The translations under genes and the position numbers were made by a program. 64,000 nt of DNA, from NCBI RefSeq assembly GCF_900111935.1, contig NZ_FOYN01000003.1, forward strand, positions 62,001 to 126,000, read 5' to 3'. Of the stretch, positions 1 to 64,000 are shown in pieces; within the stretch, counting starts at the first letter, position 1, and each line of letters opens with the position of its first letter. The DNA is from Halorubrum sodomense. GTDB taxonomy: Archaea; Halobacteriota; Halobacteria; Halobacteriales; Haloferacaceae. Under the pieces are notes generated by a model. It was not told the origin of the DNA. It saw only the letters and a list, made by a program, of their open reading frames with translations, and did not search any database.

Positions 1-1
1 C

Positions 2-163
2 TTCGTCTGTACCCGGGAGACGGCGCTGAACCGCGACCTCCGCGAGGCCGGCTACGGGTCGGTCGTCTTCGTCGAGAACGGGCTCGTCCTCTGGAACGAG
101 GACGAGGGGGCGTACAACGTCGTCGTCGACGACGAGACGGTCGTCGACCTGGTCGCGCCCTGA
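2..163 (+). CDS. C-terminal fragment of an unrecognised protein
   Basis: The window opens inside a reading frame that runs without interruption to a TGA at 161-163. The visible 53 residues end in DDETVVDLVAP, with the hydrophobic stretch VVFVENGLVLW in the middle. The acidic composition and G/C third positions fit a real haloarchaeal gene. I do not recognise the family, and the start lies upstream of the window. It converges on the SRAP gene, 33 nt away. Confidence 0.6.
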   Translation, partial: FVCTRETALNRDLREAGYGSVVFVENGLVLWNEDEGAYNVVVDDETVVDLVAP

Positions 164-196
164 CCGGCCGGAACCTCCTCCGGCGGTCACCCCGAC

Positions 197-958
197 TCAG
201 TCGCCGGCCACCGGCTCGATCAGGTCCGGCGCGTCGACGCTCGGCGAGTTCACCCGCGTCGACACCGGGTGCGCGGTCATCTCGTCGCTCGGGTAGGGGT
301 CGAGCAGCGTGGCCGCCTCGTCCGGATCGCCCCGGAGCCACGTCTCCTCCTCGCCGGCGTCGGGATCTAAGATCACCGCCATCCGGTGGTGAAGGTCCGC
401 GACGATGTCGTTCGGCTCGGTGGTCACGATCGAGAACGTCTCGACCACGTCCGAGTCGTCGTCGGCTCCGTCGTCTCCGTCGCCTCCGTCCCCGCTCCCG
501 CCGCCGAACGCGCCGAGGCCGGTCTGGGTCGTCTCCGGTGTCGGCGGCTCCCAGCGCTCGTAGATCCCGGCCATCGCGAACGGACGGTCGTCCTCGAAGG
601 CGACCCGGTAGGGGGTCTTGCCGGAGGCGTTGCTGTCCCCGTCGGAGCCACTCCCGCCGACCCACTCGTAGAAGCCGTCGGCGGGGACGAGACAGCGCCG
701 GCGCTCGAAGGCGTCGGCGAAGCTCCGCTTCTCGCGGACTGTCTCCGCGCGGGCGTTGATGAGGTCGAACGACTCGCCGGCCCACGAGGGCGTCAGTCCC
801 CACTCCATCCGGGTCGCCTCCGACGGGGTCTCGTCGGTGATCACCGGCAGCGACTGCCCCGGGGCGCAGTTGTAGCTCGGTTCGCGGTCGCCGAAGTCGG
901 CGTCGAACCGGGCCTCGAGGTCGTCGGTCGGGGTGAAGAGCGTGTAGCGGCCGCACAT
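197..958 (-). CDS. SRAP domain protein (HMCES/YedK family)
   Basis: SRAP proteins crosslink covalently to abasic sites in single-stranded DNA through the amino-terminal cysteine and shield the lesion. The start at 958 gives MCGRYTLF, so Cys2 becomes the N-terminal nucleophile after Met removal. Family motifs follow in order: SYNCAPGQ (about residues 29-36), WGLTPSW, INARAET, RCLVPADGFYEW with the active Glu, and HHRMAVIL with the active His. Length is 253 residues, slightly long for the family because a Gly/Asp/Ser-rich stretch sits after GLGAFGG; it looks like an acidic surface loop. The frame stays open far upstream of Cys2, but an upstream start would bury the nucleophile, so 958 is firmly preferred. 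The stop is TGA at 197. Confidence 0.93.
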   Translation of the reverse strand: MCGRYTLFTPTDDLEARFDADFGDREPSYNCAPGQSLPVITDETPSEATRMEWGLTPSWAGESFDLINARAETVREKRSFADAFERRRCLVPADGFYEWVGGSGSDGDSNASGKTPYRVAFEDDRPFAMAGIYERWEPPTPETTQTGLGAFGGGSGDGGDGDDGADDDSDVVETFSIVTTEPNDIVADLHHRMAVILDPDAGEEETWLRGDPDEAATLLDPYPSDEMTAHPVSTRVNSPSVDAPDLIEPVAGD

Positions 959-984
959 GTCTCTCGCGTTCGTTCGGGAGGCAC

Positions 985-1737
985 TTAACTCCGCGACGGG
1001 AGGCCGTCCGACAGGTCCCAGCGGTCGGCGATGATCCCGTCGACCCCGGCCGCGAGCAGCCGCTCCGCGTCCTCGCGGTCGGCGGCGGTCCACGCGTTCA
1101 CCGCGAGGCCGGCCCCGTGCGCCGTCTCGACGAACCCCGGCTCGGTCGCGAGGTCGATCGGGGGGTGGACCGCGACGCACCCGAGGTCCGTCGCCGCGTC
1201 GACCGCGCGCTCCGGCGGTCCGTCCGCGACGAGCAGCGCGCGGTCCGTCGTCGGATCGCGGTCCCGCAGCGCCGCCAGCGCCTCGGCGTGAAACGACGAG
1301 AACAGCACGTCGGTGGCCGCCCGTCGAGCGGCGTCGAGCGCGTCGCTCGCGATGCCCGGCTGCTTGAGTTCGACGTTGACGAGGAGGTCGTCGGGCGCGG
1401 CGTCGAACACTCCTTCGAGCCGCGGGATCGGCTCGGCCGAGTCGAGAACCGTCAGATCGCGGAGCTCCTCCCAGTCCGCGTCCGCGACCCGGCCGGACGC
1501 GTCGGTCAGTCGGTCGAGCTTCGCGTCGTGGACGACGACGAGTTCGCCGCTCGCGCACCGGCGCACGTCGACCTCGACGGCGTCGACGTGCGGCGCCGCG
1601 CGCTCGACGGCCGCGACCGTGTTCTCCGGGTGCCGGCCGGCGCAGCCGCGGTGGCCGATCAGGGTGACGTCGGTCGGGTCCGTCGGGTCGGTCTCGGCGT
1701 CCGCGTCCGTTCCCAGTCCGTTCGCGCCGTCGGTCAC
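985..1737 (-). CDS. Glycerophosphodiester phosphodiesterase family protein
   Basis: This is a TIM-barrel GDPD enzyme that hydrolyses glycerophosphodiesters to glycerol-3-phosphate and an alcohol, probably in phospholipid turnover. Diagnostic motifs are LIGHRGCAGRHPENT near the N terminus (catalytic HR and metal-binding EN), AVEVDVRRC, LVVVHDAKLDRLT (catalytic His), and a C-terminal VNAWTAADREDAERLLAAGVDGIIADR. No signal peptide is visible, so it is likely cytoplasmic. I chose the GTG at 1737 because the longer frame upstream is basic and Ser-rich and overlaps the divergent gene at 1835. It yields 250 residues, normal for the family. It lies 26 nt downstream of the SRAP start on the same strand, so the two could be co-transcribed. 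Confidence 0.9.
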   Translation of the reverse strand: MTDGANGLGTDADAETDPTDPTDVTLIGHRGCAGRHPENTVAAVERAAPHVDAVEVDVRRCASGELVVVHDAKLDRLTDASGRVADADWEELRDLTVLDSAEPIPRLEGVFDAAPDDLLVNVELKQPGIASDALDAARRAATDVLFSSFHAEALAALRDRDPTTDRALLVADGPPERAVDAATDLGCVAVHPPIDLATEPGFVETAHGAGLAVNAWTAADREDAERLLAAGVDGIIADRWDLSDGLPSRS

Positions 1738-1834
1738 GTGCCGCTCTTCGACTCGGACCGTGTTAGCTCTTCGTCGTCCCGGTCGCGCGGCCGCTCCCGT
1801 CGGCTTTTTAGTCGCGCGGCGCTCCGGGACCGAC

Positions 1835-2608
1835 ATGCGTATCGAGAACAGCTTCATCCCCGTCGAGGGGGTGGGCGAGACGACCGAACGACGCCTCTGG
1901 GAGGGAGGAGTCACGACGTGGGACGAGTTCGATCCCGCGGTCGACGTCGCGGGCGTTGGCGCGACGACGGCGGACCGGATCGAGTCGTTCATCGCGGAGG
2001 CGCTCGCGCGGCTCGACGACGGCGACGCCGCCTACTTCGACCGCGAGTTCCCCTCCGGCGAGCGCTGGCGGCTCTACGAGAACTTCCGCGAGGAGACCTG
2101 CTTTTTCGACATCGAGACGACCGGCCTCGACGAGCGGCGCGACCGCGTGACGACGGTCAGCTTCCATCAGGGCGGCGAGACGACGACGCTGGTCGCGGGC
2201 GAGGACCTCACCGCGCGGCGGCTCCGCGAGCAGTTCGCGGACGCGAGCCTGCTCGCGACGTTCAACGGCGCGCGCTTCGACGTGCCCTTCCTAGAGACCT
2301 CCTTCGACCTGGAGGTCGACACGCCCCACCTCGACCTGATGTACCCCGCGAAGCGGATCGGGCTCTCGGGCGGGCTGAAACCGATCGAGAAGCAGTTGGG
2401 GATCGAGCGGGACCGCCCGGACATCTCCGGGCGCGACGCGGTCCGCCTCTGGCGCGAGTACGAGCGCGGCGAGGAGGACGCGCTGGAGACGCTCGTCTCG
2501 TACAACCGCGAGGACACCGTGAACCTGCGGACGCTCGCGGACGCGGTCTGCGAGCGGCTCGACGACGAGGTGTTCGTCGGACCCGGAGACGCGAGCGCGA
2601 CGAACTGA
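1835..2608 (+). CDS. RNase H-like 3'-5' exonuclease domain protein (YprB type)
   Basis: A DEDD-type nuclease of 257 residues. The N-terminal about 65 residues contain a helix-hairpin-helix-like segment (VEGVGETTERRLWEGG and VAGVGATTADRI) suited to DNA binding. The nuclease core follows: CFFDIETTGLD (first Asp and Glu), LLATFNGARFDVPFL (second Asp), then LSGGLKPIEKQLGI and VSYNREDTVNLRTLAD (YNxxDT motif). This order matches predicted ribonuclease H-like YprB/RNase_H_2 proteins. A TATA-like TTTTTA lies about 28 nt before the ATG, as expected for a leaderless transcript. It is divergent from the GDPD gene. The real substrate is unknown. Confidence 0.88.
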   Translation: MRIENSFIPVEGVGETTERRLWEGGVTTWDEFDPAVDVAGVGATTADRIESFIAEALARLDDGDAAYFDREFPSGERWRLYENFREETCFFDIETTGLDERRDRVTTVSFHQGGETTTLVAGEDLTARRLREQFADASLLATFNGARFDVPFLETSFDLEVDTPHLDLMYPAKRIGLSGGLKPIEKQLGIERDRPDISGRDAVRLWREYERGEEDALETLVSYNREDTVNLRTLADAVCERLDDEVFVGPGDASATN

Positions 2609-2644
2609 GCGACGTCGTCGCAAAGCGCGCTCGATCCGGTGCGC

Positions 2645-3916
2645 TCAGTCCTCGTCGTCGCCGGCCGGCCGCGACGCCACGGGCTCGGGGTCGGTCTCCG
2701 GCGGTTCTTCTTCGTCGCTTTCGGACTCGCCTCCGTCTTCGGACTCATCGCCGTCTTCGGACTCATCGCCGTCTTCGGACTCATCGCCGTCTTCGGACTC
2801 GCCGCCGTCCTCGGATTCGTCGTCGCCTTCCGACGCCTCGTCGCCCTCAGACGACGAGTCGGGGGTGCGTTCTCCGTCCGGCTCCGGTTCCGTCGCGTCC
2901 GAGTCCGGCTCGGATTCGGACTCCGCGTCAGGGGTCGACTCGGCCGCGGGTTCGGCGTCGTCGGGAGCGGCGTCGGTCTCGTCGACCGCTTCGTCGGCCG
3001 CCGATCCGTTCTCCGCGACGGGATTTCCGTCGTCGTCTGCGACCGCTTCCCCGGTATCGGCCTCGTCGGTCTCTCGCTTCGACTCCTGAACCAACTTCAT
3101 CTCGCCGCGCGCCCGGAGGGTACCTTGGATCTCCGCGCCGTCGTACACCACCAGGTCGCCGGCGGAGATGTCGCCGAGGACCCGCGCGCCGCTCTCGACG
3201 GTCACCGTCCCGCCGCGGGTCGTCACGTCGCCGTGGATGATCGTGTCGGCGCCGACGGTGACGTCCTCGCGGGCGCGAAGCGACCCGAACACCTCGTTGC
3301 GCTCGCCGACGCGGATCGACGCCGCCCGGAGGTTGCCGTGGAGCCGGCAGTCGTCTCCGACCGTCGCCGGCGTCGACACGCGCCAGGCGTCGTCGGAGAT
3401 CTCGGCGCTCCGCGGGACCAGCAGGGGGTCGCGCACGTCGTCGCCGTCGGCGAGCGCCTCCGCCAGCTCGTCGGCGGCGTCAGTCTCCCCGACGCGCAGG
3501 AGCTGCGAGAGGACGATGAAGTAGAAGACGATCGTCGGCACCGGGTTGCGGATCACGATCCAGCCGTTGGCCTCGAACCCCTCCTCGATCGTCACGTCGT
3601 CGCCGATGTCGAGGTCGCCGGAGACCATCAGGCGGCCGGTGACGGTCACCCGCTCCCCGAGGTAGGCGTCCTGCCCGACCAGCACGTTCCCGTCGACTGA
3701 ACACCACGTGTCGAGCCGACAGTCCCCCTCGGCCTCGATGTCGTTGGCGACGCGCACGCGCTCGCCGATCGCGACGTTGCGGCCGCGGACGCCGAGCTCG
3801 ACCGTCGACTGCCCGCCCACGAGCACGTCGCCGTCGACGACGATGTCGTGCTCCTCGACGGTCGTCCCCGAGGGGATCGCGAGCTCCTCGATCGGGCCGT
3901 CTCCTCGCAGCGACAC
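2645..3916 (-). CDS. Bactofilin-like polymer-forming protein with long acidic tail
   Basis: 423 residues from a GTG at 3916. Residues about 1-285 are short beta-helix-like repeats (VDGDVLVGG, RNVAIGERV, VDGNVLVGQDAYLGERV, IHGDVTTRGGTVTVESGARVLGDISAG), as in bactofilin or polymer-forming cytoskeletal domains. One hydrophobic segment in the middle (VPTIVFYFIVLSQLL, about residues 126-140) could insert into the membrane. The last about 140 residues are a disordered acidic tail rich in Ser, Glu and Asp, ending in tandem SEDGDE units. Bacterial bactofilins form cytosolic or membrane-attached filaments; the archaeal role is unknown. It overlaps no neighbour and converges on the RNase H-like gene. 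Confidence 0.8.
   Translation of the reverse strand: MSLRGDGPIEELAIPSGTTVEEHDIVVDGDVLVGGQSTVELGVRGRNVAIGERVRVANDIEAEGDCRLDTWCSVDGNVLVGQDAYLGERVTVTGRLMVSGDLDIGDDVTIEEGFEANGWIVIRNPVPTIVFYFIVLSQLLRVGETDAADELAEALADGDDVRDPLLVPRSAEISDDAWRVSTPATVGDDCRLHGNLRAASIRVGERNEVFGSLRAREDVTVGADTIIHGDVTTRGGTVTVESGARVLGDISAGDLVVYDGAEIQGTLRARGEMKLVQESKRETDEADTGEAVADDDGNPVAENGSAADEAVDETDAAPDDAEPAAESTPDAESESEPDSDATEPEPDGERTPDSSSEGDEASEGDDESEDGGESEDGDESEDGDESEDGDESEDGGESESDEEEPPETDPEPVASRPAGDDED
2720..2812 (-). repeat. 18-bp tandem repeat coding for SEDGDE units
   Basis: Four to five near-identical 18-bp units (core CGCCGTCTTCGGACTCAT on the plus strand) lie inside the acidic tail of the bactofilin-like gene. The unit is a multiple of three, so copy-number change by slippage would lengthen or shorten the tail without breaking the frame. 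Confidence 0.85.
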
Positions 3917-4026
3917 ACCGGGAGCAGTCGCCCCGCCCGTATAAACGGTGCGGGGCGTCGGACGGGCGTCGGACGCGGGCGCGGGAGAGACGCCGCGCTT
4001 TTCAGTGCGCCGCCGGTATCGCGGAT

Positions 4027-4206
4027 ATGGGATTCGGATCGTACGACGAGAGCGAACAGAAGGATCAGGACGTCGACACGGACGAGGACGACGCGGTGAA
4101 CGTCCACGAGAACGACCACGACGGCGACGTCTCCATCGAGGGCGACGCCGACACCGACGACCTCGTCGGGCGCCTCTCGGAGATGCGCGACGACGACGAG
4201 GAGTAA
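4027..4206 (+). CDS. Small acidic haloarchaeal protein (DUF5786-like)
   Basis: A 59-residue protein starting MGFGSYDESEQKDQDVDTD and ending VGRLSEMRDDDEE. It is extremely acidic (over a third Asp/Glu) with no membrane segment or cysteine. The MGFGSYDESEQ start and the LSEMRDD end recall the small haloarchaeal family DUF5786; I am fairly but not fully sure of that name. A TATA-like TTTTCAG about 25 nt upstream suggests leaderless transcription. Divergent from the bactofilin-like gene. Function unknown. Confidence 0.75.
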   Translation: MGFGSYDESEQKDQDVDTDEDDAVNVHENDHDGDVSIEGDADTDDLVGRLSEMRDDDEE

Positions 4207-4291
4207 CCGGCGAGAGACACCCGCCCGATAGCCCCCGGCGGGGCCCGACCGTGTCGCGCTCCTTTTACAGATACGCCGCGTACGCCGACGC

Positions 4292-4489
4292 ATGAGCACC
4301 GATCTGACGTTCACCGACCGCGGCGTCGACGTCGTGTATCAGGGCACGGAGTTCGAGCTGGAGAAGACGCTGATCGAGGAGGCGACCGGGAAGTCGTACC
4401 GCGACGTCACCGATCACGAGGTGCTGACGATAGTCGCGGAGGACCCGGATCTGGACGGCGAGCCGGTCCGGATCGGCGACGTGCTGTAA
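4292..4489 (+). CDS. Small haloarchaeal protein (DUF5800-like)
   Basis: 65 residues, acidic, starting MSTDLTFTDRGVDVVYQGTEFELEKTLIEEATGKSY. Predicted alternating strands and one amphipathic helix, with no cysteines or membrane segments. It resembles the haloarchaeal family DUF5800, from memory rather than a search. A CTTTTACAG TATA-like box lies about 30 nt upstream of the ATG. It follows the DUF5786-like gene on the same strand after 85 nt but appears to have its own promoter. Function unknown. Confidence 0.75.
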   Translation: MSTDLTFTDRGVDVVYQGTEFELEKTLIEEATGKSYRDVTDHEVLTIVAEDPDLDGEPVRIGDVL

Positions 4490-4704
4490 CGGTCGCCTCC
4501 CCGCTCCGGCGGCGCAGTCGCCCCGCCTCTCTTCGACTCGTCCCTCCGCTCCGGCGACGCGGCCGTCCAGCCCCTCTTTGACCCTTCGGTCGCGCCGTGC
4601 TCCCCGCTCCGCTCGTCGTCGACCGCACCGATCCCGCCCGTCAGCCGCGGACGGGTCGGCCGGCCGGCGTAAGAAATATACAACGTTAGATAGATATAAC
4701 ACAC

Positions 4705-5145
4705 ATGGGTGACCACTCCGTGAGACCGCAGACCCTCCATCGGGCCGGTCGCGCCGTTCACATGCTCGTGACGGTACTGGTGTTGAACCTCGGGCTGGCC
4801 CGCGAGTCGGCACCGATAATCGCCGGCGGCGGGGTGTTGTTCGTGACGTTCTTCCCGTTCAGCCGACTGCTCGCCGACCGCGTCGGCCACACCCGATCTG
4901 ACGAACGGACCCGCGAACTCACCCGGCTCGCCGCGAGCCGGGCGGCGTTCCTGCTCTTCGGCGTCGCGTTCGTCGCGTTCCTCCTCGGCGCCGCGCTGGA
5001 GGCGACCGGCGGACTCGGGGGCGTCGCGGGGAGCGTCTACGCGCAGGCCCGGGTCGTCGTCGTCTGGGCCGCCGTCGCGATCTGCGTCTCCTCCGTCGCG
5101 CACGGCACGCGAGCATGGGTACGACGCCGGAGCGTGGCGGGGTGA
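4705..5145 (+). CDS. Four-helix membrane protein, DUF2178-like
   Basis: 146 residues with four hydrophobic segments in two pairs: about residues 17-32 and 36-55, then 74-97 and 108-128, with a basic C terminus (RAWVRRRS). It resembles DUF2178 proteins, short membrane proteins usually encoded directly before a small XRE repressor. That arrangement is present here: the TGA at 5143-5145 overlaps a GTG for the XRE gene. The upstream spacer contains an AT-rich stretch (AAGAAATATACAACGTTAGATAG, given in part) just before the ATG, consistent with a promoter and a site for the regulator. Function unknown; possibly a membrane partner whose level the regulator sets. Confidence 0.8.
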   Translation: MGDHSVRPQTLHRAGRAVHMLVTVLVLNLGLARESAPIIAGGGVLFVTFFPFSRLLADRVGHTRSDERTRELTRLAASRAAFLLFGVAFVAFLLGAALEATGGLGGVAGSVYAQARVVVVWAAVAICVSSVAHGTRAWVRRRSVAG

Positions 5146-5360
5146 CCGTGGAGTTCGAGACGCGCGTCCGGCGGCTCCGCGAGGAGGCGGGGTTGACGCA
5201 GGCCGAGCTCGCGGACCGGGTCGACGTGACACGTCAGACGATCCTCTACGTCGAGAAGGGCGAGTACAACCCATCCTTGGAGCTGGCTTGGCGTATCGCG
5301 CGCGAGTTCGACGCGCGCGTCGAGGACGTGTTCGACCTGCCCGACGAGCCGCAGTCGTAG
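5142..5360 (+). CDS. XRE-family helix-turn-helix regulator (YozG-like)
   Basis: A 72-residue HTH protein: VRRLREEAGLTQAELADRV, then VTRQTILYVEKGEYNPSLELAWRIAREF, then VEDVFDLPD. This is nearly a whole Cro/C1-type five-helix domain, the usual size of YozG-like regulators. I prefer the GTG at 5142 because it overlaps the TGA of the membrane gene as GTGA, a typical coupled start. An in-frame ATG at 5115 would add nine residues and a 31-bp overlap. It likely represses the two-gene operon and perhaps other targets. Confidence 0.88.
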   Translation: MTVEFETRVRRLREEAGLTQAELADRVDVTRQTILYVEKGEYNPSLELAWRIAREFDARVEDVFDLPDEPQS

Positions 5361-5540
5361 CGCGCGCGGGTCGCTCGCGATCCGGCTCACACCGGGGCCG
5401 AGCGCAGCGAGCCGCTCGCGTCCGGAGCGGGCGTCGGTCACCGCCCCGGTCGTCGAGTCGCGGTCGGTTCAGTGTGACGGCCGCGGCGCGGTCCTCGTTC
5501 CGACCGGACGACTTTTTTTGACGCCCTCCGAAGTCGGGAC

Positions 5541-5741
5541 ATGGAAATCGGATTCGAACTCGGAGCGAACGTCCCGTCGGGCGTGTTCGCGCTCCACGCC
5601 GCCGTCGCCGTGGTGTTCCTGATCTTCGCGGGCCTGAACGGCGCGAACGGCGAGACGGCTGGCCTGGCGCTGTACCTCGCGATGGCGGGCATGATCGCCC
5701 TCGTCGGCGTGGTGGCCGGACGAATCGTCTCGCGTCGGTGA
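5541..5741 (+). CDS. Small two-helix membrane protein
   Basis: 66 residues, start MEIGFELGANVPSG. Two hydrophobic helices: about residues 15-33 (FALHAAVAVVFLIFAGLNG) and 40-61 (GLALYLAMAGMIALVGVVAGRI), ending in the basic RIVSRR. A run of T's (GACTTTTTTTGACG) about 28 nt upstream is a TATA-like box for a leaderless transcript. No family recognised. Confidence 0.7.
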   Translation: MEIGFELGANVPSGVFALHAAVAVVFLIFAGLNGANGETAGLALYLAMAGMIALVGVVAGRIVSRR

Positions 5742-5856
5742 GGCCGGCGGAAGCGTTGCGCTCGCGTTCGGTTCGATCGGTGAGAGCGACGCTTTTCGCA
5801 CGGCTTCCGAGCGGCTTCCGTTCTCGGGATCCGACCCTCTGCGACCAGACGCGTCG

Positions 5857-6003
5857 GCTGTCGCTCCCGTTCGGCTCACCCTCTACCATCTCCGTGGTCG
5901 CGTGCGCCTCCCCCGGTTGGGGGTAATCCTCCTCTCGGAGGAGCGGCCGGTTCGTCCGGGCGCGCTCCACGACGTGCCGGAGCTCGTCAACGCGATCAGA
6001 CAT
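5857..6003 (-). pseudogene. Coding-like N-terminal fragment, probably element remnant
   Basis: From the ATG at 6003 the frame reads MSDRVDELRHVVERARTN then RPLLREEDYPQPGEAH, which looks like the N-terminal part of a real protein. After about 45-50 residues the composition turns basic and low-complexity, as in antisense reading of GC-rich DNA, and no sensible end can be set although the frame stays open for more than 1 kb. The start overlaps the stop of the upstream micro-ORF by 8 nt (ATGTCTGA), suggesting former translational coupling. I treat it as a truncated or decayed gene; the end coordinate is arbitrary. Confidence 0.25.
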
Positions 6004-6109
6004 CGTCGTCACCTCCGGACGAGCAGTTCGGGCAGGTGTCGTACGGGATCGCGCTGCCGGGCTTCGAGGTGCGCGTGAGCTTCGAGCCGCAGTTCGAGTA
6101 GAGCCTCAT
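5996..6109 (-). CDS. 37-residue zinc-finger-like micro-protein
   Basis: Reads MRLYSNCGSKLTRTSKPG then SAIPYDTCPNCSSGGDDDV. A full zinc knuckle would have two CxxC pairs; here the second is present (CPNC) and the first is NCGS, so one cysteine may be lost. Haloarchaea encode many small CPxCG-type zinc-finger micro-proteins, and this resembles them. The ATG overlaps the TGA of the upstream ORF by four nt (ATGA) and its own stop overlaps the next start by eight, so three micro-ORFs are stacked tightly. Too short for most gene callers. Function unknown. Confidence 0.45.
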   Translation of the reverse strand: MRLYSNCGSKLTRTSKPGSAIPYDTCPNCSSGGDDDV

Positions 6110-6198
6110 AGCCGGCCCCCCTCCCCGTCGGGCGCGGCGCACCGCTGGTCGTACTCGGTGATACAGCAGCCGCAGAACTCGCAGATCTTCGGCTCTAC
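6106..6198 (-). pseudogene. Zinc-finger micro-ORF that lacks a start codon
   Basis: The frame reads (V)EPKICEFCGCCITEYDQ then RCAAPDGEGGRL and stops at 6106. CEFCG and the later RC spacing resemble small haloarchaeal or haloviral zinc-finger proteins. No ATG, GTG or TTG lies in frame at a sensible place. An AT-rich TATA-like box (plus-strand 6217-6230) is centred about 25 nt before codon GTA at 6198, just where a leaderless start would be. The start therefore seems mutated, or a noncanonical codon is used. It directly follows the tRNA-Trp 3' end on the same strand. Confidence 0.35.
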
Positions 6199-6216
6199 GT
6201 TTACCTCAGGTTCACG

Positions 6217-6230
6217 AATATTTAAATTTA
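6217..6230 (-). promoter_or_regulatory. TATA-like box for the micro-ORF cluster
   Basis: TAAATTTAAATATT on the minus strand, strikingly AT-rich in this context, between the tRNA-Trp 3' end (6234) and the micro-ORFs. Its centre lies about 25 nt from codon GTA at 6198, the spacing expected between an archaeal TATA box and a leaderless start. Confidence 0.5.
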
Positions 6231-6233
6231 GGA

Positions 6234-6407
6234 TGGGGCCGGAGGGATTTGAACCCCCGATCGACTGATATCTCCGGTGCGCCTCGGAACTCCAGAGGGT
6301 CGTCAACACGACCGATGATCAGTCGGCCGCTCGGTATATCAGTCTGGAGTGTCGTCCCGGGCGTAGCCTCTGGAGTCAGTCGCCATGCCTGGCTTGGCCA
6401 CAGCCCC
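6234..6407 (-). tRNA. trnW: tRNA-Trp (anticodon CCA) with 100-nt intron
   Basis: Reading the minus strand from 6407: the acceptor arm GGGGCTG pairs with CGGCCCC ending at 6235, with discriminator A at 6234. No CCA is encoded. The 5' exon (6370-6407) contains the D arm and ends CTCCAG, which carries anticodon CCA. The 3' exon (6234-6269) starts ATCAGTC and includes the T arm GGGGGTTCAAATCCCTC. Joining the exons gives a 5-bp anticodon stem ACTGA/TCAGT and a 7-nt loop CTCCAGA. In the precursor, CTCCAGAGG pairs with CCTCTGGAG in the intron, as expected for a bulge-helix-bulge splice site. Splice sites are inferred from this folding and could be off by a base. Spliced length is 74 nt. Confidence 0.95.
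6270..6369 (-). ncRNA. tRNA-Trp intron with two box C/D-type guide modules
   Basis: Two modules of the form GACGA-guide-CCGA can be read in the minus strand. Module 1 has guide sequence at plus 6335-6344 and box D-like CCGA at 6331-6334; the guide pairs with the 3' exon, and the fifth nucleotide upstream of CCGA faces U39. Module 2 has guide at 6288-6296 and CCGA at 6284-6287; it pairs with ACTCCAGA of the 5' exon, and the fifth nucleotide faces C34. In Haloferax the tRNA-Trp intron is known to guide 2'-O-methylation of C34 and U39 by the fibrillarin RNP. The same N+5 geometry is directly readable here. Boxes are noncanonical (GACGA, CCGA). Confidence 0.88.
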
Positions 6408-6440
6408 GCGTGATCTCGCGTTCCACGCTTGCCGAAACGC

Positions 6441-6449
6441 GGATAAAGG
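6441..6449 (-). promoter_or_regulatory. TATA-like box for tRNA-Trp
   Basis: CCTTTATCC on the minus strand, preceded by purine-rich GATCGAAAC as a possible BRE. It sits about 35-42 nt from the mature tRNA 5' end, which would give a short 5' leader for RNase P. Confidence 0.55.
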
Positions 6450-6545
6450 GGTTTCGATCGAAGCCGATCGAGGGACGGCGACGCGCTCCTCGGCGCGACG
6501 GATCCGCCTCGACTCGGGGCTCGCCGGAGGCGGACGAAATCCGAC

Positions 6546-6770
6546 TCACTCCCGATCGTCGGCGCTCCAGTCGCAGTCCTGACATTTGAACCCGGTGACG
6601 AACTCGGTCACGCTCGGCATGTACCCGACGGAGATGACGTCGCCGCCGCACTCCGGACAGTCGCGGTCGGCGTCGGCGATCGACTCGGCCTCCAGCACCG
6701 ACTCTCCCTCGACCAGTTCCGCCAGCTTCTCCGGGGTCACCATCCGGCCCTGAACGACGCGGTTTGACAT
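6546..6770 (-). CDS. Small zinc-ribbon haloarchaeal protein (DUF5795-like)
   Basis: 74 residues from the ATG at 6770. The start MSNRVVQGRMVTPEKLAEL is followed by a C-terminal zinc ribbon with two CxxC knuckles, DCPECGG (about residues 39-44) and KCQDCDW (about 63-69). The frame extends upstream to another ATG, but that extension is Arg-rich and unlike the family, so 6770 is preferred. The sequence matches what I remember of DUF5795. Function unknown, probably nucleic-acid or protein binding. Confidence 0.85.
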   Translation of the reverse strand: MSNRVVQGRMVTPEKLAELVEGESVLEAESIADADRDCPECGGDVISVGYMPSVTEFVTGFKCQDCDWSADDRE

Positions 6771-6883
6771 ACCGGGCGTTCGGCGTCGAGCGCCTAAACC
6801 CCGGCGACACGCACGGGACACGCGGTGGCGGGCGAGCGGACTCGGGAGTCGGACCGGAACGGGCCGCCCCGAGCACGCTCAAC

Positions 6884-7903
6884 TCACAGCCACGGGGCCC
6901 GGGAGTCGTCGTCGGTGAACGGGTCCGACCCGTCGTCGTCCGTCTCGCGTCCGCTGCCGTCGTTCGCGAGCACCGCGACGTCGTCGTCGACGACGGGAGA
7001 CGGCCCCTTCGGCGGGGCGTCGAGCGGGGGTTCGCTCGGCGGTTCCCCTCCCGGGTCCCCGTCGGAGTCGGTCGGATCGGCGTCGTCCGAGTCGCTCTCC
7101 TCGCCGGAATCGTTCGCGGGTCCGCGGTCGCCGTCGTCCGCGTCGCCGGCGGCGCCCGCCACGCCGCCGGAGTCCGGGTCGTACGCGAACAGGGCCGTCA
7201 CCGCGAGCACCGCGAGCGCGACCGGCGCCTCCGTCTGCATCAGATCGAACGGGCCGAGCAGGATCGGCAGCGCGAGCACGCCCAGCGCGACCGCCGAGCC
7301 GAACCGGAACCGGTCGATGTCGACGCGGCCTCGGAGATGGGGGGACAGCAGCGCGATCGACAGCGCGAACGCCACGCCCACGGCGGCGGCCGCGGTGCCG
7401 TTGACCACGTACTCGGTCGACGTCTCCACGGCGAAGCCCGACGGATCGAAGCTCGCGACGAGGCCGAGCCCGATGATAACCCCCGGACTCGGGAGGTACT
7501 CTCCGATCTCCGAACTGGCGGTCTTGGCGGCGACGGTCAGGATGACCAGCCCGGCGAACCGCTCGAAGACGGGCAGGTTCAGGAGCCCCTGAAGCGTCGG
7601 CGCGAGGGCGGCCTCGACGGCGGCGACGGGAACGATCACCGCGCCGATGAGCAGCACGGAGGTCGCCATCTGCCGCCGGGAGCCGTCCATCTCCGCGAGG
7701 ATCACCGCCGCGGTTGCGGAGCCGCCGAAGATGAGGATCCCGGTTTCGACGACGCCCGTGGCCGATCCGAGGACGCCGGCGACAACGAGGGCGGGGAAGA
7801 TCCCGTCGATGAGCGGCAGGGCCATGACGGTCGCGAGCAGCTTCGTCGCGCTCCCGACCTGCTGTTCTAATCGCAGGGCGACCGGGTGGCGTGACGTGCT
7901 CAT
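6884..7903 (-). CDS. Multi-pass membrane protein (DUF5794-like) with acidic tail
   Basis: 339 residues. The first about 235 residues hold about seven hydrophobic segments, for example LIDGIFPALVVAGVLGSATG, VETGILIFGGSATAAVIL and VLLIGAVIVPVAAVEAA. The last about 100 residues are cytosolic or external, acidic and Gly/Pro-rich, ending DDDSRAPWL. It fits the haloarchaeal membrane family DUF5794. The start codon directly abuts the stop of a possible upstream 67-residue ORF (TAA then ATG). Function unknown. Confidence 0.85.
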   Translation of the reverse strand: MSTSRHPVALRLEQQVGSATKLLATVMALPLIDGIFPALVVAGVLGSATGVVETGILIFGGSATAAVILAEMDGSRRQMATSVLLIGAVIVPVAAVEAALAPTLQGLLNLPVFERFAGLVILTVAAKTASSEIGEYLPSPGVIIGLGLVASFDPSGFAVETSTEYVVNGTAAAAVGVAFALSIALLSPHLRGRVDIDRFRFGSAVALGVLALPILLGPFDLMQTEAPVALAVLAVTALFAYDPDSGGVAGAAGDADDGDRGPANDSGEESDSDDADPTDSDGDPGGEPPSEPPLDAPPKGPSPVVDDDVAVLANDGSGRETDDDGSDPFTDDDSRAPWL

Positions 7904-8107
7904 TTAGGGACGATAGCCCTGACCGACGGGGCGGCGGTGGGACCCGTGCGACTCGCGACGGTCGGGGGACCAGCACGCGGAGTCCACGCGGGAGGTCCGA
8001 CGAGCCCATGTAAAGCGTTTGCGCGGATTGCCGGCTGTAAAGCGGACGCCGAGTTCGTCGTTCGGCTGGCCGGCGATGCGCGCGTTCACGGGACTGTCGG
8101 AGTCCAT
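7904..8107 (-). CDS. Possible 67-residue protein upstream of DUF5794 gene
   Basis: From the ATG at 8107 the frame reads MDSDSPVNARIAGQPNDELG and ends in a basic tail; TAA at 7904-7906 abuts the next ATG. A TATA-like TTAAAGG (plus orientation, 8133-8139) lies about 29 nt before the ATG, so the start is well placed for a leaderless transcript. Against it, the C-terminal half is Arg/Ser-rich, unlike typical haloarchaeal proteins. It may instead be a long leader of the DUF5794 message. Confidence 0.3.
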   Translation of the reverse strand: MDSDSPVNARIAGQPNDELGVRFTAGNPRKRFTWARRTSRVDSACWSPDRRESHGSHRRPVGQGYRP

Positions 8108-8434
8108 ACTAGGTATACGTGTTTCGGTCGCGTTAAAGGTTGTGTGAGACGTGTCCGCACGACACGAAGGATCGACGGTAGAGGGCCGACTTCGACGACG
8201 ATACGTCGGCCGCTCCCCGTATTTTCCGATCATTTTTCGGCTTTCGAGGCGACCTCGGGCCGAGTACCCCGGGTGGCGGACCCCGTTCGGTCGGTGTCGC
8301 GACGACGTCGCGATGATCGCGCTCTCACGCCGAATGTAGCCATAATCGTGTATACAACACGGATCTGGGTGTGATCAACCACCACGTCCGTGTCGTCTCG
8401 CAACGCTTTTCATCGGCCGTTCGTGACGGATTAT
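8108..8434. other. Intergenic region with divergent promoters
   Basis: No convincing gene in 327 nt. It holds a TATA-like box for the minus-strand unit (8133-8139), a CTTTTCA box for guaB (about 8405-8411), and a short inverted repeat with arms CGTGT and ACACG at 8347-8351 and 8357-8361 around ATACA, upstream of guaB. The inverted repeat could be an operator; nothing else stands out. Confidence 0.5.
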
Positions 8435-9922
8435 ATGGCGACAGATTCTGGCCGATTCTCGACGAAGCTCGAGGTTCCGGAAGCGCTGACGTTCGACGAC
8501 GTGCTCCTCCGCCCGAAGGAGAGCCGAGTCGAGCCCGACGACGCGGACCTGAGCACCCGGGTGTCGAACAACGTCGAACTCACCGTTCCCGTGCTGTCGG
8601 CGGCGATGGATACCGTTACCGAGAGCGATCTCGCCATCGCGATGGCCCGTGAGGGCGGTCTCGGGGTCCTCCACCGCAACATGACCGTCGAGGAGACGGC
8701 CGCCGAGGTCGAGCGCGTCAAGCGCGCTCACGAGCTCGTCATCCGCCGCGAGGATGTCGTCACCGTCTCGCCGGACGACACCGTCCGCGAGGCCGACGCC
8801 GTGATGGAGCGGCAGGGCGTCTCCGGCGCCCCCGTGGTCGCCGACGACGACACCGTCCTCGGGATCATCTCCGGGACGGACATCCGACCCTACCTCGAGG
8901 TCGGCGAGGACGACGCCGTCCGCGAGGCGATGACCGACGAGGTCATCACGGCCCCGGAGGACGTCGACGCGCGCGCGGCACTGGAGCTGATGTACGAGCA
9001 CAAGATCGAGCGCGTCCCGATCGTCGACGACGCCGAGGGGCTGGTCGGACTCGTCACGATGCAGGGCATCCTCCAGCGTCGCGAACACGAGGAGGCCGCC
9101 CGCGACGAGGACGGGCGGCTCCTGGCCGGCGTCGCGGTCGGTCCGTTCGAGGAGGAGCGCGCCGTCGCGGCCGACGAGGCGGATGTCGACGTCATCTTCA
9201 TCGACTGCGCGCACGCGCACAACCTCAACGTCTTAGACTCGGCGGAGGCGATCAAGGGGACCGTCGACGCCGACGTCGTCGTCGGAAACGTCGGGACGCG
9301 CGAGGCCGCCGAGGCCGCGGTCGGCTTCGCCGACGGACTCAAGGTTGGAATCGGTCCCGGGTCGATCTGTACCACGCGCGTCGTCAGCGGCGCGGGGATG
9401 CCGCAGATGACCGCGGTCGCGGAGGTCGCGGACGTCGCCGCCGAACACGACGTCCCCGTGATCGCCGACGGCGGGATCCGCTACTCCGGCGACGCGATCA
9501 AGGCGCTCGCTGCGGGCGCGAACGCGGTGATGCTCGGCTCGTACTTCGCCGGAACCGACGAAGCGCCGGGGCGCGTCATCACGATGAACGGGAAGAAGTA
9601 CAAGCAGTACCGCGGGATGGGCTCGGTCGGCGCGATGAAGTCCGGCGGCGGCGACCGCTACCTCAAAGAGGAGGAGGAAGACGAGGAGTTCGTCCCCGAG
9701 GGCGTCGAGGCGGCGACCCCGTACAAGGGGAGCCTCGCCTCGGAGCTCCACCAGCTCACGGGCGGGATGCGTTCCGGGATGGGGTACGTCGGCGCGGAGA
9801 CCGTCCTCGACCTCCACGAGCGCGCGGAGTTCGTCCGCGTCTCCGCCGCGGGACAGAGCGAGAGCCACCCGCACGACGTGATGATCACCGACGAGGCGCC
9901 GAACTACAGCCCGGACGAGTGA
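8435..9922 (+). CDS. guaB: IMP dehydrogenase
   Basis: Catalyses NAD-dependent oxidation of IMP to XMP, the committed step of GMP synthesis. 495 residues, normal for the family. The TIM barrel begins [13 protein letters not shown] (about residues 18-30) and [13 protein letters not shown], is interrupted by two CBS domains (about 105-220), then resumes with the catalytic loop [15 protein letters not shown], where Cys312 is the nucleophile. [12 protein letters not shown] and [12 protein letters not shown] bind phosphate, and [10 protein letters not shown] precedes the flap. The ATG at 8435 is chosen because a CTTTTCA box lies about 27 nt upstream; an in-frame ATG at 8390 would overlap that promoter. 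Confidence 0.97.
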
Positions 9923-10059
9923 TCGCGGACGACCGCTCGGAGGAGCAGACCGGAGGCGGGTCCGGACACACCGATCGGACCGCGCGCCGAAGAGGTATTT
10001 TAATATAGCCAGCGGCGAGATGAAACGTGTGAGCGAACACCCCCTCGCTCCCGTCACCC

Positions 10060-10647
10060 ATGAGTGAGAAACCGCCGCTGGTCCTCGTGGTCGAGGACGA
10101 ACCCGACCTGGCCGATCTGTATGCCGCCTGGCTCGGCGACGAGTACCGCGTTCGAACCGCGTACGGCGGTCGCGAGGCCCTCGACCAGCTCGACGAGACC
10201 GACGACGAGGTCGACGCGATCCTCCTCGATCGCCGGATGCCCGGACTCTCCGGCGACGAGGTCCTCACCGCCGTCCGCGACCGGGGCATCGACTGTCGGG
10301 TCGCGATGGTCACCGCCGTCGAGCCCGACTTCGACATCCTGGAGATGGGGTTCGACGACTACCTCGTCAAGCCCGTCACCAGCGACACCCTCCGAGAGAC
10401 GGTGGAGGGACTGCTGCGGCGCGGCGAGTACGACTCCGAGGTCCAGGAGCTGTTCTCGCTGACCTCGAAGAAAGCGATGTTAGAGTCGGAAAAGAGCGCG
10501 AGCGACCTCGCCGACAACGAGGAGTATCAGCGGCTCACCGACCGGATCGAGACGCTCCGCGAGCAGGCCGACGAGTCTCGCGACGCGGTCGCGACCGACG
10601 ACGAGGACTACGAGAAGCTCTTTCAGGAGTTCGACACCGACGGGTAG
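10060..10647 (+). CDS. HalX-domain response regulator
   Basis: 195 residues. The N-terminal receiver domain has the acidic pocket VVEDEPD (Glu12, Asp13), phospho-acceptor Asp57 in AILLDRRMPG, Thr85 in MVTA and Lys104 in YLVKP. Residues about 125-190 form a predicted coiled-coil HalX domain, found at the C terminus of haloarchaeal receivers and probably for oligomerisation or output. No DNA-binding domain and no histidine kinase are encoded next to it. The promoter is clear: GTATTTTAATATAG about 60 nt upstream of the ATG suggests a short leader rather than a leaderless message. Confidence 0.93.
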   Translation: MSEKPPLVLVVEDEPDLADLYAAWLGDEYRVRTAYGGREALDQLDETDDEVDAILLDRRMPGLSGDEVLTAVRDRGIDCRVAMVTAVEPDFDILEMGFDDYLVKPVTSDTLRETVEGLLRRGEYDSEVQELFSLTSKKAMLESEKSASDLADNEEYQRLTDRIETLREQADESRDAVATDDEDYEKLFQEFDTDG

Positions 10648-10719
10648 CCCGCGACCGAACGGTTCGAGGGAGGTGTGCCGCCGACTCTTTATGACCGATC
10701 GAGCCGAAGCCGTGTTCAC

Positions 10720-12678
10720 ATGCGCGTCCGGGACCTGCCGCTTTCCCAGTCCGTCGTCGATCACTTCGCCGAGCGCGGCGTGCGCGAGCTGTACCCGCCG
10801 CAGCGCGCGGCGGTCGAGGCGGGCGTCTGCGAGGGCGCCGACGTCGTCGCGGCGGTGCCGACCGCGTCGGGAAAGACGTTCGTCGCCCAACTGGCGCTGT
10901 TGACCGCGGCGGGGCCCGGCCTGTACGTCTGTCCGCTCCGCGCGCTCGCCAGAGAGAAGTACGAGACGTTCGCTGCGTTGCCCGGCGTCGACGTGGGCAT
11001 CTCCACCGGCGACTTCGACGCGACGGGCGAGGCGCTCGCGGGCAACGACGTCGTCGTCGCCACGAGCGAGAAGGTGGACTCCGCGATCCGCAACGGCGCG
11101 TCGTGGGTCGACGAACTGGCGTGCGTCGTCGTCGACGAGGTCCACCTGCTCGGCGCGGAGCGGCGCGGGCCGACCCTCGAAGTGACGCTGGCGACGCTCC
11201 GCCGCCGGAACCCCGACCTCCAGACGGTCGCGCTCTCCGCGACCGTCGACAACCCCGACGCGATCGCGGACTGGCTCGACGCCGCCCTCGTCGAGTCCGA
11301 CTGGCGTCCGGTCGACCTGCGAACCGGCGTCGCCGTCGGCGGCGAGATCGCGTTCGACGACGGAACGAAACTGACGGTCGACGTCGACAGCGCCGGGACC
11401 GGAGCCGACGCTGACGGCGAGACCGACCCGACCGACGTCACGGCGGCTCTGGTCGGTGACGCGGTCGCGCAGGGCGGCCAGTGTCTCGCGTTCGTCCGCT
11501 CCCGCCGCGAGGCGGTCGCCCTCGCGGAGCGGCTCGCGGACGACGGGCTCGCTGCGGCGTTGGGGATCGAGGACGCGGCCGACGCGGCGGCCGAGGAGGT
11601 CACCGAGGTCGACGGCACGATCACCGGACGACAGCTCGCGGACTGCCTGCGCGCCGGCGTCGCGTTCCACCACGCCGGACTCCGGTCGGGGCACCGATCG
11701 GTCGTCGAGGCGGCGTTCCGCGAGCGTGACGTCGCCTGTATCTGCGCCACGCCCACGCTCGCGGCCGGTATCAACGTTCCCGCCCGACGCGTCGTCGTCC
11801 GCGACCAGCGCCGGTACGGGGAGGGCGGCATGGCGTGGGTCCCGACGCTCGAGGTCCACCAGATGTGCGGCCGTGCCGGCCGGCCCGGCCTCGACCCGCA
11901 CGGGGAGGCCGTCCTCGTCGCCGACGCCGACACGCGGGCGGAAGTACGCGAGCGGTACGTCGACGGCGATCCCGAGGCCGTCGAGTCGCAGCTGGCCGAT
12001 CCGGGCGCGCTCCGGACGCACGTCCTCGCCGCGATCGCGACGGGGTTCGCGGCGACCGAGACGGAGATCCTCGATGTCTTCGAGGGGACGTTCTACGCCC
12101 GGGAGACGGGCGCGGGCGGCCTCGCGGACGCGGTCGCCGTCGCGGTCGACGACCTCGTCGCGGCCGGGATGGTCGCGCGGGAGACGGGCGGCGTCGAGGA
12201 CTATCGCCTGGTCGCGACGGCGGTCGGCGAGACCACCTCGAAGCAGTACGTCCGCCCCGAGACCGGCGAGCGGATCGTCGCCGGCCTCCGGGCCGCGGCC
12301 GGCCTCTCGGACGCGACGACGCTCACCGCCTTCGAGGTGATCTGCGACACGCCGGACATGCGAGACACCTACTTGGGGAACGAGGAACGCGCCGACATCT
12401 ACCGGTTCGCGCGGCGCAACGCCGCCACCCTGACGACCGATATGACCGAGCCGGACGACTTCGAGGGATGGCTGGAGTCGGTGAAGACGGCGCGCATCCT
12501 GGACGAGTGGATCGGCGGCGCGACCGTCGAGGAACTCGTCGAGCGCTACCGGATCGGCCCCGGCGACCTCGACTCGCGAGTCGAACGCGCGGAGTGGCTG
12601 CTGAGCGCGGCCGAGGCGCTCGGGGAGACGATCGGCGTCAGCGTCCCCGCGGTGTCGCGGGCGCGGTCGCGGCTGTGA
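10720..12678 (+). CDS. Ski2/Hel308-type superfamily 2 helicase
   Basis: 652 residues. Helicase motifs in order: Q-like YPPQRAAV, Walker A PTASGKT (47-53), Ia PLRALAREKYE, II DEVH (139-142), III SATVDNP (173-179), IV CLAFVRSRREA, then FHHAGLRSGHR, V CATPTLAAGINVPARRVVVRD and VI QMCGRAGRPG. A winged-helix-like and ratchet region (about 420-600) and a C-terminal helix-hairpin-helix-like stretch follow, as in Hel308, which unwinds stalled replication forks. It is shorter than classical Hel308, so it may be a paralogue. The ATG at 10720 has TTTATGAC about 30 nt upstream. Confidence 0.92.
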   Translation: MRVRDLPLSQSVVDHFAERGVRELYPPQRAAVEAGVCEGADVVAAVPTASGKTFVAQLALLTAAGPGLYVCPLRALAREKYETFAALPGVDVGISTGDFDATGEALAGNDVVVATSEKVDSAIRNGASWVDELACVVVDEVHLLGAERRGPTLEVTLATLRRRNPDLQTVALSATVDNPDAIADWLDAALVESDWRPVDLRTGVAVGGEIAFDDGTKLTVDVDSAGTGADADGETDPTDVTAALVGDAVAQGGQCLAFVRSRREAVALAERLADDGLAAALGIEDAADAAAEEVTEVDGTITGRQLADCLRAGVAFHHAGLRSGHRSVVEAAFRERDVACICATPTLAAGINVPARRVVVRDQRRYGEGGMAWVPTLEVHQMCGRAGRPGLDPHGEAVLVADADTRAEVRERYVDGDPEAVESQLADPGALRTHVLAAIATGFAATETEILDVFEGTFYARETGAGGLADAVAVAVDDLVAAGMVARETGGVEDYRLVATAVGETTSKQYVRPETGERIVAGLRAAAGLSDATTLTAFEVICDTPDMRDTYLGNEERADIYRFARRNAATLTTDMTEPDDFEGWLESVKTARILDEWIGGATVEELVERYRIGPGDLDSRVERAEWLLSAAEALGETIGVSVPAVSRARSRL

Positions 12679-12717
12679 GAGACGGGCGAGAAGAAGCGAC
12701 GACCCCGGCGTCGGCGG

Positions 12718-13779
12718 TCAGTCGGCCGATCCGACCGTCCGGTGGAACGGGGTCCGGGCGATCGTCTGCCGTAGTTCTGCGAGCGAGTCGCGGCCGACGT
12801 CGCTCGCGGCGGACATCACCGCGAACACCTCCTGTCTGGAGACCTTCACGCCGGTCTCAGTGAGCGCGTCCTCCGGACGGGTCCCGAGTTCGCGGAGGGT
12901 GCCGACCGCGAGCAGGTACGGGACCGTCCACGCCTCGAGGGTGTTCCCGTTCGAGAGCGGCATCGTCTCGAGGTACGCCTGCGCGTCGTCGAGGAACGAC
13001 CGGGCGTAGTCGGCGGTGCGGTCGACCACGCGCGCGGACGACTCCCGGTTTTCGGGGTGAACGACGCGCTCCTGATCGACCCCCTCCGCCTCGAGCCACT
13101 CGGCGGGGAGGTAGACGTTGTTCTCCTCGGTGTAGTCGTCGTAGACGTCCTTGGAGACGTTCACGAGCTGTAAGAGGAGGCCGAACTCCTCGGCGGTCTC
13201 CCGCAGGCGCTCCGCGCGCTCCTCGCCGACGTCGCCGCGGGTGAGCAGGTTCGTGATGAGGTTGCCGACGGTGCCGGCCGCGTAGTAGCAGTACTGCTCC
13301 AACTCGTCGCGGTCGTCGATACGGAGCCCGCCCTCGGTGGCGTGACGGTCGACGAACATCGCCATCCCGTCGACCATCTCCAACACCGGGGGAACGATCG
13401 CCTCCTGCGCGTCCGGATCGAGCTCTTCGAACGTCGCCGCGATGGTGGGCGCCTCCGCGACGACGGTCCAGTCGTCGTCGAGCTCCGCCGGCAGCCACTC
13501 GTCGACCGCCTCGCGGAACTCCCCGATGTCCGTCTCGTCGTCCGGGTCGATCGCTCGTCGATACGTCCGCAACACGTCGCTCTGGGCGTCCGGCGGGATG
13601 TGACCGGCGTCTTCCACCGTGTCCGCGACGCGACAGAGGAGGTAGCCGACGCAGATCTGCGAGGCCATCGGCTCCTCTAACACGTCGACGGTCAGCGCGA
13701 AGGTCCGCGAGACCCCTTGGACCGCCTCGTGACACCACGCGAGGTCGGCCGCATCGGGGCCGTGTTCACGTCCGCTCAT
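12718..13779 (-). CDS. Squalene/phytoene synthase family protein, probably squalene synthase
   Basis: 353 residues. Two Asp-rich prenyl-diphosphate binding motifs are visible: VADTVED (Asp53-Asp57) and NVSKDVYDD (Asp211, Asp214, Asp215). SRTFALTVDVL near the N terminus and YCYYAAGTVGNLIT (about 163-176) match the squalene synthase side of the family more than phytoene synthase. It would condense two farnesyl diphosphates to squalene, a neutral membrane lipid in haloarchaea, without a heme or flavin cofactor. A CTTTTTATGC box about 30 nt upstream of the ATG (reading minus) gives a leaderless start. Substrate assignment is by similarity only. Confidence 0.88.
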   Translation of the reverse strand: MSGREHGPDAADLAWCHEAVQGVSRTFALTVDVLEEPMASQICVGYLLCRVADTVEDAGHIPPDAQSDVLRTYRRAIDPDDETDIGEFREAVDEWLPAELDDDWTVVAEAPTIAATFEELDPDAQEAIVPPVLEMVDGMAMFVDRHATEGGLRIDDRDELEQYCYYAAGTVGNLITNLLTRGDVGEERAERLRETAEEFGLLLQLVNVSKDVYDDYTEENNVYLPAEWLEAEGVDQERVVHPENRESSARVVDRTADYARSFLDDAQAYLETMPLSNGNTLEAWTVPYLLAVGTLRELGTRPEDALTETGVKVSRQEVFAVMSAASDVGRDSLAELRQTIARTPFHRTVGSAD

Positions 13780-13956
13780 TCAGTTGGCAGTCTTTACGGC
13801 ACAACGCATAAAAAGCCTCGTGGAACGGCGGTCGGCCGCGACTCGTCGACGGAGGCGCCGAAATCGCACGACTGCGAGCCCGCTCGCTCCGACGAACCGA
13901 CAACCCGTGTACAATCGTGTGGAAACGGCTAAGTCCGCTCGGCCGAACGCTCCGGC

Positions 13957-15102
13957 ATGGAGTTCACGCTCACCGAAGAGCAGCGCCAGATCCGCGACAC
14001 GGTCGCGGAGTTCGTCGACGAGGAGGTCGTCCCGCGCGCGGCCGAGATCGACGAGGAGGACGAGTTCCCCGCCGACCTGATCGACGACATGGCCGACCTC
14101 GGGCTCATGGGCATGCCCTTCCCGGTCGAGTACGAGGGCGCCGGTCTCGACTACCACAGCTACGCGATCGGGCTCGAGGAGATCTCCCGAGGTTCCGGCG
14201 GACTCGGAACCGTCGTCGCGGCACACACGTCGCTGGCCGGGAACATGCTCTACGAGTTCGGTGACGAGACCCAGAAGGAGGCGTACCTCACCGCGCTCAA
14301 CACCGGCGAGGAGATCGGCGCGTTCGCGCTCTCGGAGGCCGAGGCCGGTTCCGACGTCCCGGCCATGTCGACCGCCGCGGAGCGCGACGGCGACGGCTAC
14401 ACCGTCAACGGCGGGAAGCTCTGGATCTCGAACGGCTCCGTCGCGGACACGGTCACGCTGTTCGCCAAGACCGATCCCGACGCCGGCCGGAAGGGCATCT
14501 CGTCGTTCGTCGTGCGCCCGGAGGAGGACGACGGGTTCGTCGTCGAGGGGACGGAGGACAAGCTCGGCGACAAGGGGTGTCCGACCGCGGAACTCCGCTT
14601 CGACGACATGTGGATCCCCGAAGAGCGGCGGCTCGGCGAGGAGGGCGAGGGGTTCGTTCAGGCGCTGAAGACGCTTAACGGCGGCCGGATCACGATCGCG
14701 GCCCGGTCGGTCGGCATCGCGCGCGCCGCCCTCAATGAGGCGAAGTCGTACGCCCAGCAGCGCGAGCAGTTCGACCGGCCGATCAGCGACTTCCAGGCGA
14801 TCCAGCACAAGCTCGCGGACATGGACACGAAGGCCCGCGCGGCGGAGCTGCTGATGCACGAGGCGGCCGACTTGAAGATGCGCGACGAGGACTACATCAA
14901 GGAGGCGGCGCAGGCGAAGCTGTACGCCTCCGAGATCGCGCGCGAGGTCGCCAACGAGGGGATCCAGATCCACGGCGGCTACGGCTACACCAAGGACTTC
15001 CCCGCCGAGCGATACTACCGCGACGCGAAGCTCTCGGAGATCTACGAGGGGACGAGCGAAGTGTTACGTAACACGATCGCCCAGCAGTTGCTCGACGAGT
15101 AG
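13957..15102 (+). CDS. Acyl-CoA dehydrogenase
   Basis: 381 residues, standard length, start MEFTLTEEQRQIRDTV. FAD/substrate motifs: GAFALSEAEAGSDVPAM, KLWISNGSVAD, and the C-terminal IHGGYGYTKDFPAERYYRD followed by LSEIYEGTSEV, where the Glu before Gly-Thr is in the usual catalytic-base position for short- and medium-chain enzymes. It oxidises acyl-CoA to enoyl-CoA and passes electrons to ETF. It stands alone here, divergent from the squalene synthase-like gene. Chain length or branched-chain preference cannot be told. A second acyl-CoA dehydrogenase is at 41688-42836. Confidence 0.94.
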   Translation: MEFTLTEEQRQIRDTVAEFVDEEVVPRAAEIDEEDEFPADLIDDMADLGLMGMPFPVEYEGAGLDYHSYAIGLEEISRGSGGLGTVVAAHTSLAGNMLYEFGDETQKEAYLTALNTGEEIGAFALSEAEAGSDVPAMSTAAERDGDGYTVNGGKLWISNGSVADTVTLFAKTDPDAGRKGISSFVVRPEEDDGFVVEGTEDKLGDKGCPTAELRFDDMWIPEERRLGEEGEGFVQALKTLNGGRITIAARSVGIARAALNEAKSYAQQREQFDRPISDFQAIQHKLADMDTKARAAELLMHEAADLKMRDEDYIKEAAQAKLYASEIAREVANEGIQIHGGYGYTKDFPAERYYRDAKLSEIYEGTSEVLRNTIAQQLLDE

Positions 15103-15123
15103 GGCGATTGTCGGCCGCGCCGG

Positions 15124-17169
15124 TCAGGCCCTCGGATCACCGTCGTCGTCCTCGCCGTCGCCGTCCCCGCCGTCGTCGTTCTCGCCGTCGCCGTCCTCGC
15201 CGTGGTCATCCTCGCCGTCGCCGTCCTCGCCGTCGTCGTTCGTTCTCTCCGTATCGCCGCGCTCGGCTCCTGGTCCCGGCCCGTGTGCGACGTCGGCGTC
15301 CGACGGATTCTGGTCGACCGCGTACTCGCCCGTGTCGATCCGCTCCGCGGGCTCCGAGTAGTCGCGATCGCTCGGCGAGAAATCCGGGCGGACGACGCCG
15401 TCGTCGGGGACGTCGAGGTCTTCGTCCGGAGGCTCCTCGGTCGACCCCTCGTCCGCTTCCGCGTCGACGACCACGTCCTCGACGGGTCCGCCGCCGCCGC
15501 CGGTCCGGTCGCTTCCCGCCTCTTCGGTGTCCCCGACTTCCTCCTCCGTTCCCGCCTCTTCGGTGTCTCCGACTTCCTCCTCCGTTCCGGCCTCTTCGGT
15601 GCCGCCGAATCCTTCGTCCCCGCCGGTCCGTCCGCCGACGCCGACTCCCTCGTCGTCGTCGATCCACTCGAAGGAGCCGGGCCCTTCGCCACGCCGCGCC
15701 GCGACGGCGGTCGCGAGGCGTTCGGTGAGCGTCTCCTTCAGCGACTCGGCCTCGTCGAGCTCGAAGTCGACCGCCGCGGCGTCGGTGCCGGTCAGCGATC
15801 CGGACCCCGCCGTGTCGGCGACGATCGTCGCGACCCCCCACCGACGCTGGAACACGGTCCGGCTGTCGATCACGTTCTGGATCCGGTAGTACGGGACGAC
15901 CGCGACGGTCCGGCTCCAGAACCCGTTCCGCGTGAGGAGGTGGTCTTCCCCGAGCCAGTAGCCGCGGTGTTTCCACTTCAGGTGCGCCGCCGGCGGGACG
16001 ACTAAGAAGAGCGCGGCGACCCCGTACCAGGGGAGCGTTTCCGAGAGGTACCAGTTCGCGCCGTACGCGATCCCCGTGAGCGCGCCGACGATCATCGCGT
16101 ACCGGATGACGTACCGCCATCGGATCCGCTTCGGCGGGCGATTGAACTCTGGCGAGCCGAACGATTCGATCTCGTGTGCGAGCCGGTAGACGCGGTCGGT
16201 CGCCGCGATCGGCACGGCGGACTGGTTGCCGGACTCGGAGTCCTGTCCGGGGGCGTACCCCGCGGTCTCGATAGAGAGGCTCGCGTAGCCGAGCGCGCGC
16301 TTGGCCGGGTTGTCCGTGATCCGTAGCGTCTGGACCTTCTCGGTCGGGATCGATCCGCTGTACCGGCGGAACAGGCCGCGCTCGTAGCGGAGTTCGTCTC
16401 CAGCACGCGCGAGCCGGAACCCGTAGTAGTTCGAGAAGGCGACGCCCGCACCGATGAGCCACGAGGCGAGAAACAGGAGCGCGACGCCGACGATCGCGGT
16501 CGCGGTCACCGCGACGGCGGATGTCTCCGGCAGGAAGTTCGACAGCACCGGGAACGACCCGGAACTGAGGAACGCCAACAGCCCGATCAGGCGCCCGTCG
16601 AACGACAGCGCCCCGACCAGGGCGAGTTCGCCGGGGGAGATGGCGAACAGCTCCTCCTCGTTCGGGGCGAACGCGTCGTCGCGGCCGCCCTCGACCGCGT
16701 CGGCGTCGGTCGCCGCCCCCTCGCCCGCGTCGGCCGGGCGGTCGACGCCGGACTTCCGGCGCTGGACCTCGCGCTGGAGCCGGGTCGCCTCCTCGGGCGT
16801 GACGAACCGGATCGACCCCTCGGTGCTCGAGCCCCCGGCGGTCTCTAAGTCGACCGCGGCGACGCCGATCGCGCGCTGGATCACGCCTCGGCTCACGTCG
16901 ACGTTCTGGATCCGCCGGTACGGGATCTCCCGCTCGCGCCGCGAGATCACGCCGGAGGAGATGTCGAGCGTGTCCTCGGTGAGGACGTACTCGAAGCGGC
17001 GGTAGTACGCGACCTCGTAGGCGAACATCGCGACGAGGATGGCGGCGCCGCCGGCGACCGCGATCGGGAGCCCGAACCCGCCGCTGTTCACGATGACGAA
17101 CAGCGCGACGGCGGTCCCGGCCGCCTTCTGGAGCGCGCGGTACGGGACCGACTGGGGCGCCAGCTTCAC
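15124..17169 (-). CDS. Large bacterial PH-domain membrane protein (YdbT-like) with acidic repeats
   Basis: 681 residues from a GTG at 17169. Three bPH2-type (DUF304) modules follow pairs of transmembrane helices: each has a stretch like YVLTEDTLDISSGVISRR then IPYRRIQNVDVSRG, then RGLFRRYSGSIPTEKVQTLRI, then LLTRNGFWSRTVAVVPYYRIQNV. After about residue 490 the tail is acidic and repetitive: GTEEEVGDTEEA units, then DGEDGDGED runs. The GTG overlaps the TGA of the preceding gene as GTGA, so the two PH proteins are translationally coupled, as in the bacterial ydbS-ydbT pair. Function is unproven, probably membrane or envelope homeostasis. Confidence 0.88.
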   Translation of the reverse strand: MKLAPQSVPYRALQKAAGTAVALFVIVNSGGFGLPIAVAGGAAILVAMFAYEVAYYRRFEYVLTEDTLDISSGVISRREREIPYRRIQNVDVSRGVIQRAIGVAAVDLETAGGSSTEGSIRFVTPEEATRLQREVQRRKSGVDRPADAGEGAATDADAVEGGRDDAFAPNEEELFAISPGELALVGALSFDGRLIGLLAFLSSGSFPVLSNFLPETSAVAVTATAIVGVALLFLASWLIGAGVAFSNYYGFRLARAGDELRYERGLFRRYSGSIPTEKVQTLRITDNPAKRALGYASLSIETAGYAPGQDSESGNQSAVPIAATDRVYRLAHEIESFGSPEFNRPPKRIRWRYVIRYAMIVGALTGIAYGANWYLSETLPWYGVAALFLVVPPAAHLKWKHRGYWLGEDHLLTRNGFWSRTVAVVPYYRIQNVIDSRTVFQRRWGVATIVADTAGSGSLTGTDAAAVDFELDEAESLKETLTERLATAVAARRGEGPGSFEWIDDDEGVGVGGRTGGDEGFGGTEEAGTEEEVGDTEEAGTEEEVGDTEEAGSDRTGGGGGPVEDVVVDAEADEGSTEEPPDEDLDVPDDGVVRPDFSPSDRDYSEPAERIDTGEYAVDQNPSDADVAHGPGPGAERGDTERTNDDGEDGDGEDDHGEDGDGENDDGGDGDGEDDDGDPRA

Positions 17170-17630
17170 ACCGCGTCCTCCCCGTCGGCGCGGATCGCCA
17201 GCCGCTTCAGCTCCTCGCGGAGGTCGCTCGCGCCGTCCGGCGTGAGTCCCGGGATCCGGACGTCGGCCCCCCGCGACCCCGCCGTGTACACCACGCAGGA
17301 GGCGAGCCCGACCGCCCGTTCTATCGGGCTGCGGCGGGAGTCGACGTGCTGGATCCGCACCAGCGGCACCGTCGTCCGCACCTGCGTGATGACGCCGCGG
17401 TCGAGGTGGATCGCGTCCTCGCGGATCTCGTAGCTCCAGCGGCGGTACCGGAGCAGCGCGTGCCCGACGGTGAGCGTCAACGCGACGGCGCCGACCGCCA
17501 CCGGCGCCCACCTCGGGAGGTACTCGAAGTACACGCCGCCGACGAACGGGGCGGTGATCAGCGCCGAGAGCAGCACCGCGCGGAGGGCCCACACGATCTG
17601 GACTCGGGGGTGGAGCGTCTGTGCCGTCAT
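17166..17630 (-). CDS. PH-domain membrane protein (YdbS-like)
   Basis: 154 residues, start MTAQTLHPRVQIVWALRAV. Two transmembrane helices (about 10-30 and 36-58) are followed by one bPH2 domain with WSYEIREDAIHLDRGVI and TTVPLVRIQHVDSRRSPIER. It is the first gene of a two-gene operon with the longer PH protein. Upstream in-frame starts exist but lie in basic, low-complexity sequence, so 17630 is preferred. A single PH domain beside a triple one matches the ydbS-ydbT layout of Bacillus. Function unknown. Confidence 0.87.
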   Translation of the reverse strand: MTAQTLHPRVQIVWALRAVLLSALITAPFVGGVYFEYLPRWAPVAVGAVALTLTVGHALLRYRRWSYEIREDAIHLDRGVITQVRTTVPLVRIQHVDSRRSPIERAVGLASCVVYTAGSRGADVRIPGLTPDGASDLREELKRLAIRADGEDAV

Positions 17631-17802
17631 CGACGGTCCCCCGTCGCGTGTCCGTGTGTCATAGCCGGCGATTGCGGTCCCCGACGTATAAGTCCGGTCG
17701 GAAGCGGTCGGTGACAGGCGGTCGACGATCCGTGGTAGGAAATCTCTACCGAAGGCGATACTTGCCGAAACCGATATCCCGGGCGATCGAGTCGTGCCGG
17801 CC

Positions 17803-19098
17803 ATGGCCGACGACCCGTTCGAGAACATGCTCGCTCAGATGGACCGCGCCGAGGAGTACGCAGACGTGGATCACGGGGTGTTCGAGCGGCTCAAACACCC
17901 GGAGCGCACGCTGAAGGTGACGCTCCCGGTGGAGCTGGAGTCCGGCGAGGTCGAGGTGTTCGAGGGGTACCGCTGTCAGTTCGACAGCGCCCGCGGGCCG
18001 TTCAAGGGCGGCGTCCGGTTCCACCCGTCGGTCAGCCAGCGCGAGGTCGAGGCGCTCGCCGGCTGGATGACCTGGAAAACCGCCTTGGTCGACCTCCCGT
18101 ACGGCGGCGCGAAGGGGGGCGTGATCTGCGAGCCGAAAGAGCTCACCGACCGCGACCTCGAACGGCTCACCCGGCGGTACACCGAGGGGATCCGCCGGAT
18201 GATCGGGCCCGAAGTCGACGTCCCCGCGCCGGACATGAACACGAACCCGCAGACGATGGCGTGGATGATGGACACCTACTCGATGTACGAGGGGTACTCG
18301 GTCCCGCAGGTCGTCACCGGGAAGCCGCTGGAGATCGGCGGGACGCCGGGCCGGGTGGAGGCGACCGGCCGCGGGGTCTCGCTCGTCACCGAGCGCCTCT
18401 TCGAGTACCTCGACCGTGACCTCACCGACGCCACGGTCGCGATCCAGGGGTTCGGCAACGTCGGGTCGAACGCGGCCCGGCTCCTCGACGAGTCCGGCGC
18501 CAACGTGGTCGCCACCTCGGACGTGTCGGGGGCGGCCTACGACCCCGACGGCCTCGACGTGGCGGCGCTCGGCGCGCACGTCGACGCCGGCGGGCTGATC
18601 GAGGAGTACGTCGCGGGCGACCTCCGAGGGAGCGCCGGCGAGGGCGACTCCCGGTGGGACGACCCGGACGCGATCACCAACGCGGAGCTTCTGACCCTCG
18701 ACGTCGACGTGCTCATCCCGGCGGCCGTCGAGGGCGTGATCACCGCCGACAACGTCGACGACCTCCGGGCGTCCGCGATCGTCGAGGCCGCCAACGGGCC
18801 GACGACGGTCGCCGCGGACAAGGCGCTCACCGAGCGCGACATCCAGGTCGTGCCGGACATCCTCGCCAACGCGGGCGGCGTCATCGTCTCGTACCTCGAG
18901 TGGGTCCAGAACGCACAGGAGTTCTCCTGGCCGCTGGAGACGGTCAACGCCGAACTGGAGCGCCGCATCGGAACCGCGTTCGACGAGACGATCGAGCAGT
19001 ACGACACCGAGGGGCTGCCCGACCTGCGGACCGCCGCGTACACGCTCGCCTTGGAGCGCACCGCGAAGGCCCACGAGTACCGCGGGCTCTTCCCGTAA
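17803..19098 (+). CDS. gdh: Glutamate dehydrogenase
   Basis: 431 residues, hexameric-type GDH. Substrate-domain motifs: GYRCQFDSARGPFKGGVRF with the substrate Lys, and MTWKTALVDLPYGGAKGGV with the catalytic Lys region; VPAPDMNTNPQTMAWMMDTY supplies the catalytic Asp. The Rossmann domain has VAIQGFGNVGSNAARLL and AAVEGVITADN. It interconverts 2-oxoglutarate plus ammonium with glutamate, and could deaminate glutamate from proline oxidation. Haloarchaea often carry several copies with NAD or NADP preference, which cannot be settled here. An in-frame GTG at 17794 is an alternative start; the ATG at 17803 gives the usual N terminus. Confidence 0.95.
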   Translation: MADDPFENMLAQMDRAEEYADVDHGVFERLKHPERTLKVTLPVELESGEVEVFEGYRCQFDSARGPFKGGVRFHPSVSQREVEALAGWMTWKTALVDLPYGGAKGGVICEPKELTDRDLERLTRRYTEGIRRMIGPEVDVPAPDMNTNPQTMAWMMDTYSMYEGYSVPQVVTGKPLEIGGTPGRVEATGRGVSLVTERLFEYLDRDLTDATVAIQGFGNVGSNAARLLDESGANVVATSDVSGAAYDPDGLDVAALGAHVDAGGLIEEYVAGDLRGSAGEGDSRWDDPDAITNAELLTLDVDVLIPAAVEGVITADNVDDLRASAIVEAANGPTTVAADKALTERDIQVVPDILANAGGVIVSYLEWVQNAQEFSWPLETVNAELERRIGTAFDETIEQYDTEGLPDLRTAAYTLALERTAKAHEYRGLFP

Positions 19099-19143
19099 CC
19101 GCCCTCTCTCGATCCGTTCTCCCCGCGAGCGCCTCGCCCCCCG

Positions 19144-19848
19144 TCAGGCGCGCCTGATCCGGTCCGCGGTAACCGCGAGCGGCTCGGCGTAGTGGAGCAG
19201 CGGCTCGCCGTCGGGCCGATCGAAGCCGTTCGCCGCGAACAGCGTGTTCGCCCGGATCTCCGCCTCGGCCGGGCGCAGCGTCCACCGCTCGTGGTCGATC
19301 TCGCCGACGTACAGCCGTCCCTCCGAGCCGGCGGTGTAAAACCGGTAGTTCTCCAGCAGGAACGCCGGCAGCGACCCCGTCTCGGGCGTGAACGCCTCAC
19401 CGGCCGGCCCGTATGTCGCGTCGAACCGCGCGTGCGGAGCGCCCTCGTGGACGCGACGGCTCGCGAATCGGACGGCGTCGAACCCGCCGTCGGTGGCGGT
19501 GAGCCGGACGTCGGTCTCGGCGCGGTAGTACGGGAGGCGGAACAGCCCGCGGGCGACGGCGACGCCGATCCGGTCGTCGGCGTCGAGGCTGTGGAAGTAG
19601 ACGCCCGGCCCGTCCGGCCCCTCGACGTAGGTCCGGAGGTTGAGTTCGGGGAACGACAGCCCAATCGGGACCCCTCGCGGGCGGACGTCGTCCATCACGA
19701 ACGAGACGACCCCGAGGTAGGCGTCGCCGTCGTGGGTCGCGACCGACAGCCCGTCGGGCAGCGCCGCGGCGACGCTCGACGGGTCGACGGGCCAGTGCGC
19801 GAACAGACCGTCGCGCCACGTCATCTCCAGCCAGCGGCGACCGAGCAT
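19144..19848 (-). CDS. YqjF-like protein (DUF2071)
   Basis: 234 residues, start MLGRRWLEMTWRDGLFAHWPVD. Typical DUF2071 features: LFAHWPVDPSSVAAALPDGL, YLGVVSFVMDDVRPRG, ELNLRTYVEGPDGPGVYFHSLDADD, and GLFRLPYYRAE. Members form a beta-barrel resembling the acetoacetate decarboxylase fold, but activity is not established. No signal or membrane segment. It converges on gdh with a 45-nt gap. Confidence 0.88.
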   Translation of the reverse strand: MLGRRWLEMTWRDGLFAHWPVDPSSVAAALPDGLSVATHDGDAYLGVVSFVMDDVRPRGVPIGLSFPELNLRTYVEGPDGPGVYFHSLDADDRIGVAVARGLFRLPYYRAETDVRLTATDGGFDAVRFASRRVHEGAPHARFDATYGPAGEAFTPETGSLPAFLLENYRFYTAGSEGRLYVGEIDHERWTLRPAEAEIRANTLFAANGFDRPDGEPLLHYAEPLAVTADRIRRA

Positions 19849-19915
19849 ACCGGATCGCAGGGGACGGGCGGACAAAACTCGCACGCCGCCGGCGGGTTCG
19901 CCCCGGGGCGGGCGG

Positions 19916-20842
19916 TCACTCCCGTGACGCGTCGGAGCCCTCCGGCGCGTCTTTCCACTCGCCGACGCCGGAGGGATCGAGGTGGACGTGGACGTCGCCC
20001 ACGTCGGTCAGCGCGCGGAGGCTCGTGACGAGTTCCGTCTCGACGTCGTGCGCCTCTCGGAGCGTCATCTCCCCGTCGACCTCCACGTGGACCTCGACCT
20101 CCAGGTCGGTCCCGTCGTAGAACACGGTCAGGTCGTGGACGCCTTCGACGGCCGGGTGGTCGCGGAGCGAGGCGACGACGCGGTCGCGGTCGCCGGGCGG
20201 CGGCGCGCCGCCGACGAGGTACGTGACGTTCTCGCGACCGATCTCGACGCCCTGGTAGACGACGAGGACGCTGACGAGCGCCCCGGCGACCGGATCGAGG
20301 ATCGGGACGTCGAGGAACACGCCGAACACGCCGACCAGCGCCGCGACGGTGGTGTAGATGTCGTTGAGGCAGTCGGCCGCGAGGGCGGTCAGCGCGGTCG
20401 ATCCGAGGTCCGCGTTCACCCGCTCCGTGTATCGGTACAGCAGGTACATGTCGGCCATCGCGAAGAGCAGCGCGGCGACGAGGACCGGACTGGCCCGCAC
20501 CTCGACCGGGCCGACGAGCCCAAGCGCCGACTCGCGCAACAGGATCAGTCCGAGGATCGCGACCGTCGCGCCGACGAACAGCGCCGTCAGCGGTTCGATC
20601 CGCTGGTGACCGTGCGGGTGGGTCTCGTCCGCGCTCTCGTACCGCGATCCCCCCCAGACGAACACGACCGCGCTGGCGACGAGGTCGGCGACGGAGTGGG
20701 CGGCGTCGGCCAGCAGCGCGACGCTGCCGAACGCGAGTCCCGCCGCGCCCACGACCGCGATCTTCACCGCGTTGCCGGCGACGTTCACCGCCGCCGCCCG
20801 CTGGAACCGGGCGCGGTCGCCGTTCCCGAAGGGGCTCGACAT
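19916..20842 (-). CDS. Cation diffusion facilitator metal transporter
   Basis: 308 residues with about six transmembrane helices, then a cytosolic ferredoxin-like domain (about 215-300) rich in His and acidic residues (VHVHLDPSG). Metal-site residues are HSVAD in the second helix and DCLND in the fifth, the HxxxD plus DxxxD pattern used to exchange divalent metals for protons. HPHGHQRIEPL lies in the cytosolic loop. It exports Zn, Fe, Mn or Co; the exact metal cannot be read from sequence. ATG at 20842; the open frame upstream runs into the divergent HD gene and is not used. Confidence 0.92.
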   Translation of the reverse strand: MSSPFGNGDRARFQRAAAVNVAGNAVKIAVVGAAGLAFGSVALLADAAHSVADLVASAVVFVWGGSRYESADETHPHGHQRIEPLTALFVGATVAILGLILLRESALGLVGPVEVRASPVLVAALLFAMADMYLLYRYTERVNADLGSTALTALAADCLNDIYTTVAALVGVFGVFLDVPILDPVAGALVSVLVVYQGVEIGRENVTYLVGGAPPPGDRDRVVASLRDHPAVEGVHDLTVFYDGTDLEVEVHVEVDGEMTLREAHDVETELVTSLRALTDVGDVHVHLDPSGVGEWKDAPEGSDASRE

Positions 20843-21034
20843 AGGCACCGGTGGGCCCCGGACGCTGTTAAGGGTCCCGCGTCGGGTCGACCGTCGCCCC
20901 CTCGTCCGGAAGCGCCCCTCGCGTCGCTCGGTTTCGACGCCGTTTCGGCCCGAGGACTCCGTCGTAACGCCTAAGACCGAAACGCTCCTCGGATACGGTA
21001 ATGAATCACGATCTTTTCGTCCGAGGTGGTCCCC

Positions 21035-21727
21035 GTGGGCGTCGAAATTAAGGAAACCGAGGTGAGCGACGAGGATTTCGAGGAGATGAAGGGGTTCGTC
21101 CGCGACTACCTCGCGGCCAGCGTCGAGGGCGAGGACGACGGCGGACGCATGCGCTGGTACCCCTGGCACTCGTCGTCGTACCGCTTCAATCACATCCTCA
21201 ACGTCGTCGACCTCGCGACCGAAATCGCGGAGGCCGAGGGCGCCGACGTCGACGTCGTCCGGGTCGCCGCCGTCTTCCACGACGTCGCCAAGCTGGAGGC
21301 CGAACAGGACGTCCACGCGGAGGCCGGCGCGCGCGTCACCCGCGAGTACCTCCAGAGCCGCGGCAACTACCCCGAGTCGTTCATCGAGGAGGTGTGCGGG
21401 GCGGTCGTCGACCACTCGTACACGGGCGACCTCGACGACGTGCCCTTGGAGAGCCGGTGTCTGATCGAGGCCGACGTGCTCGACAAGGTCGGCGCCAACG
21501 GCGCCGTCCTCATGCTGTTGCGGATGGGATACGAGTCGCGCACGCACATGGACGCCGCGAAGATGGTCGACCGCGTGCTCCAGCGCGCGCACGACCACAC
21601 CGAGCGCGTCGTCTCCGACACCGCAGAGGGCATCGCCCACCAGCGCATCAAGCGCGTGAAGTGGCTCCGCGAGTGGCTCGAAGAGGAGGTGTCCCGGATG
21701 GACGCCGAGGGCGTCACCGACCGCTGA
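21035..21727 (+). CDS. HD-domain phosphohydrolase
   Basis: 230 residues, start MGVEIKETEVSDEDFEEMK from a GTG at 21035 (another GTG is at 21026). HD-domain ligands: FNHILNVVDLA, the HD pair in AAVFHDVAKLEAEQD, VVDHSY, and a final Asp in LIEADVLDKVGANG. Such proteins hydrolyse nucleotides or related phosphates with a bound metal. Substrate unknown. It is divergent from the CDF transporter and ends 34 nt from the convergent TetR gene. Confidence 0.9.
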   Translation: MGVEIKETEVSDEDFEEMKGFVRDYLAASVEGEDDGGRMRWYPWHSSSYRFNHILNVVDLATEIAEAEGADVDVVRVAAVFHDVAKLEAEQDVHAEAGARVTREYLQSRGNYPESFIEEVCGAVVDHSYTGDLDDVPLESRCLIEADVLDKVGANGAVLMLLRMGYESRTHMDAAKMVDRVLQRAHDHTERVVSDTAEGIAHQRIKRVKWLREWLEEEVSRMDAEGVTDR

Positions 21728-21761
21728 GTTCGTCGCAGGCCGTCGACGGCGCCTCCGACCG

Positions 21762-22535
21762 TTACTCGTCCGAACCGGTGGTCTCGACGAGCGGCAGCAT
21801 CGACTCAAGGTAGCGGTCGATTCCGGCGCGCGAGTCCGCGACCCACGCCTCGTCGCTCGTCGTCGCCCAGCGGAACATCCCGCCGGTCGCGAACGTCTGG
21901 AGCGTCGCGGCCACCTCCGACGCGGCGACGGACCGGTCGTCGTCCGTGGCTCCCGCGGCGTCCCGGGGGACCTCGGCCGCCGCCTCGCGGACGAGCCGTT
22001 CGAGGTACTCGCCGAAGACGCGGTCGCTGCGGTCGAAGTGGTCGCGGTACGCCTCGTCGCTCGCGGCCTGCGAACGCAGTTCGGTCATCACCGTGACGAA
22101 CCGCTCGTCGGGCGCGTACGGGTCGTCGAGCGACGCGGGGTCGACGGCGGCGGTGAGGTAGCCGTCGAGCTGTTCCCGCGCCGAGCGGTCGAAGGCCTCC
22201 TCCGGCGCCACCTCCGGGACCTCACTCTCGGCCGCTCCGCCCTCTTCCGACCGCTCCGCGCCGTTCTCCGACCGCTCCGCGCCGTTCCCCGACCGTTCCG
22301 CGGCGGCCCCGTCGGCGATGGACGCCTCGAACTCGTCGAGGAGGTAGCCCATGAGATCGATCAGCAGGTCGTCTTTCCCGTCGTAGTGATGGTACACCAG
22401 CGACGGGCTCTTGTCGAACTCGTCGCCGATCCGCTGGATCGTGACGTCCGCGTACCCGTGCTCACAGAGCGCGCGGAACGCCGCGCCGAGGATCGCCTGC
22501 CGAGTGTCCGACGGCTCCGCGAACGGGTCGTTCAT
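21762..22535 (-). CDS. TetR/AcrR-family repressor
   Basis: 257 residues. The N-terminal HTH reads TRQAILGAAFRALCEHGYAD then VTIQRIGDEFDKSPSLVYHH then YDGKDDLLIDLM (about 10-60). The rest is the all-helical ligand-binding and dimer domain. It is interrupted by a low-complexity insert of NGAERSE units (about 80-100) with a matching 18-21 bp DNA repeat. It is divergent from an exported CARDB-like protein and an RND transporter, the usual layout for a repressor of an efflux operon. A palindrome at 22571-22586 between the two promoters is its likely operator. Confidence 0.92.
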   Translation of the reverse strand: MNDPFAEPSDTRQAILGAAFRALCEHGYADVTIQRIGDEFDKSPSLVYHHYDGKDDLLIDLMGYLLDEFEASIADGAAAERSGNGAERSENGAERSEEGGAAESEVPEVAPEEAFDRSAREQLDGYLTAAVDPASLDDPYAPDERFVTVMTELRSQAASDEAYRDHFDRSDRVFGEYLERLVREAAAEVPRDAAGATDDDRSVAASEVAATLQTFATGGMFRWATTSDEAWVADSRAGIDRYLESMLPLVETTGSDE

Positions 22536-22548
22536 ACGCCCCGTTGAC

Positions 22549-22563
22549 GGGCGCGATATATAT
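22549..22563 (-). promoter_or_regulatory. TATA-like box of the TetR gene
   Basis: GATATATATCG lies about 17-27 nt upstream of the TetR start, reading minus. The operator-like palindrome at 22571-22586 flanks it, allowing autorepression. Confidence 0.5.
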
Positions 22564-22570
22564 CGTTCCT

Positions 22571-22586
22571 GATTGAACGTTCATTC
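22571..22586. promoter_or_regulatory. Probable TetR operator
   Basis: GATTGAACGTTCATTC is a near-perfect 16-bp palindrome with a perfect TGAACGTTCA core. It sits between the TATA-like box of the TetR gene (about 22549-22563) and that of the transporter unit (about 22591-22600), so one bound dimer could block both promoters. Typical TetR operators are palindromes of this length. Confidence 0.6.
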
Positions 22587-22621
22587 AACAAGCTTATTGA
22601 TCGGGGGGCCGAGCGGACCGT

Positions 22622-22705
22622 ATGACTCGTTCCGATGCGTCACGATGTGACCGGGCGGCGCGCGCGACCGGAGCCGCTCGGGGAGCCGGCGGAGGAGACC
22701 GATGA
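22622..22705 (+). other. 27-codon upstream ORF coupled to CARDB-like gene
   Basis: The ATG at 22622 lies about 28 nt after an AGCTTATTGA TATA-like box, so the transcript probably starts here. Its frame runs 27 codons and ends in a TGA that overlaps the next ATG (ATGA at 22702-22705). The peptide (MTRSDASRCDRAARAT and so on) is basic, so it is more likely a leader for translational coupling than a functional protein. Confidence 0.35.
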
Positions 22706-24414
22706 GCCGGTCGACGCGGCTCGCGACCGCCGCGCTCGCCGTCGTCGCCGCGAGCGCGCTGCTCGTCGGCGTCTCGCTGGCGGGGGCCGCGGCGCCGAGC
22801 GCGGGGACCGCGGCCGGCGGCGACGCAGCCGCGTTCGCTGGTGTCGACGGACCGATCGCCGACGGTGCCGTCGCACAGGCCGGCTCCGAGCCGACCGCGA
22901 GGCAGATCCGCGGCTCGCCGGTGCTGGACCTGTTCGTCTCGCAGCGCTCGGTCCCCGGCGGCGCCGAATCGACCGTGACGATCGACATCGTCAACACCGG
23001 CGAGATGGAGATCGGCAACCAGCTCGACTCCCGGGTCACGACCGCGCGCGGGCTGACCTTGGCGATCGACGACAGCGACGTCCCGATCGACGTCGAGGAC
23101 GGCGAGATCCCGGTCGGAAACGTCCCGACCGCCGCGAGCCCGGTCTCCGTTCCGCTCGACGTGACCGTGCCCGACGACGTGCCGGACGGAACGTACGAGG
23201 TCGAGGCGACCGCTCGCTACCGGTACACCTTCGAGATCATCCCCGAGTTCAACGACCACAAGGACCGGCGCGGCATCGACGAGTTCGACCTGACGATCGT
23301 CGTCGACGACGGCGCGCGGTTCGCGGTCCTCGAGACCGACACCGACGCCCAGGTCGGCGGGAGCGGCGACGTGACCGTCACGATGGCGAACGTCGGCGAC
23401 GAGACCGCCCGCGACGCGGTCGTCTCCGGAACGACGACCAGTCCGGGCGTCCGGCTCGGGGCCGGCGAGGGCGGCGGCCAGTCCTTCGTCGGCGACTGGG
23501 CGCCCGGCGAGAACCGGACGGTGACGTTCGACTCGTCGGTCAGCGAGGCGTTCGGCGGCGGCGCGTACGCGATCTCGTCGACCGTCGACTACCGCGACCC
23601 GAACGGGATCGCCGAGACCGCGGCGCCCGCGCGCGCCGGCGTCGTCCCGGTCCGCGAGCAGTCGTTCTCGCTGGACAACGTGTCCGGAACGCTCGAGGTC
23701 GGCTACTCCGGCACCGTCTCCGGGACGATCACGAACGAGGGGCCGCTCCCCGTCGAGAACGCGGTCCTCGTCGCGGACTCCGGGAGCAACGGCGTGAGCC
23801 TCGGTGAGAGCCGGTACGCGCTCCCGAGGATCCCGCCGGGCGAGTCCGCGGCGTTCTCGTTCGACGCCGCCGTGAGCGGGAGCGCCGACCCCGGTCCCCG
23901 GCAGTTCCGGTTCACCACCCGGTACGACAGCGGCGACGCGACGGCGACGGCCGAGGCGGCGCGCCGCGTCGAGGTCGCCCCGAGACAGCCCGAGTTCGAG
24001 CTCGCCGTCGACAACGCCACCGTCCCGGCCGGCGAGACCCGTCGGATCAATGTCACGATCACGAACCGACGGCCGGAGACGCTGTCGTCGATCAACGCCG
24101 GGCTATACGCCGACAGCCCGCTGACGGCGGTGAACGAGGAGGCGTTCGTCGACGACCTCGAACCGGGCGAGTCCGCGGACATCTGGTTCGAGGTCGCCGC
24201 CGCGCCGAGCGCGAGCGTCGAGGCACACCCGATCGAGTTCGACTTCCGGTACGACGACGAGCGAGGCAACGACCGCATCTCGGACATCACGCAGGTCCCG
24301 GTCACGGTGACCGCCGCCACCGACGACGGGGGCGCGCCGACCGGCCCCATCGTCGTCGGCGTCCTGCTCGTCGCCGCCGTGCTCGGCGGCGCCGTCTGGT
24401 ACCGACGGCGGTGA
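22702..24414 (+). CDS. Exported CARDB-like (COG1361 S-layer type) protein with C-terminal anchor
   Basis: 570 residues. An N-terminal signal (LATAALAVVAASALLVGVSL) is followed by four or so Ig-like CARDB/NEW3 domains with repeated patterns such as VTIDIVNTGEMEIGN, VTVTMANVGDETARD, VSGTITNEGPLPVEN and INVTITNRRPETLSS. The C terminus has a transmembrane helix (GPIVVGVLLVAAVLGGAVWY) and RRR. It would sit on the outer face of the membrane, perhaps as an accessory to the RND transporter encoded next, which is in the same reading frame after one TGA. Probably regulated by the divergent TetR protein. Confidence 0.85.
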   Translation: MSRSTRLATAALAVVAASALLVGVSLAGAAAPSAGTAAGGDAAAFAGVDGPIADGAVAQAGSEPTARQIRGSPVLDLFVSQRSVPGGAESTVTIDIVNTGEMEIGNQLDSRVTTARGLTLAIDDSDVPIDVEDGEIPVGNVPTAASPVSVPLDVTVPDDVPDGTYEVEATARYRYTFEIIPEFNDHKDRRGIDEFDLTIVVDDGARFAVLETDTDAQVGGSGDVTVTMANVGDETARDAVVSGTTTSPGVRLGAGEGGGQSFVGDWAPGENRTVTFDSSVSEAFGGGAYAISSTVDYRDPNGIAETAAPARAGVVPVREQSFSLDNVSGTLEVGYSGTVSGTITNEGPLPVENAVLVADSGSNGVSLGESRYALPRIPPGESAAFSFDAAVSGSADPGPRQFRFTTRYDSGDATATAEAARRVEVAPRQPEFELAVDNATVPAGETRRINVTITNRRPETLSSINAGLYADSPLTAVNEEAFVDDLEPGESADIWFEVAAAPSASVEAHPIEFDFRYDDERGNDRISDITQVPVTVTAATDDGGAPTGPIVVGVLLVAAVLGGAVWYRRR

Positions 24415-24480
24415 TCGGATGAGGGAACGAGGTACCGCTCCGGATCGGCCGTCGGGCGATCGCCGAGCGACGGGATCCGG

Positions 24481-24560
24481 GACGGCGCGACGACGGACGG
24501 CGCGACGACGGACAGTGCGACGACGGACGGCGCGACGACGGACGACGCGACGACGGACGG
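24481..24560 (+). repeat. 15-bp tandem repeat between CARDB-like and RND genes
   Basis: Five to six imperfect copies of GACGGCGCGACGACG. In the frame of both flanking genes they read DGATT units. The units are multiples of three, so frame is preserved whatever the copy number. Confidence 0.85.
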
Positions 24561-24585
24561 CGGACCGCCGGACAGGGGGGCGCCG

Positions 24586-27084
24586 GTGACCGCCGCGCAC
24601 CGGCTGATCGAGGCGATCGACCGCGTCGTCACGGAGCGCCCGCTGGCGGTTCTGGCGGTCTTCCTCGTCGTCACCGTCGCGTTCGCGGGCGGGCTGACCG
24701 GTATCGAGACGACCGCGGGCGCGGACCAGTTTACCCAGGACATCCCGGCTCAGCGGGCGCTCGACGATATCGAGGAGGAGTTCGAGACGTCGATCGGCGG
24801 CTCCGCGACCTCGGCGCAGATTATCGTCTCCGACGACAACGTCCTCTCCCGCGAGGCGCTGGTCCGGATCTTGGAGACGCAACACCGGTTGGAGTCGCGG
24901 TCGACGCTCCGGGTCGCGTCGACGTCCAGTCACGCGGACGCGATCGCTCGACGGTTGGATCCGACCGCCGCGAGCGCGGCCGAGCGGCGCGACGCCGTCG
25001 TCGAGGCGACGCCCGCGGAACTGCGGACGGCCATCGCGGACGCCGACGCGGCCGGGGCGATCGCGGCGCAGGTATCCGTCGACTACAACCCCACCGCACA
25101 GACCGCCGACACCGCGATCGTGGGGATCTCCTACGACCTTCCGGACGCGGCGACGACGGCCCGGGTGACGGAGCTTCAGACCCGTAGCGTCGAGGTCGTC
25201 GACTCCGTTCCGGGCAACGTCGCCGGCGAGAACGCGATCCTCTTCGGGGACGGCGTCCTCCAGTCCGAGATCACCGCGCTGTTGACCGACACCGCGATCA
25301 TCGTCTTCCCGGCGGCGCTCATCCTGATCGTCGGCTTCCTGATCTTCGCCTACCGCGACCCGATCGACATGGCGATCGGGATCTCGGCGCTGCTGATCTC
25401 GCTGCTCTGGACCTTCGGGTTCATGGGGTACGCCGGGATCCCGTTCTCCGACTCGCTCGTGACGGTGTTCCCGCTGCTGCTCGCGGTCGGGATCGACTTC
25501 GGGATCCACATCGTCAACCGCTACCGCGAGGAGCGGGCGACCGGGACCGGGATCGAGCGGTCGATGCGGACCACGACCGACCAGCTGCTCATCGCCTTCC
25601 TGCTGGTGACGATCACCACGGTGTTCGGGCTCGTCTCAAACGTCGTGAGCCCGTTCGACCCCAACCGCGACTTCGGGATCGTCGCGGCCGCCGGGATCAC
25701 GTTCACGCTGATCATCTTCGGGGTCTTCCTCCCGGCCGCGAAGGTGCTCTCCGACCGGTGGCGCGAGCGGCTGTCGGTTCCGACGTTCGGGACGAGCGCG
25801 CTCGGCGCCGGCGGCTCGCGGCTCGCTCGACTCCTCCACGTCGGCGTCGACCTCTCCCGGATCGCCCCGGTCGCGGTCGTCGCCCTCCTCCTCGTCGGGG
25901 GCGCGGTCGGCGGCGCCTACGGCACCGGCGTGAACACGGAGTTCTCGGAGGAGGCGTTCTTCCCGGAGCAAGACCGGCTGGAGAGGTACGCGGACCTCCC
26001 GGAGCCGTTCGCGCCGACGGAGTACACGTTCCTCGACGTGTTGACGCTGTTCGAAGAGGAGTTCGATCAGGACTTCGTGGGGTCGGTGACGCTGTACGTC
26101 GACCAGTCGGTCAGGGACGACGACGCCCTGGAACTGATCGACCGGACCACGCGGAATCCGCCGGACACCTTCGCGACGACCGACGAGCGCCGCGCACAGG
26201 CGACGAGCGTCGTCACCGTGATCGAGGACCGCGCGTCGCGGGACCCCGAGTTCGCCGCGCTGGTCGAGCGCAACGACCGCCTCGGCAACGGTGTGCCCGA
26301 CCGGAACGTCGACGAGGTGTACGACGCCCTTCTGGACTCCCCAGCGAGGGATCGCGCCCGGAGCTACGTGGCGGCCGACCGCGGCAGCGCGCGCATCGAC
26401 TACACGATCCGGCCGGGCGTCGACGACTCGGAGGCCGTCGCGGACGTTCGCGCCCTCGCCGAGCGCACGCCGCTCGAGGCCGTGCCGACCGGCTCCCTCG
26501 TCGTCAACCAGGCCGTGATCGACCTGCTGACGGAGTCGGCGATCCGGAGCCTCTTCGCCGCGTTCGGACTCACGGCGCTGTTCTTAGCGCTGTCGTACGC
26601 GTACCTCGAGGGGAGGACGGTCTACGGCCTGTTAAATCTCGTTCCCGTCCTCGTCACGGTCGGCCTGCTCGTCGGATCGATGCGGCTGTTCGACATTCCG
26701 CTGACGCCGATCAACGCACCGATCCTCTCGGTCTCGATCGGACTCGGCGTCGACTACACCGTCCACTTCGTCCATCGGTTCGTCGACGAGTACAAGGCGG
26801 GGCTCCCGATCGACGAGGCGCTCGATGTCACCATCGCCGGGACGGGCGGCGCGCTCACCGGGAGCATGCTCACGACGGTCTCCGGGCTCGGCGTCCTGTG
26901 GCTCGCGGTGATCCCCCTGCTGCGGGACTTCGGCGTCCTGCTCGCGCTGGGCGTGTTCTACGCGTACCTCTGTTCTATCCTGTTGGTTCCGTCGCTGGTC
27001 GTCGTGTGGGACCGGTACGGGGCGTTCGTGGGGCTCGGTCTCGACGACGGGCTCCGCGGGGCCGACGCCGACGGCGGGCGCTAG
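24586..27084 (+). CDS. RND/MMPL-family transporter
   Basis: 832 residues from a GTG at 24586. Duplicated RND layout: TM1 (LAVLAVFLVVTVAFAGGL, about 20-37), an external domain, then a five-helix SSD-like bundle (about 240-390: AALILIVGFLIFAYRDPID, VFPLLLAVGIDFGIHIVNRY). The second half repeats this, with SIGLGVDYTVHFVHRFVDEY and GVFYAYLCSILLVPSLVVV. The GIDFGIH and GVDYTVH motifs carry the proton-relay Asp residues of MMPL proteins. It exports lipids, pigments or drugs; the substrate is unknown. The GTG is the only start codon after the preceding stop in this frame. Confidence 0.9.
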   Translation: MTAAHRLIEAIDRVVTERPLAVLAVFLVVTVAFAGGLTGIETTAGADQFTQDIPAQRALDDIEEEFETSIGGSATSAQIIVSDDNVLSREALVRILETQHRLESRSTLRVASTSSHADAIARRLDPTAASAAERRDAVVEATPAELRTAIADADAAGAIAAQVSVDYNPTAQTADTAIVGISYDLPDAATTARVTELQTRSVEVVDSVPGNVAGENAILFGDGVLQSEITALLTDTAIIVFPAALILIVGFLIFAYRDPIDMAIGISALLISLLWTFGFMGYAGIPFSDSLVTVFPLLLAVGIDFGIHIVNRYREERATGTGIERSMRTTTDQLLIAFLLVTITTVFGLVSNVVSPFDPNRDFGIVAAAGITFTLIIFGVFLPAAKVLSDRWRERLSVPTFGTSALGAGGSRLARLLHVGVDLSRIAPVAVVALLLVGGAVGGAYGTGVNTEFSEEAFFPEQDRLERYADLPEPFAPTEYTFLDVLTLFEEEFDQDFVGSVTLYVDQSVRDDDALELIDRTTRNPPDTFATTDERRAQATSVVTVIEDRASRDPEFAALVERNDRLGNGVPDRNVDEVYDALLDSPARDRARSYVAADRGSARIDYTIRPGVDDSEAVADVRALAERTPLEAVPTGSLVVNQAVIDLLTESAIRSLFAAFGLTALFLALSYAYLEGRTVYGLLNLVPVLVTVGLLVGSMRLFDIPLTPINAPILSVSIGLGVDYTVHFVHRFVDEYKAGLPIDEALDVTIAGTGGALTGSMLTTVSGLGVLWLAVIPLLRDFGVLLALGVFYAYLCSILLVPSLVVVWDRYGAFVGLGLDDGLRGADADGGR

Positions 27085-27170
27085 GGATCGGACGCGTTTC
27101 GACCGGCGTGAACCTCGACAGCGCGTCGGGCCGGATCAGCCGACGACGCCGGCGACCGGTCGGACGCGGG

Positions 27171-27626
27171 TCAGCCGACGACGCCGAAGATCAGCTGGAC
27201 GGTGATGAGGACGAGGCCCGCGGCGCCGGTCGCGAGGGATCCGACGGCGACGCCCTGGGCGTTTCCGAGTCCGCGGCTCCGCGTCGCGAAGTACGCGCCG
27301 AGGAAGACGAAACCGATGAGGAGGAGTGCGACGGCCAGGTACGCGACGGTCACCAGTGTGCCGGCGATCCCCGTCGGGATGCCGAAGCTGCCGACGCCGA
27401 GGAGGATACTCCCGCCGACGAGAACGGTGATACCGACGAACGAGACCGCCCACACGACCGGCGTCCGGACGACCTCGCTGAGCGCCGTGACGACCGCCTC
27501 GTAGCGTCCGCCCGCCTCGTCCCGACCGGGCGCGGTTCGCTTTCCCCCGACCTCGGCGACTGCGATGAACGTGGTGACGACGAGTAGGCCCATCAGACCC
27601 GTGCTCAAGAGGGTGAGTGATGTCAT
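27171..27626 (-). CDS. Four-helix membrane protein near the oxidase genes
   Basis: 151 residues with four hydrophobic helices: TLLSTGLMGLLVVTTFIAV, VVWAVSFVGITVLVGGSILL, GTLVTVAYLAVALLLIGFVF and AAGLVLITVQLIFGVVG. A basic-acidic loop lies after helix 1. It is divergent from coxB, 214 nt away, which hints at a link to the oxidase, but I recognise no family. A 16-bp copy of its 3' end (codons for GVVG and the stop) is duplicated 35 bp downstream. Confidence 0.7.
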   Translation of the reverse strand: MTSLTLLSTGLMGLLVVTTFIAVAEVGGKRTAPGRDEAGGRYEAVVTALSEVVRTPVVWAVSFVGITVLVGGSILLGVGSFGIPTGIAGTLVTVAYLAVALLLIGFVFLGAYFATRSRGLGNAQGVAVGSLATGAAGLVLITVQLIFGVVG

Positions 27627-27840
27627 GGATATCCGTTGTTAAGGCCTCCGTTCGCGCGTACAAATACCCTTCGACGCACGGGGTTCCTCGCCCAACGCCC
27701 CCGCCCGGCCGCTCCGATCGACCGCGCCGCGAGCCTCCTTCAGGAGATCGAAGGCGGCCTCGACCGTCCGACCGACCGCTTCGCTACACAAGAGATAAGT
27801 GTGCCATCGCTAAGGGAGAGACAAGAGCAGACAGACGAAC

Positions 27841-28611
27841 ATGATAGACCCAGTTATCCTACAACAGGGGAGCGACTGGCGCGCACAGGCGGAGGTCTTC
27901 GAGGAGATCTTCTTCGTCTTCCTCGCGCTCGGTACCCTCGTCGGCACCATCGTCGTGGCGTACACGCTGTGGAACGTGTACAAGTACCGCGACGACGGTG
28001 ACCGGTCGGACGAGGAGTTCGACGCGCCGGTCGTCGGCGAGCTCCCAACGGGACAGGGCGGTCCGAAAGCGAAGAAGCTCTTCCTCTCGTTCGGGTTGAG
28101 CGCGATCGTCGTCATCAGCCTCGTCGTCTACGCGTACGGGCTACTCCTCTACGTCGAACAGGGACCCGATACCGGCGACGAAGGGAACATCGAGATCACC
28201 GTCGAGGGCTACCAGTACGGCTGGGCGTACGAGTATCCGAACGGCCACACCGAGCGGGGCGAACTGATCGTGCCGGCCGACCACCGGATCAACCTCAACA
28301 TCACGTCGAGAGACGTCTGGCACAACTTCGGCTCATCGCGGTTACGGATAAAATCCGACGCCATCCCCGGAGAGTACAGTCAGACCTGGTTCTCCGTGAG
28401 TTCCGAGACGGTCCGAGAACAGGGCGGTAACGCGACGTACCTCGTCCAGTGCTTCGAGCTGTGCGGTCCCGGGCACTCCGCGATGAAAGGCCAGATCACC
28501 GTCCTCCCGCAAGACGAGTGGGAGGAGTGGTACGCTAACACCGGTAACGGCTCCGCGAGCGCCAGTATCCGAGGCTCCGGAGTCGCCGCGCCCAGCGGGG
28601 TGAGCGCATGA
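27841..28611 (+). CDS. coxB: Cytochrome c oxidase subunit II
   Basis: 256 residues: two transmembrane helices (about 25-43 and 84-104), then an external cupredoxin domain. All CuA ligands are present: His161 in DVWHNF and Cys204, Glu206, Cys208, His212 and Met215 in the QCFELCGPGHSAM segment. VEGYQYGWAYEYPNG is the aromatic electron-entry patch. It accepts electrons from a soluble or membrane donor, in haloarchaea probably halocyanin, and passes them to subunit I. It overlaps the next gene by ATGA (28608-28611). Confidence 0.97.
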   Translation: MIDPVILQQGSDWRAQAEVFEEIFFVFLALGTLVGTIVVAYTLWNVYKYRDDGDRSDEEFDAPVVGELPTGQGGPKAKKLFLSFGLSAIVVISLVVYAYGLLLYVEQGPDTGDEGNIEITVEGYQYGWAYEYPNGHTERGELIVPADHRINLNITSRDVWHNFGSSRLRIKSDAIPGEYSQTWFSVSSETVREQGGNATYLVQCFELCGPGHSAMKGQITVLPQDEWEEWYANTGNGSASASIRGSGVAAPSGVSA

Positions 28612-31106
28612 GCGAACTCCCGCCGACGACTTCGGTCAAGCGCTGGCTCGTCACGACCAATCACAAGGACATCGGTATCCTCTACACGATCACCGCGCTG
28701 TTCTTCCTGCTGTTCGGCGGCGTGATGGCGCTGCTCATCCGCCTCCAGCTGTGGGACCCGACGAGCCAGATCCTCTCCGGACTGGCGTACAACGAGGCCG
28801 TCACCGCTCACGGACTGATAATGGTGTTCTGGTTCCTCTCGCCGTTCGCGTTCGGGTTCGCGAACTACTTCGTGCCGCTTCAGATCGGCGCGGACGACCT
28901 CGCGTTCCCGCGGCTCAACGCCCTGTCCTACTGGCTGTACCTGTTCTCGGGCGTCCTGCTCGCGATCAGCTTCTTCCAGGGCGGCACGCTCTCGGCGGGG
29001 TGGACGATCTACGCCCCGCTCAACGTGCCGATGTACACACCGAGTATCGGGTCCACCGGCGCGGTGCTCGCGCTCGCGATGTTCGTTACCGGCACGACCG
29101 CGTCGACGGTGAACTTCCTCACGTCCATCCACCACTCCCGCGCTGAGGGGATGGGGATCATGGACATGCCGATGTTCACCTGGTCGATGCTCACGACCGT
29201 GTGGATGATGCTGTTCGCGTTCGCCGCGCTGCTCGCGGTCGGACTCATCCTCGCGGCCGACCGCGTCCTCGGGAGCGTCTACTTCTCGGCGACCGAAGGC
29301 GGGTCCCTGCTGTGGGGCCACCTGTTCTGGTTCTTCGGCCATCCGGAGGTGTACATCGTCTTCTTCCCGGCGCTCGGCGTCATGTTGGAGCTGTTCCAGA
29401 CGTTCTCCGGGCGCCGCCTCGTCGGCAGGAAGTGGGTGATCATCTCCATCTGTCTGATCGCCGTCCAGTCGTTCCTCGTGTGGATGCACCACATGTTCCT
29501 GACGACGATCAACCTTGAGATCAAGACGCTGATGATGGCGACGACCATCGGCATCTCACTGCCCTTCGACCTGGTCGTCTTCGCGCTGATCTACACGTTA
29601 ATCAAGGGACGGATACAGTTCACGACGCCGTTCCTGTTCGCGTTCGGCGCGCTGCTGCTGTTCATCCTCGGCGGGATTACTGGCGTCTTCCTCGGCGCCA
29701 TCGTGCTCGACTACCAGTTCCGCGGCACGTACTGGGTGGTCGCGCACTTCCACTACGTGATGTTCGGCGGCGCGACGGCGCTGTTCGGCGGGGCCTACTA
29801 CTGGTTCCCGAAGATCACGGGGAAGATGTACGACGAGTTCCTCGGGAAGCTCCACTTCGCGATCTTCTTTATCAGCTTCAACATGGTGTACTTCTCGATG
29901 TTCCTCGGCTGGGAGACCCCCCGCCGGGTGTTCGAGTACAACCCCGAGTTCCAGATCTACCACCAGTTCGGGACGATCGGCGCGTTCGTGCTCGGGCTGT
30001 CCTTCTTCATCATGTTCTACAACTTCGCGAAGTCCTACGTCTCCGGCGAGCCCGCCGGCGCCAACCCGTGGGACTACTCGCGCACGGCGGAGTGGGCGGT
30101 CTCCTCGCCCCCGCCGCTCGAGAACTGGCCGAACCGGCCGTCGTACGCCTCCGGGAAACTGGAGTTCGTGAAGGACTACGTGCCTGACGGCGGGCCCGCG
30201 ATGCGGACCGACGACAACGGCGACGTCGCCACCGACGGCGGCGACAGCCACTCGGCGCACATCTCGGAGTACCCCTACTGGGACAAACACCCGAGCCACG
30301 CGAGCATCTGGCCGCTCGCGCTCTCGCTGGCGCTCGGAATCACGCTGTTCGGCTTCTCCGGCTTCGCTGACGCGGTCACCGTCCAACTGGGCGAGACGGC
30401 GATGCAGAGCAACGTCGTCATCTCGAACGCGCTCTACCCGGTCGCGATCGTCGTGGGGCTCGTCGGCCTCCTCTACACCGGGGTGAAGTGGGGCCTCGAA
30501 GACTTCTACGCGCCCCCGACCGAGTTCGCCGAGCGCTGGCCGTTCGACGGCGTCGAGAAGGTGAAGCTGGGGATGTGGTTCTTCCTGGCCTCCGACGTGA
30601 TCGTCTTCGGCGCGTTCATCTCGGCGGCCGTCTTCGTCCGCTACAACGCGGGCTGGATGACGTGGTCGCCGCTGACCGAGTCGCTGCCGGGACTGATCAA
30701 CACCTTCGTGCTGATCACGTCGTCGTTCACCGTGATCCTCGCGCTGGTCGCCGCTCGCCGGAAGAGCCGGCAGGGCCTCCTGGCGACGCTGGGGGCGACC
30801 ATCCTGCTCGGGTTCACGTTCATGGGGATCAAGCTGTGGGAGTGGAACCACGAGATCTTCGACCGCGGCGTGACGATCTCCGCGAACGCCCACGGCGACC
30901 CGATTCAGGCGTCGATCTACTACGTGACCACGGGGCTCCACGGGATCCACGTGCTGCTGGGGTTAGTGATCGCCATCTTCCTGTTCGTCAGGGCGTACCA
31001 GGGCCACTACCTGGACGACGAGCGGCCGATCGAGTACTTCGGCCTCTACTGGCACTTCGTGGACATCGTCTGGGTGTTCATCTTCCCGCTGTTCTACCTC
31101 TTCTGA
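28608..31106 (+). CDS. coxA: Fused cytochrome c oxidase subunits I and III
   Basis: 832 residues. Residues 1 to about 510 are subunit I with all cofactor ligands: His68 (heme a), HPEVY at 245-249 (CuB and the His-Tyr crosslink), His294-His295 (CuB), and His380 and His382 in HFHY (heme a3 and heme a). A hydrophilic linker with IPYWDKHPSH-like sequence (EYPYWDKHPSH) follows. From about residue 640 the protein is subunit III: VKLGMWFFLASDVIVFGAF, KLWEWNHE, GLHGIHVLLGL and YWHFVDIVWVFIF. The terminal oxidase reduces oxygen and pumps protons. Start overlaps coxB by 4 nt. Confidence 0.97.
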   Translation: MSELPPTTSVKRWLVTTNHKDIGILYTITALFFLLFGGVMALLIRLQLWDPTSQILSGLAYNEAVTAHGLIMVFWFLSPFAFGFANYFVPLQIGADDLAFPRLNALSYWLYLFSGVLLAISFFQGGTLSAGWTIYAPLNVPMYTPSIGSTGAVLALAMFVTGTTASTVNFLTSIHHSRAEGMGIMDMPMFTWSMLTTVWMMLFAFAALLAVGLILAADRVLGSVYFSATEGGSLLWGHLFWFFGHPEVYIVFFPALGVMLELFQTFSGRRLVGRKWVIISICLIAVQSFLVWMHHMFLTTINLEIKTLMMATTIGISLPFDLVVFALIYTLIKGRIQFTTPFLFAFGALLLFILGGITGVFLGAIVLDYQFRGTYWVVAHFHYVMFGGATALFGGAYYWFPKITGKMYDEFLGKLHFAIFFISFNMVYFSMFLGWETPRRVFEYNPEFQIYHQFGTIGAFVLGLSFFIMFYNFAKSYVSGEPAGANPWDYSRTAEWAVSSPPPLENWPNRPSYASGKLEFVKDYVPDGGPAMRTDDNGDVATDGGDSHSAHISEYPYWDKHPSHASIWPLALSLALGITLFGFSGFADAVTVQLGETAMQSNVVISNALYPVAIVVGLVGLLYTGVKWGLEDFYAPPTEFAERWPFDGVEKVKLGMWFFLASDVIVFGAFISAAVFVRYNAGWMTWSPLTESLPGLINTFVLITSSFTVILALVAARRKSRQGLLATLGATILLGFTFMGIKLWEWNHEIFDRGVTISANAHGDPIQASIYYVTTGLHGIHVLLGLVIAIFLFVRAYQGHYLDDERPIEYFGLYWHFVDIVWVFIFPLFYLF

Positions 31107-31136
31107 GGTCCGGTTCGCGGTCGGTTTTTCGTTCGC

Positions 31137-31646
31137 TTACGCGTCGCCCTCACCGACCGGTTCCGCACACCACTGACAGAAGTCGAACGTCGGATCGGTC
31201 TCTTTCCCGCACTCCGGACAGCGCACGGTCCCGTTGTCGTCCGCCCTCCCCGCGGACGGCGCGTTCGGTTCCTCCGCCCTCCCCGCGGACGGCGCGTTCG
31301 GTTCCTCTGTCGTCCCGTGGCCGGCCGACTCCGTGCGGCCGGTCGCGCGGGTCTCCTCCCGCTCTCGCTCGTACTCGCGGTTGTTCCGGAGCGCGACGAC
31401 GTACGCGTCGATCACGCTCGCGCCGACGACCGCGGCGGCGGGCGCGACGTCCCGGACCGGCGGTGGGTTACCGGCGAGCGCGCCGGAGATTGCGGATTCG
31501 GGGACGAACACGAAGACCGCCGCCGTGACCGCCACGTACCAGCCGAGCGCCCGGGCCCACCGACGGAGATACGCGTGACCGAGTCCGGAGACGACGAGCG
31601 CGAGCAGGGCGGCGAGCCACGGTCGCCGGCGAGTGCGTTCCGACAT
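31137..31646 (-). CDS. Membrane protein with C-terminal zinc ribbon
   Basis: 169 residues. Two or three membrane helices occupy the first half (WLAALLALVVSGLGHAYLRRW, LGWYVAVTAAVFVFVP, APAAAVVGASVIDAYVV). A linker with two exact EEPNAPSAGRA units follows, coded by a 33-bp tandem repeat. The end is a zinc ribbon with CPECGKE and CQWCAE knuckles. The GLGHAYLRRWARALGW stretch resembles TM2/DUF-type proteins that often carry zinc ribbons. Function unknown; cytosolic zinc ribbon may recruit a partner to the membrane. Confidence 0.8.
   Translation of the reverse strand: MSERTRRRPWLAALLALVVSGLGHAYLRRWARALGWYVAVTAAVFVFVPESAISGALAGNPPPVRDVAPAAAVVGASVIDAYVVALRNNREYEREREETRATGRTESAGHGTTEEPNAPSAGRAEEPNAPSAGRADDNGTVRCPECGKETDPTFDFCQWCAEPVGEGDA
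31241..31306 (-). repeat. 33-bp tandem repeat, two copies
   Basis: Two direct copies starting at 31241 and 31274 encode the duplicated EEPNAPSAGRA linker of the zinc-ribbon membrane protein. Frame-neutral and near identical, so a recent duplication. Confidence 0.85.
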
Positions 31647-31725
31647 GGGCGGTCGTACGACCTCCCGCCCCGAGAAGCTACCCCTCTCTCGGAGCGTTTA
31701 TGTGCCGGACGGGCCGAATCCGGGT

Positions 31726-31866
31726 ATGTTCGGGTTGCCGTCCGGCGAGTTCCTCGGCGGAGTCGCATTCGCGGTGTTCGGCGTCGCGAGTTGGGGGATC
31801 GGCCTCGGCGTCGCGTACCTCCTGTACCGGCGGTGGCGCGGCGACGGACCGCGCGATAACGACTGA
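31726..31866 (+). CDS. 46-residue single-pass membrane protein
   Basis: Starts MFGLPSGEFLGGVAFAVFG and continues with one hydrophobic helix (VAFAVFGVASWGIGLGVAYLLY), then RRWRGDGPRDND. A GCGTTTATGTG TATA-like box lies about 28 nt before the ATG, ideal for a leaderless transcript. The small size and basic cytosolic tail are typical of haloarchaeal micro-proteins. Family not recognised. An upstream in-frame ATG would overlap the promoter. Confidence 0.65.
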   Translation: MFGLPSGEFLGGVAFAVFGVASWGIGLGVAYLLYRRWRGDGPRDND

Positions 31867-31961
31867 GACGGGGGCCTGGAAGCGACGAGCGCCTGCGTCG
31901 AGGTGGTCGACCCGACTTCCGGTTCGGCCACGCTTTTCACCTCGCTCGTCCGATCCCGCGT

Positions 31962-32954
31962 ATGACAGACACGGCGCTCGTCGTCGGCGGCACGCGATTC
32001 ATCGGCCGCCACACCGTCGCGGAACTGCTGGCGCACGACTACGAGGTCGCGATATTCAACCGGGGGAACCACGAGGACCCCTTTGCGGACGACGACCGCG
32101 TGACCCGCGTCGAGGGCGACCGGAAGGACGAGACCGCGCTGCGCGCGGCGAAGCTGTCGGTCGAACCGGACGTCGTGATCGACTGCGTCGCCTACCAGCC
32201 GGCCGACGTGGAGACCGCGACCGAGGTCTTCGCCGACGTCGACGGCTACGTGTACATCTCGTCGGGGTCCAGCTACGCCGCCGAGGAGATCCCCAAGCGC
32301 GAGGGCGAGACCCCGCTTGAGCCGTGTACCGACGAGCAGGCGACCGACGACTCTCACGAGACGTACGGCAACCGGAAGGCCGAGGGCGACCGCGCGGTGT
32401 TCGCGGCCGCCGAGGCGGGGGTTTCCGCGATGGCCGTCCGCCCGTGTATCGTCTACGGGCCGCACGACTACACGGAGCGGCTCGACTACTGGATCGACCG
32501 CGTGCTCACGCACGACCGCGTGGTCGTCCCCGGCGACGGGCAGAACCTCTGGCACCGGGCGTACGTCGAGGACGTCGCGAGCGCGCTGCGGATCGTCGCC
32601 GAGCGCGGCGAGCCGGGCGCGGCGTACAACGTCGGCGACCGGCGCGCACTCACCCTTCGGGAGACGGTGGAGACGGTCGCAGACGCCGCGGGCGTCGACT
32701 GCGAGGTCGTCACCGCGAGCGACGACGCGCTCGCGGCCGGCGGACTCGACGCCGGCGACTTCCCCCTCTACCGCGAGTACCCGCACCTGCTCGACACCTG
32801 TGCGCTCGCGGACCTCGGCTGGGAGTCGACCTCGGTCGACGAGGCGATGGCACGGACGGTCGAAGAGCACCGCGAGTCCGACCGCGACGGGAGCGAGTGG
32901 GACCCCGGCCGCGAGGCCGAAGAGCGCGTCATCGGCGTGAAGGAGACGCTCTGA
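31962..32954 (+). CDS. NAD-dependent epimerase/dehydratase family protein
   Basis: 330 residues, extended short-chain dehydrogenase fold. The dinucleotide motif is VVGGTRFIGRH (about 6-16). Active-site region: YISSGSSYA followed by YGNRKAEGD (Tyr and Lys separated by three). PCIVYGPHDYTERLDYWIDRV matches the CSP41/isoflavone-reductase-like branch rather than classical UDP-sugar epimerases. Substrate unknown. A CTTTTCACC box about 30 nt upstream supports the ATG at 31962. Confidence 0.9.
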   Translation: MTDTALVVGGTRFIGRHTVAELLAHDYEVAIFNRGNHEDPFADDDRVTRVEGDRKDETALRAAKLSVEPDVVIDCVAYQPADVETATEVFADVDGYVYISSGSSYAAEEIPKREGETPLEPCTDEQATDDSHETYGNRKAEGDRAVFAAAEAGVSAMAVRPCIVYGPHDYTERLDYWIDRVLTHDRVVVPGDGQNLWHRAYVEDVASALRIVAERGEPGAAYNVGDRRALTLRETVETVADAAGVDCEVVTASDDALAAGGLDAGDFPLYREYPHLLDTCALADLGWESTSVDEAMARTVEEHRESDRDGSEWDPGREAEERVIGVKETL

Positions 32955-32993
32955 GGCGGGAGGCATCTCCCCGCCCCGCGGGTCGAGCCGCGG

Positions 32994-33743
32994 TCAGTAC
33001 GCGGCGTCCCACCGCGCCGGCTTCCGCCGGTTCCCGCAGTCGCGACACTCCATCCGGTCCATGGTGTCTATCGCGATGTCGGTGCCCTCGCACTCGCCAC
33101 AGAGGTAGCCGTACCGGCGCTCGTGGTCCGGGTCGGCGTACGCGACGTAGAACGGGGCCTGGGAGCCGCGGTCGCTCTCGTCGAACGCGACGTGGACGGT
33201 CTCGCCGTCCTCGGTCTCGTAGGTCGCCTCGGAGATGCCCGTGAGGCGCCCGATCTGCTTCCGGTACTCCAGTTCCGCGAAGCTCTCGCCGCCGATGTCG
33301 ACGCCGCGCTCGCCGGCGAGTTCGTATCCCTCGCGCTCGTAGAACTCCGTTCCCGCCTCGTTGTCGGCGAGCACGCGGGCCTCGATACGGTCGACGTCGG
33401 CCGAGCGGAGCGCGGACTCGACGCGCTCGAGCAGCGCGGAGCCGATACCGGACCCCCTGTGGTCGGGGTGGACGTGGAGCCAGTCGATCTCGCCGACGCG
33501 CTCGCGTCGCCCGACGACGTAGCTCTCCGCGAACCCGACGACGACCCCGTCGACGAGGGCGACGGGGAACACCGCGTCGTCGTCGGTGATGTCGTCGCCG
33601 AGGTCGCCGGCGTCGTACCACTCCTCGACGGCCTCGTCCAACAGTCCCTCGTCGACGGCGTGTCCGTACGACGCCACGAGCGATTCCCGGGCGACCGATC
33701 GGACCGCGTCGACGTCTTCGGCGGTTGCGGCGCGTAGGTCCAT
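32994..33743 (-). CDS. GNAT N-acetyltransferase fused to a zinc ribbon
   Basis: 249 residues from the ATG at 33743. The GNAT domain (about 1-150) has motif A in DWLHVHPDHRGSGIGSALLERV with the acetyl-CoA loop, and motif B ARVLADNEAGTEFYEREGYE. The C-terminal about 90 residues contain VHVAFDESDRGSQAPFYVAYADPD and a zinc ribbon (YLCGECEGTDI, MECRDCGNRRK), resembling the haloarchaeal DUF5816 module. Substrate unknown; the ribbon may position a protein or RNA target. An in-frame upstream extension is basic and is not used. Confidence 0.88.
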   Translation of the reverse strand: MDLRAATAEDVDAVRSVARESLVASYGHAVDEGLLDEAVEEWYDAGDLGDDITDDDAVFPVALVDGVVVGFAESYVVGRRERVGEIDWLHVHPDHRGSGIGSALLERVESALRSADVDRIEARVLADNEAGTEFYEREGYELAGERGVDIGGESFAELEYRKQIGRLTGISEATYETEDGETVHVAFDESDRGSQAPFYVAYADPDHERRYGYLCGECEGTDIAIDTMDRMECRDCGNRRKPARWDAAY

Positions 33744-33831
33744 GTGAGCAAATTCCGCTCCGACTACAAAAAACTCGGTCGGATCCCGCACCGCCGGCGA
33801 CGACGGGGCCCTCTCGGCGGGTCGTCGAACC

Positions 33832-34599
33832 CTAGCGTACGAACGGGCCGCGCTGGTCGATCGGTTCCCCGTGTGGCCGTCCCGAGACCGCAACCGCCCG
33901 GAGAGAGTCCTCCGTAGCGACGCCGACCGTCTCAGTCTCCGTCACCGGAAGCACGTCGCCTTCGGTGAACGCGTCGCCGTCGCTCGTCTCCCCGACCTCT
34001 ACCGTCCCCGCGCCGTCGACGGCGTAGAGGAAGCCGGTCCACCCGTCCGGGACCGACCAGCGCCACGAGTCGGTGACCTCGACGTCGAGGTACTCCAGCG
34101 GCGTGTGCGTCGAGAGCGGGGACCCGTCCCCGACGACCGTGGTGACCGTCGCGCCGTCGACCGCTTCGGTCGGGAGGTCGTCGGCCGCGGCGTCCGAGTA
34201 GTCCGGGTCCATCTCCTTGTCCTCGCGGGGGAGGTTCACCCACAGTTGAAGTCCGTTACAGCCCGCGCCGTCGGCCGGGAACTCCGAGTGCCGGATCCCG
34301 CCGCCGGTCGTGATGTGCATCGCCTCGTTCTCGCGAGCGGTGTTCGTCACTCCGAGGCTGTCCTCGTGGTCCATGCCGCCCTCGATCATGTAGGAGACGA
34401 TCTCGAATCCGCGGTGCGGGTGCATCGGGAACCCCTGGTCCGGTTCGATGTAGAACCGCTCGAAGAGGACGAAGGGGTCGAGGTGTTGCGGGTGCGCCTC
34501 GGTCGGGAAGGCCCGGTTCGAGTTCACCCCGGTGCCGTGGCGGACGGTCTGGCCCGGGAGGGGCGCCGTCCGGGTCGCGCTCGACTCGTTTTCAGTCAC
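33832..34599 (-). CDS. Pirin family protein
   Basis: 255 residues, bicupin fold. Metal ligands of the N-terminal cupin are in FPMHPHRGFEIVSYMIEG (two His), with MDHEDSLG, and HITTGGGIRHSEF. The C-terminal cupin has WTGFLYAVDGAGTVEVG. Prokaryotic pirins are quercetinase-like dioxygenases or redox-sensing cofactors. Start: I prefer the GTG at 34599, since a GCTTATCGG box lies about 28 nt upstream; an in-frame ATG at 34632 (MLIGCGRLRSD) is an alternative that would add 11 residues. Divergent from sod. Confidence 0.88.
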   Translation of the reverse strand: MTENESSATRTAPLPGQTVRHGTGVNSNRAFPTEAHPQHLDPFVLFERFYIEPDQGFPMHPHRGFEIVSYMIEGGMDHEDSLGVTNTARENEAMHITTGGGIRHSEFPADGAGCNGLQLWVNLPREDKEMDPDYSDAAADDLPTEAVDGATVTTVVGDGSPLSTHTPLEYLDVEVTDSWRWSVPDGWTGFLYAVDGAGTVEVGETSDGDAFTEGDVLPVTETETVGVATEDSLRAVAVSGRPHGEPIDQRGPFVR

Positions 34600-34801
34600 G
34601 TCCGAACGGAGCCGACCACAGCCGATAAGCATCACGATTACGGAACCGAGAAAAAGTCAAATTCTGTACTGTATTTTTAGATATCTCGCTCAGTAGCCTG
34701 AAAAGGTCGTTATTTGGGTACTACTGAAAAAACAGATAATTTACTGGAATCCGCTACAGAGAATCTTCTTACCGCTGCCGCGAGTACACTGGGACGCAAC
34801 A

Positions 34802-35401
34802 ATGAGCTACGAACTCGATCCGCTGCCGTACGATTACGACGCGCTGGAACCCCATATCTCCGAGCAGGTGCTCGAATGGCATCACGACACCCACCATCAG
34901 GGGTACGTCAACGGCTGGAACTCGGCCGAAGAGACGCTCGAAGAGAACCGTGAGTCGCACGACTTCTCTTCGTCGGCCGGCGCCATCCGGAACGTGACCC
35001 ACAACTCCTCGGGGCACATCCTCCACGACCTGTTCTGGCAGAACATGTCGCCGGCGGGCGGCGACGAGCCCGAGGGTGAGCTGGCCGACCGCATCGCAGA
35101 GGACTTCGGCTCGTACGACGCCTGGAAGGGCGAGTTCGAGGCCGCGGCCTCAGCGGCCAGCGGCTGGGCGCTGCTGGTGTACGACACGTTCTCGAACCAG
35201 CTCCGCAACGTCGTGGTCGACAAGCACGACCAGGGCGCGATCTGGGGCGGCCACCCGATCCTCGCGCTCGACGTCTGGGAGCACTCCTACTACCACGACT
35301 ACGGCCCGGCCCGCGGCGAGTTCGTCGACAACTTCTTCGAAGTCGTCGACTGGGACGAGCCGTCCAGCCGTTACGAGCAGGCCGTCGAGCTCTTCGAGTA
35401 A
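34802..35401 (+). CDS. sod: Superoxide dismutase (Fe/Mn)
   Basis: 199 residues, usual for the family. Metal ligands: His27 in EWHHDTHH, His75 in HILHDLFWQNM, Asp157 and His161 in LALDVWEHSYYHDY. QGAIWGGHPILALD carries the outer-sphere Gly/His region that is Mn-like in most haloarchaeal enzymes, though the metal cannot be fixed from sequence. It disproportionates superoxide in the cytosol. The 200-bp spacer before it is AT-rich, with no other gene. It converges on the ArsR-like regulator; repeat element copy A lies between them. Confidence 0.97.
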   Translation: MSYELDPLPYDYDALEPHISEQVLEWHHDTHHQGYVNGWNSAEETLEENRESHDFSSSAGAIRNVTHNSSGHILHDLFWQNMSPAGGDEPEGELADRIAEDFGSYDAWKGEFEAAASAASGWALLVYDTFSNQLRNVVVDKHDQGAIWGGHPILALDVWEHSYYHDYGPARGEFVDNFFEVVDWDEPSSRYEQAVELFE

Positions 35402-35564
35402 TTGGGTAGTCGACCGCGCGATTGGTCTGAGGTGACGTTTCCGCGCTCCGTGCGCCCGCCGCCGGCGACGGAGCGATACTGTGGGGGTCTCGGCGGCGAT
35501 TTCTCTCCCTTCTCGGCTATGGAACGTCGGGGCTCCGGAGACTCTCCCGTCCGAAACGGTTGTT

Positions 35565-35832
35565 CGCTTATAAATGATAAACTGGTGACCGGCGGTGAAC
35601 ACCTCCAAAGCCCCACCCGCACAGCACCGCGACCGCACCTCACGCCTCCCCAGCCTCGTCGGTCGGTCTCCCCTTCGCTCCGACCGGCCCACTCCCTCGC
35701 GCGGTGCTGTCGCCGGCGCTTCGCGCCGGCTTCCAGAGGGACCTCCGGTCCCTCGCGGCTCGGCCGCGAGGCGGCCTCGCAGGTACGCGCCACCGCACCT
35801 TCTTTTATAACTGATCGTCGCTGTCCGCAGTC
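35565..35832. repeat. Hairpin-rich dispersed repeat element, copy A
   Basis: An intergenic element between convergent genes. The left end has TTATAAAT (35568-35575), then 32 nt from TATAA to ACCTCCAAAG (35601-35610) and AGCCCC. The core carries perfect stems: 7-bp arms at 35660-35666/35680-35686, and 8-bp stems with 3-nt loops at 35712-35730, 35736-35754 and 35752-35770. The right end has TTTTATAA (35803-35810), i.e. a minus-strand TATA pointing inward. No credible ORF. Left box, core phrases (CCTCCCCAGCCTCGTCGG, ACTCCCTCGCGCG) and right end (ACGCGCCACCGC) all recur in copy B at 50826-51336. Unknown function; ncRNA, MITE-like or terminator roles are possible. Confidence 0.8.
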
Positions 35833-35862
35833 GTCGAGCGGCGGTCGTCGGGATTCGGGCGG

Positions 35863-36825
35863 TCACCGCGCGTCGAGGTCGGGTGCGTCGGTCTCGACGA
35901 CCGTTCCGGTCTCGTCGACGCCCACGCGCATCTCGTCGCCCGCGCAGGAGATCGTCAGGCGAACGCGGAGCGGCTCCTCGGAGACGACCGTCGTCGCGGC
36001 GTCGCTCACGCACCAGTCGAACGTCCAGAACGGCGCCGAGCTCGGGTCGACGCCGCGGTCCGCGTGGAACCGGAGGACGTCCGCGTCGTCGAGCAGCAGG
36101 AGACCGACGGTGGATCGGAGGTCGTAGCTACAGCGCCGGCAGGCGTGCTCGACGGCGACCTCCTGGTCCTCCTCGTCAGGGGTGCGCACGAGGTCGGTCT
36201 CGACCGTCCCGGTACACTCGGGGCAGACGCCGTCCGCGGCCAGGCAGTAGTGGTGTCGGACGTAGTGGCCGAAGGCGTCCAGCAGGTCGTCGGTCGAGCG
36301 GCCGTCGAGCGCGCCCGCCGGGAACGGGTAGCTCACCTGGATCGCGCCGCAGTCGGCGCAGCCGACGGAGAGGGTGTCGTCGACGTACCACGCGTGGAGG
36401 TCGCCCCCGCAGGCGTGACACGACCCCTCGGCCGGGAAGAAGCCCAGCTGCGCCCGCTCCGTCAGCGTGCCGGTGAAGATGGCGCTCACGACCTTCCGCC
36501 CGGGCGCGCGGAACTCGTAGCCGTCGTCTCGCCGCCGGACGAAGTGGCCGGTGAGCTGGTCGAGGTGGTAGCTGAAGTTCGCGCTGTCCGCCGCGTCGAC
36601 CCGCTCGAAGAGGTCGGTGAAGCTCACGGGCGACTCGTCGCCGCCGAGCTCGAGCAGCGCGTGGAGGACCTCGACCCGCGTCTCGTTGCCGAGGGTGGCG
36701 AACACCTCGGACGGCGGGATCCGCGACTCGGTTCGCGGGGCCGCGACCGAGGCGTCGACGCCGTCGGTTCGGTCCGTCCGCTCCTCGTCGGGGGCGACGC
36801 CGCCGGACCGGTCGAACTGACTCAT
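35863..36825 (-). CDS. ArsR-like winged-helix regulator with two zinc ribbons
   Basis: 320 residues. Winged helix at about 37-110: PSEVFATLGNETRVEVLHAL, FTDLFERVDAADSANFSYHL, DQLTGHFVRRRDDGYEFRAPG. Two zinc ribbons follow: CHACGGDLHAWYVDD with GCADCG (about 133-160), and CPECTG with ACRRCSYD (about 200-235). The C-terminal about 80 residues look like a ligand-binding or dimer domain. It is divergent from an aldehyde dehydrogenase. The TACC-N4-GGTA palindrome in front of each gene suggests that it controls both itself and the target, perhaps sensing an aldehyde or metal. Confidence 0.85.
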   Translation of the reverse strand: MSQFDRSGGVAPDEERTDRTDGVDASVAAPRTESRIPPSEVFATLGNETRVEVLHALLELGGDESPVSFTDLFERVDAADSANFSYHLDQLTGHFVRRRDDGYEFRAPGRKVVSAIFTGTLTERAQLGFFPAEGSCHACGGDLHAWYVDDTLSVGCADCGAIQVSYPFPAGALDGRSTDDLLDAFGHYVRHHYCLAADGVCPECTGTVETDLVRTPDEEDQEVAVEHACRRCSYDLRSTVGLLLLDDADVLRFHADRGVDPSSAPFWTFDWCVSDAATTVVSEEPLRVRLTISCAGDEMRVGVDETGTVVETDAPDLDAR

Positions 36826-36838
36826 GCGTCACCCATTG

Positions 36839-36854
36839 TTTACCAGGCGGTAAA
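36839..36854. promoter_or_regulatory. Operator palindrome in front of the ArsR-like gene
   Basis: TTTACC-AGGC-GGTAAA, a perfect 6-4-6 inverted repeat, 14-29 nt upstream of the regulator start and therefore over its expected TATA position. The inner TACC-N4-GGTA is repeated in front of the divergent aldehyde dehydrogenase. Confidence 0.7.
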
Positions 36855-36951
36855 GTCTGTTGGAGCGGCCGTCATATCCGCGGTTCCCCCGGTCGGCCGG
36901 AGATTCCGATCCGGTGGGCATCTCCGCTATCTGTCCCCTTTTCACTGTTTC

Positions 36952-36963
36952 TACCGTTTGGTA
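36952..36963. promoter_or_regulatory. Operator palindrome in front of the aldehyde dehydrogenase
   Basis: TACCGTTTGGTA, a perfect TACC-N4-GGTA inverted repeat 8-19 nt before the ATG, between a CTTTTCACTG TATA-like box (about 36938) and the start. Binding here would block transcription initiation. It matches the core of the palindrome at 36839-36854. Confidence 0.7.
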
Positions 36964-36970
36964 AAACGCA

Positions 36971-38458
36971 ATGAGTGACCTATCGATCGACGCGGCGTGG
37001 GACGAGCTTTACGTCGACGGCGAGTGGCGGGCGAGCGAGAGCGGCGAGACCATCGCCGTCGAGGACCCCTCCACCCGCGAGGCGGTGACCGAGGTGGCCG
37101 CCGCGACGGAGGCGGACGTGGACGCGGCCTACGAGGCCGCCGCCGAGGCGCAGGAGACGTGGGGCGAGCGGCCGCCCGCGCACCGACAGGAGGTCGTCGA
37201 GCAGTTCCACGAGGCGCTCGACGCCCACGCCGACGAGATCATCGAGCTGCTGGCGTACGAGGTCGGCGGCTCGACCATCATGGGCGAGACGTCGATCCAG
37301 ATCGCGGGCGATCACGTGGCCGAGGCCGCCACGCTCCCCCGCCGGATGAAGGGCGAACACGCCGCCTCCAACATCCCCGGCAAGGAGAACCAGCTTCAGG
37401 TCGGCCCGAAGGGCGTCGTCACGGTGATCTCGCCGTGGAACTTCCCCCTGAACCTCTCGATGCGGGCGGTCGCGCCCGCCATCGCGGCCGGGAACGCGGT
37501 CGTCCTCAAGCCCTCGACGAACTCCCCGATCACCGGCGGGCTGCTGTTCGCCAAGCTGTTCGAGGAGACCGACCTCCCCGGGGGCGTCGTGAACATCGTC
37601 ACCGGGCGCGGCTCCGAGATCGGCGACCGCGTCGCGAGCCACCCCGAGAGCGACGTCGTCGCGTTTACGGGCTCGACGGAAGTGGGCAAACACGTCGCGG
37701 GCCTCGCCGGCGAGAACCTCGCCGTCCCGGCGATGGAGCTCGGCGGCAACAACGCGCACGTCGTCACCGCGGACGCCGACCTCGACCGCGCGCTCGACGC
37801 CGCCGCGTTCGGCTCCTTCGTCCACCAGGGGCAGGTGTGTATCTCGATCAACCGTCACGTCGTCCACGAGGACATCTACGACGAGTACGTCGCCGGCCTC
37901 GTCGACCGCGCCGAGTCGCTCCCGACCGGCGGCGTCCACGACCCCGAGACGATCGTCGGCCCGATCATCGACGAGTCGCAGCGCGACGAGATGCTCGGCT
38001 ACGTCGACGAGACGGTCGCCGCGGGCGCGACGCTGGAGACGGGGGGCCACACGGTCGACGTCGACGGCGTCGAGGACTCGCTCGTCGTCGCGCCGACCGT
38101 CCTCTCGGGCGTGACGAACGACATGCCCGCGGCGGCGAACGAGCACTTCGGCCCGATCGCCCCGGTGATCCCGTTCTCGGACGTCGACGAGGCGGTCGAG
38201 ATAGCTAACGACACGGAGTACGGGCTCTCGGGCGCGGTCCACTCCGGCGACCTCGGCACGGCGAAGGAGATAGCCGACCGCATGGAGACCGGCAACGTCC
38301 ACATCAACGACCAGCCGATCAACGACGAGGCGCACGTCCCGTTCAGCGGGGTCGGCGCCTCCGGCGTCGGCCACTACAACAGCGACGCCTTCCTCGACGA
38401 GATCACCGAGACGAAGTGGATCTCGATCCAGCACGAGCCACGCGAATACCCGTTCTGA
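36971..38458 (+). CDS. NAD(P)-dependent aldehyde dehydrogenase
   Basis: 495 residues, full ALDH fold. Oxyanion and cofactor motifs: ISPWNFPLNLSMRAVAPAIAAGN, FTGSTEVGKHVAG; general base Glu256 in MELGGNN; nucleophile Cys290 in HQGQVCISINR. The C-terminal PFSGVGASGVGHY is standard. The QGQVCISINR motif and overall pattern resemble aromatic (benzaldehyde/vanillin-type) dehydrogenases, but substrate cannot be fixed. Likely controlled by the divergent ArsR-like regulator through a TACC-N4-GGTA operator right before the start. Confidence 0.92.
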   Translation: MSDLSIDAAWDELYVDGEWRASESGETIAVEDPSTREAVTEVAAATEADVDAAYEAAAEAQETWGERPPAHRQEVVEQFHEALDAHADEIIELLAYEVGGSTIMGETSIQIAGDHVAEAATLPRRMKGEHAASNIPGKENQLQVGPKGVVTVISPWNFPLNLSMRAVAPAIAAGNAVVLKPSTNSPITGGLLFAKLFEETDLPGGVVNIVTGRGSEIGDRVASHPESDVVAFTGSTEVGKHVAGLAGENLAVPAMELGGNNAHVVTADADLDRALDAAAFGSFVHQGQVCISINRHVVHEDIYDEYVAGLVDRAESLPTGGVHDPETIVGPIIDESQRDEMLGYVDETVAAGATLETGGHTVDVDGVEDSLVVAPTVLSGVTNDMPAAANEHFGPIAPVIPFSDVDEAVEIANDTEYGLSGAVHSGDLGTAKEIADRMETGNVHINDQPINDEAHVPFSGVGASGVGHYNSDAFLDEITETKWISIQHEPREYPF

Positions 38459-38514
38459 GCGGGTCTCACCCGCTGCGCGGCCGCTGACCGAGACGCCTCG
38501 GTCGGCTCGTCGCC

Positions 38515-39174
38515 TTAGACGCTCCACTCCTCCTCGGTGTAACACATCTCCCAGAAGGCGTGTTCGAGCCGGGCGCTCCGCAGGAACGCCGCCCGCATCG
38601 CGTCGCGCTCGCCCGGGTACGTCTCGCCGTACCGGTCGACGAGCTCGCGCATCCATCCGACCGTCTCGCGGAACTCGTCGCTCGTGTACTTCTCGATGAA
38701 CGGGGTGTACCGGTGCTCCTCGGCCGCGAGCGACGCCATGTGGTCGGCCACGTCGAGGTACCCCTGTCCGCACGGGTAGACGGCGGCGACGACCTCCGCG
38801 ATCGACCCCTCGTGGGCCGTCCGGACGAGGAAGTCGGTGTAGGCGGCGCAGGTCGGCGCCTTCTCGACGGACTCCAGGTCCGCCGGCGAAAGCCCGTAGT
38901 CGGCGGCGAACGAGCGGTGAAGGTCCATCTCGTCGGCGAGCGTGGCGTGCGCCGTGCCGATGAGCCGCCGTGCCGTCTCCTCGTCGTCCGCCTTCGTCCC
39001 GGCGAGCGCGAAGACGCGCGCGTAGTCGAGCAGGTATCGGTAGTCCTGTTTCACCCAGTGACGGAACGCCGCCTCGTCGAGGCTGCCCTCGGCGAGCTCG
39101 ACGACGAAGGGATGCTCCTTCTGTGCGTCCCAGATGGCCGATCCGGCATCGAGGAGTCGGTCGCTGAAGTCCAT
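38515..39174 (-). CDS. tenA: TenA family thiaminase II/aminopyrimidine hydrolase
   Basis: 219 residues, all-helical TenA/PQQC fold. Motifs: HPFVVELAEGSLDEAAFRHW near the N terminus, QDYRYLLDYARVF, and the catalytic-Cys region AVYPCGQGYLDV (Cys about 134), with a Glu in the final FWEMCYTEEEWS. TenA salvages the pyrimidine half of degraded thiamine by hydrolysing aminomethyl-aminopyrimidines to HMP. No other thi gene is adjacent; a thiamine-precursor-like ABC importer is at the window's right end. It converges on the aldehyde dehydrogenase. Confidence 0.9.
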   Translation of the reverse strand: MDFSDRLLDAGSAIWDAQKEHPFVVELAEGSLDEAAFRHWVKQDYRYLLDYARVFALAGTKADDEETARRLIGTAHATLADEMDLHRSFAADYGLSPADLESVEKAPTCAAYTDFLVRTAHEGSIAEVVAAVYPCGQGYLDVADHMASLAAEEHRYTPFIEKYTSDEFRETVGWMRELVDRYGETYPGERDAMRAAFLRSARLEHAFWEMCYTEEEWSV

Positions 39175-39358
39175 CTCGTCGGGGCCTCGTTCCGCGGCGT
39201 GTTATAACTAACTAATATCACTAAGTAATAAGCTAGCGGGAGATCGATGTCGATAGCGGGTCGGGCGAACGGGAGGAGACGCGGTCGCTCGGGACGCGGA
39301 AAACGAGGCGCTTGGACGAAGGGGGGTCGGCAGCGGGAATCGACCGCCGCGGGCGGCG

Positions 39359-39634
39359 TTACGAGATCGAGTACGTCGCGGCCGCCATCAGCAGCATGGT
39401 GAGGGCGAGCGCGAGGCCCATCAGGTAGGTCAGCGAGCGGTTCTCCCACCGGAGGTGCTGGAAGTACGCGACGATGAGCAGCGTCTTGACCGTCGCGATC
39501 GCCAGCGTGCCGCCGACCGCTTGGGCGTACGTGAACTCGACGAAGGTCGACTCGAAGAGGAGGAAGTTCAGCGTCGCCGCCACCAAGAGGGCGACGTATA
39601 TCGCCGTATACATTTTCACGGAGTCGTGCGCCAT
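39359..39634 (-). CDS. Cytochrome c oxidase subunit IV-like protein
   Basis: 91 residues with three transmembrane helices: TAIYVALLVAATLNFLLFE, VGGTLAIATVKTLLIVAYFQHL and LTYLMGLALALTMLLMAAATYSI. The helix-2 ending KTLLIVAYFQHLRWENR is the signature of prokaryotic COX4/CyoD subunits, small proteins that stabilise the oxidase. It lies 8 kb from coxB-coxA and near a halocyanin gene, so it may serve that oxidase or one encoded elsewhere. Confidence 0.85.
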   Translation of the reverse strand: MAHDSVKMYTAIYVALLVAATLNFLLFESTFVEFTYAQAVGGTLAIATVKTLLIVAYFQHLRWENRSLTYLMGLALALTMLLMAAATYSIS

Positions 39635-39691
39635 CGTACCTCCACGTTCGTCCCTGCGCTTAAAGAATTAACCATCCGGGGTCTCGGGCGT

Positions 39692-39735
39692 CGCCGCCGA
39701 GCGGGGCCGGTCCGCCGCCGAGCGGGGCCGGCCGG
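39692..39735 (+). repeat. 21-bp direct repeat, two copies
   Basis: CGCCGCCGAGCGGGGCCGG starts at 39692 and again at 39713, in the spacer just upstream of the gene at 39757. Short GC-rich duplication with no evident function. Confidence 0.7.
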
Positions 39736-39756
39736 AGTTTCGATCCCGAAACGACT

Positions 39757-40329
39757 ATGAGCGCGACGACCGGAGCGACGCTCGGTCGCAGTACACGACC
39801 GGTATCCGCCGTGACTCCGCTCGAACCGACCGACGACCTGCTCGAATCGCTGTACGTCGTCAACAAGGTCGCCAAGCAGTTCGCCGACGAGGCCACCGCG
39901 GCCTACGAGCGCGGCGACGTCACCGAGAGCAACGTCCGCTCGGCGCGGAAGGACGCGCTCTATCGCCTCAAGACCGCCGTCCTCTCGCGGGTCGTCTCCT
40001 ACGACGCCGACCGAGTCACCGGCGAGTACCACGCCATCAACGGCGACGTGTGGCTGTTCCTCACGATCGACGACTGGCACTTCCACCAGCCGCCGCACGC
40101 GATCGGCGGCGACCTCACCGACGCGATCGCGATCTCGAACTCCCGGGCGAACCCGATCGACGCCCCGTACGAACGGGATTCCGCCGTGGCGCGCTCGGAC
40201 CGCACGCTCGAAGAGGCCCTGTCGCGGCTCGCCGAGGTCGGCGCCAACGCCAACGACCACCTCGCGCGGCCGACGGTCACCAGCGAACGCGACCGGATCG
40301 TCGACGTTCGCTGGCCGTTCCTCTCCTGA
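39757..40329 (+). CDS. Unrecognised haloarchaeal cytosolic protein
   Basis: 190 residues with no membrane segment or cysteine. Helical N-terminal half (TDDLLESLYVVNKVAKQFAD, YERGDVTESNVRSARKDALY), then a mixed domain with GEYHAINGDVWLFLTIDDWH and a C-terminal DRIVDVRWPFLS. Composition and codon use are typical of the chromosome, so it is a real gene. I cannot name the family. An in-frame GTG at 39811 (start VTPLEPTDD) is a possible alternative start that would drop a low-complexity N terminus. Confidence 0.7.
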   Translation: MSATTGATLGRSTRPVSAVTPLEPTDDLLESLYVVNKVAKQFADEATAAYERGDVTESNVRSARKDALYRLKTAVLSRVVSYDADRVTGEYHAINGDVWLFLTIDDWHFHQPPHAIGGDLTDAIAISNSRANPIDAPYERDSAVARSDRTLEEALSRLAEVGANANDHLARPTVTSERDRIVDVRWPFLS

Positions 40330-40384
40330 GAGCGGTTCGCTGGAAAAATCCCCGTTCGCCTCCGAACGGTCCGACGCGAGCCGT

Positions 40385-40921
40385 TCAGGCCTCGACGACT
40401 TCGATCGCGCCGAGCATCCCGTTCGCCTGATGGGGCGTACACTGGTACAGTTGGATCCCGGTGTTGTCGAACGACTGCTCGAAGGTGTGCCCCTCCTCGG
40501 AGACGGCGCTGCCGCTGTTGAAGTCGGACTCGGACGCCTCGACCGAGGCCACGTTGTGCGCGCCGCCCTGTCCGGTCCACTCCCAGACGACGGTCGTGCT
40601 GGAGGTGATGCGGATCGCCGGCGGCGAGAAGGCGAACCCGACGTCCCCGGCGCCGACCTGAACGGTCACCTCGTCCTCCCCGGTGAAGTCGGTGATGGTG
40701 CCCTCGTACAGGCGGGCGTCGGCGAGGTACTCGTCGATCTCGGCCGGCACGTCGTCGACGGCGGTGCCGCCTCCGCCGTCTCCCCCGCTTCCGCCGCCGG
40801 AACCGTCACCGCCGCCGCCGCTCGACCCGTCGCCGCCGCCCGAACAGCCGGCGAGCGTTCCGATGGTCAGCGCGGCGCCGGTGCCGGCGAGATACCGCCG
40901 TCTGGACAGTTTATCAGACAT
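40385..40921 (-). CDS. Halocyanin (type 1 copper protein)
   Basis: 178 residues. Twin-arginine signal (SRRRYLAGTGAAL) with lipobox LAGC, lipidated at Cys26. A Gly/Ser/Asp linker (about 27-52) precedes the cupredoxin domain. Type 1 copper ligands are His122 (GAHNV), Cys161 and His164 (YQCTPH) and Met169. It is a membrane-tethered one-electron carrier, the likely donor for cytochrome oxidase in haloarchaea. ATG at 40921 starts at the twin-arginine region; the frame upstream is basic and not used. Confidence 0.95.
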   Translation of the reverse strand: MSDKLSRRRYLAGTGAALTIGTLAGCSGGGDGSSGGGGDGSGGGSGGDGGGGTAVDDVPAEIDEYLADARLYEGTITDFTGEDEVTVQVGAGDVGFAFSPPAIRITSSTTVVWEWTGQGGAHNVASVEASESDFNSGSAVSEEGHTFEQSFDNTGIQLYQCTPHQANGMLGAIEVVEA

Positions 40922-41067
40922 CACCGATCGTAGGGGTTGGAGCCTTACAAACCCCGTGATGGCTCTCGGTTCGCGGGAACGCGACGGGGGAAATCGGTCC
41001 GCTCGACGAGCCGCCGGACCGGTCGGGAGGGGCGGGTTTATCGCGCTCCGGACCCTCCCGGCGACCA

Positions 41068-41658
41068 ATGCGCGAAGACGCGCTGGCGACCCGGCTCGTC
41101 GAGCACTACGAGACGACGGCCGACGACCCGGCGATCCGGCTCGAGGAGCCGTACGACGCCGACGGGCGGGAGGGCGTCGTCGACCTGTTCGTCCGGACGC
41201 GGACGCCGGAGCCGGTCGACCGCGTGATCGAACTCAAGGCCGACGCCGCCGTCCGGCGCGCCACCGGCGCGAACGAGGTCCTCCGGCAGTACCGACGGAT
41301 GGAGCGGTACTTCCACGCCGACGAGCGCCACGCGCTCCGCCCCAAGCTCGGCCGGGTCGAACCGGCCGCGCGCTACCTGCTCTGCTTCGCGCCGACGCCC
41401 ACCTGCGTCCACCACGTCGCGACGAACCGCACGCTGTACGGCTCGGTCGACTCGGACTCGCGGGCCGGCGACGTGCCCGCGGTCAGCACCGTCGCGTTCC
41501 TGACGGGGCTGGACGGCGGTCCGGCCGCCCTCGGCCTCGTCTCCGTCAACGGCGACGCGGAGTTCGGCTCGGCGCCGTTCAAGCGTGCGGTGCCGGACGG
41601 CTCGCGGCTCGCCGAGAGCCTGCGCGCCGTCGACGACGACCTCGTCGAGTTCCCCTGA
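41068..41658 (+). CDS. Unknown protein with possible PD-(D/E)XK nuclease-like core
   Basis: 196 residues. The region VVDLFVRTRT then VIELKADAA (about residues 36-60) places an Asp and an ELK on adjacent strands, followed by ANEVLRQYRRMERYF with a Gln in the next helix, the order seen in PD-(D/E)XK folds. RYLLCFAPTP is a further core strand. One family resemblance from motif order alone is weak. No transposon or restriction gene is adjacent. Could equally be a non-catalytic relative. Confidence 0.65.
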   Translation: MREDALATRLVEHYETTADDPAIRLEEPYDADGREGVVDLFVRTRTPEPVDRVIELKADAAVRRATGANEVLRQYRRMERYFHADERHALRPKLGRVEPAARYLLCFAPTPTCVHHVATNRTLYGSVDSDSRAGDVPAVSTVAFLTGLDGGPAALGLVSVNGDAEFGSAPFKRAVPDGSRLAESLRAVDDDLVEFP

Positions 41659-41687
41659 GACGGTCGATCAAGCCGTCTCGAATCCGT

Positions 41688-42836
41688 TTACAGCCCCAGT
41701 TCGCGGCCGATGACGACGTGTTGGATCTCGCTCGTCCCCTCGCCGATCTCCATCAGCTTCGCGTCGCGGTAGAACCGCTGCGGGGCGAAATCGGTCGTGT
41801 AGCCGTAGCCGCCGAGCGTCTGGACCGCCTCCTCGGCGACCTCGCGGGCCGCCTCGCTGGCGTCGAGCTTCGCCAGCGCCGACTCGCGGGTCACCGACTC
41901 GCCGGCGTCGTACTTCGACGCGGCCCGGTGGGTCAGCAGGCGGGCGCGCTCGGTCTGGCGGTGCATGTGGACGATCTTGTCGCGGACCGCGTCGAACTTC
42001 GCGATCGGCTTCCCGAACTGCTCGCGCTCGCCCGCGTACTCCTTCGCGGCCTCGTAGGCGCCCTGCGCGAGGCCCACCGAGAGCGCGGCGATGGAGATCC
42101 GCCCGCCGTCGAGCGTCTTCATCGTCTGTGTCCACCCCTCGCCCGCCTCGCCGAGCAGCCGGTCGTCCGGGATCCGCACGTCGTCCAGCTGGATCTCACA
42201 GGTCGGCGAGGAGTTGAGTCCCATCTTGTCCCAGACGGTCGTCACCTCGAAGCCGTCGTCGTTCTCCGGGTCGACGATGAACGTCGAGATGCCGTCGTAG
42301 CCGGCCTCGGGGTCCGTGACGGCCTTCACGAGGATCGAGTTCGCGACGTTCGCGTTCGTGATGAACTGCTTGGTGCCGTTGAGCACGTACTCGCCCGCGT
42401 CGGCGTCGTACTCGGCCGTCGTGTCCATGTCGGAGGCGTCGGAGCCGCTGCCCGGCTCCGTGAGCGCCCACGCGCCGATCCCCTCGCCCTCCGCGAGCGG
42501 CCGGAGCCACCGCTCCTTCTGTGCGTCGGTGCCGAACAGGTCGATCGGCTTCGCGCCCAGCGAGGTGTGGGCGGCGTACGAGAGGCCGATCCCGCCGGAG
42601 ACGCGGCCGATCTCTTCCGTGACGAGCGAGTACATGAGCTGGTCGCCGCCGAGGCCGCCGTACTCCTCCGAGACCGGGACGCCCATCATGTCGAGCTCCG
42701 CGAGCGACTCGAACACCTCCTCGGGGAACCGGTGTTCGTCCTCGATCTCCTGCGCGATGGGGGCGATCTCCGCCTCGCAGAACTCCCGGACGGTGTCGCG
42801 TATCATCCGGTGTTCGGCGGGTACCTCGAAGTCCAT
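41688..42836 (-). CDS. Acyl-CoA dehydrogenase
   Basis: 382 residues from the ATG at 42836 (MDFEVPAEHRMIRDTV). FAD and substrate motifs: GAWALTEPGSGSDASDM, KQFITNANVANS, KMGLNSSPTCEIQLDDVRIP. The C-terminal LGGYGYTTDFAPQRFYRDAKLMEIGEGTSEIQ contains GEGTSEIQ in parts; the usual Tyr before Glu-Gly is replaced by Gly (IGEGTSE), a form common in isovaleryl/glutaryl-type or short-branched enzymes. It may act in leucine or valine catabolism, fitting the nearby liv importer, but this is inference. Ends 30 nt from the convergent PD-(D/E)XK-like gene. Confidence 0.93.
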   Translation of the reverse strand: MDFEVPAEHRMIRDTVREFCEAEIAPIAQEIEDEHRFPEEVFESLAELDMMGVPVSEEYGGLGGDQLMYSLVTEEIGRVSGGIGLSYAAHTSLGAKPIDLFGTDAQKERWLRPLAEGEGIGAWALTEPGSGSDASDMDTTAEYDADAGEYVLNGTKQFITNANVANSILVKAVTDPEAGYDGISTFIVDPENDDGFEVTTVWDKMGLNSSPTCEIQLDDVRIPDDRLLGEAGEGWTQTMKTLDGGRISIAALSVGLAQGAYEAAKEYAGEREQFGKPIAKFDAVRDKIVHMHRQTERARLLTHRAASKYDAGESVTRESALAKLDASEAAREVAEEAVQTLGGYGYTTDFAPQRFYRDAKLMEIGEGTSEIQHVVIGRELGL

Positions 42837-42948
42837 GGGCAAGAATTGCGACCCGCGGGCATAAACGATGCGAACGTCCGTGACAGTCCGTGTTGTCGGG
42901 GTCGACCGCGAGCCGACGACTTATGAGGCGTCGCCGCGTTCCGCCGGT

Positions 42949-43746
42949 ATGGAGTTCCGGCAGCTCGTCCGCGGTCGCGTCGACTGGCCCGACATCGAGC
43001 GGGTCGCGCGCGAGCTGGCGGACCGATACGATCGCGACGAGACCCGCGTGCGGTTCCTCGACGCCGACAACTGGCTGTCGACGCCGATGGTCGTCGACGA
43101 CGACCTCTTCGTGAAGGTGATCACGCGACAGAACACGCTCGTCCACGCGCTGTTCACGACGGGGCGGAATCTCGGGGCGTTCTCGGCCGGCACGGAGGGC
43201 TTCTTCGAACGCCACGAGACCCCGTACGAGATGGCGCGCCACGAGCTGGAGGCGACGCGGCGAGTCCGCGAGCTCGGAGTCAACGCGCCCGAGCCGATCG
43301 AGGCGTTCGAGGTCGACGGCCTCGGCGTGCTCGTTTTAGAGTACCTCCCCGAGTTCCGCACCCTCGGCGAGCTCGACGCGGAGACCGTCGCCGGGCTGGC
43401 GCCCGATCTCTTCGCCACGCTCCGGACGGTCCACGACGCCGGGCTCACCCACGGCGACCTCCGGGCCGAGAACGTCCTCGTTGCGGACGGCGAGCTCTAC
43501 GTCATCGACGCGACCCGCGTGAGCGAGGACGGGCGCGAGGCGGCCCGCGCCTACGACCTCGCGAGCGCGCTCGCGGCGCTGGAGCCGCTGATCGGCGCGG
43601 CCGACGCGATCGAGGCCGCGCTGACGAGCTACTCACCCGACGAGCTCCTCGCGGCGCGCCGGTTCCTCGACTTCGTCGCGATCCGCCCGGACCACGACTT
43701 CGACGCTGCGACGCTGACGGGCGAACTCGAGAAGCGCACGGCGTAG
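42949..43746 (+). CDS. RIO/Bud32-like protein kinase fold
   Basis: 265 residues from the ATG at 42949, with CGACTTATGAGG about 28 nt upstream as promoter. Kinase-fold residues: Lys56 in LFVKVI, Glu99 in MARHELEATRRV, catalytic loop THGDLRAENVLV (Asp170, Asn175), and IDATR with Asp187 in place of DFG. There is no glycine-rich loop. The HGDLRxEN loop is typical of RIO, Bud32 and related atypical kinases. Substrate unknown; not the canonical Kae1-fused Bud32. Confidence 0.85.
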   Translation: MEFRQLVRGRVDWPDIERVARELADRYDRDETRVRFLDADNWLSTPMVVDDDLFVKVITRQNTLVHALFTTGRNLGAFSAGTEGFFERHETPYEMARHELEATRRVRELGVNAPEPIEAFEVDGLGVLVLEYLPEFRTLGELDAETVAGLAPDLFATLRTVHDAGLTHGDLRAENVLVADGELYVIDATRVSEDGREAARAYDLASALAALEPLIGAADAIEAALTSYSPDELLAARRFLDFVAIRPDHDFDAATLTGELEKRTA

Positions 43747-43771
43747 GGGTTCCTCGCCGCCGATACCCGTC

Positions 43772-44704
43772 TCAGTACCCGGTCGAGTCCGCCGGTCCGT
43801 CGACGGGACCCGCACGCTCGCGGCTGACGATCCAGATGCCGACGGCCATCAGCGCGCCGCCGGCGAGGAAGCCCGGGCCGAGCGACTCCCCGAGCAGCGC
43901 GGCCCCGAGCGCCGCGCCGACGACGGGCTGTGCGAAGAAGAACGCGGCGACCGTCCCGGCGGAGACGTACTCCAGTCCCTTGTACCAGAGGAACCACGCC
44001 GCCGCCGTCGACGCGAGTCCGAGGTACGACACGGCGGCCGCCGACTCGACGGTGAGCGGGAGTTCGGTCGGCGATCGGCCGAGATACCACAGCTCGCCGG
44101 CCGCGAGGGCTCCGAGCATCGGGACGCTCGCAAGCGAGGAGTACGTCGCCGCGCGGAGCGCCCCGTGTCGCCTGACCGCGCGGAGCCCCCAGACCGTGTA
44201 CCCGGCCCACGCCGCGCTCGCGATGAGCAGCAGCGCCACGCCGAGGAGGTTGCCGGCGGCGACCGACGCGAGCTCGTACCGCCCGGCGAGGACGACCGCC
44301 GTGCCGACGCCCGCGAGCGTCATCCCTCCCGCCTTCGCCGGCGTGACGCGCTCTCCGAGCGCGAGCGCCCCCAGCGCGACGGTGAACACCGGGGTGAGGA
44401 CGGTCAAAAGCGAGCCCTGGCTGGCGTTCGTCAGCTCCGTGCCGACGAACTGCGTGGCGACCGTCAGGGTCACCCAGCCGCCGAGCGCCGCGAACGTCGG
44501 CCACTCCTCGCGCGACGGCGCGGCGTCGCCGCGGCCGGCGACGACGAGCCAGAGCGCCCCGGCGCCCAGCGTGACCCGGAGGAACCCGAGCGTCACCGGC
44601 GGGATCAGCGCGAACCCCCACTTGCTGACGACGTACATCCCGCCCCACAGCGCCGCGGCTGCGAGGGGCGCGAGGGCGAACGCGTACCGTCCGAACGTGG
44701 GCAT
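43772..44704 (-). CDS. EamA/DMT-family transporter
   Basis: 310 residues with ten hydrophobic helices arranged as two EamA repeats. The N-terminal half starts YAFALAPLAAAALWGGMYVVSKWGFALIPP; the second half begins GVALLLIASAAWAGYTVWGLRAV. These proteins export or import amino acids and other metabolites. The substrate is not known; position next to the liv operon (34 nt downstream of livF, same strand) is suggestive of amino-acid transport and possible co-transcription. Confidence 0.9.
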   Translation of the reverse strand: MPTFGRYAFALAPLAAAALWGGMYVVSKWGFALIPPVTLGFLRVTLGAGALWLVVAGRGDAAPSREEWPTFAALGGWVTLTVATQFVGTELTNASQGSLLTVLTPVFTVALGALALGERVTPAKAGGMTLAGVGTAVVLAGRYELASVAAGNLLGVALLLIASAAWAGYTVWGLRAVRRHGALRAATYSSLASVPMLGALAAGELWYLGRSPTELPLTVESAAAVSYLGLASTAAAWFLWYKGLEYVSAGTVAAFFFAQPVVGAALGAALLGESLGPGFLAGGALMAVGIWIVSRERAGPVDGPADSTGY

Positions 44705-44737
44705 TGAGTGGAATCGGGAGGCGAGCCGGGAGAGGAC

Positions 44738-45502
44738 TCAGCCGCCCAGGTACAGCTGGGAGACCTCCTCGTCGTTCAGCAGCTCCTCCGGCGTCCCCTC
44801 GAACCGGACGGTCCCCTGATCGAGGACGTAGCCGCGGTCGGAGATGCCGAGCCCCTTCGTCACGTTCTGCTCGACCATGAGGATCGCCGTGTCCATGTCG
44901 TTGACCTCCCGGACGTCCTCGAACACGTCGTCGGCCGTGTTGGGGGCGAGCCCCGCGGAGGGCTCGTCGATGAGCAGCACGTCGGGCTCCATCACCAGGG
45001 CGCGGGCGAACGCGAGCACCTGGCGCTGGCCGCCGGAGAGCGTCTTCGCCTTCGAGCCGCGCTTCTCGTCGATGATCGGGAACCGGTCGTACAGCGTCTC
45101 GATCACCTCTTCGAGCCCCCCGTCGCGGGCGACGCCGCCCATCCGGAGGTTCTCGTCGATCGTCAGCGAGCCGAACACGTTGTCGGTCTGGGGGACGTAG
45201 CCGATCCCCTCGCGGACGATCTCCTCGGGCGCCATCCCGCCGATGTCGCGGCCGTGGTACTCCACGGTCCCCGTCCACGGGGTCAACATCCCGAACGCGG
45301 TCTTGAGGACCGTCGACTTGCCGGCGCCGTTCGGGCCGACCAGACAGACGATCTCGCCCGGATCGAGCCGGACCGAGCAGTCGTCGAGCACCTGTACCTC
45401 GCCGTACCCGCTGTCGACGCCCGACAGCGAGAGCACGGGATCGGTTCCGCCGTGAGGCCCGTCCGCGGCCCCGGTCGTGTCGTCCGTCATTCCGTCGCTC
45501 AT
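44738..45502 (-). CDS. livF: Branched-chain amino-acid ABC transporter ATP-binding protein LivF
   Basis: 254 residues. ABC ATPase: Walker A LVGPNGAGKST, Q-loop VPQTDNVF, signature LSGGQRQ, Walker B VLLIDEPSAGLAPN, and His switch replaced by the EQN of MVEQNVTKG, as usual for LivF. The first about 22 residues are a hydrophilic extension. Last gene of livK-livH-livM-livG-livF. Its start overlaps the livG stop by 4 nt (ATGA). Confidence 0.94.
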   Translation of the reverse strand: MSDGMTDDTTGAADGPHGGTDPVLSLSGVDSGYGEVQVLDDCSVRLDPGEIVCLVGPNGAGKSTVLKTAFGMLTPWTGTVEYHGRDIGGMAPEEIVREGIGYVPQTDNVFGSLTIDENLRMGGVARDGGLEEVIETLYDRFPIIDEKRGSKAKTLSGGQRQVLAFARALVMEPDVLLIDEPSAGLAPNTADDVFEDVREVNDMDTAILMVEQNVTKGLGISDRGYVLDQGTVRFEGTPEELLNDEEVSQLYLGG

Positions 45503-46281
45503 GCGCCGCCTCCGAGGTACGCGTCGATGACGCGCTGGTCGTTGCGGACCGAGTGCGGCGGCCCCTCGGTGAGGACGTGTCCCTGATCTAAGACGACGAT
45601 CGGGTCCGCCAAGTCCATCACGAACTCCATGTCGTGTTCGATGAGCAGGAACGTCGTCCCCTGCTCGTTGAGCCGCCGGATCTGTTCTTTGAGCTTCTTC
45701 GCCAGCGTCGGGTTCACCCCCGCCACGGGCTCGTCGAGCAGCAGCACCTCCGGCTCGGCGAGCATCGCCCGCGCGAGCTCGACGAGCTTCATCTGCCCGC
45801 CGGAGATGTCGGTGGCGGGCTGGGTCGCGAGGTGGTCGATCTCGAACTCCGCCAAGATCCGCTCCGCCTCGGCGAGGTTGGCCGACTCGCTCTCGGCGGC
45901 CGTGCCGGGCGAGGTGAACAGCGTGAGGAACGACTCGCCGGGCTGCTTCCGCGGCCCGACCAGCATCGCCTCGCGCACCGTCATCCCCTCCAGCTTCCGG
46001 GGCGTCTGGAACGTCCTGACGAGGCCGCGCTCGGCGACCTCGTACGGCTCCATGCCGGTCACGTCCGTCCCGTTCACCTCGACCGTCCCCCCGTCCGGCT
46101 CGTAGAACCCGGAGATGAGGTTGAAGATGGTCGACTTGCCGGCCCCGTTCGGACCGATGAGGCCAGTGATCGTCCCGCGCTCGACGTCGAAGGTGGCGTG
46201 GTCGGTCGCCGCGAGCCCGCCGAACGACTTCTGGAGGTCGTCGACGCGGAGGACGACGTTCTCGGTGTCGGCGTCACTCAT
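45499..46281 (-). CDS. livG: Branched-chain amino-acid ABC transporter ATP-binding protein LivG
   Basis: 260 residues from the ATG at 46281. ABC ATPase: Walker A LIGPNGAGKSTIFNLISG, LVRTFQTPRKLEGMTVREAM (LivG-type Q-loop region), signature ISGGQMKLVELARAML, Walker B VLLLDEPVAGVNP, and His in LLIEHDMEFVMDLAD. The start overlaps the livM stop by 8 nt (ATGAGTGA), so translation is coupled. It pairs with LivF to drive import through LivH and LivM. Confidence 0.95.
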   Translation of the reverse strand: MSDADTENVVLRVDDLQKSFGGLAATDHATFDVERGTITGLIGPNGAGKSTIFNLISGFYEPDGGTVEVNGTDVTGMEPYEVAERGLVRTFQTPRKLEGMTVREAMLVGPRKQPGESFLTLFTSPGTAAESESANLAEAERILAEFEIDHLATQPATDISGGQMKLVELARAMLAEPEVLLLDEPVAGVNPTLAKKLKEQIRRLNEQGTTFLLIEHDMEFVMDLADPIVVLDQGHVLTEGPPHSVRNDQRVIDAYLGGGA

Positions 46282-47455
46282 CGCCGCCACCTCCCTTGCG
46301 CTCGCGGACGCCGCTGTCCGGCGTCTCGGGCGTTCCGCCCCCGTCGACGGCGCTCGGCCAGATCAGCTCCCGCTGCGGCGGAAGGACCCCCTGAGGCCGG
46401 TAGCGCATGACGGCGACGATGACGACGCCGATCAACAGCAGCCGTAGCGGCGCGGGGTCTATCGGGAGCGCCACGTCGTTCAGGAAGCGCGTCCCCTCGC
46501 GGATCGTGACGATGACGACACCGCCGAACAGCGCCCCGCGGTTGGAGCCGCTGCCGCCGAGGATTACCGCGACCCACGCGTAGAACGTCGTGATCGGGTC
46601 CAGGTCGCCCGGCCCGACGTAGAGATTCAGATGCGCGTAGAACACGCCGGCCAGCGCCATGATCAGGCTGCCGAGGACGAACGACTGCATCTTGAACGAG
46701 TAGGTGTTCTTGCCCAGCGCCCGCGCGAGGTCCTCGTCGGAGCGGATCGTGCGCAACACGCGCCCCCACGGCGACCGGTGCGCACGCCTGAGTACGAGGT
46801 ACGCGCCCCCCGCGAACGCCACCACCAACAGGCCGTTCAGCGACGCCTGCCAGAACGGCGTTTCGAGGAACACCGGCGACCCGGGTACTACCTCCAACCG
46901 GAGTCCCGGCATCGCTTCGGGGAACGTCGAGAGCACCGGCCACCCGACGAAGAATCCGGGGATACCGCGAAGGCCCGCGCTGCCGTTCGTCAGCCACCGC
47001 TCGTTGAGTACGATCAGCCGCACGACCTCCGCGAGTCCGAGCGACGCGATGGCGAGGTAGTCGGCCCGGAGCCGGAGCGTCGGGATACCGATCAGCAGCG
47101 CCAGCACGAACGCGACGACGAGCGCGACGGCGAGCCCGACGAGGGGGTTGAACCCCCCCGCTATCGGCGAGCCGCTCGCGGTCATCAGCGCAGTGCCGTA
47201 CGCGCCGATGCCGAAGAACGCGGCGACGCTGAAGTTGATCAGGCCCGTGAACCCCCACTGGGCGTTCAGGCCGAAGGACAACAGCGCGTACATCCCCGCC
47301 AGTCCGACGAGGAACAGGAAGTACGTCGGGCTGAGCCCGCCGGTGAGCATCGCGACGAAGAGGAACAGCAGGAACGCGACGCTGACGCCGAGCACCCACC
47401 ACTCCGGGCGGGTCAGGTCGGCGAACGCCGCTTTCGGGTCGTCGAGGAGACTCAT
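46274..47455 (-). CDS. livM: Branched-chain amino-acid ABC transporter permease LivM
   Basis: 393 residues with about nine to ten membrane helices. LivM hallmarks: YALLSFGLNAQWGFTGLINFSVAAFFGIGAY in parts, and the cytosolic coupling stretch SPWGRVLRTIRSDEDLARALGKNTYSFKMQSFVLGS in parts. The C-terminal about 35 residues are hydrophilic. Overlaps livH by 4 nt (ATGA at 47452-47455). The substrate could be branched-chain or other hydrophobic amino acids, or related compounds. Confidence 0.95.
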   Translation of the reverse strand: MSLLDDPKAAFADLTRPEWWVLGVSVAFLLFLFVAMLTGGLSPTYFLFLVGLAGMYALLSFGLNAQWGFTGLINFSVAAFFGIGAYGTALMTASGSPIAGGFNPLVGLAVALVVAFVLALLIGIPTLRLRADYLAIASLGLAEVVRLIVLNERWLTNGSAGLRGIPGFFVGWPVLSTFPEAMPGLRLEVVPGSPVFLETPFWQASLNGLLVVAFAGGAYLVLRRAHRSPWGRVLRTIRSDEDLARALGKNTYSFKMQSFVLGSLIMALAGVFYAHLNLYVGPGDLDPITTFYAWVAVILGGSGSNRGALFGGVVIVTIREGTRFLNDVALPIDPAPLRLLLIGVVIVAVMRYRPQGVLPPQRELIWPSAVDGGGTPETPDSGVRERKGGGGDE

Positions 47456-48411
47456 GTCGCACCCTCCCCGGCGATCCCGTTGGGGCGGACCAACAGCACG
47501 ACGACCATGATCACGAACGCGATCGCGTTCGCGTACTCGATGGTGACCAGGTTCTCGATCAGTGTCGCGAGCCAGTTCGGACGGATCGGTAGCGCCTCGA
47601 CCACGTTGGAGAAGAACGGCGTTAGCTGATTTATCATGCCGATGAGGAACCCGCCCGCCATCGCGCCGTAGACGGAGCCTATCCCGCCGAGGATCACCGC
47701 CGCGAATATCACCAGCAGCAGGTTAAAGCCCATCCGGGGCGCGAGCTGGTTGAAGAGCCCGAGGAACACGCCGCCCGCGCCGGCGAGCCCGGCGCCGATG
47801 ACCCACGTCCAGAGCTTGACCCGCTTCGTCCGGATACCGCTGACCCGCGCGAGGTCGGGGTTGTCCGCCATCGCGCGCATCTTCCGACCGAGGTCGGTGT
47901 ACTGGAGCAGGACGTGGAGCCCGACGACGAGCGCCACCGCCGATCCGAATATCGCGACGTCGTGGAGCGTTATCCGGACGCCGTACGGTACCAGGGCCTC
48001 GATCGGCCGCAGCGGCCGGACGTCGAACCGAGTGAAGTCGGAGCCGAACCGGATCTGGATCACCGCGCGGTAGATGAACGCGATCCCGATCGACGTGATC
48101 AGCAGGCCGATCGAGTCGACGTCGAGCGGCTCGTAGATGAGCTTCTCGGTGGCGACCGCCACGACCGCGGCCACGGCGATCCCGACGATCAGGGCCAGGA
48201 AGAAGCCGTACGGGAGCCCCAACACCGCGCCGCCGAGCCCGCCGACGGCGCCGAAGGTCACGAGCGCCGAGTACGCGCCGATCGTCATCGTGTCGCCGTG
48301 CGCGAAGTTCGCGAAGTCCGCGATGCTGTACACCAGCGACAGCCCGATGCTGCCGAGGACGATGATGCTGCTGAACACCAACCCGTTGGCCAGGTATCCG
48401 AGGACGGTCAT
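47452..48411 (-). CDS. livH: Branched-chain amino-acid ABC transporter permease LivH
   Basis: 319 residues, about eight membrane helices. Motifs: GSIGLSLVYSIADFANFAHG near the N terminus (typical LivH GLSLIYGVLxxxNFAHG), the coupling segment YTDLGRKMRAMADNPDLARVSGI, and VILGGIGSVYGAMAGGFLIG. Starts 9 nt after the livK stop. Forms the membrane channel with LivM. Confidence 0.95.
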   Translation of the reverse strand: MTVLGYLANGLVFSSIIVLGSIGLSLVYSIADFANFAHGDTMTIGAYSALVTFGAVGGLGGAVLGLPYGFFLALIVGIAVAAVVAVATEKLIYEPLDVDSIGLLITSIGIAFIYRAVIQIRFGSDFTRFDVRPLRPIEALVPYGVRITLHDVAIFGSAVALVVGLHVLLQYTDLGRKMRAMADNPDLARVSGIRTKRVKLWTWVIGAGLAGAGGVFLGLFNQLAPRMGFNLLLVIFAAVILGGIGSVYGAMAGGFLIGMINQLTPFFSNVVEALPIRPNWLATLIENLVTIEYANAIAFVIMVVVLLVRPNGIAGEGAT

Positions 48412-48420
48412 CGGTCGGAA

Positions 48421-49710
<1,290 letters not shown>

Positions 49711-49811
49711 ATGTTTCCGATAGTCCCGAGCACATTCGGCTACCTCAACCCCGGCCCGTCCATGGTCGGGACGAGCGGGACAGATCGGTGAATCAGCGGG
49801 TAGTGGCAGTG

Positions 49812-49836
49812 AATACATTTTATACAGAAATGTATT
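49812..49836. promoter_or_regulatory. Perfect 9-bp inverted repeat between livK and proline dehydrogenase
   Basis: Arms AATACATTT (49812-49820) and AAATGTATT (49828-49836) are 7 nt apart. It is 56-80 nt upstream of the proline dehydrogenase start and about 100 nt upstream of livK, so it could be an activator or repressor site for either gene. The AT-rich content stands out from the background. Confidence 0.55.
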
Positions 49837-49846
49837 TTCGGAACAA

Positions 49847-49868
49847 TTGGTCGGGTACCAATATATAC
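49847..49868 (+). promoter_or_regulatory. Proline dehydrogenase promoter with abutting inverted repeat
   Basis: TTGGT-CGGGT-ACCAA (49847-49861) directly adjoins the TATA-like box ATATATACC. The box is centred about 27 nt before the ATG at 49892, the leaderless spacing. An inverted repeat right upstream of TATA is where haloarchaeal activators bind. Confidence 0.6.
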
Positions 49869-49891
49869 CGCTTCGGATCCGCGGTGATCGT

Positions 49892-50758
49892 ATGATACCG
49901 CCCATCGCGAGCAACTTTGTCGCCGGCGAGACGCCGGAGGCGGCGCTCGCTCACGTCGAGGGGCTTAACGACCGCGGCGTGGCCGGCATCCTGAACCTGC
50001 TCGGCGAACACTACGAGGAACGGCCCCCCGCCGACGCCGACGCCGACGCGTACGTCGACCTCGTCGAGGCGATCGCGGAGCGCGGCGTCGACGCCTGCGT
50101 CTCCGTCAAATCGAGCCAGATCGGCCTCGACGTCGGCGACGACGTCTTCGAAGAGAACCTCGCGCGCATCGTCGAGGCGGCCAACGCCCCGGCGGCGACC
50201 GGGTCCGACGGGACGGGCACGTTCGTCTGGATCGACATGGAGGACCACGAGACCACCGACGTGACGCTCGACGCGTTCGAACGGCACGCGGTCGAGACGG
50301 ACGGCAACGTCGGCGTCTGCGTGCAGGCGAACCTGAAGCGGACCCGCGAGGACCTCGAACGGCTCGCCGACCTCCCGGGGAAGGTCCGACTCGTCAAGGG
50401 CGCGTACGACGAGCCGGCCGAGATCTCTTATAAAAAGAAGGCGCGAGTCGACGAGTCGTACCGCAACTGCCTCGCCTACATGTTCGAGGCGTTCGACGAC
50501 GGCGTCGCCGTCGGGAGCCACGACCCCGCGATGATAGAGTACGCGACGGAGCTGTACGCCGAACACGGGACCCCCTACGAAGTACAGATGCTGACCGGCG
50601 TCCGGGAGTCGGCGCAGTTCGAACTCGCCGCCGAAGACGACGTGACGGTCTACCAGTACATCCCGTACGGCTCCAAGTGGTTCTCCTACTTCTACCGGCG
50701 GATCCGGGAGCGCAAGTCGAACGCGCTGTTCGCGCTGCGCGCGGTCGTCGGGAGCTGA
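49892..50758 (+). CDS. putA: Proline dehydrogenase
   Basis: 288 residues, monofunctional FAD-dependent enzyme that oxidises proline to 1-pyrroline-5-carboxylate and reduces the quinone pool. Beta-alpha barrel motifs: VSVKSSQIGL (substrate Lys), FVWIDMEDHETTDVTL, GVCVQANLKRTREDL, RLVKGAYDEP (FAD and substrate), SHDPAMI, YEVQMLTGVRE, and the C-terminal YGSKWFSYFYRRIRER with the paired Arg that hold the proline carboxylate. The ATG at 49892 fits a strong TATA box. Its partner P5C dehydrogenase is 1.5 kb downstream past repeat element B and a Bat-type regulator. Confidence 0.94.
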   Translation: MIPPIASNFVAGETPEAALAHVEGLNDRGVAGILNLLGEHYEERPPADADADAYVDLVEAIAERGVDACVSVKSSQIGLDVGDDVFEENLARIVEAANAPAATGSDGTGTFVWIDMEDHETTDVTLDAFERHAVETDGNVGVCVQANLKRTREDLERLADLPGKVRLVKGAYDEPAEISYKKKARVDESYRNCLAYMFEAFDDGVAVGSHDPAMIEYATELYAEHGTPYEVQMLTGVRESAQFELAAEDDVTVYQYIPYGSKWFSYFYRRIRERKSNALFALRAVVGS

Positions 50759-50825
50759 ACGAACTGGGTCAGAGACCGGCGATCGGGCGTTACGATTTAT
50801 CAATCAGAGCGTGGTGTTGCGGTCA

Positions 50826-51336
50826 ACTGTTTATAAGTGATTGATGGATCGACAACGGACACCGCCAAAGCCCCAGCCGCTCGCCTATAAATAACTGACA
50901 GTAGATCGGCGGAGAGTACCTCCAAAGCCTCAACGGCTTATTTATAAATAGCTACCAGCAGATCGGTGGCGAGTACCTCCAAAGCCCCAGCCGCGAGGCG
51001 GGCGCAGGCGACGCAGGCACCGCAGGGAGGGAGCGGTAGCGACCGAGTGAGGAGCGTGGTTCGAGAGAGCAAAGCTCTCTCGTCATCACGAGACGCCTTC
51101 GGCGTCTCGAACGACAGCGAGCGTGCGCCCGCCTCGCGGCTGCCCCTCTGAGTCCCACCCGACCGCACAGCACCGCAGCCTCATCCCTCCCCAACCTCGT
51201 CGGGCGCGTCCTTCGGGCTCCCTTCGGTCGCCCTCGTCGCGCCCGACTCCCTCGCGCGTGCGGTTCGCGCCGCGGTGCGGCGCTCACCGGCACGCGCCAC
51301 CGCCTTCATTTATAAGCACTCGTCGCCGCCACTTGC
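50826..51336. repeat. Hairpin-rich dispersed repeat element, copy B
   Basis: A longer copy of the element at 35565-35832, again between convergent genes. Left end: three tandem 57-bp units, each with a TATA-like box (50830-50836, 50885-50893, 50941-50950) and an ACCNCCAAAG box at 50861, 50918 and 50975. A 19-bp perfect inverted repeat (50988-51006/51124-51142) encloses stems at 51062-51082 and 51089-51109 (9 bp, 3-nt loops); copy A lacks this part. Then shared core phrases, a 10-bp stem (51199-51208/51238-51247), an 8-bp stem (51254-51261/51290-51297) enclosing a 7-bp one (51267-51283), and the right end with minus-strand TATA (51308-51315). No plausible protein. Confidence 0.85.
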
Positions 51337-51400
51337 GGGTATTTAAATATTGTATCGCAACTGACGCTCTTACCACTCGCTCCGCTGTCGACACCGCCGA

Positions 51401-52138
51401 TTAGGGGTCCAGCAGCTTCGACTCCGCCTTCCGAAGGTGTTCGAGCAGCGTCGTCTTCGAGACGTTCAGGTCGTCGGCGAGCTCGCGCGTCGACGCCTCT
51501 CGGGGCCACTCGTAGTAGCCCGCATCGCGGGCGTGTTCGTACACCTTCCGCTGGGTCGTGGTCAGCGTGTCGAGCCGCTGCTCGCGGGGGGTCCGCCCCG
51601 CGTGTCCCGACGACGACATCGACTCCACCGTCACCTCCGCGCCGGCCGCCTCCTGAACCGCGTCGAGGGACTCCCGGATCTCCGTGCGCTCCCCGACGAA
51701 ACACACCTGCCACTCCTCTCGTCCCTCTTCGATCCGGACCGGCGCGCTGTGGACGAAGCCGTACTCCAGCAGCGTCGGGCACACCATGTCCGCCGGGTCG
51801 TACTCCAAGAAGAACTCGCGAACGACGTTTCCCGGGGCGTCCCGAGCGCGCCCGAACCGCTCCTGTAGTTCGAGCAGGTTCCCCGCGCGGTCGGACTCGC
51901 GGATCGCGTCGAGCAGCGCTTCGACCTCCTCGTTCGTGTCTCCGAACGCCGTGAACAGGCCGTTCACCGTGTTCGGCGCGTCGCTCTCGGCCCTCGGTGA
52001 GTTGTATATCGCGTGTGCGAGGACGCCACCGCCGGTCTTTTTCGTCGCCTCGATCGCCCAGCAGTTCGGATGCCACAGGTCCAGCGTGAGCCTGGTTCCG
52101 GCCCACTCTCCCGCCCCGTCCGCGTCGGTTGTCGCCAT
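51401..52138 (-). CDS. Bat-type HTH-10 transcriptional regulator
   Basis: 245 residues. N-terminal about 170 residues form a bacterio-opsin-activator-like sensing region (RLTLDLWHPNCWAIEATKKT, VNGLFTAFGD, REFFLEYDPADMVCPTLLEYG). The C-terminal HTH-10 domain is LDTLTTTQRKVYEHARDAGYY then EWPREASTRELADDLNVSKT then TLLEHLRKAESKLL. Divergent from the P5C dehydrogenase gene, with an inverted repeat abutting the latter's TATA box, so it most likely activates proline catabolism. This role is inferred from position. Confidence 0.9.
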   Translation of the reverse strand: MATTDADGAGEWAGTRLTLDLWHPNCWAIEATKKTGGGVLAHAIYNSPRAESDAPNTVNGLFTAFGDTNEEVEALLDAIRESDRAGNLLELQERFGRARDAPGNVVREFFLEYDPADMVCPTLLEYGFVHSAPVRIEEGREEWQVCFVGERTEIRESLDAVQEAAGAEVTVESMSSSGHAGRTPREQRLDTLTTTQRKVYEHARDAGYYEWPREASTRELADDLNVSKTTLLEHLRKAESKLLDP

Positions 52139-52170
52139 TGTTCACCTTTCCTTGGCACCACATGACAAAG

Positions 52171-52192
52171 ACCCTGCCGACCATGGTAGGGT
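52171..52192 (+). promoter_or_regulatory. Candidate UAS for the HTH-10 regulator
   Basis: Arms ACCCTGCC (52171-52178) and GGTAGGGT (52185-52192) form an inverted repeat with one mismatch and a 6-nt spacer. It abuts the TATA-like GGGTTATTTGG (about 52193-52203) of the P5C dehydrogenase gene. In the bop promoter, Bat acts at an ACC-GGT-type upstream element directly before TATA; this site has the same form and position. Confidence 0.6.
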
Positions 52193-52227
52193 GGGTTATT
52201 TGGACGTGCCGACGGGATGTGCCGAAC

Positions 52228-53748
52228 ATGGCGCAGCCGTACCAACACTACATCGACGGCGAGTGGGTCGACGGCGACGGGTCCGAGACCTTCGAGAGCG
52301 AGAACCCCGCGACCGGAGAGACGCTCGGGGAGTTTCGTCAGGGAACCCCCGAAGACGTCGACCGCGCGGTCGACGCCGCGGACGCGGCGTTCGAGGAGTG
52401 GCGCGAGCTCTCGCGGATCCAGCGCGCGGAGTACCTCTGGGACGTGTACCACGAGCTCCGCGACCGCACGGACGAGCTCGGAGAGATCGTCACCAAGGAG
52501 TGCGGCAAGGAGATCAGCGAGGGGAGAGCGGACGTGGTCGAGGCCGCGCACATGGTCGAGTGGGCCGCGGGCGACGCCCGCCACCCGAAGGGCGACATCG
52601 TCCCCTCGGAGATCCCGTCGAAGGACGCGTACATGCGACGGAAGCCGCGCGGCGTCACCGGCTGTATCACGCCGTGGAACTTCCCCGTCGCGATACCGTA
52701 CTGGCACATGGCCATCGCGCTGGTCGAAGGGAACACCGTCGTCTTCAAGCCGGCCGAGCAGACGCCGTGGTGCGCGCAGATCATCGCGGAGATGTTCGAC
52801 GACGCCGGCATCCCCGACGGCGTGTTCAACATGGTCCAGGGGTTCGGCGACGCCGGCAACGCGATCGTCGAGCACGACGATGTCTCGACGGTGCTGTTCA
52901 CCGGCTCCGCGGAGGTCGGCCACCACATCCAAGACAAGCTCGGCGGCGTCGCCGGCAAGCGCGCCGCCTGCGAGATGGGCGGGAAGAACGCCATCGTGGT
53001 CACCGAGGCGGCGGACCTCGACGTCGCGGTCCACTCGGCGCTGATGTCCTCCTTCAAGACGACCGGTCAGCGCTGCGTCTCCTCCGAGCGACTGATCGTC
53101 CACACGGACGTCTACGACGAGTTCAAGGAGCGGTTCGTCGAGGTCGCGGAGTCGGTCGCGGTCGGCGACCCCCTCGACGAGGACACCTTCATGGGGCCGC
53201 TCATCGAGGCGGAACACCGCGAGAAGGTCACCCGGAACAACGAGGCGGCCCGCGAGGAGGGTGTGAACGTACTCGTCGACCGGACCGATCTCGACGACGA
53301 GGAGATCCCGGACGGCCACGAGGACGGCTACTGGGTCGGGCCGTTCGTCTACGAGGCGGACCCCGACGCGGACCTGCGGTGTACCCGCGAGGAGGTGTTC
53401 GGGCCGCACGTCGCGCTCATGGAGTACGACGGCGACATCGAGCGCGCGGTCGAGATACAGAACGACACCGAGTACGGCCTCGCCGGCGCGATCATCTCCG
53501 AGGACTACCGGCAGATCAACTACTACCGCGACCGCGCCGAGCTGGGGCTGGCGTACGGGAACCTCCCGTGTATCGGCGCCGAAGTCCAGCTCCCCTTCGG
53601 CGGCGTGAAGAAGTCCGGCAACGGCTACCCCTCCGCCCGCGAGGCGATCGAGGCCGTCACCGACCGCACCGCGTGGACCCTGAACAACTCGAAGGAGATC
53701 GAGATGGCGCAGGGACTCTCCGCGGACATCAAGACGAAGGACGACTGA
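52228..53748 (+). CDS. Aldehyde dehydrogenase, probable 1-pyrroline-5-carboxylate dehydrogenase
   Basis: 506 residues. ALDH motifs: ITPWNFPVAIPYWHMAIALVEGN, FTGSAEVGHHI, general base Glu249 in CEMGGKN, nucleophile Cys283 in TTGQRCVSSER, and PFGGVKKSGNGYPS. Context with proline dehydrogenase and a Bat-type regulator argues for oxidation of glutamate semialdehyde (from P5C) to glutamate, which glutamate dehydrogenase could then deaminate. Sequence alone also fits other semialdehyde dehydrogenases. The ATG at 52228 lies about 30 nt after a TATA-like box; an open frame upstream is not protein-like. Confidence 0.88.
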   Translation: MAQPYQHYIDGEWVDGDGSETFESENPATGETLGEFRQGTPEDVDRAVDAADAAFEEWRELSRIQRAEYLWDVYHELRDRTDELGEIVTKECGKEISEGRADVVEAAHMVEWAAGDARHPKGDIVPSEIPSKDAYMRRKPRGVTGCITPWNFPVAIPYWHMAIALVEGNTVVFKPAEQTPWCAQIIAEMFDDAGIPDGVFNMVQGFGDAGNAIVEHDDVSTVLFTGSAEVGHHIQDKLGGVAGKRAACEMGGKNAIVVTEAADLDVAVHSALMSSFKTTGQRCVSSERLIVHTDVYDEFKERFVEVAESVAVGDPLDEDTFMGPLIEAEHREKVTRNNEAAREEGVNVLVDRTDLDDEEIPDGHEDGYWVGPFVYEADPDADLRCTREEVFGPHVALMEYDGDIERAVEIQNDTEYGLAGAIISEDYRQINYYRDRAELGLAYGNLPCIGAEVQLPFGGVKKSGNGYPSAREAIEAVTDRTAWTLNNSKEIEMAQGLSADIKTKDD

Positions 53749-53775
53749 CCGGTCCGGACTGAGGACCGACGTGCC

Positions 53776-54705
53776 TTATTCCGTCACGCCCCGCACCGCC
53801 GCGACCGTCTCCGCGGGCGTCTCGGCGGCTTCGAGCGCGCCGCGCGCCGCGAGCCGTTCCCGGGGGCGTCCGACCGGCTGCGGCTCGGAAACGGTCTCGA
53901 TCAGGTCGGCCTCGCGGAGCAGCCGCTTCACCCGCGTGAACGTCGACGGGCTCCCGAGTCCGGCGTCCTCGCAGGCCCGGCGCAGGGTGCGGTCGAGGAC
54001 CTTCTCGCGGGCGCCGACCGCGTAGGCCCGGACGCGCGTCTCCTCCGGATCGGGGCTGTCGGTCGGTAGCTCCGAATCCACCGCGCGGTCCGCCTCCTCC
54101 GATTCCTCCGTCACGTCGAGCGCCCGGAGCACCGCCGCCGCGACGGACTCGTCGCACCGGTCCGCGAACCCCTCGTGGACTCGCCGCCGGGTCGGCGTCC
54201 GGAGCCGGTACGGTTCGGCGTCCGCGAACCCCGACGCGTACCGCTCGCGGAGCGAGGCGTCGCCCCCGACCCGGTGCCACCGACTCGGCGCTCCGACCGC
54301 TTCACAGTCTTGCGATTCCACCAGCGCGAACCCCGTCTCCTCGCCAGCGAGCACCGGGTTCGGCTGCGGCGCATCGAGGACGCGGAGGTCGACCACGCCG
54401 GCGTCGACGAGCGCCGCGAGCCGGCTCGCCGGTCCGAACCCCGCGGTCGCTGCGTCGACCGCTCTCTCGCCCGCGAAGGCCTTCAGCGTCGGGAGGTTCG
54501 ACGGGTCGGAGCTGTCCCCGCCGTCCTCGTTCGCCCCGCTCGCTAGATCCGCGACGCTCGGGTCGGCGAGCGCCGGGGCGGCCTCGCGGTACGCCTCGAC
54601 GACCGCGCGGAGCAGTCGCGGTCCGGGGTCGACGAGGATCGGGTCCGAGAGCGCGCCCAGCGGGAGCGGCTCCGGGGTCGAGGGCAGCGCGGGGCCGGTC
54701 GCCAT
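53776..54705 (-). CDS. TbsP-like (DUF5821) transcriptional regulator
   Basis: 309 residues. It shows the layout of haloarchaeal TbsP/DUF5821 proteins: an N-terminal domain with LPTLKAFAGERAV, VVDLRVLDAPQPNPVLAGEE and GFALVES; a middle YRLRTPTRRRVHEGF; and a C-terminal winged helix, LRRACEDAGLGSPSTFTRVK then RLLREADLIETV then VGRPRERLA. TbsP cooperates with TrmB in controlling central carbon metabolism in haloarchaea; whether this paralogue does so is unknown. It has longer acidic inserts than I remember for the family. Confidence 0.8.
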   Translation of the reverse strand: MATGPALPSTPEPLPLGALSDPILVDPGPRLLRAVVEAYREAAPALADPSVADLASGANEDGGDSSDPSNLPTLKAFAGERAVDAATAGFGPASRLAALVDAGVVDLRVLDAPQPNPVLAGEETGFALVESQDCEAVGAPSRWHRVGGDASLRERYASGFADAEPYRLRTPTRRRVHEGFADRCDESVAAAVLRALDVTEESEEADRAVDSELPTDSPDPEETRVRAYAVGAREKVLDRTLRRACEDAGLGSPSTFTRVKRLLREADLIETVSEPQPVGRPRERLAARGALEAAETPAETVAAVRGVTE

Positions 54706-54822
54706 CGACCCGTCCTACGGGCGCGACGGATTAAGAGTGCGGGTCGCCGGGAGACACCGGCCCTCGGATCCCGTCGTGCCGGCTCGCGCGCCTTTTTCAC
54801 TCCGCGGGCGGAACGGGATCGC

Positions 54823-55620
54823 GTGCCACCGCTGGACCTGTCGATCGGGCTCGGAACGTCCGGGCTCGACGACCCCGAGACCTGTACCGACACCGTCGCC
54901 GCGGCGCTCGACGCCGGCTACCGCCACGTCGACACCGCGCAGATGTACGACAACGAGGCCGCCGTCGGCGAGGGGATCGCCGAGAGCGACGTCGACCGCG
55001 ACGACGTGGTCGTCGCCACGAAGGTCCATCCGGAGAACCTCGCGCCCGACGACGTGCGGGAGACCGCGCGGGCGAGCCTCGACCGGCTCGGCCTCGACCG
55101 CGTCGACCTCCTGTACGTCCACTGGCCGATCCGTGCGTACGACGCGGCGGCGACGCTGCCGGCGTTCGACGACCTCCGCGACGCGGGGGTAACTGACCAC
55201 GTCGGCGTCTCGAACTTCACCCCCGACCTGCTGCGCGAGGCCGCCGATATCCTCGACGCGCCGATCGCGGCCCACCAGGTCGAGTGTCACCCGCGGTTCC
55301 GCCAGCCGGAACTGCGAGCCCTCGCCGACGAGCTCGACCATCGCCTCGTCGGCTACTCCCCGCTCGGCCGCGGCGAGATCCTCGACGACCCGGCGGTGGT
55401 CGAGATCGCGGAACTGAACGGCCTCTCGTCGGCGGTCGTCGCGCTCGCGTGGGCGCTCGACCGCGGCGTCGCGCCGATCCCGAAGGCGCGCGGCGACCAC
55501 GTGCGCGAGAACCTGCGCGCGCTCGACGTCGACCTCCCCGACGCCGACCTCGACGCGATCGACGCGCTCGACCCCGGAGAGCGGCAGATCGACCCGGACG
55601 ACGCGGCGTGGAACCGGTGA
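54823..55620 (+). CDS. Aldo/keto reductase
   Basis: 265 residues from a GTG at 54823. Catalytic tetrad Asp37, Tyr42 (DTAQMYDNE), Lys67 (ATKVHPEN) and His100 (YVHWP). NADPH-site motifs VGVSNFTPDLL, QVECHPRF, YSPLGRGEIL and IPKARGDHVRENL. It reduces aldehydes or ketones such as 2,5-diketogluconate-type substrates; the real one is unknown. A GCCTTTTTCAC TATA-like box about 30 nt upstream supports the GTG start. Confidence 0.93.
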   Translation: MPPLDLSIGLGTSGLDDPETCTDTVAAALDAGYRHVDTAQMYDNEAAVGEGIAESDVDRDDVVVATKVHPENLAPDDVRETARASLDRLGLDRVDLLYVHWPIRAYDAAATLPAFDDLRDAGVTDHVGVSNFTPDLLREAADILDAPIAAHQVECHPRFRQPELRALADELDHRLVGYSPLGRGEILDDPAVVEIAELNGLSSAVVALAWALDRGVAPIPKARGDHVRENLRALDVDLPDADLDAIDALDPGERQIDPDDAAWNR

Positions 55621-55649
55621 GGGGGCCGCCGTTCGGGAGGAGCGACCGG

Positions 55650-56720
55650 TCACACCGCGTCGAGCCGCGCCCGCAGCTCCGCGTCCGCGCGTTCGACGAG
55701 GAAGTCGAGCGGCTCGTCGAGGTACGTCGCCCACTGGTCGATAAAGCCCGAGCGCCCCAGCATCCGAACCACCTCGTAGACGGGGCGACGGCGCTCGAAA
55801 CCCTCCGGGAGTCCGCCGGCTCGGTCGCGGTAGCCCGCGCGGAGCGCCGCGGCGAACCGCTCCGGACCGGTCGAGTCGAAGCCGTTGAGCAGCTGGTCCT
55901 CCGCGCGGACGAGGTCCCGGGCGGGGTCGCCGACGTGAGACAGCTCCCAGTCGATCATCGCGACGCCCGGGGCGTTCCCGTTCGACGCGCCTCGCGCGTC
56001 CGCTCCGTCTCCTTCGGCCGCGACGAATAGGTTCGGCTTCGTCACGTCGCCGTGGAGCAGCGCCGCGGGCGCGCCGTCGAGCAGGTCCCGGTTCGCGTGG
56101 ACGCAGTCGATCACCGCGTCGTAGTGCTCGGCGAGCCGCTCGGACGTGCCGATCTCGCGAGTCCGGTCGATCGTCGCGAGCAGCACGTCCGTCCACGGTG
56201 CGGTCTCGATAGCGAGTCCGCTCGGGGGGTCGCTCCCCTCGATCGGATCCGCGTCCGCCCCGCCTTCCGTCCCCGATCCGCTCCCCGCGCCGACGATCTC
56301 GCCGTGACTCGCGAACCGGTCGGCGTGGAGCGCGGCGATCGCGGCGCCGACGCGCCGGAGCAACCGCTCGCGCTCCCGGTCGCTCGCGGCCTCGTACACC
56401 TCTAGCAGCCCCTCGCCCGGCGCCGGCGCCGTCGCGAGGTACGCCGGGTCGCCGTCCGGATCGGCCGCGAGCACCTCGGGCACCGGAACCGGACCGTGCG
56501 CTCGGAGGTACCGGAGCACGGCGCGCTCGCGGGCGAGCCGACGGCTCTCGTCGGCGAGCGCGACCTTGAGGAACGCCCGCGAACCGTCCGTGAAGACGAC
56601 GCCGACCGTCTCGTTGGCGCCGTTCCAGGAGGGGCCGACGCCGGTCAGCCGGTCGACCGCCCGGTCCGGAAACGCCTCCGTGAGGGCCCGCGGGATCGCC
56701 GTCGATTCGCCGCCGTCCAT
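55650..56720 (-). CDS. APH-type phosphotransferase family protein
   Basis: 356 residues with the aminoglycoside-phosphotransferase/choline-kinase fold. Motifs: AFLKVAL (ATP Lys), LLHGDVTKPNLF (catalytic loop, Asp and Asn) and MIDWELSHVGDPARDL (metal Asp). Two Gly/Asp-rich inserts occur (about 152-172 and 245-260). Such proteins phosphorylate small alcohols or sugars, or act in acyl-CoA metabolism as ACAD10-like domains; drug resistance is not implied. Converges on the aldo/keto reductase with a 29-nt gap. Confidence 0.9.
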   Translation of the reverse strand: MDGGESTAIPRALTEAFPDRAVDRLTGVGPSWNGANETVGVVFTDGSRAFLKVALADESRRLARERAVLRYLRAHGPVPVPEVLAADPDGDPAYLATAPAPGEGLLEVYEAASDRERERLLRRVGAAIAALHADRFASHGEIVGAGSGSGTEGGADADPIEGSDPPSGLAIETAPWTDVLLATIDRTREIGTSERLAEHYDAVIDCVHANRDLLDGAPAALLHGDVTKPNLFVAAEGDGADARGASNGNAPGVAMIDWELSHVGDPARDLVRAEDQLLNGFDSTGPERFAAALRAGYRDRAGGLPEGFERRRPVYEVVRMLGRSGFIDQWATYLDEPLDFLVERADAELRARLDAV

Positions 56721-56772
56721 GGGTTTTCTCTCCCCCGACCGGTGTTAAAATTGTTGTCAGAGATATCACACC

Positions 56773-59002
56773 GTGTCACGTGAAATCGAGGTACACGCAT
56801 CAGAATCCCGGATCGCGGCGATCAACGACACCCTCATACGTGTTGGCGAACCAAAACGACATAGTGGAAGACGGGTCGCCGGACGGACGGATCGGGTTCG
56901 AAGTCGACGGGACGACGCTCACCGTCCGGGACGTGATCGAGGGCGAGCGGATGGAGTTTCGCGTCGACCGCGAGCCGGAGCTCTCACCGGCGCTCCCCGA
57001 ACTATTCCCGCTCCCGGTCGACGGGGCGGTCAGCTTCGAGGCGGAATCGCTCACGGTTGCGGAGTACACGTCGATCGCCGTCCGAGACGCCGAGGGCGAG
57101 TTCATCGAGTGGCCCAACGAGCCGACGGAGTTTCCGCGGGGAACGTACTGTATCGACATAACCGGTGTGACGAAGGCGTCCCTCAGGCTCGAAGACGCGG
57201 AACTCTCTGTCAGCGGGATCGAGGGACCCGATCCGATCGAGATCGCGCTCGCTCGTCCGGCGACCGTCAGCCTCGGCGCCCGGTCGCTTCACAGCCGTCC
57301 GGAGGCGACGATCACCGTCCCGGACGACCCGGAGGCGCTCGCGGAGGCGGTGTCGGCCATGGGCTCGTCGATCAGAGAGTTCTCGGCGGAACGGTCTTGG
57401 CCGACCCTGCGGGGATACCCGCCCCGGATCCGGCGAGGCGAATCGCTCGATATTCCGAGCCCGTTGACCGCCCCCGACACGGGCGTCGAGGTCGTCGTCC
57501 GACCGACGTACGCCGACGTGTACCGTCTCTCGACGCTCGCGTACTACCTCGGCGCGAGGATGGCGATCGGTGAGGAACCGGCTATCCGGCTCGACACCGG
57601 ATACACGGAGCGGCTTCCTACCGACGGTCGCGGGCTCGAAGAGCGAGCCGAAGAACTGCTACGCACGTGGTTCTTTCTCGACACCCTCGTGCGGACCGAC
57701 GGCTACACGCTCTCCGACAGGGATGAGTACGATCAGGTCGGAGCGCAGCTTCCGTTTTATCCCCCGAATCTAGACGGGCTCTCACCCAGCGAGCGGCTGA
57801 TGGAGTACTTGGAAGTCAGCCCTGAGACGGTCGCGCCGTATACCCCCGAGTGGTCGACTGAGGCGGTACTTCGTCCCGGTCCCGCGAGCGCCGAACTCCT
57901 ACCCCACCTCGCGCACGTCCTCGCACCGGTCCGAGTCCGCGGTTCGGTCGAGCAGACACGCGCGGGAGACTCGGTGGGTCTCACGACGGCGGATCGGCCG
58001 ACTAACGGTCCAGAGTCTTCCCCACGCGACGACGACCCGGTACCGGACCCGGACGCGGACTCGATCCCAGCCTGGACTGCCGCCACGTTCCCGTCGGCGT
58101 ACGAACACGCGCTTCGGCGGACCTCTCCGAGCGCCGGGGAAGCGAACGTCGCGCTCCTCGTCCGGTCCGCAGACCGAGCGCGGCACCTTCGCGAGGCACT
58201 CACGACTCCGTCGCTCGCAGCCGGGGTCGGGTCGCTTTCCGTTCTCGAAACGCCGACCGCGGATGTCGTCGCGGACGTGCTCTCGGACTCGTCGATCGAC
58301 CTGTTGTACTGTGACCTTCCCCTCGACGGGGATGTCTCGGTCGTCGACTCCGATCCGGTCGAGTCCCCTCATCGCGTGGGGACGGATGGTCGATCGGCTC
58401 CGGCCGTCACCGTCTTTGAGGGCGGTCGACGCGTCGCAGTCGGGATTGATACAGTCCGGCGCGGCGGCACGGGGTCCGCGGTGATCGACGGTCGGGTTCC
58501 GGACGACCAGCTACGAACGCTGGTCGAACTGCTGTCCTCGGTCGGTCTCCCGCTCGACACGACCCTCGCTACGCTACGACTACCCGGTCGTCCCTCCGTT
58601 CAGTTCGCGGGCGACGCCTCCACGAACGTGGTGCCTCCGAACCCCCCCACACCCAGACTCGTCTTCGTCGAGTCCGAAACGGAGTCGAAACACCGACTCA
58701 CTTGGCGAACGGTGCTTTCTCCGGCCTCGTGGCTCGGGGCGGAGCATCAGATCTTGTACGACTGCTTCGACGAGAAGACCCGACTCGTCGGACGCGACCC
58801 GACGGAGCGGCCGATGGTCTCCTCCGAGGTGGTGGCCGACTGCTCGACCGAACCAGACACCACGCTGTTCCTCAACGGGAAGTTCATGTCCCCGACGGTC
58901 GATCTCACGGTCGAAGACGTCGAGGAGTCGGCTCGGGGAGCTCTCGCGGCCGAAGACTCGGACGGGGGCGACTCGGCGGAACTCCGCCGCGAGTCGGAGT
59001 AG
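56773..59002 (+). CDS. Large unrecognised protein with apparent N-terminal frameshift
   Basis: About 740 residues. The main frame is open from 56780, but its first about 25 codons are basic and unlike the rest. Frame one starts at GTG 56773, 29 nt after TTAAAATTG, and reads MSREIEVHASESRIAAINDT then LIRVGEP. It joins the main frame cleanly (NDIVEDGSPDG) if one A is removed from the AAAA run at 56853-56856. The body has beta-rich and helical parts: VVVRPTYADVYRLSTLAYYL, LLYCDLPLDGDVSVVDSD, and FLNGKFMSPTVDL near the end. Late segments faintly recall CHAT-type peptidase domains but lack a clear His-Cys pair. Function unknown. Confidence 0.7.
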
Positions 59003-59100
59003 TAAGACTGATTTGGCGCGATCCAAGAAACGCTCCGTGCCAGCGTCGTCGGTCACGCTCCGCCGATATCTTTTATTCCCCCGACGACGAACCGCCACGC

Positions 59101-59250
59101 ATGCCCCAGATCCACCTCGACGAGGAGACGGTCGAGCGGCTGGACGCGATCCGGGTCGACGACGAGGAGTACGACGAGATCGTCAGCGAGCTCATCAGCA
59201 TCTACGAGGCCGAGGAGCTCACGCTGTTCCGCGGTAGCGACGTGGAGTGA
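59101..59250 (+). CDS. 49-residue acidic protein, possible ribbon-helix-helix type
   Basis: Starts MPQIHLDEETVERLDAIRVD and ends FRGSDVE. A short strand followed by two helices (ETVERLDAIRVDDEEYDEIV, SELISIYEAEEL) is the outline of antitoxin-like ribbon-helix-helix proteins, and a similar haloarchaeal family of about 50 residues exists (DUF7557-like, from memory). No toxin gene is adjacent. TATCTTTTATTC about 30 nt upstream gives a leaderless start. Confidence 0.7.
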   Translation: MPQIHLDEETVERLDAIRVDDEEYDEIVSELISIYEAEELTLFRGSDVE

Positions 59251-59290
59251 CTGCGGTCGGCGGACCGGCCGCGGCCGCCGCGAGCCGGCC

Positions 59291-59752
59291 CTACTCCTGG
59301 TAGGCGACGCGGACCTGTTCCCACTTGCCGACCTCTTCGAGGTGCGCCTGTAGCTCGTCGGCGTACTCCTGGACGAGGCGCTCGGCGGCCTCCAGTTCCT
59401 CGTCCGAGGGACCGCCGGACCCGTCACCGAGCCCGAGCGCACCTTTGATCGAGTCGACGACGCCGCCGCCCGACCCGCCGGAATCGCCGGCGCCGCCGCC
59501 GCCGGGCGCGCCGCCCATCCCGGACATCTGCGACCGGAGGTTCTCGAGTTCGGGCATGATCGCCGGGAGGCTCGACGTGTCCGCGACGACCCGAGCGGCC
59601 TCGGGGTCGTCGGCGTCCTCTATCTCCAGTTCCGTGGCCGTCATGATCAGTCCCCACTCCTGGCTGGAGAAGCGCGACGCCGCGACGCGCTCGTTGAACT
59701 GGTTGTCGACGGTCATCCGCTCGCCGACGATGGCGTCGGTCCACTCGCTCAT
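59291..59752 (-). CDS. Haloarchaeal DUF5799-like protein
   Basis: 153 residues. MSEWTDAIVGERMTVDNQFNERV and SRFSSQEWGLIMTATEL at the N terminus, a Gly/Ser-rich linker (about 80-100), and a helical C-terminal half (EELEAAERLVQEYADELQAH). It matches my memory of DUF5799. Function unknown. It is 75 nt upstream of menC on the same strand and may be the last gene of that unit's neighbourhood, not clearly co-transcribed since it lies downstream. Confidence 0.8.
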   Translation of the reverse strand: MSEWTDAIVGERMTVDNQFNERVAASRFSSQEWGLIMTATELEIEDADDPEAARVVADTSSLPAIMPELENLRSQMSGMGGAPGGGGAGDSGGSGGGVVDSIKGALGLGDGSGGPSDEELEAAERLVQEYADELQAHLEEVGKWEQVRVAYQE

Positions 59753-59827
59753 GCGCCTCCGTTCGGCGGTCGCGGTGAAAAGTCCGTTCCCCGACGACGA
59801 GCCACGGAACGGAGGCGGTCCCGCCCG

Positions 59828-60976
59828 CTACCACCGCCGGAGGTCGTCGAACGCGCCGCCCGCGAGGCCCGGGCCGGCCGGGACCGCGATCTGCCCGTCC
59901 GCGATCGGACAGGGATCGGGCGCCAGGTCCTCGTCGAGCAGCGCTCCGGTCGCGAGCCCGCACGGGGAGACGTCGGGGACCGCGGCCGCGACGTGGACGG
60001 CGGCCGTCCGCGCGACGACCGCGTCGATCGTGGTGGTGACGACCGGGTCGACGCCGGCCGACCGCGCCCGCAGCCCGGCCGCCAGCGCGCGGTCCGGCCC
60101 ACCGAGCGCCATCGGCTTGAGGACGACCGCGTCGGCGGCGCCCGCGTCCAGCACCGCGTCGATCCCCCGGTCGACGACCGACTCGTCGGCCGCGATCGGG
60201 ACGCCGCCGCCACCGTCGCCCCCGCCGGTCCCGCCCCCGCTGCCGTCCGCCGGGTCGCGCTCACGGAGCGCCGCCAGTCCGTCGAGGTCGTCCGCGGGGA
60301 GCGGCTGCTCGACGTACGCGAGGTCGAAGGCGGCCAGCGCGTCGAGCGCGCGGCGCGCCGTCCCGCGGTCCCACGCGCCGTTCGCGTCGGCGCGGAGCGC
60401 GACCGCGTCGCCGACCGCCTCGCGGACCGCGCGGACGCGGTCGACGTCGGCGTCGACGTCGCGGGCGCCGACCTTCAGCTTGAGGCAGTCGAACCCCGCC
60501 TCGACCGCCCGCCTCGCCTCGGTGGCGGTCTCGTCCGGTCCGGCGTCCCCGACGGTCGCGTTGATCGGGACGGCGTCCGCGGGCGCGGATTCGACGCCGG
60601 CGCCGTCCGCGAGCCGGTCCGCGAGCCGCTCCCCGGCGTCGCGGGCCGCGGCGTCGGCGAGCGCGAGGGAGACGCCGTGCCGGGCCGCCGGAGTCGCCTC
60701 GGCGTTCAGCGACTCCAGCGGCGGTTCGGCTTCAGCTCGACCGTCGAGTTCGTCGAGCGCCGTCGCGCACGCATCCCGCGACTCCGTCCACCCCGGAAGC
60801 GGGGTCGCCTCGCCGACGCCGGTCACCCCGGTTTCGCGCTCGACCGCGATCACGAACCCCTCTCGACTGCGAATTTTCCCCCGAGCGGTGCCGAGCGGGC
60901 GGGTCAGGTCGAGGGCGAACGGGCGGTGTCGCACCGTGACTGGGGGGTTCTCGTCGCGGGGGTAATCGCGGGTCAC
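59828..60976 (-). CDS. menC: o-Succinylbenzoate synthase
   Basis: 382 residues, enolase-superfamily enzyme that dehydrates SHCHC to o-succinylbenzoate in menaquinone synthesis. Catalytic residues: KLKVG (KxK), DANGAW (metal Asp), EQPL (metal Glu), ADES (metal Asp) and VLKPM (second Lys). A Gly-rich insert (GSGGGTGGGDGGGG) interrupts the barrel near residue 255. The GTG start overlaps the menA stop as GTGA, so both are made from one message; pairing with menA supports the menaquinone role over other enolase-family activities. Confidence 0.93.
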   Translation of the reverse strand: MTRDYPRDENPPVTVRHRPFALDLTRPLGTARGKIRSREGFVIAVERETGVTGVGEATPLPGWTESRDACATALDELDGRAEAEPPLESLNAEATPAARHGVSLALADAAARDAGERLADRLADGAGVESAPADAVPINATVGDAGPDETATEARRAVEAGFDCLKLKVGARDVDADVDRVRAVREAVGDAVALRADANGAWDRGTARRALDALAAFDLAYVEQPLPADDLDGLAALRERDPADGSGGGTGGGDGGGGVPIAADESVVDRGIDAVLDAGAADAVVLKPMALGGPDRALAAGLRARSAGVDPVVTTTIDAVVARTAAVHVAAAVPDVSPCGLATGALLDEDLAPDPCPIADGQIAVPAGPGLAGGAFDDLRRW

Positions 60977-61902
60977 ACCGCGAGGCCGACCGCGAACGCG
61001 ACGGCGTACGCCGCGAGCAGTTTGCCGGTCGATTCGAGCGCGGGGTTGAGCGCCTCGCCGGACGTCTCGGTCAGCACCGTCCGGGCGACGGACGCCGCCA
61101 GCGGGAGGGTGACGAGCGGGAGCAGCGTCGCGAGGCCGTCGCCGCGCGCGACGAACCACAGCGGGACGAGGTACGCCAGCGCGAGCATCGCGAGGTACTC
61201 GGCGCGGGCGAAGCGGTAGCCGAACCGGACGGCGAGGGTCCGCTTGCCCGTCGAGGCGTCCTCCTCGCGGTCGCGGAGGTTGTTGACGACGAGGATGTTC
61301 GTCGAGAGCGCGGCGATCGGGAGGCTCGCGACGAGCGCCGCGAGCGTGACGGTGCCGTCGGGAACACCCACCGGGAACCACCCGGAGAGGAGCGCGGCCG
61401 CTTGGACGTAGTAGGTCCCCGTCACCGCGATCACCCCGAAGAAGACGAACACGAAGAGGTCGCCGAGCCCGTGGTAGCCGAGCGGGTACGGGCCGCCGGT
61501 GTAAGCGATCCCGGCGGCGACGGAGGCGAGCCCGATCACGACGATCGGAACGCCGCCGACGACGACGAGGTAGGTACCGACGCCGATCGCGGCCGCGAAC
61601 GTGAGCCACATCGCTCGCTTCACCTCGGTCGGTTCGATGAGGCCGCTGGCGACGACGCGGGTGAACCCCTCGCGGTCGTCGGTGTCGGCGCCCTGGATCG
61701 CGTCGTAGTAGTCGTTCGCGAAGTTCGTGCCGACCTGGATCAGCGCCGCGCCGACGAGCGCCGCCAGCGCCGGCAGCGGGGCGAACACGCCGTCGGCGAG
61801 CGCGAGCCCGACGCCGACGATCACCGGCGCGGCCGCCGCCGGGAGCGTCTGGGGGCGGGCGGCGATCACCCACGCCCGCCGACGAGTCACCTCGGTGGTC
61901 AT
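60973..61902 (-). CDS. menA: 1,4-Dihydroxy-2-naphthoate polyprenyltransferase
   Basis: 309 residues, UbiA-family membrane prenyltransferase with about eight to nine helices. The two Asp-rich motifs are NFANDYYDAIQGAD (first, about 60-73) and NNLRDREEDASTGKRTLAVRFG (second). It attaches the isoprenoid tail to DHNA to make demethylmenaquinone. Coupled by overlap to menC. It supplies the quinone pool used by proline dehydrogenase and the respiratory chain. Confidence 0.94.
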   Translation of the reverse strand: MTTEVTRRRAWVIAARPQTLPAAAAPVIVGVGLALADGVFAPLPALAALVGAALIQVGTNFANDYYDAIQGADTDDREGFTRVVASGLIEPTEVKRAMWLTFAAAIGVGTYLVVVGGVPIVVIGLASVAAGIAYTGGPYPLGYHGLGDLFVFVFFGVIAVTGTYYVQAAALLSGWFPVGVPDGTVTLAALVASLPIAALSTNILVVNNLRDREEDASTGKRTLAVRFGYRFARAEYLAMLALAYLVPLWFVARGDGLATLLPLVTLPLAASVARTVLTETSGEALNPALESTGKLLAAYAVAFAVGLAV

Positions 61903-62088
61903 TGCCGCCCGTTGGTGCGTGTCGTTCCTTAAGCTTGCCATCGCGTTTCGTCTCCCTTCGCGTCGATACCGAGTCGCGGCGAGCGATACCGCGTCGCGCA
62001 CGCGGACGACCGTGTTCGGGCCGCCGTCGCGTCGTCCTCGACGCGCTGCGATCGACAGATTCGACAGGGATCGGCCCGTAGCGCTCGT

Positions 62089-62367
62089 ATGACCGACACG
62101 GAGGCCGCGTCGGCGAACGGCATCGCGGCGCGATACGAGGAGGCCGACGGCGAGCGACTGCTCACTTTCTCGCTTGACGGCCGCGAGGCCGCCGTCGCGC
62201 AGAACGTCGAGGGGTACGCCATGCTGAAGGTCCGTCCCGGCCCCGACGGCGACGAACTGGAGCGGTACTACGGGTTCGACATGGCGCTCGACCACGCCGC
62301 CGAACTGCTCGGCGTCGCCGTCTCGGAGCTTCCGGTGCCGGACGCCGCCGCCGACATGGGAATGTAG
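62089..62367 (+). CDS. Small unrecognised haloarchaeal protein
   Basis: 92 residues, acidic, no cysteine or membrane segment. GIAARYEEADGERLLTFSLD, then NVEGYAMLKVRPGPDGDELE, then RYYGFDMALDHAAELLGV. A compact alpha-beta fold is likely. I do not recognise the family with certainty. Divergent from menA. Confidence 0.7.
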   Translation: MTDTEAASANGIAARYEEADGERLLTFSLDGREAAVAQNVEGYAMLKVRPGPDGDELERYYGFDMALDHAAELLGVAVSELPVPDAAADMGM

Positions 62368-62666
62368 CCGGGCCGGCGACGCGTCCGGACCTCGCAGTCG
62401 GGTGGGCTCTCACGGCAGACCGCGCGACCGCCGCAAACAACCAGCAACATGGTCCGATACCCGGAACGGAAGCCGAACGGCTTCGTCGGGGCGTGAGATG
62501 GGGTCAGAAACGCATATCTGGATGTCAGCGACCCTGACGCGGCGATCGCCGCCCGTGTAAACGGTACTCATTGACGAAAATAAATAACTGATAAGCATCA
62601 TAGCCGTAGCTGAATATTCTCAATAGCCATATCGGTTTATGAGTGGCACCGGTACGAGGAGTCACG
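62368..62666. other. Intergenic region before the ABC importer
   Basis: 299 nt with no credible gene. It holds a perfect 7-bp stem-loop (62469-62484, arms GAAGCCG and CGGCTTC) and an AT-rich block at about 62574-62640 with a GAATATTC palindrome. GGTTTATGAG (about 62633-62642) is a TATA-like box 25-33 nt before the ATG at 62667. Confidence 0.5.
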
Positions 62667-63644
62667 ATGGAGCGAAGACAATTCCTGCGCGGTACCGGCG
62701 CGGCGATCGGCGGTTCGCTGCTCGCCGGCTGCGCGGGAAGCGGCGGCGAATCCGGAACGGTGACGGTCGACTACGCGTACTACAACCCGGTCAGTCTCGT
62801 GTTGCGCGAGAAGGGGTGGCTCGAAGCGGCGTTCGCGGACACCGGCACCGACGTCGAGTGGGTGTTGAGCCTCGGGAGCAACCAGGCCAACGAGTACGCG
62901 CAAAGCGGCGCGGCGGACGTCTCCTCGACCGCCGGGATCGCGGCGCTGATGGCCCGCACGAACGGCGTGCCGATCACGACGCCGTACGTCTACTCGAATC
63001 CCGAGTGGACCGCGCTCGTGACCTTCCGGGAGACCGGCATCGAGTCGGCGGCCGACCTCGAGGGGAAGCGCGTCGCCGCCACCCGCGGGACCGACCCGTA
63101 CTTCTTCCTGCTTCAGGCGCTCGAGGACGCCGGACTGAGCGCGGAGGACGTGGAGATCGTCCACCTCCAGCACCCGGAGGGGCAGTCCGCGCTCATCCAG
63201 GGCGACGTCGACGCCTGGGCCGGCCTCGATCCCCACATGGCGGAACTGGAACTCGAGTACGAGGGCGCGGAGCTGTTCTTCCGCGAGCCGCGGTACAACA
63301 CGTACGGCTTCCTCAACTTCCTCGACGGGTTCCTCGCGAACCGTACGGCGGACGCCCGTCGCGTCCTCGAGGCCTACGAGCGGGGTCGCGAGTGGGCCAT
63401 CGAGAACCCCGAGGCGACAGCGGGGATCCTCGCGGACGCCTCGGGGATGTCCGAGCCGGTCGCGGAGCGCGTGTTCACCCAGCGGACCGACCTCTCCCGG
63501 CCGATCCCGGGCGAACCGCACCGCGAGCTGCTGTCGAACCTCTCGCCGATCCTCGAACGCGAGGACCTCGTGACCGACGACGCCGACCCCGCCGGCGCCG
63601 TCGACGAGCTGATCGACTCGGAGTTCGCGAGCGGGGTCGTCTGA
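62667..63644 (+). CDS. NMT1/SsuA-type substrate-binding lipoprotein
   Basis: 325 residues. Twin-arginine signal ERRQFLRGTGAAIGGSLLAGC with lipidation at Cys22. The mature part has the NMT1/SsuA pattern: YYNPVSLVLREKGWLEAAFADTG in parts, DVSSTAGIAALMAR, LEGKRVAATRGTDPYFFLLQALEDAGL in parts, and QGDVDAWAGLDPHM. This family binds sulfonates, nitrate, taurine or thiamine pyrimidine precursors; the ligand cannot be decided. The ATG at 62667 starts right at the twin-arginine motif. The permease gene follows after 1 nt. Confidence 0.92.
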   Translation: MERRQFLRGTGAAIGGSLLAGCAGSGGESGTVTVDYAYYNPVSLVLREKGWLEAAFADTGTDVEWVLSLGSNQANEYAQSGAADVSSTAGIAALMARTNGVPITTPYVYSNPEWTALVTFRETGIESAADLEGKRVAATRGTDPYFFLLQALEDAGLSAEDVEIVHLQHPEGQSALIQGDVDAWAGLDPHMAELELEYEGAELFFREPRYNTYGFLNFLDGFLANRTADARRVLEAYERGREWAIENPEATAGILADASGMSEPVAERVFTQRTDLSRPIPGEPHRELLSNLSPILEREDLVTDDADPAGAVDELIDSEFASGVV

Positions 63645-63645
63645 G

Positions 63646-64000
63646 ATGGCCGCCGACACCCGCCGGGAGTCGGACGTCTCCCGCGAGTCCGACGCCCGTC
63701 ACGGGTCGGACGCCGGCGGGTCGGCCCGCGCCGCGGAGCCTCGCACGCTCGGCCCGATCCCCGTCCCCTCCGCGAGCCGGTTCCGCCCCCTGCTCGGGCT
63801 GTTCGTTCCCCTCGCTCTTGTCGTCGTCTGGCACGCACTCGTCACGACCGGCGTCTTCGCCGCCTACCAGTTGCCGCCGCCGCTTCGGGTGGCGAAGACC
63901 CTCTACGGGATGGCGGCGTCCGGAGAGCTGTGGGGCCACGTCGCCATCACGCTCCAGCGCGTGGCGCTCGGCGCGGGCCTCGGAATCGTCGTCGGCACCG
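63646..64000 (+). CDS. ABC importer permease, N-terminal part (cut by window end)
   Basis: Starts 1 nt after the binding-protein stop. The first about 40 residues are hydrophilic. LLGLFVPLALVVVWHALVTT is the first membrane helix, then YQLPPPLRVAKTLYGMAASGELWGHVAITLQRVALG in parts, matching SsuC/TauC-type permeases, followed by the start of the next helix (LGIVVGT). The gene continues beyond the window; an ATPase gene is expected next. Confidence 0.9.
   Translation, partial: MAADTRRESDVSRESDARHGSDAGGSARAAEPRTLGPIPVPSASRFRPLLGLFVPLALVVVWHALVTTGVFAAYQLPPPLRVAKTLYGMAASGELWGHVAITLQRVALGAGLGIVVGT

What the first reader, a model, noticed from the sequence alone, without database searches (positions are those of the whole stretch)
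35565..35832. Undescribed hairpin-rich repeat element, copy A, between convergent genes
Seen: inward-pointing TATA-like boxes at both ends (TTATAAAT at 35568; minus-strand TTATAAAA at 35803-35810), an ACCTCCAAAG box 32 nt from the left TATAA, and four perfect stems in the core, three of them 8 bp with 3-nt loops (35712-35730, 35736-35754, 35752-35770). It shares left box, core phrases and right terminus with a second locus at 50826-51336. Both loci lie between the 3' ends of convergent genes. Neither codes for a credible protein, and no transposase or tRNA is adjacent. Inference: a dispersed regulatory/ncRNA or MITE-like family. ACCTCC equals the anti-Shine-Dalgarno motif at the 16S rRNA 3' end, so a transcript starting near it could mimic that tail; this is speculative.
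Basis: partly seen in the sequence, partly recalled or inferred. Interest (0 to 1): 0.68.

Follow-up and report, generated by a model that had tools for sequence, protein, structure and literature searches.

The report
Haloarchaeal multi-copy folded RNA-like repeat
The two odd hairpin-rich spacers are members of an undescribed repeat family with about 94 copies in this salt-loving archaeon and relatives in most haloarchaeal genomes sampled; its folded shape is strongly conserved although the sequence changes, which points to an unrecognised structured RNA (or folded DNA strand) that spreads and is kept across a whole class of archaea.

Summary
Copies A and B belong to a family of about 94 copies in this 3.03-Mb Halorubrum-like genome and occur in all 47 same-genus genomes tested. 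The deepest-conserved part is a ~125-nt hairpin module (P1), which copy A has lost. It is found in 123 of 146 genomes (50 of 58 genera) of the class. Across about ten families 22 of its 27 pairs show two-sided compensatory changes (covariation score 0.659 against 0.19 shuffled and at most 0.12 slid). Rfam has no match, and no open-access paper searched holds its sequences.

ACCTCC itself is not conserved. Copies are strictly intergenic, only mildly enriched between convergent genes, partly present/absent between species, and homogenised within a genome. No IS200/RAYT-type transposase exists in this genome and tnpB genes are not linked.

Most likely: a mobile-like multi-copy structured noncoding RNA family. 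The RNA step is inferred; a folded-ssDNA mobile repeat is the main rival.

The parts
35568..35575 (.). Copy A left AT box TTATAAAT, part of the single 57-bp left unit
   Evidence: TATA-like box in 128/244 last units vs 3/675 background
35601..35619 (+). Copy A left box ACCTCCAAAGCCCCACCCG (3' end of the minus-strand module: GGGGCTTTGGAGGT)
   Evidence: AAAGCCCC nearly invariant
35638..35662 (-). Copy A core CCTCACGCCTCCCCAGCCTCGTCGG (minus: CCGACGAGGCTGGGGAGGCGTGAGG), unpaired and most conserved; the P1 hairpin module expected between left box and core is missing
   Evidence: LB-core distance 37 vs ~140
35660..35686 (-). Copy A variable hairpin after the core (CGGTCGG / CCGACCG)
   Evidence: same position pairs with different sequence in other copies
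35621..35710 (-). Copy A long-range stem ACAGCACCGCG (35621-35631) / CGCGGTGCTGT (35700-35710)
   Evidence: 100% complementary, 11 nt
35712..35771 (-). Copy A inserted perfect hairpins (35712-35730, 35736-35754, 35751-35771), a module also seen in other copies (L026, L029)
35784..35795 (-). Copy A right end TACGCGCCACCG (minus: CGGTGGCGCGTA), proposed 5' region of the minus-strand RNA
35803..35810 (-). Copy A right TATA box, minus strand TTATAAAA, proposed promoter of the minus-strand RNA
   Evidence: TTATAA/TTTAAA within 30 bp of the right end in 106/209 copies vs 3/578 background, spacing mostly 7-10
50830..50993 (.). Copy B array of three 57-bp left units (AT boxes near 50830, 50886, 50941; left boxes 50861-50879, 50918-50936, 50975-50993)
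50988..51142 (+). Copy B P1 hairpin module (arms 50988-51009 / 51121-51142) with nested hairpins; inverted relative to 207 of 212 scored copies
51179..51203 (-). Copy B core CCTCATCCCTCCCCAACCTCGTCGG
51254..51302 (-). Copy B right hairpin and right end CACGCGCCACCG
51309..51316 (-). Copy B right TATA box TTTATAAG
51340..51349 (-). Copy B second AT box TATTTAAATA; a box at 38-43 bp is present in about 19% of copies
19103..19156 (.). Empty site: 54-bp spacer where the syntenic genome G038 carries a complete element (G038:C1:2090505-2090879)

Best explanation
The finding is a (partly deleted) copy of a class-wide haloarchaeal family of dispersed, non-coding, structured elements whose working form is the folded minus strand of the window. 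Shown: family size, distribution, covariation, intergenic-only placement, presence/absence between species, within-genome homogenisation. Inferred: transcription starts at the right-hand TATA box, running leftwards, and gives a ~250-300-nt RNA: 5' right hairpin, GAGGGA, a variable hairpin, unpaired GGCUGGGGAGG core, then the P1 domain (GAAAGGGGC/GGGGCUUUC closing stem, long stem, inner helix of 2-bp steps alternating with tandem G-A mismatches), ending near GGGGCUUU. The RNA most likely binds a conserved protein partner through the core and the G-A helix. The element spreads as a non-autonomous repeat, and copies exchange sequence by gene conversion, so sites persist while contents change. Halorubrum added tandem 57-bp TATA units at the 3' side.
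For: Copy number about 94 (86 R1 hits). 47/47 congeners, 123/146 class genomes. Covariation 22/27 pairs, score 0.659 vs 0.192 shuffled and 0.05-0.12 slid. Minus strand folds better (RNAalifold -174.6 vs -148.7). Strand asymmetry: in three helices over all copies 111 cells are G-U on the minus strand vs 50 on the plus strand; in A2 about 49 G-U vs 12 A-C cells (my count from the pair table). Right TATA in 106/209 copies vs 3/578 background. Core and right hairpin also present in other families. A ~550-nt conserved noncoding stretch in mobile islands ends with the same P1 domain next to an SSB/RPA-like gene. Site retention with content exchange: 4/4 testable sites shared with G038 although paralogues are more alike than orthologues. 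0 of 93 copies overlap genes.
Against: No transcription data were available. Sheared G-A and G-T pairs also favour one strand of ssDNA, so RNA is not proved. P1 is inverted in 5 of 212 copies, including copy B, and lost in copy A, so not every copy can be functional. Copy number ranges from none detected to about 100 among genomes, more like a mobile repeat than an essential RNA. Strand-bias cells are not independent (paralogues), and in A2 one pair gives 16 of the 49 G-U cells. The left AT units are as TATA-like as the right ones.
Confidence: 0.5

Rival explanations
1. A folded-ssDNA mobile repeat (REPIN/MITE-like): the hairpin strand is recognised as single-stranded DNA by an enzyme acting in trans, and any transcript is incidental.
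For: Variable copy number, empty site at window 19103-19156, intergenic-only placement, inverted 5'-to-5' doublets in other genera (12 PM vs 1 MP, none in the same orientation), rare P1 inversions. Strand-specific pairing is also expected for ssDNA hairpins.
Against: No Y1/IS200/RAYT transposase in this genome with 94 copies (control rings in 5 genomes); tnpB genes not adjacent. No target duplication could be seen. A conserved unpaired core and positioned TATA boxes are not needed for it. Sites are mostly retained between species.
Confidence: 0.35
2. DNA-level or RNA-level terminator/insulator between genes (bidirectional terminator, nucleoid or supercoiling site).
For: Strong GC hairpins followed by T-rich stretches; intergenic; mild convergent enrichment 31% vs 20%.
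Against: 46 copies between co-directional and 18 between divergent genes. A terminator needs neither a conserved 25-nt unpaired core nor a class-wide sequence-specific fold.
Confidence: 0.1
3. Anti-Shine-Dalgarno mimic RNA transcribed rightwards from the left TATA units.
For: Tandem TATA units point at ACCTCC with promoter-like spacing.
Against: ACCTCC present in only 120/244 last units, absent in other families; strand evidence points the other way.
Confidence: 0.03

Closest known systems
REP/REPIN elements (bacterial repetitive extragenic palindromes mobilised by RAYTs; PMC3116915, PMC3733652)
   Same: High copy, intergenic, hairpin-forming, inverted doublets in several haloarchaeal genera
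   Different: Unit ~125-300 nt rather than 20-40 bp; no GTAG/CGTC tag noticed; no Y1/RAYT gene in the genome; conserved unpaired core and TATA boxes
PATEs and small mobile repeats (SMR) of Haloquadratum walsbyi (PMC3119063)
   Same: Haloarchaeal, noncoding, multi-copy, palindromic; SMR-A are ~110 bp with inverted ends, no target duplication, up to 54 copies, mobilisation unexplained
   Different: PATEs are tied to IS605 ends, ours are not near tnpB; SMR-A insert into PATE/IS605 palindromes, ours lie in chromosomal spacers.
Halovirus HF2 class I intergenic repeats (56-58-bp promoters; PMC8707807)
   Same: ~57-bp repeated unit with a TATA box in a halophilic archaeal system
   Different: Viral, single units driving genes; the quoted beta motif fragment (TCTTTAAGTC) differs; our units are tandem and attached to a structured element; no match in the phage collection
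sotRNA/IS1341 (tnpB)-overlapping ncRNAs (Gomes-Filho 2015, cited in PMC10544981)
   Same: Haloarchaeal ncRNA connected with mobile repeats
   Different: No tnpB next to our copies
Rfam structured RNA families
   Same: Deeply covarying structure
   Different: No match at gathering or relaxed threshold

Membership tests
REP/REPIN | 20-40-bp palindrome with a GTAG or CGTC tag | tested here: not met
   P1 is ~110-135 nt with GAAAGCCCC/GGGGCTTTC ends
REP/REPIN | RAYT/Y1 transposase in the genome | tested here: not met
   PF01797: 0 matches in own genome, control rings in 5 of 14 genomes
REP/REPIN | Inverted doublets | tested here: inconclusive
   12 5'-to-5' doublets in other genera; typical Halorubrum copies carry a single P1
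MITE | Terminal inverted repeats shared with a resident transposon | not tested
   The two ends have similar inward TATA/GGTG layouts, but no transposon with these ends was looked for by terminal sequence
MITE | Target-site duplication and empty sites | tested here: inconclusive
   Empty site at 19103-19156, but flanking spacers are too diverged to see a duplication
PATE / IS605 | Association with tnpA/tnpB ends | tested here: not met
   8 tnpB genes in own genome, none next to a copy
SMR-A | ~110-bp repeat inserted in PATE/IS605 palindromes | not testable with these tools
   SMR sequences are in supplementary files that could not be opened
Rfam families | Covariance-model match | tested here: not met
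Structured ncRNA gene family | Covarying structure | tested here: met
Structured ncRNA gene family | Strand-specific pairing (G-U over A-C) | tested here: met
   (minus strand); related sequences and paralogues, so indicative
Structured ncRNA gene family | Discrete transcript | not testable with these tools
   No RNA-seq data available

The most novel reading that the evidence does not exclude
A new structured noncoding RNA family of the class Halobacteria: dozens to about 100 dispersed ~300-nt loci per Halorubrum genome, sharing its 3' domain with a ~550-nt structured RNA encoded next to an SSB/RPA-like gene on haloarchaeal mobile islands, so that a plasmid/island RNA and a chromosomal repeat family are two branches of one RNA system with a shared protein partner.
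Probability: 0.35. Interest if true: 0.87.

Novelty: new variant of a known kind. Interest (0 to 1): 0.72.

Why it matters
It would be one of the most abundant structured noncoding elements in archaea, about 1% of a Halorubrum chromosome (inference from ~94 copies of 300-400 bp), unseen by Rfam and by the papers searched. Genetically tractable haloarchaea would allow direct tests of what a multi-copy archaeal structured RNA or hairpin repeat does, how it spreads without an IS200-type enzyme, and whether the conserved island RNA beside the SSB-like gene uses the same partner.

Tried and rejected
Rfam scans in gathering and relaxed mode: no family. IS605/PATE origin: tnpB not adjacent. REPIN origin: no Y1 transposase. 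Viral origin: 5 IMG/VR contigs with the left box, no phage record, 4 plasmid records. Anti-SD mimic: box not conserved. Convergent-gene rule: not a rule. Junctions and target duplications from between-species comparison: spacers too diverged. SSB-like island protein as the trans-acting partner of the chromosomal copies: absent from this genome at E<=1e-10, so not required for their persistence. Literature by sequence strings and topic: no description found, though subscription papers are not in the library.

Full report
CHECK OF THE OBSERVATION. A blastn of copy A against the window's own assembly returned about 40 further places, copy B added more, and the left box alone gives 109 matches at up to three mismatches against none for the reversed control. 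After fetching about 85 stretches I counted 94 cores. All 47 same-genus genomes match; named records are nearly all Halorubrum, plus Halobellus.

ANATOMY. In window orientation a standard copy has: 1-4 tandem 57-bp units (47 of 62 spacings are exactly 57) with a TATA-like box and the box ACCTCCAAAGCCCCAGCCG; a hairpin module P1 of about 125 bp; a short linker; the core CCTCACNCCTCCCCAGCCTCGTCGG; a variable hairpin; a right hairpin; the end CACGCGCCACCG; and a TATA box 7-10 bp further on. Copy B has three left units and an inverted P1; only 5 of 212 scored copies are inverted.

STRUCTURE. In 34 own-genome copies RNAalifold finds 46 pairs, 26 with two-sided compensatory changes. The inner helix of P1 alternates two Watson-Crick pairs with tandem pyrimidine mismatches on the plus strand, which are tandem G-A on the minus strand. 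P1 also exists in other families of the order. A 45-sequence alignment over about ten families has 94.2% of cells paired, 22 of 27 pairs changed on both sides, and a covariation score of 0.659 against 0.192 for shuffles and at most 0.116 for slid structures. This rules out a chance fold.

WHICH STRAND. Energies favour the minus strand. Over all copies, cells departing by one transition are G-U on the minus strand 111 times and G-U on the plus strand 50 times in three helices; in the cross-family alignment my count from the table is about 49 to 12, though one pair supplies 16. These cells are related by descent, so I call the strand likely, not proved. The right TATA box, which would start a minus-strand transcript, is in 106 of 209 copies against 3 of 578 background stretches. 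In one family two copies diverge from a shared AT-rich block at this end (loci L269, L291, L297), as expected for a promoter end.

DISTRIBUTION AND DYNAMICS. Ten of 29 P1 loci outside Halorubrum also have the core at the right place, with a right hairpin where read; an eleventh automatic hit is off position. So the full architecture is older than the genus, while the tandem 57-bp units were seen only in Halorubrum. Copies never overlap predicted genes; contexts are 46 tandem, 29 convergent, 18 divergent against 207/70/65 for element-free neighbours (Fisher p=0.036 for convergent). Against the syntenic genome G038, all four own copies with both flanks found are occupied there too, while window 19103-19156 is an empty site for a G038 copy. 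Copies at shared sites are less alike than paralogues within the genome, so contents are exchanged, probably by gene conversion (inference).

ORIGIN AND MOBILITY. No Y1 transposase is found in the genome, tnpB genes are not neighbours, phage records lack it, and plasmid and viral records rarely have it. In other genera P1 modules form inverted 5'-to-5' pairs (12 of 13 adjacent pairs), REPIN-like in layout. How copies spread is unknown.

ISLAND RELATIVE. Low-copy genomes revealed a divergent P1 at the 3' end of a strongly conserved ~550-nt noncoding stretch, divergent to a gene for an SSB/RPA-like OB-fold protein (NCBIfam PRK07217, E about 1e-17) in islands that share several genes; conservation stops at GGGCTTTC. 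It has no Rfam match. Its RNAalifold structure shows 113 G-U vs 12 A-C cells, a number biased upward because the structure was fitted to that strand.

MECHANISM. Shown: a class-wide, covarying, dispersed, intergenic, partly mobile family with content exchange. Inferred: minus-strand transcription, an RNA as the working form, a protein partner. I rate RNA as the working form at about one half and a folded-ssDNA repeat at about one third. The anti-Shine-Dalgarno idea is not supported, because ACCTCC occurs in only half of the last units and not in other families.

KNOWN OR NEW. It resembles REPINs, PATEs and SMRs in behaviour but fails defining tests of REPIN and PATE; SMR-A could not be compared by sequence. 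I found no published description in the library, with the caveat that subscription papers are missing.

Noticed in passing
L363 about 8460-9110 (+ strand RNA), also L357-L362, L369-L371, L373 (partial), L375: Strongly conserved ~550-nt noncoding stretch on haloarchaeal mobile islands, divergent to an SSB/RPA-like OB-fold gene, ending with a P1-like domain; looks like an undescribed large structured RNA.
   Followed up: partly
L350, L354 and L357, L358: An aRF-1 (archaeal release factor) paralogue is encoded beside this island RNA in two genomes.
   Followed up: no
own genome C7:96802-97401 and C7:194868-195467: Two sodA genes, 95% identical, each followed by a copy of the repeat.
   Followed up: partly
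window 50988-51142; L149, L155, L163, L208: The P1 module is inverted between its own arms in 5 of 212 copies, suggesting recombination across the stem.
   Followed up: partly
L017, L018, L027, L028, L036, window 51056-51115: Short perfect hairpins with 3-nt loops are nested at fixed points inside P1, with different stem sequences in different copies.
   Followed up: no
L272, L288, L289, L296, L315 and others: P1 modules in inverted 5'-to-5' pairs with 28-59 bp between them in other haloarchaeal genera.
   Followed up: partly
window 6234-6407 (-): tRNA match spanning 174 bases for a 71-position model, so it probably contains an intron.
   Followed up: no
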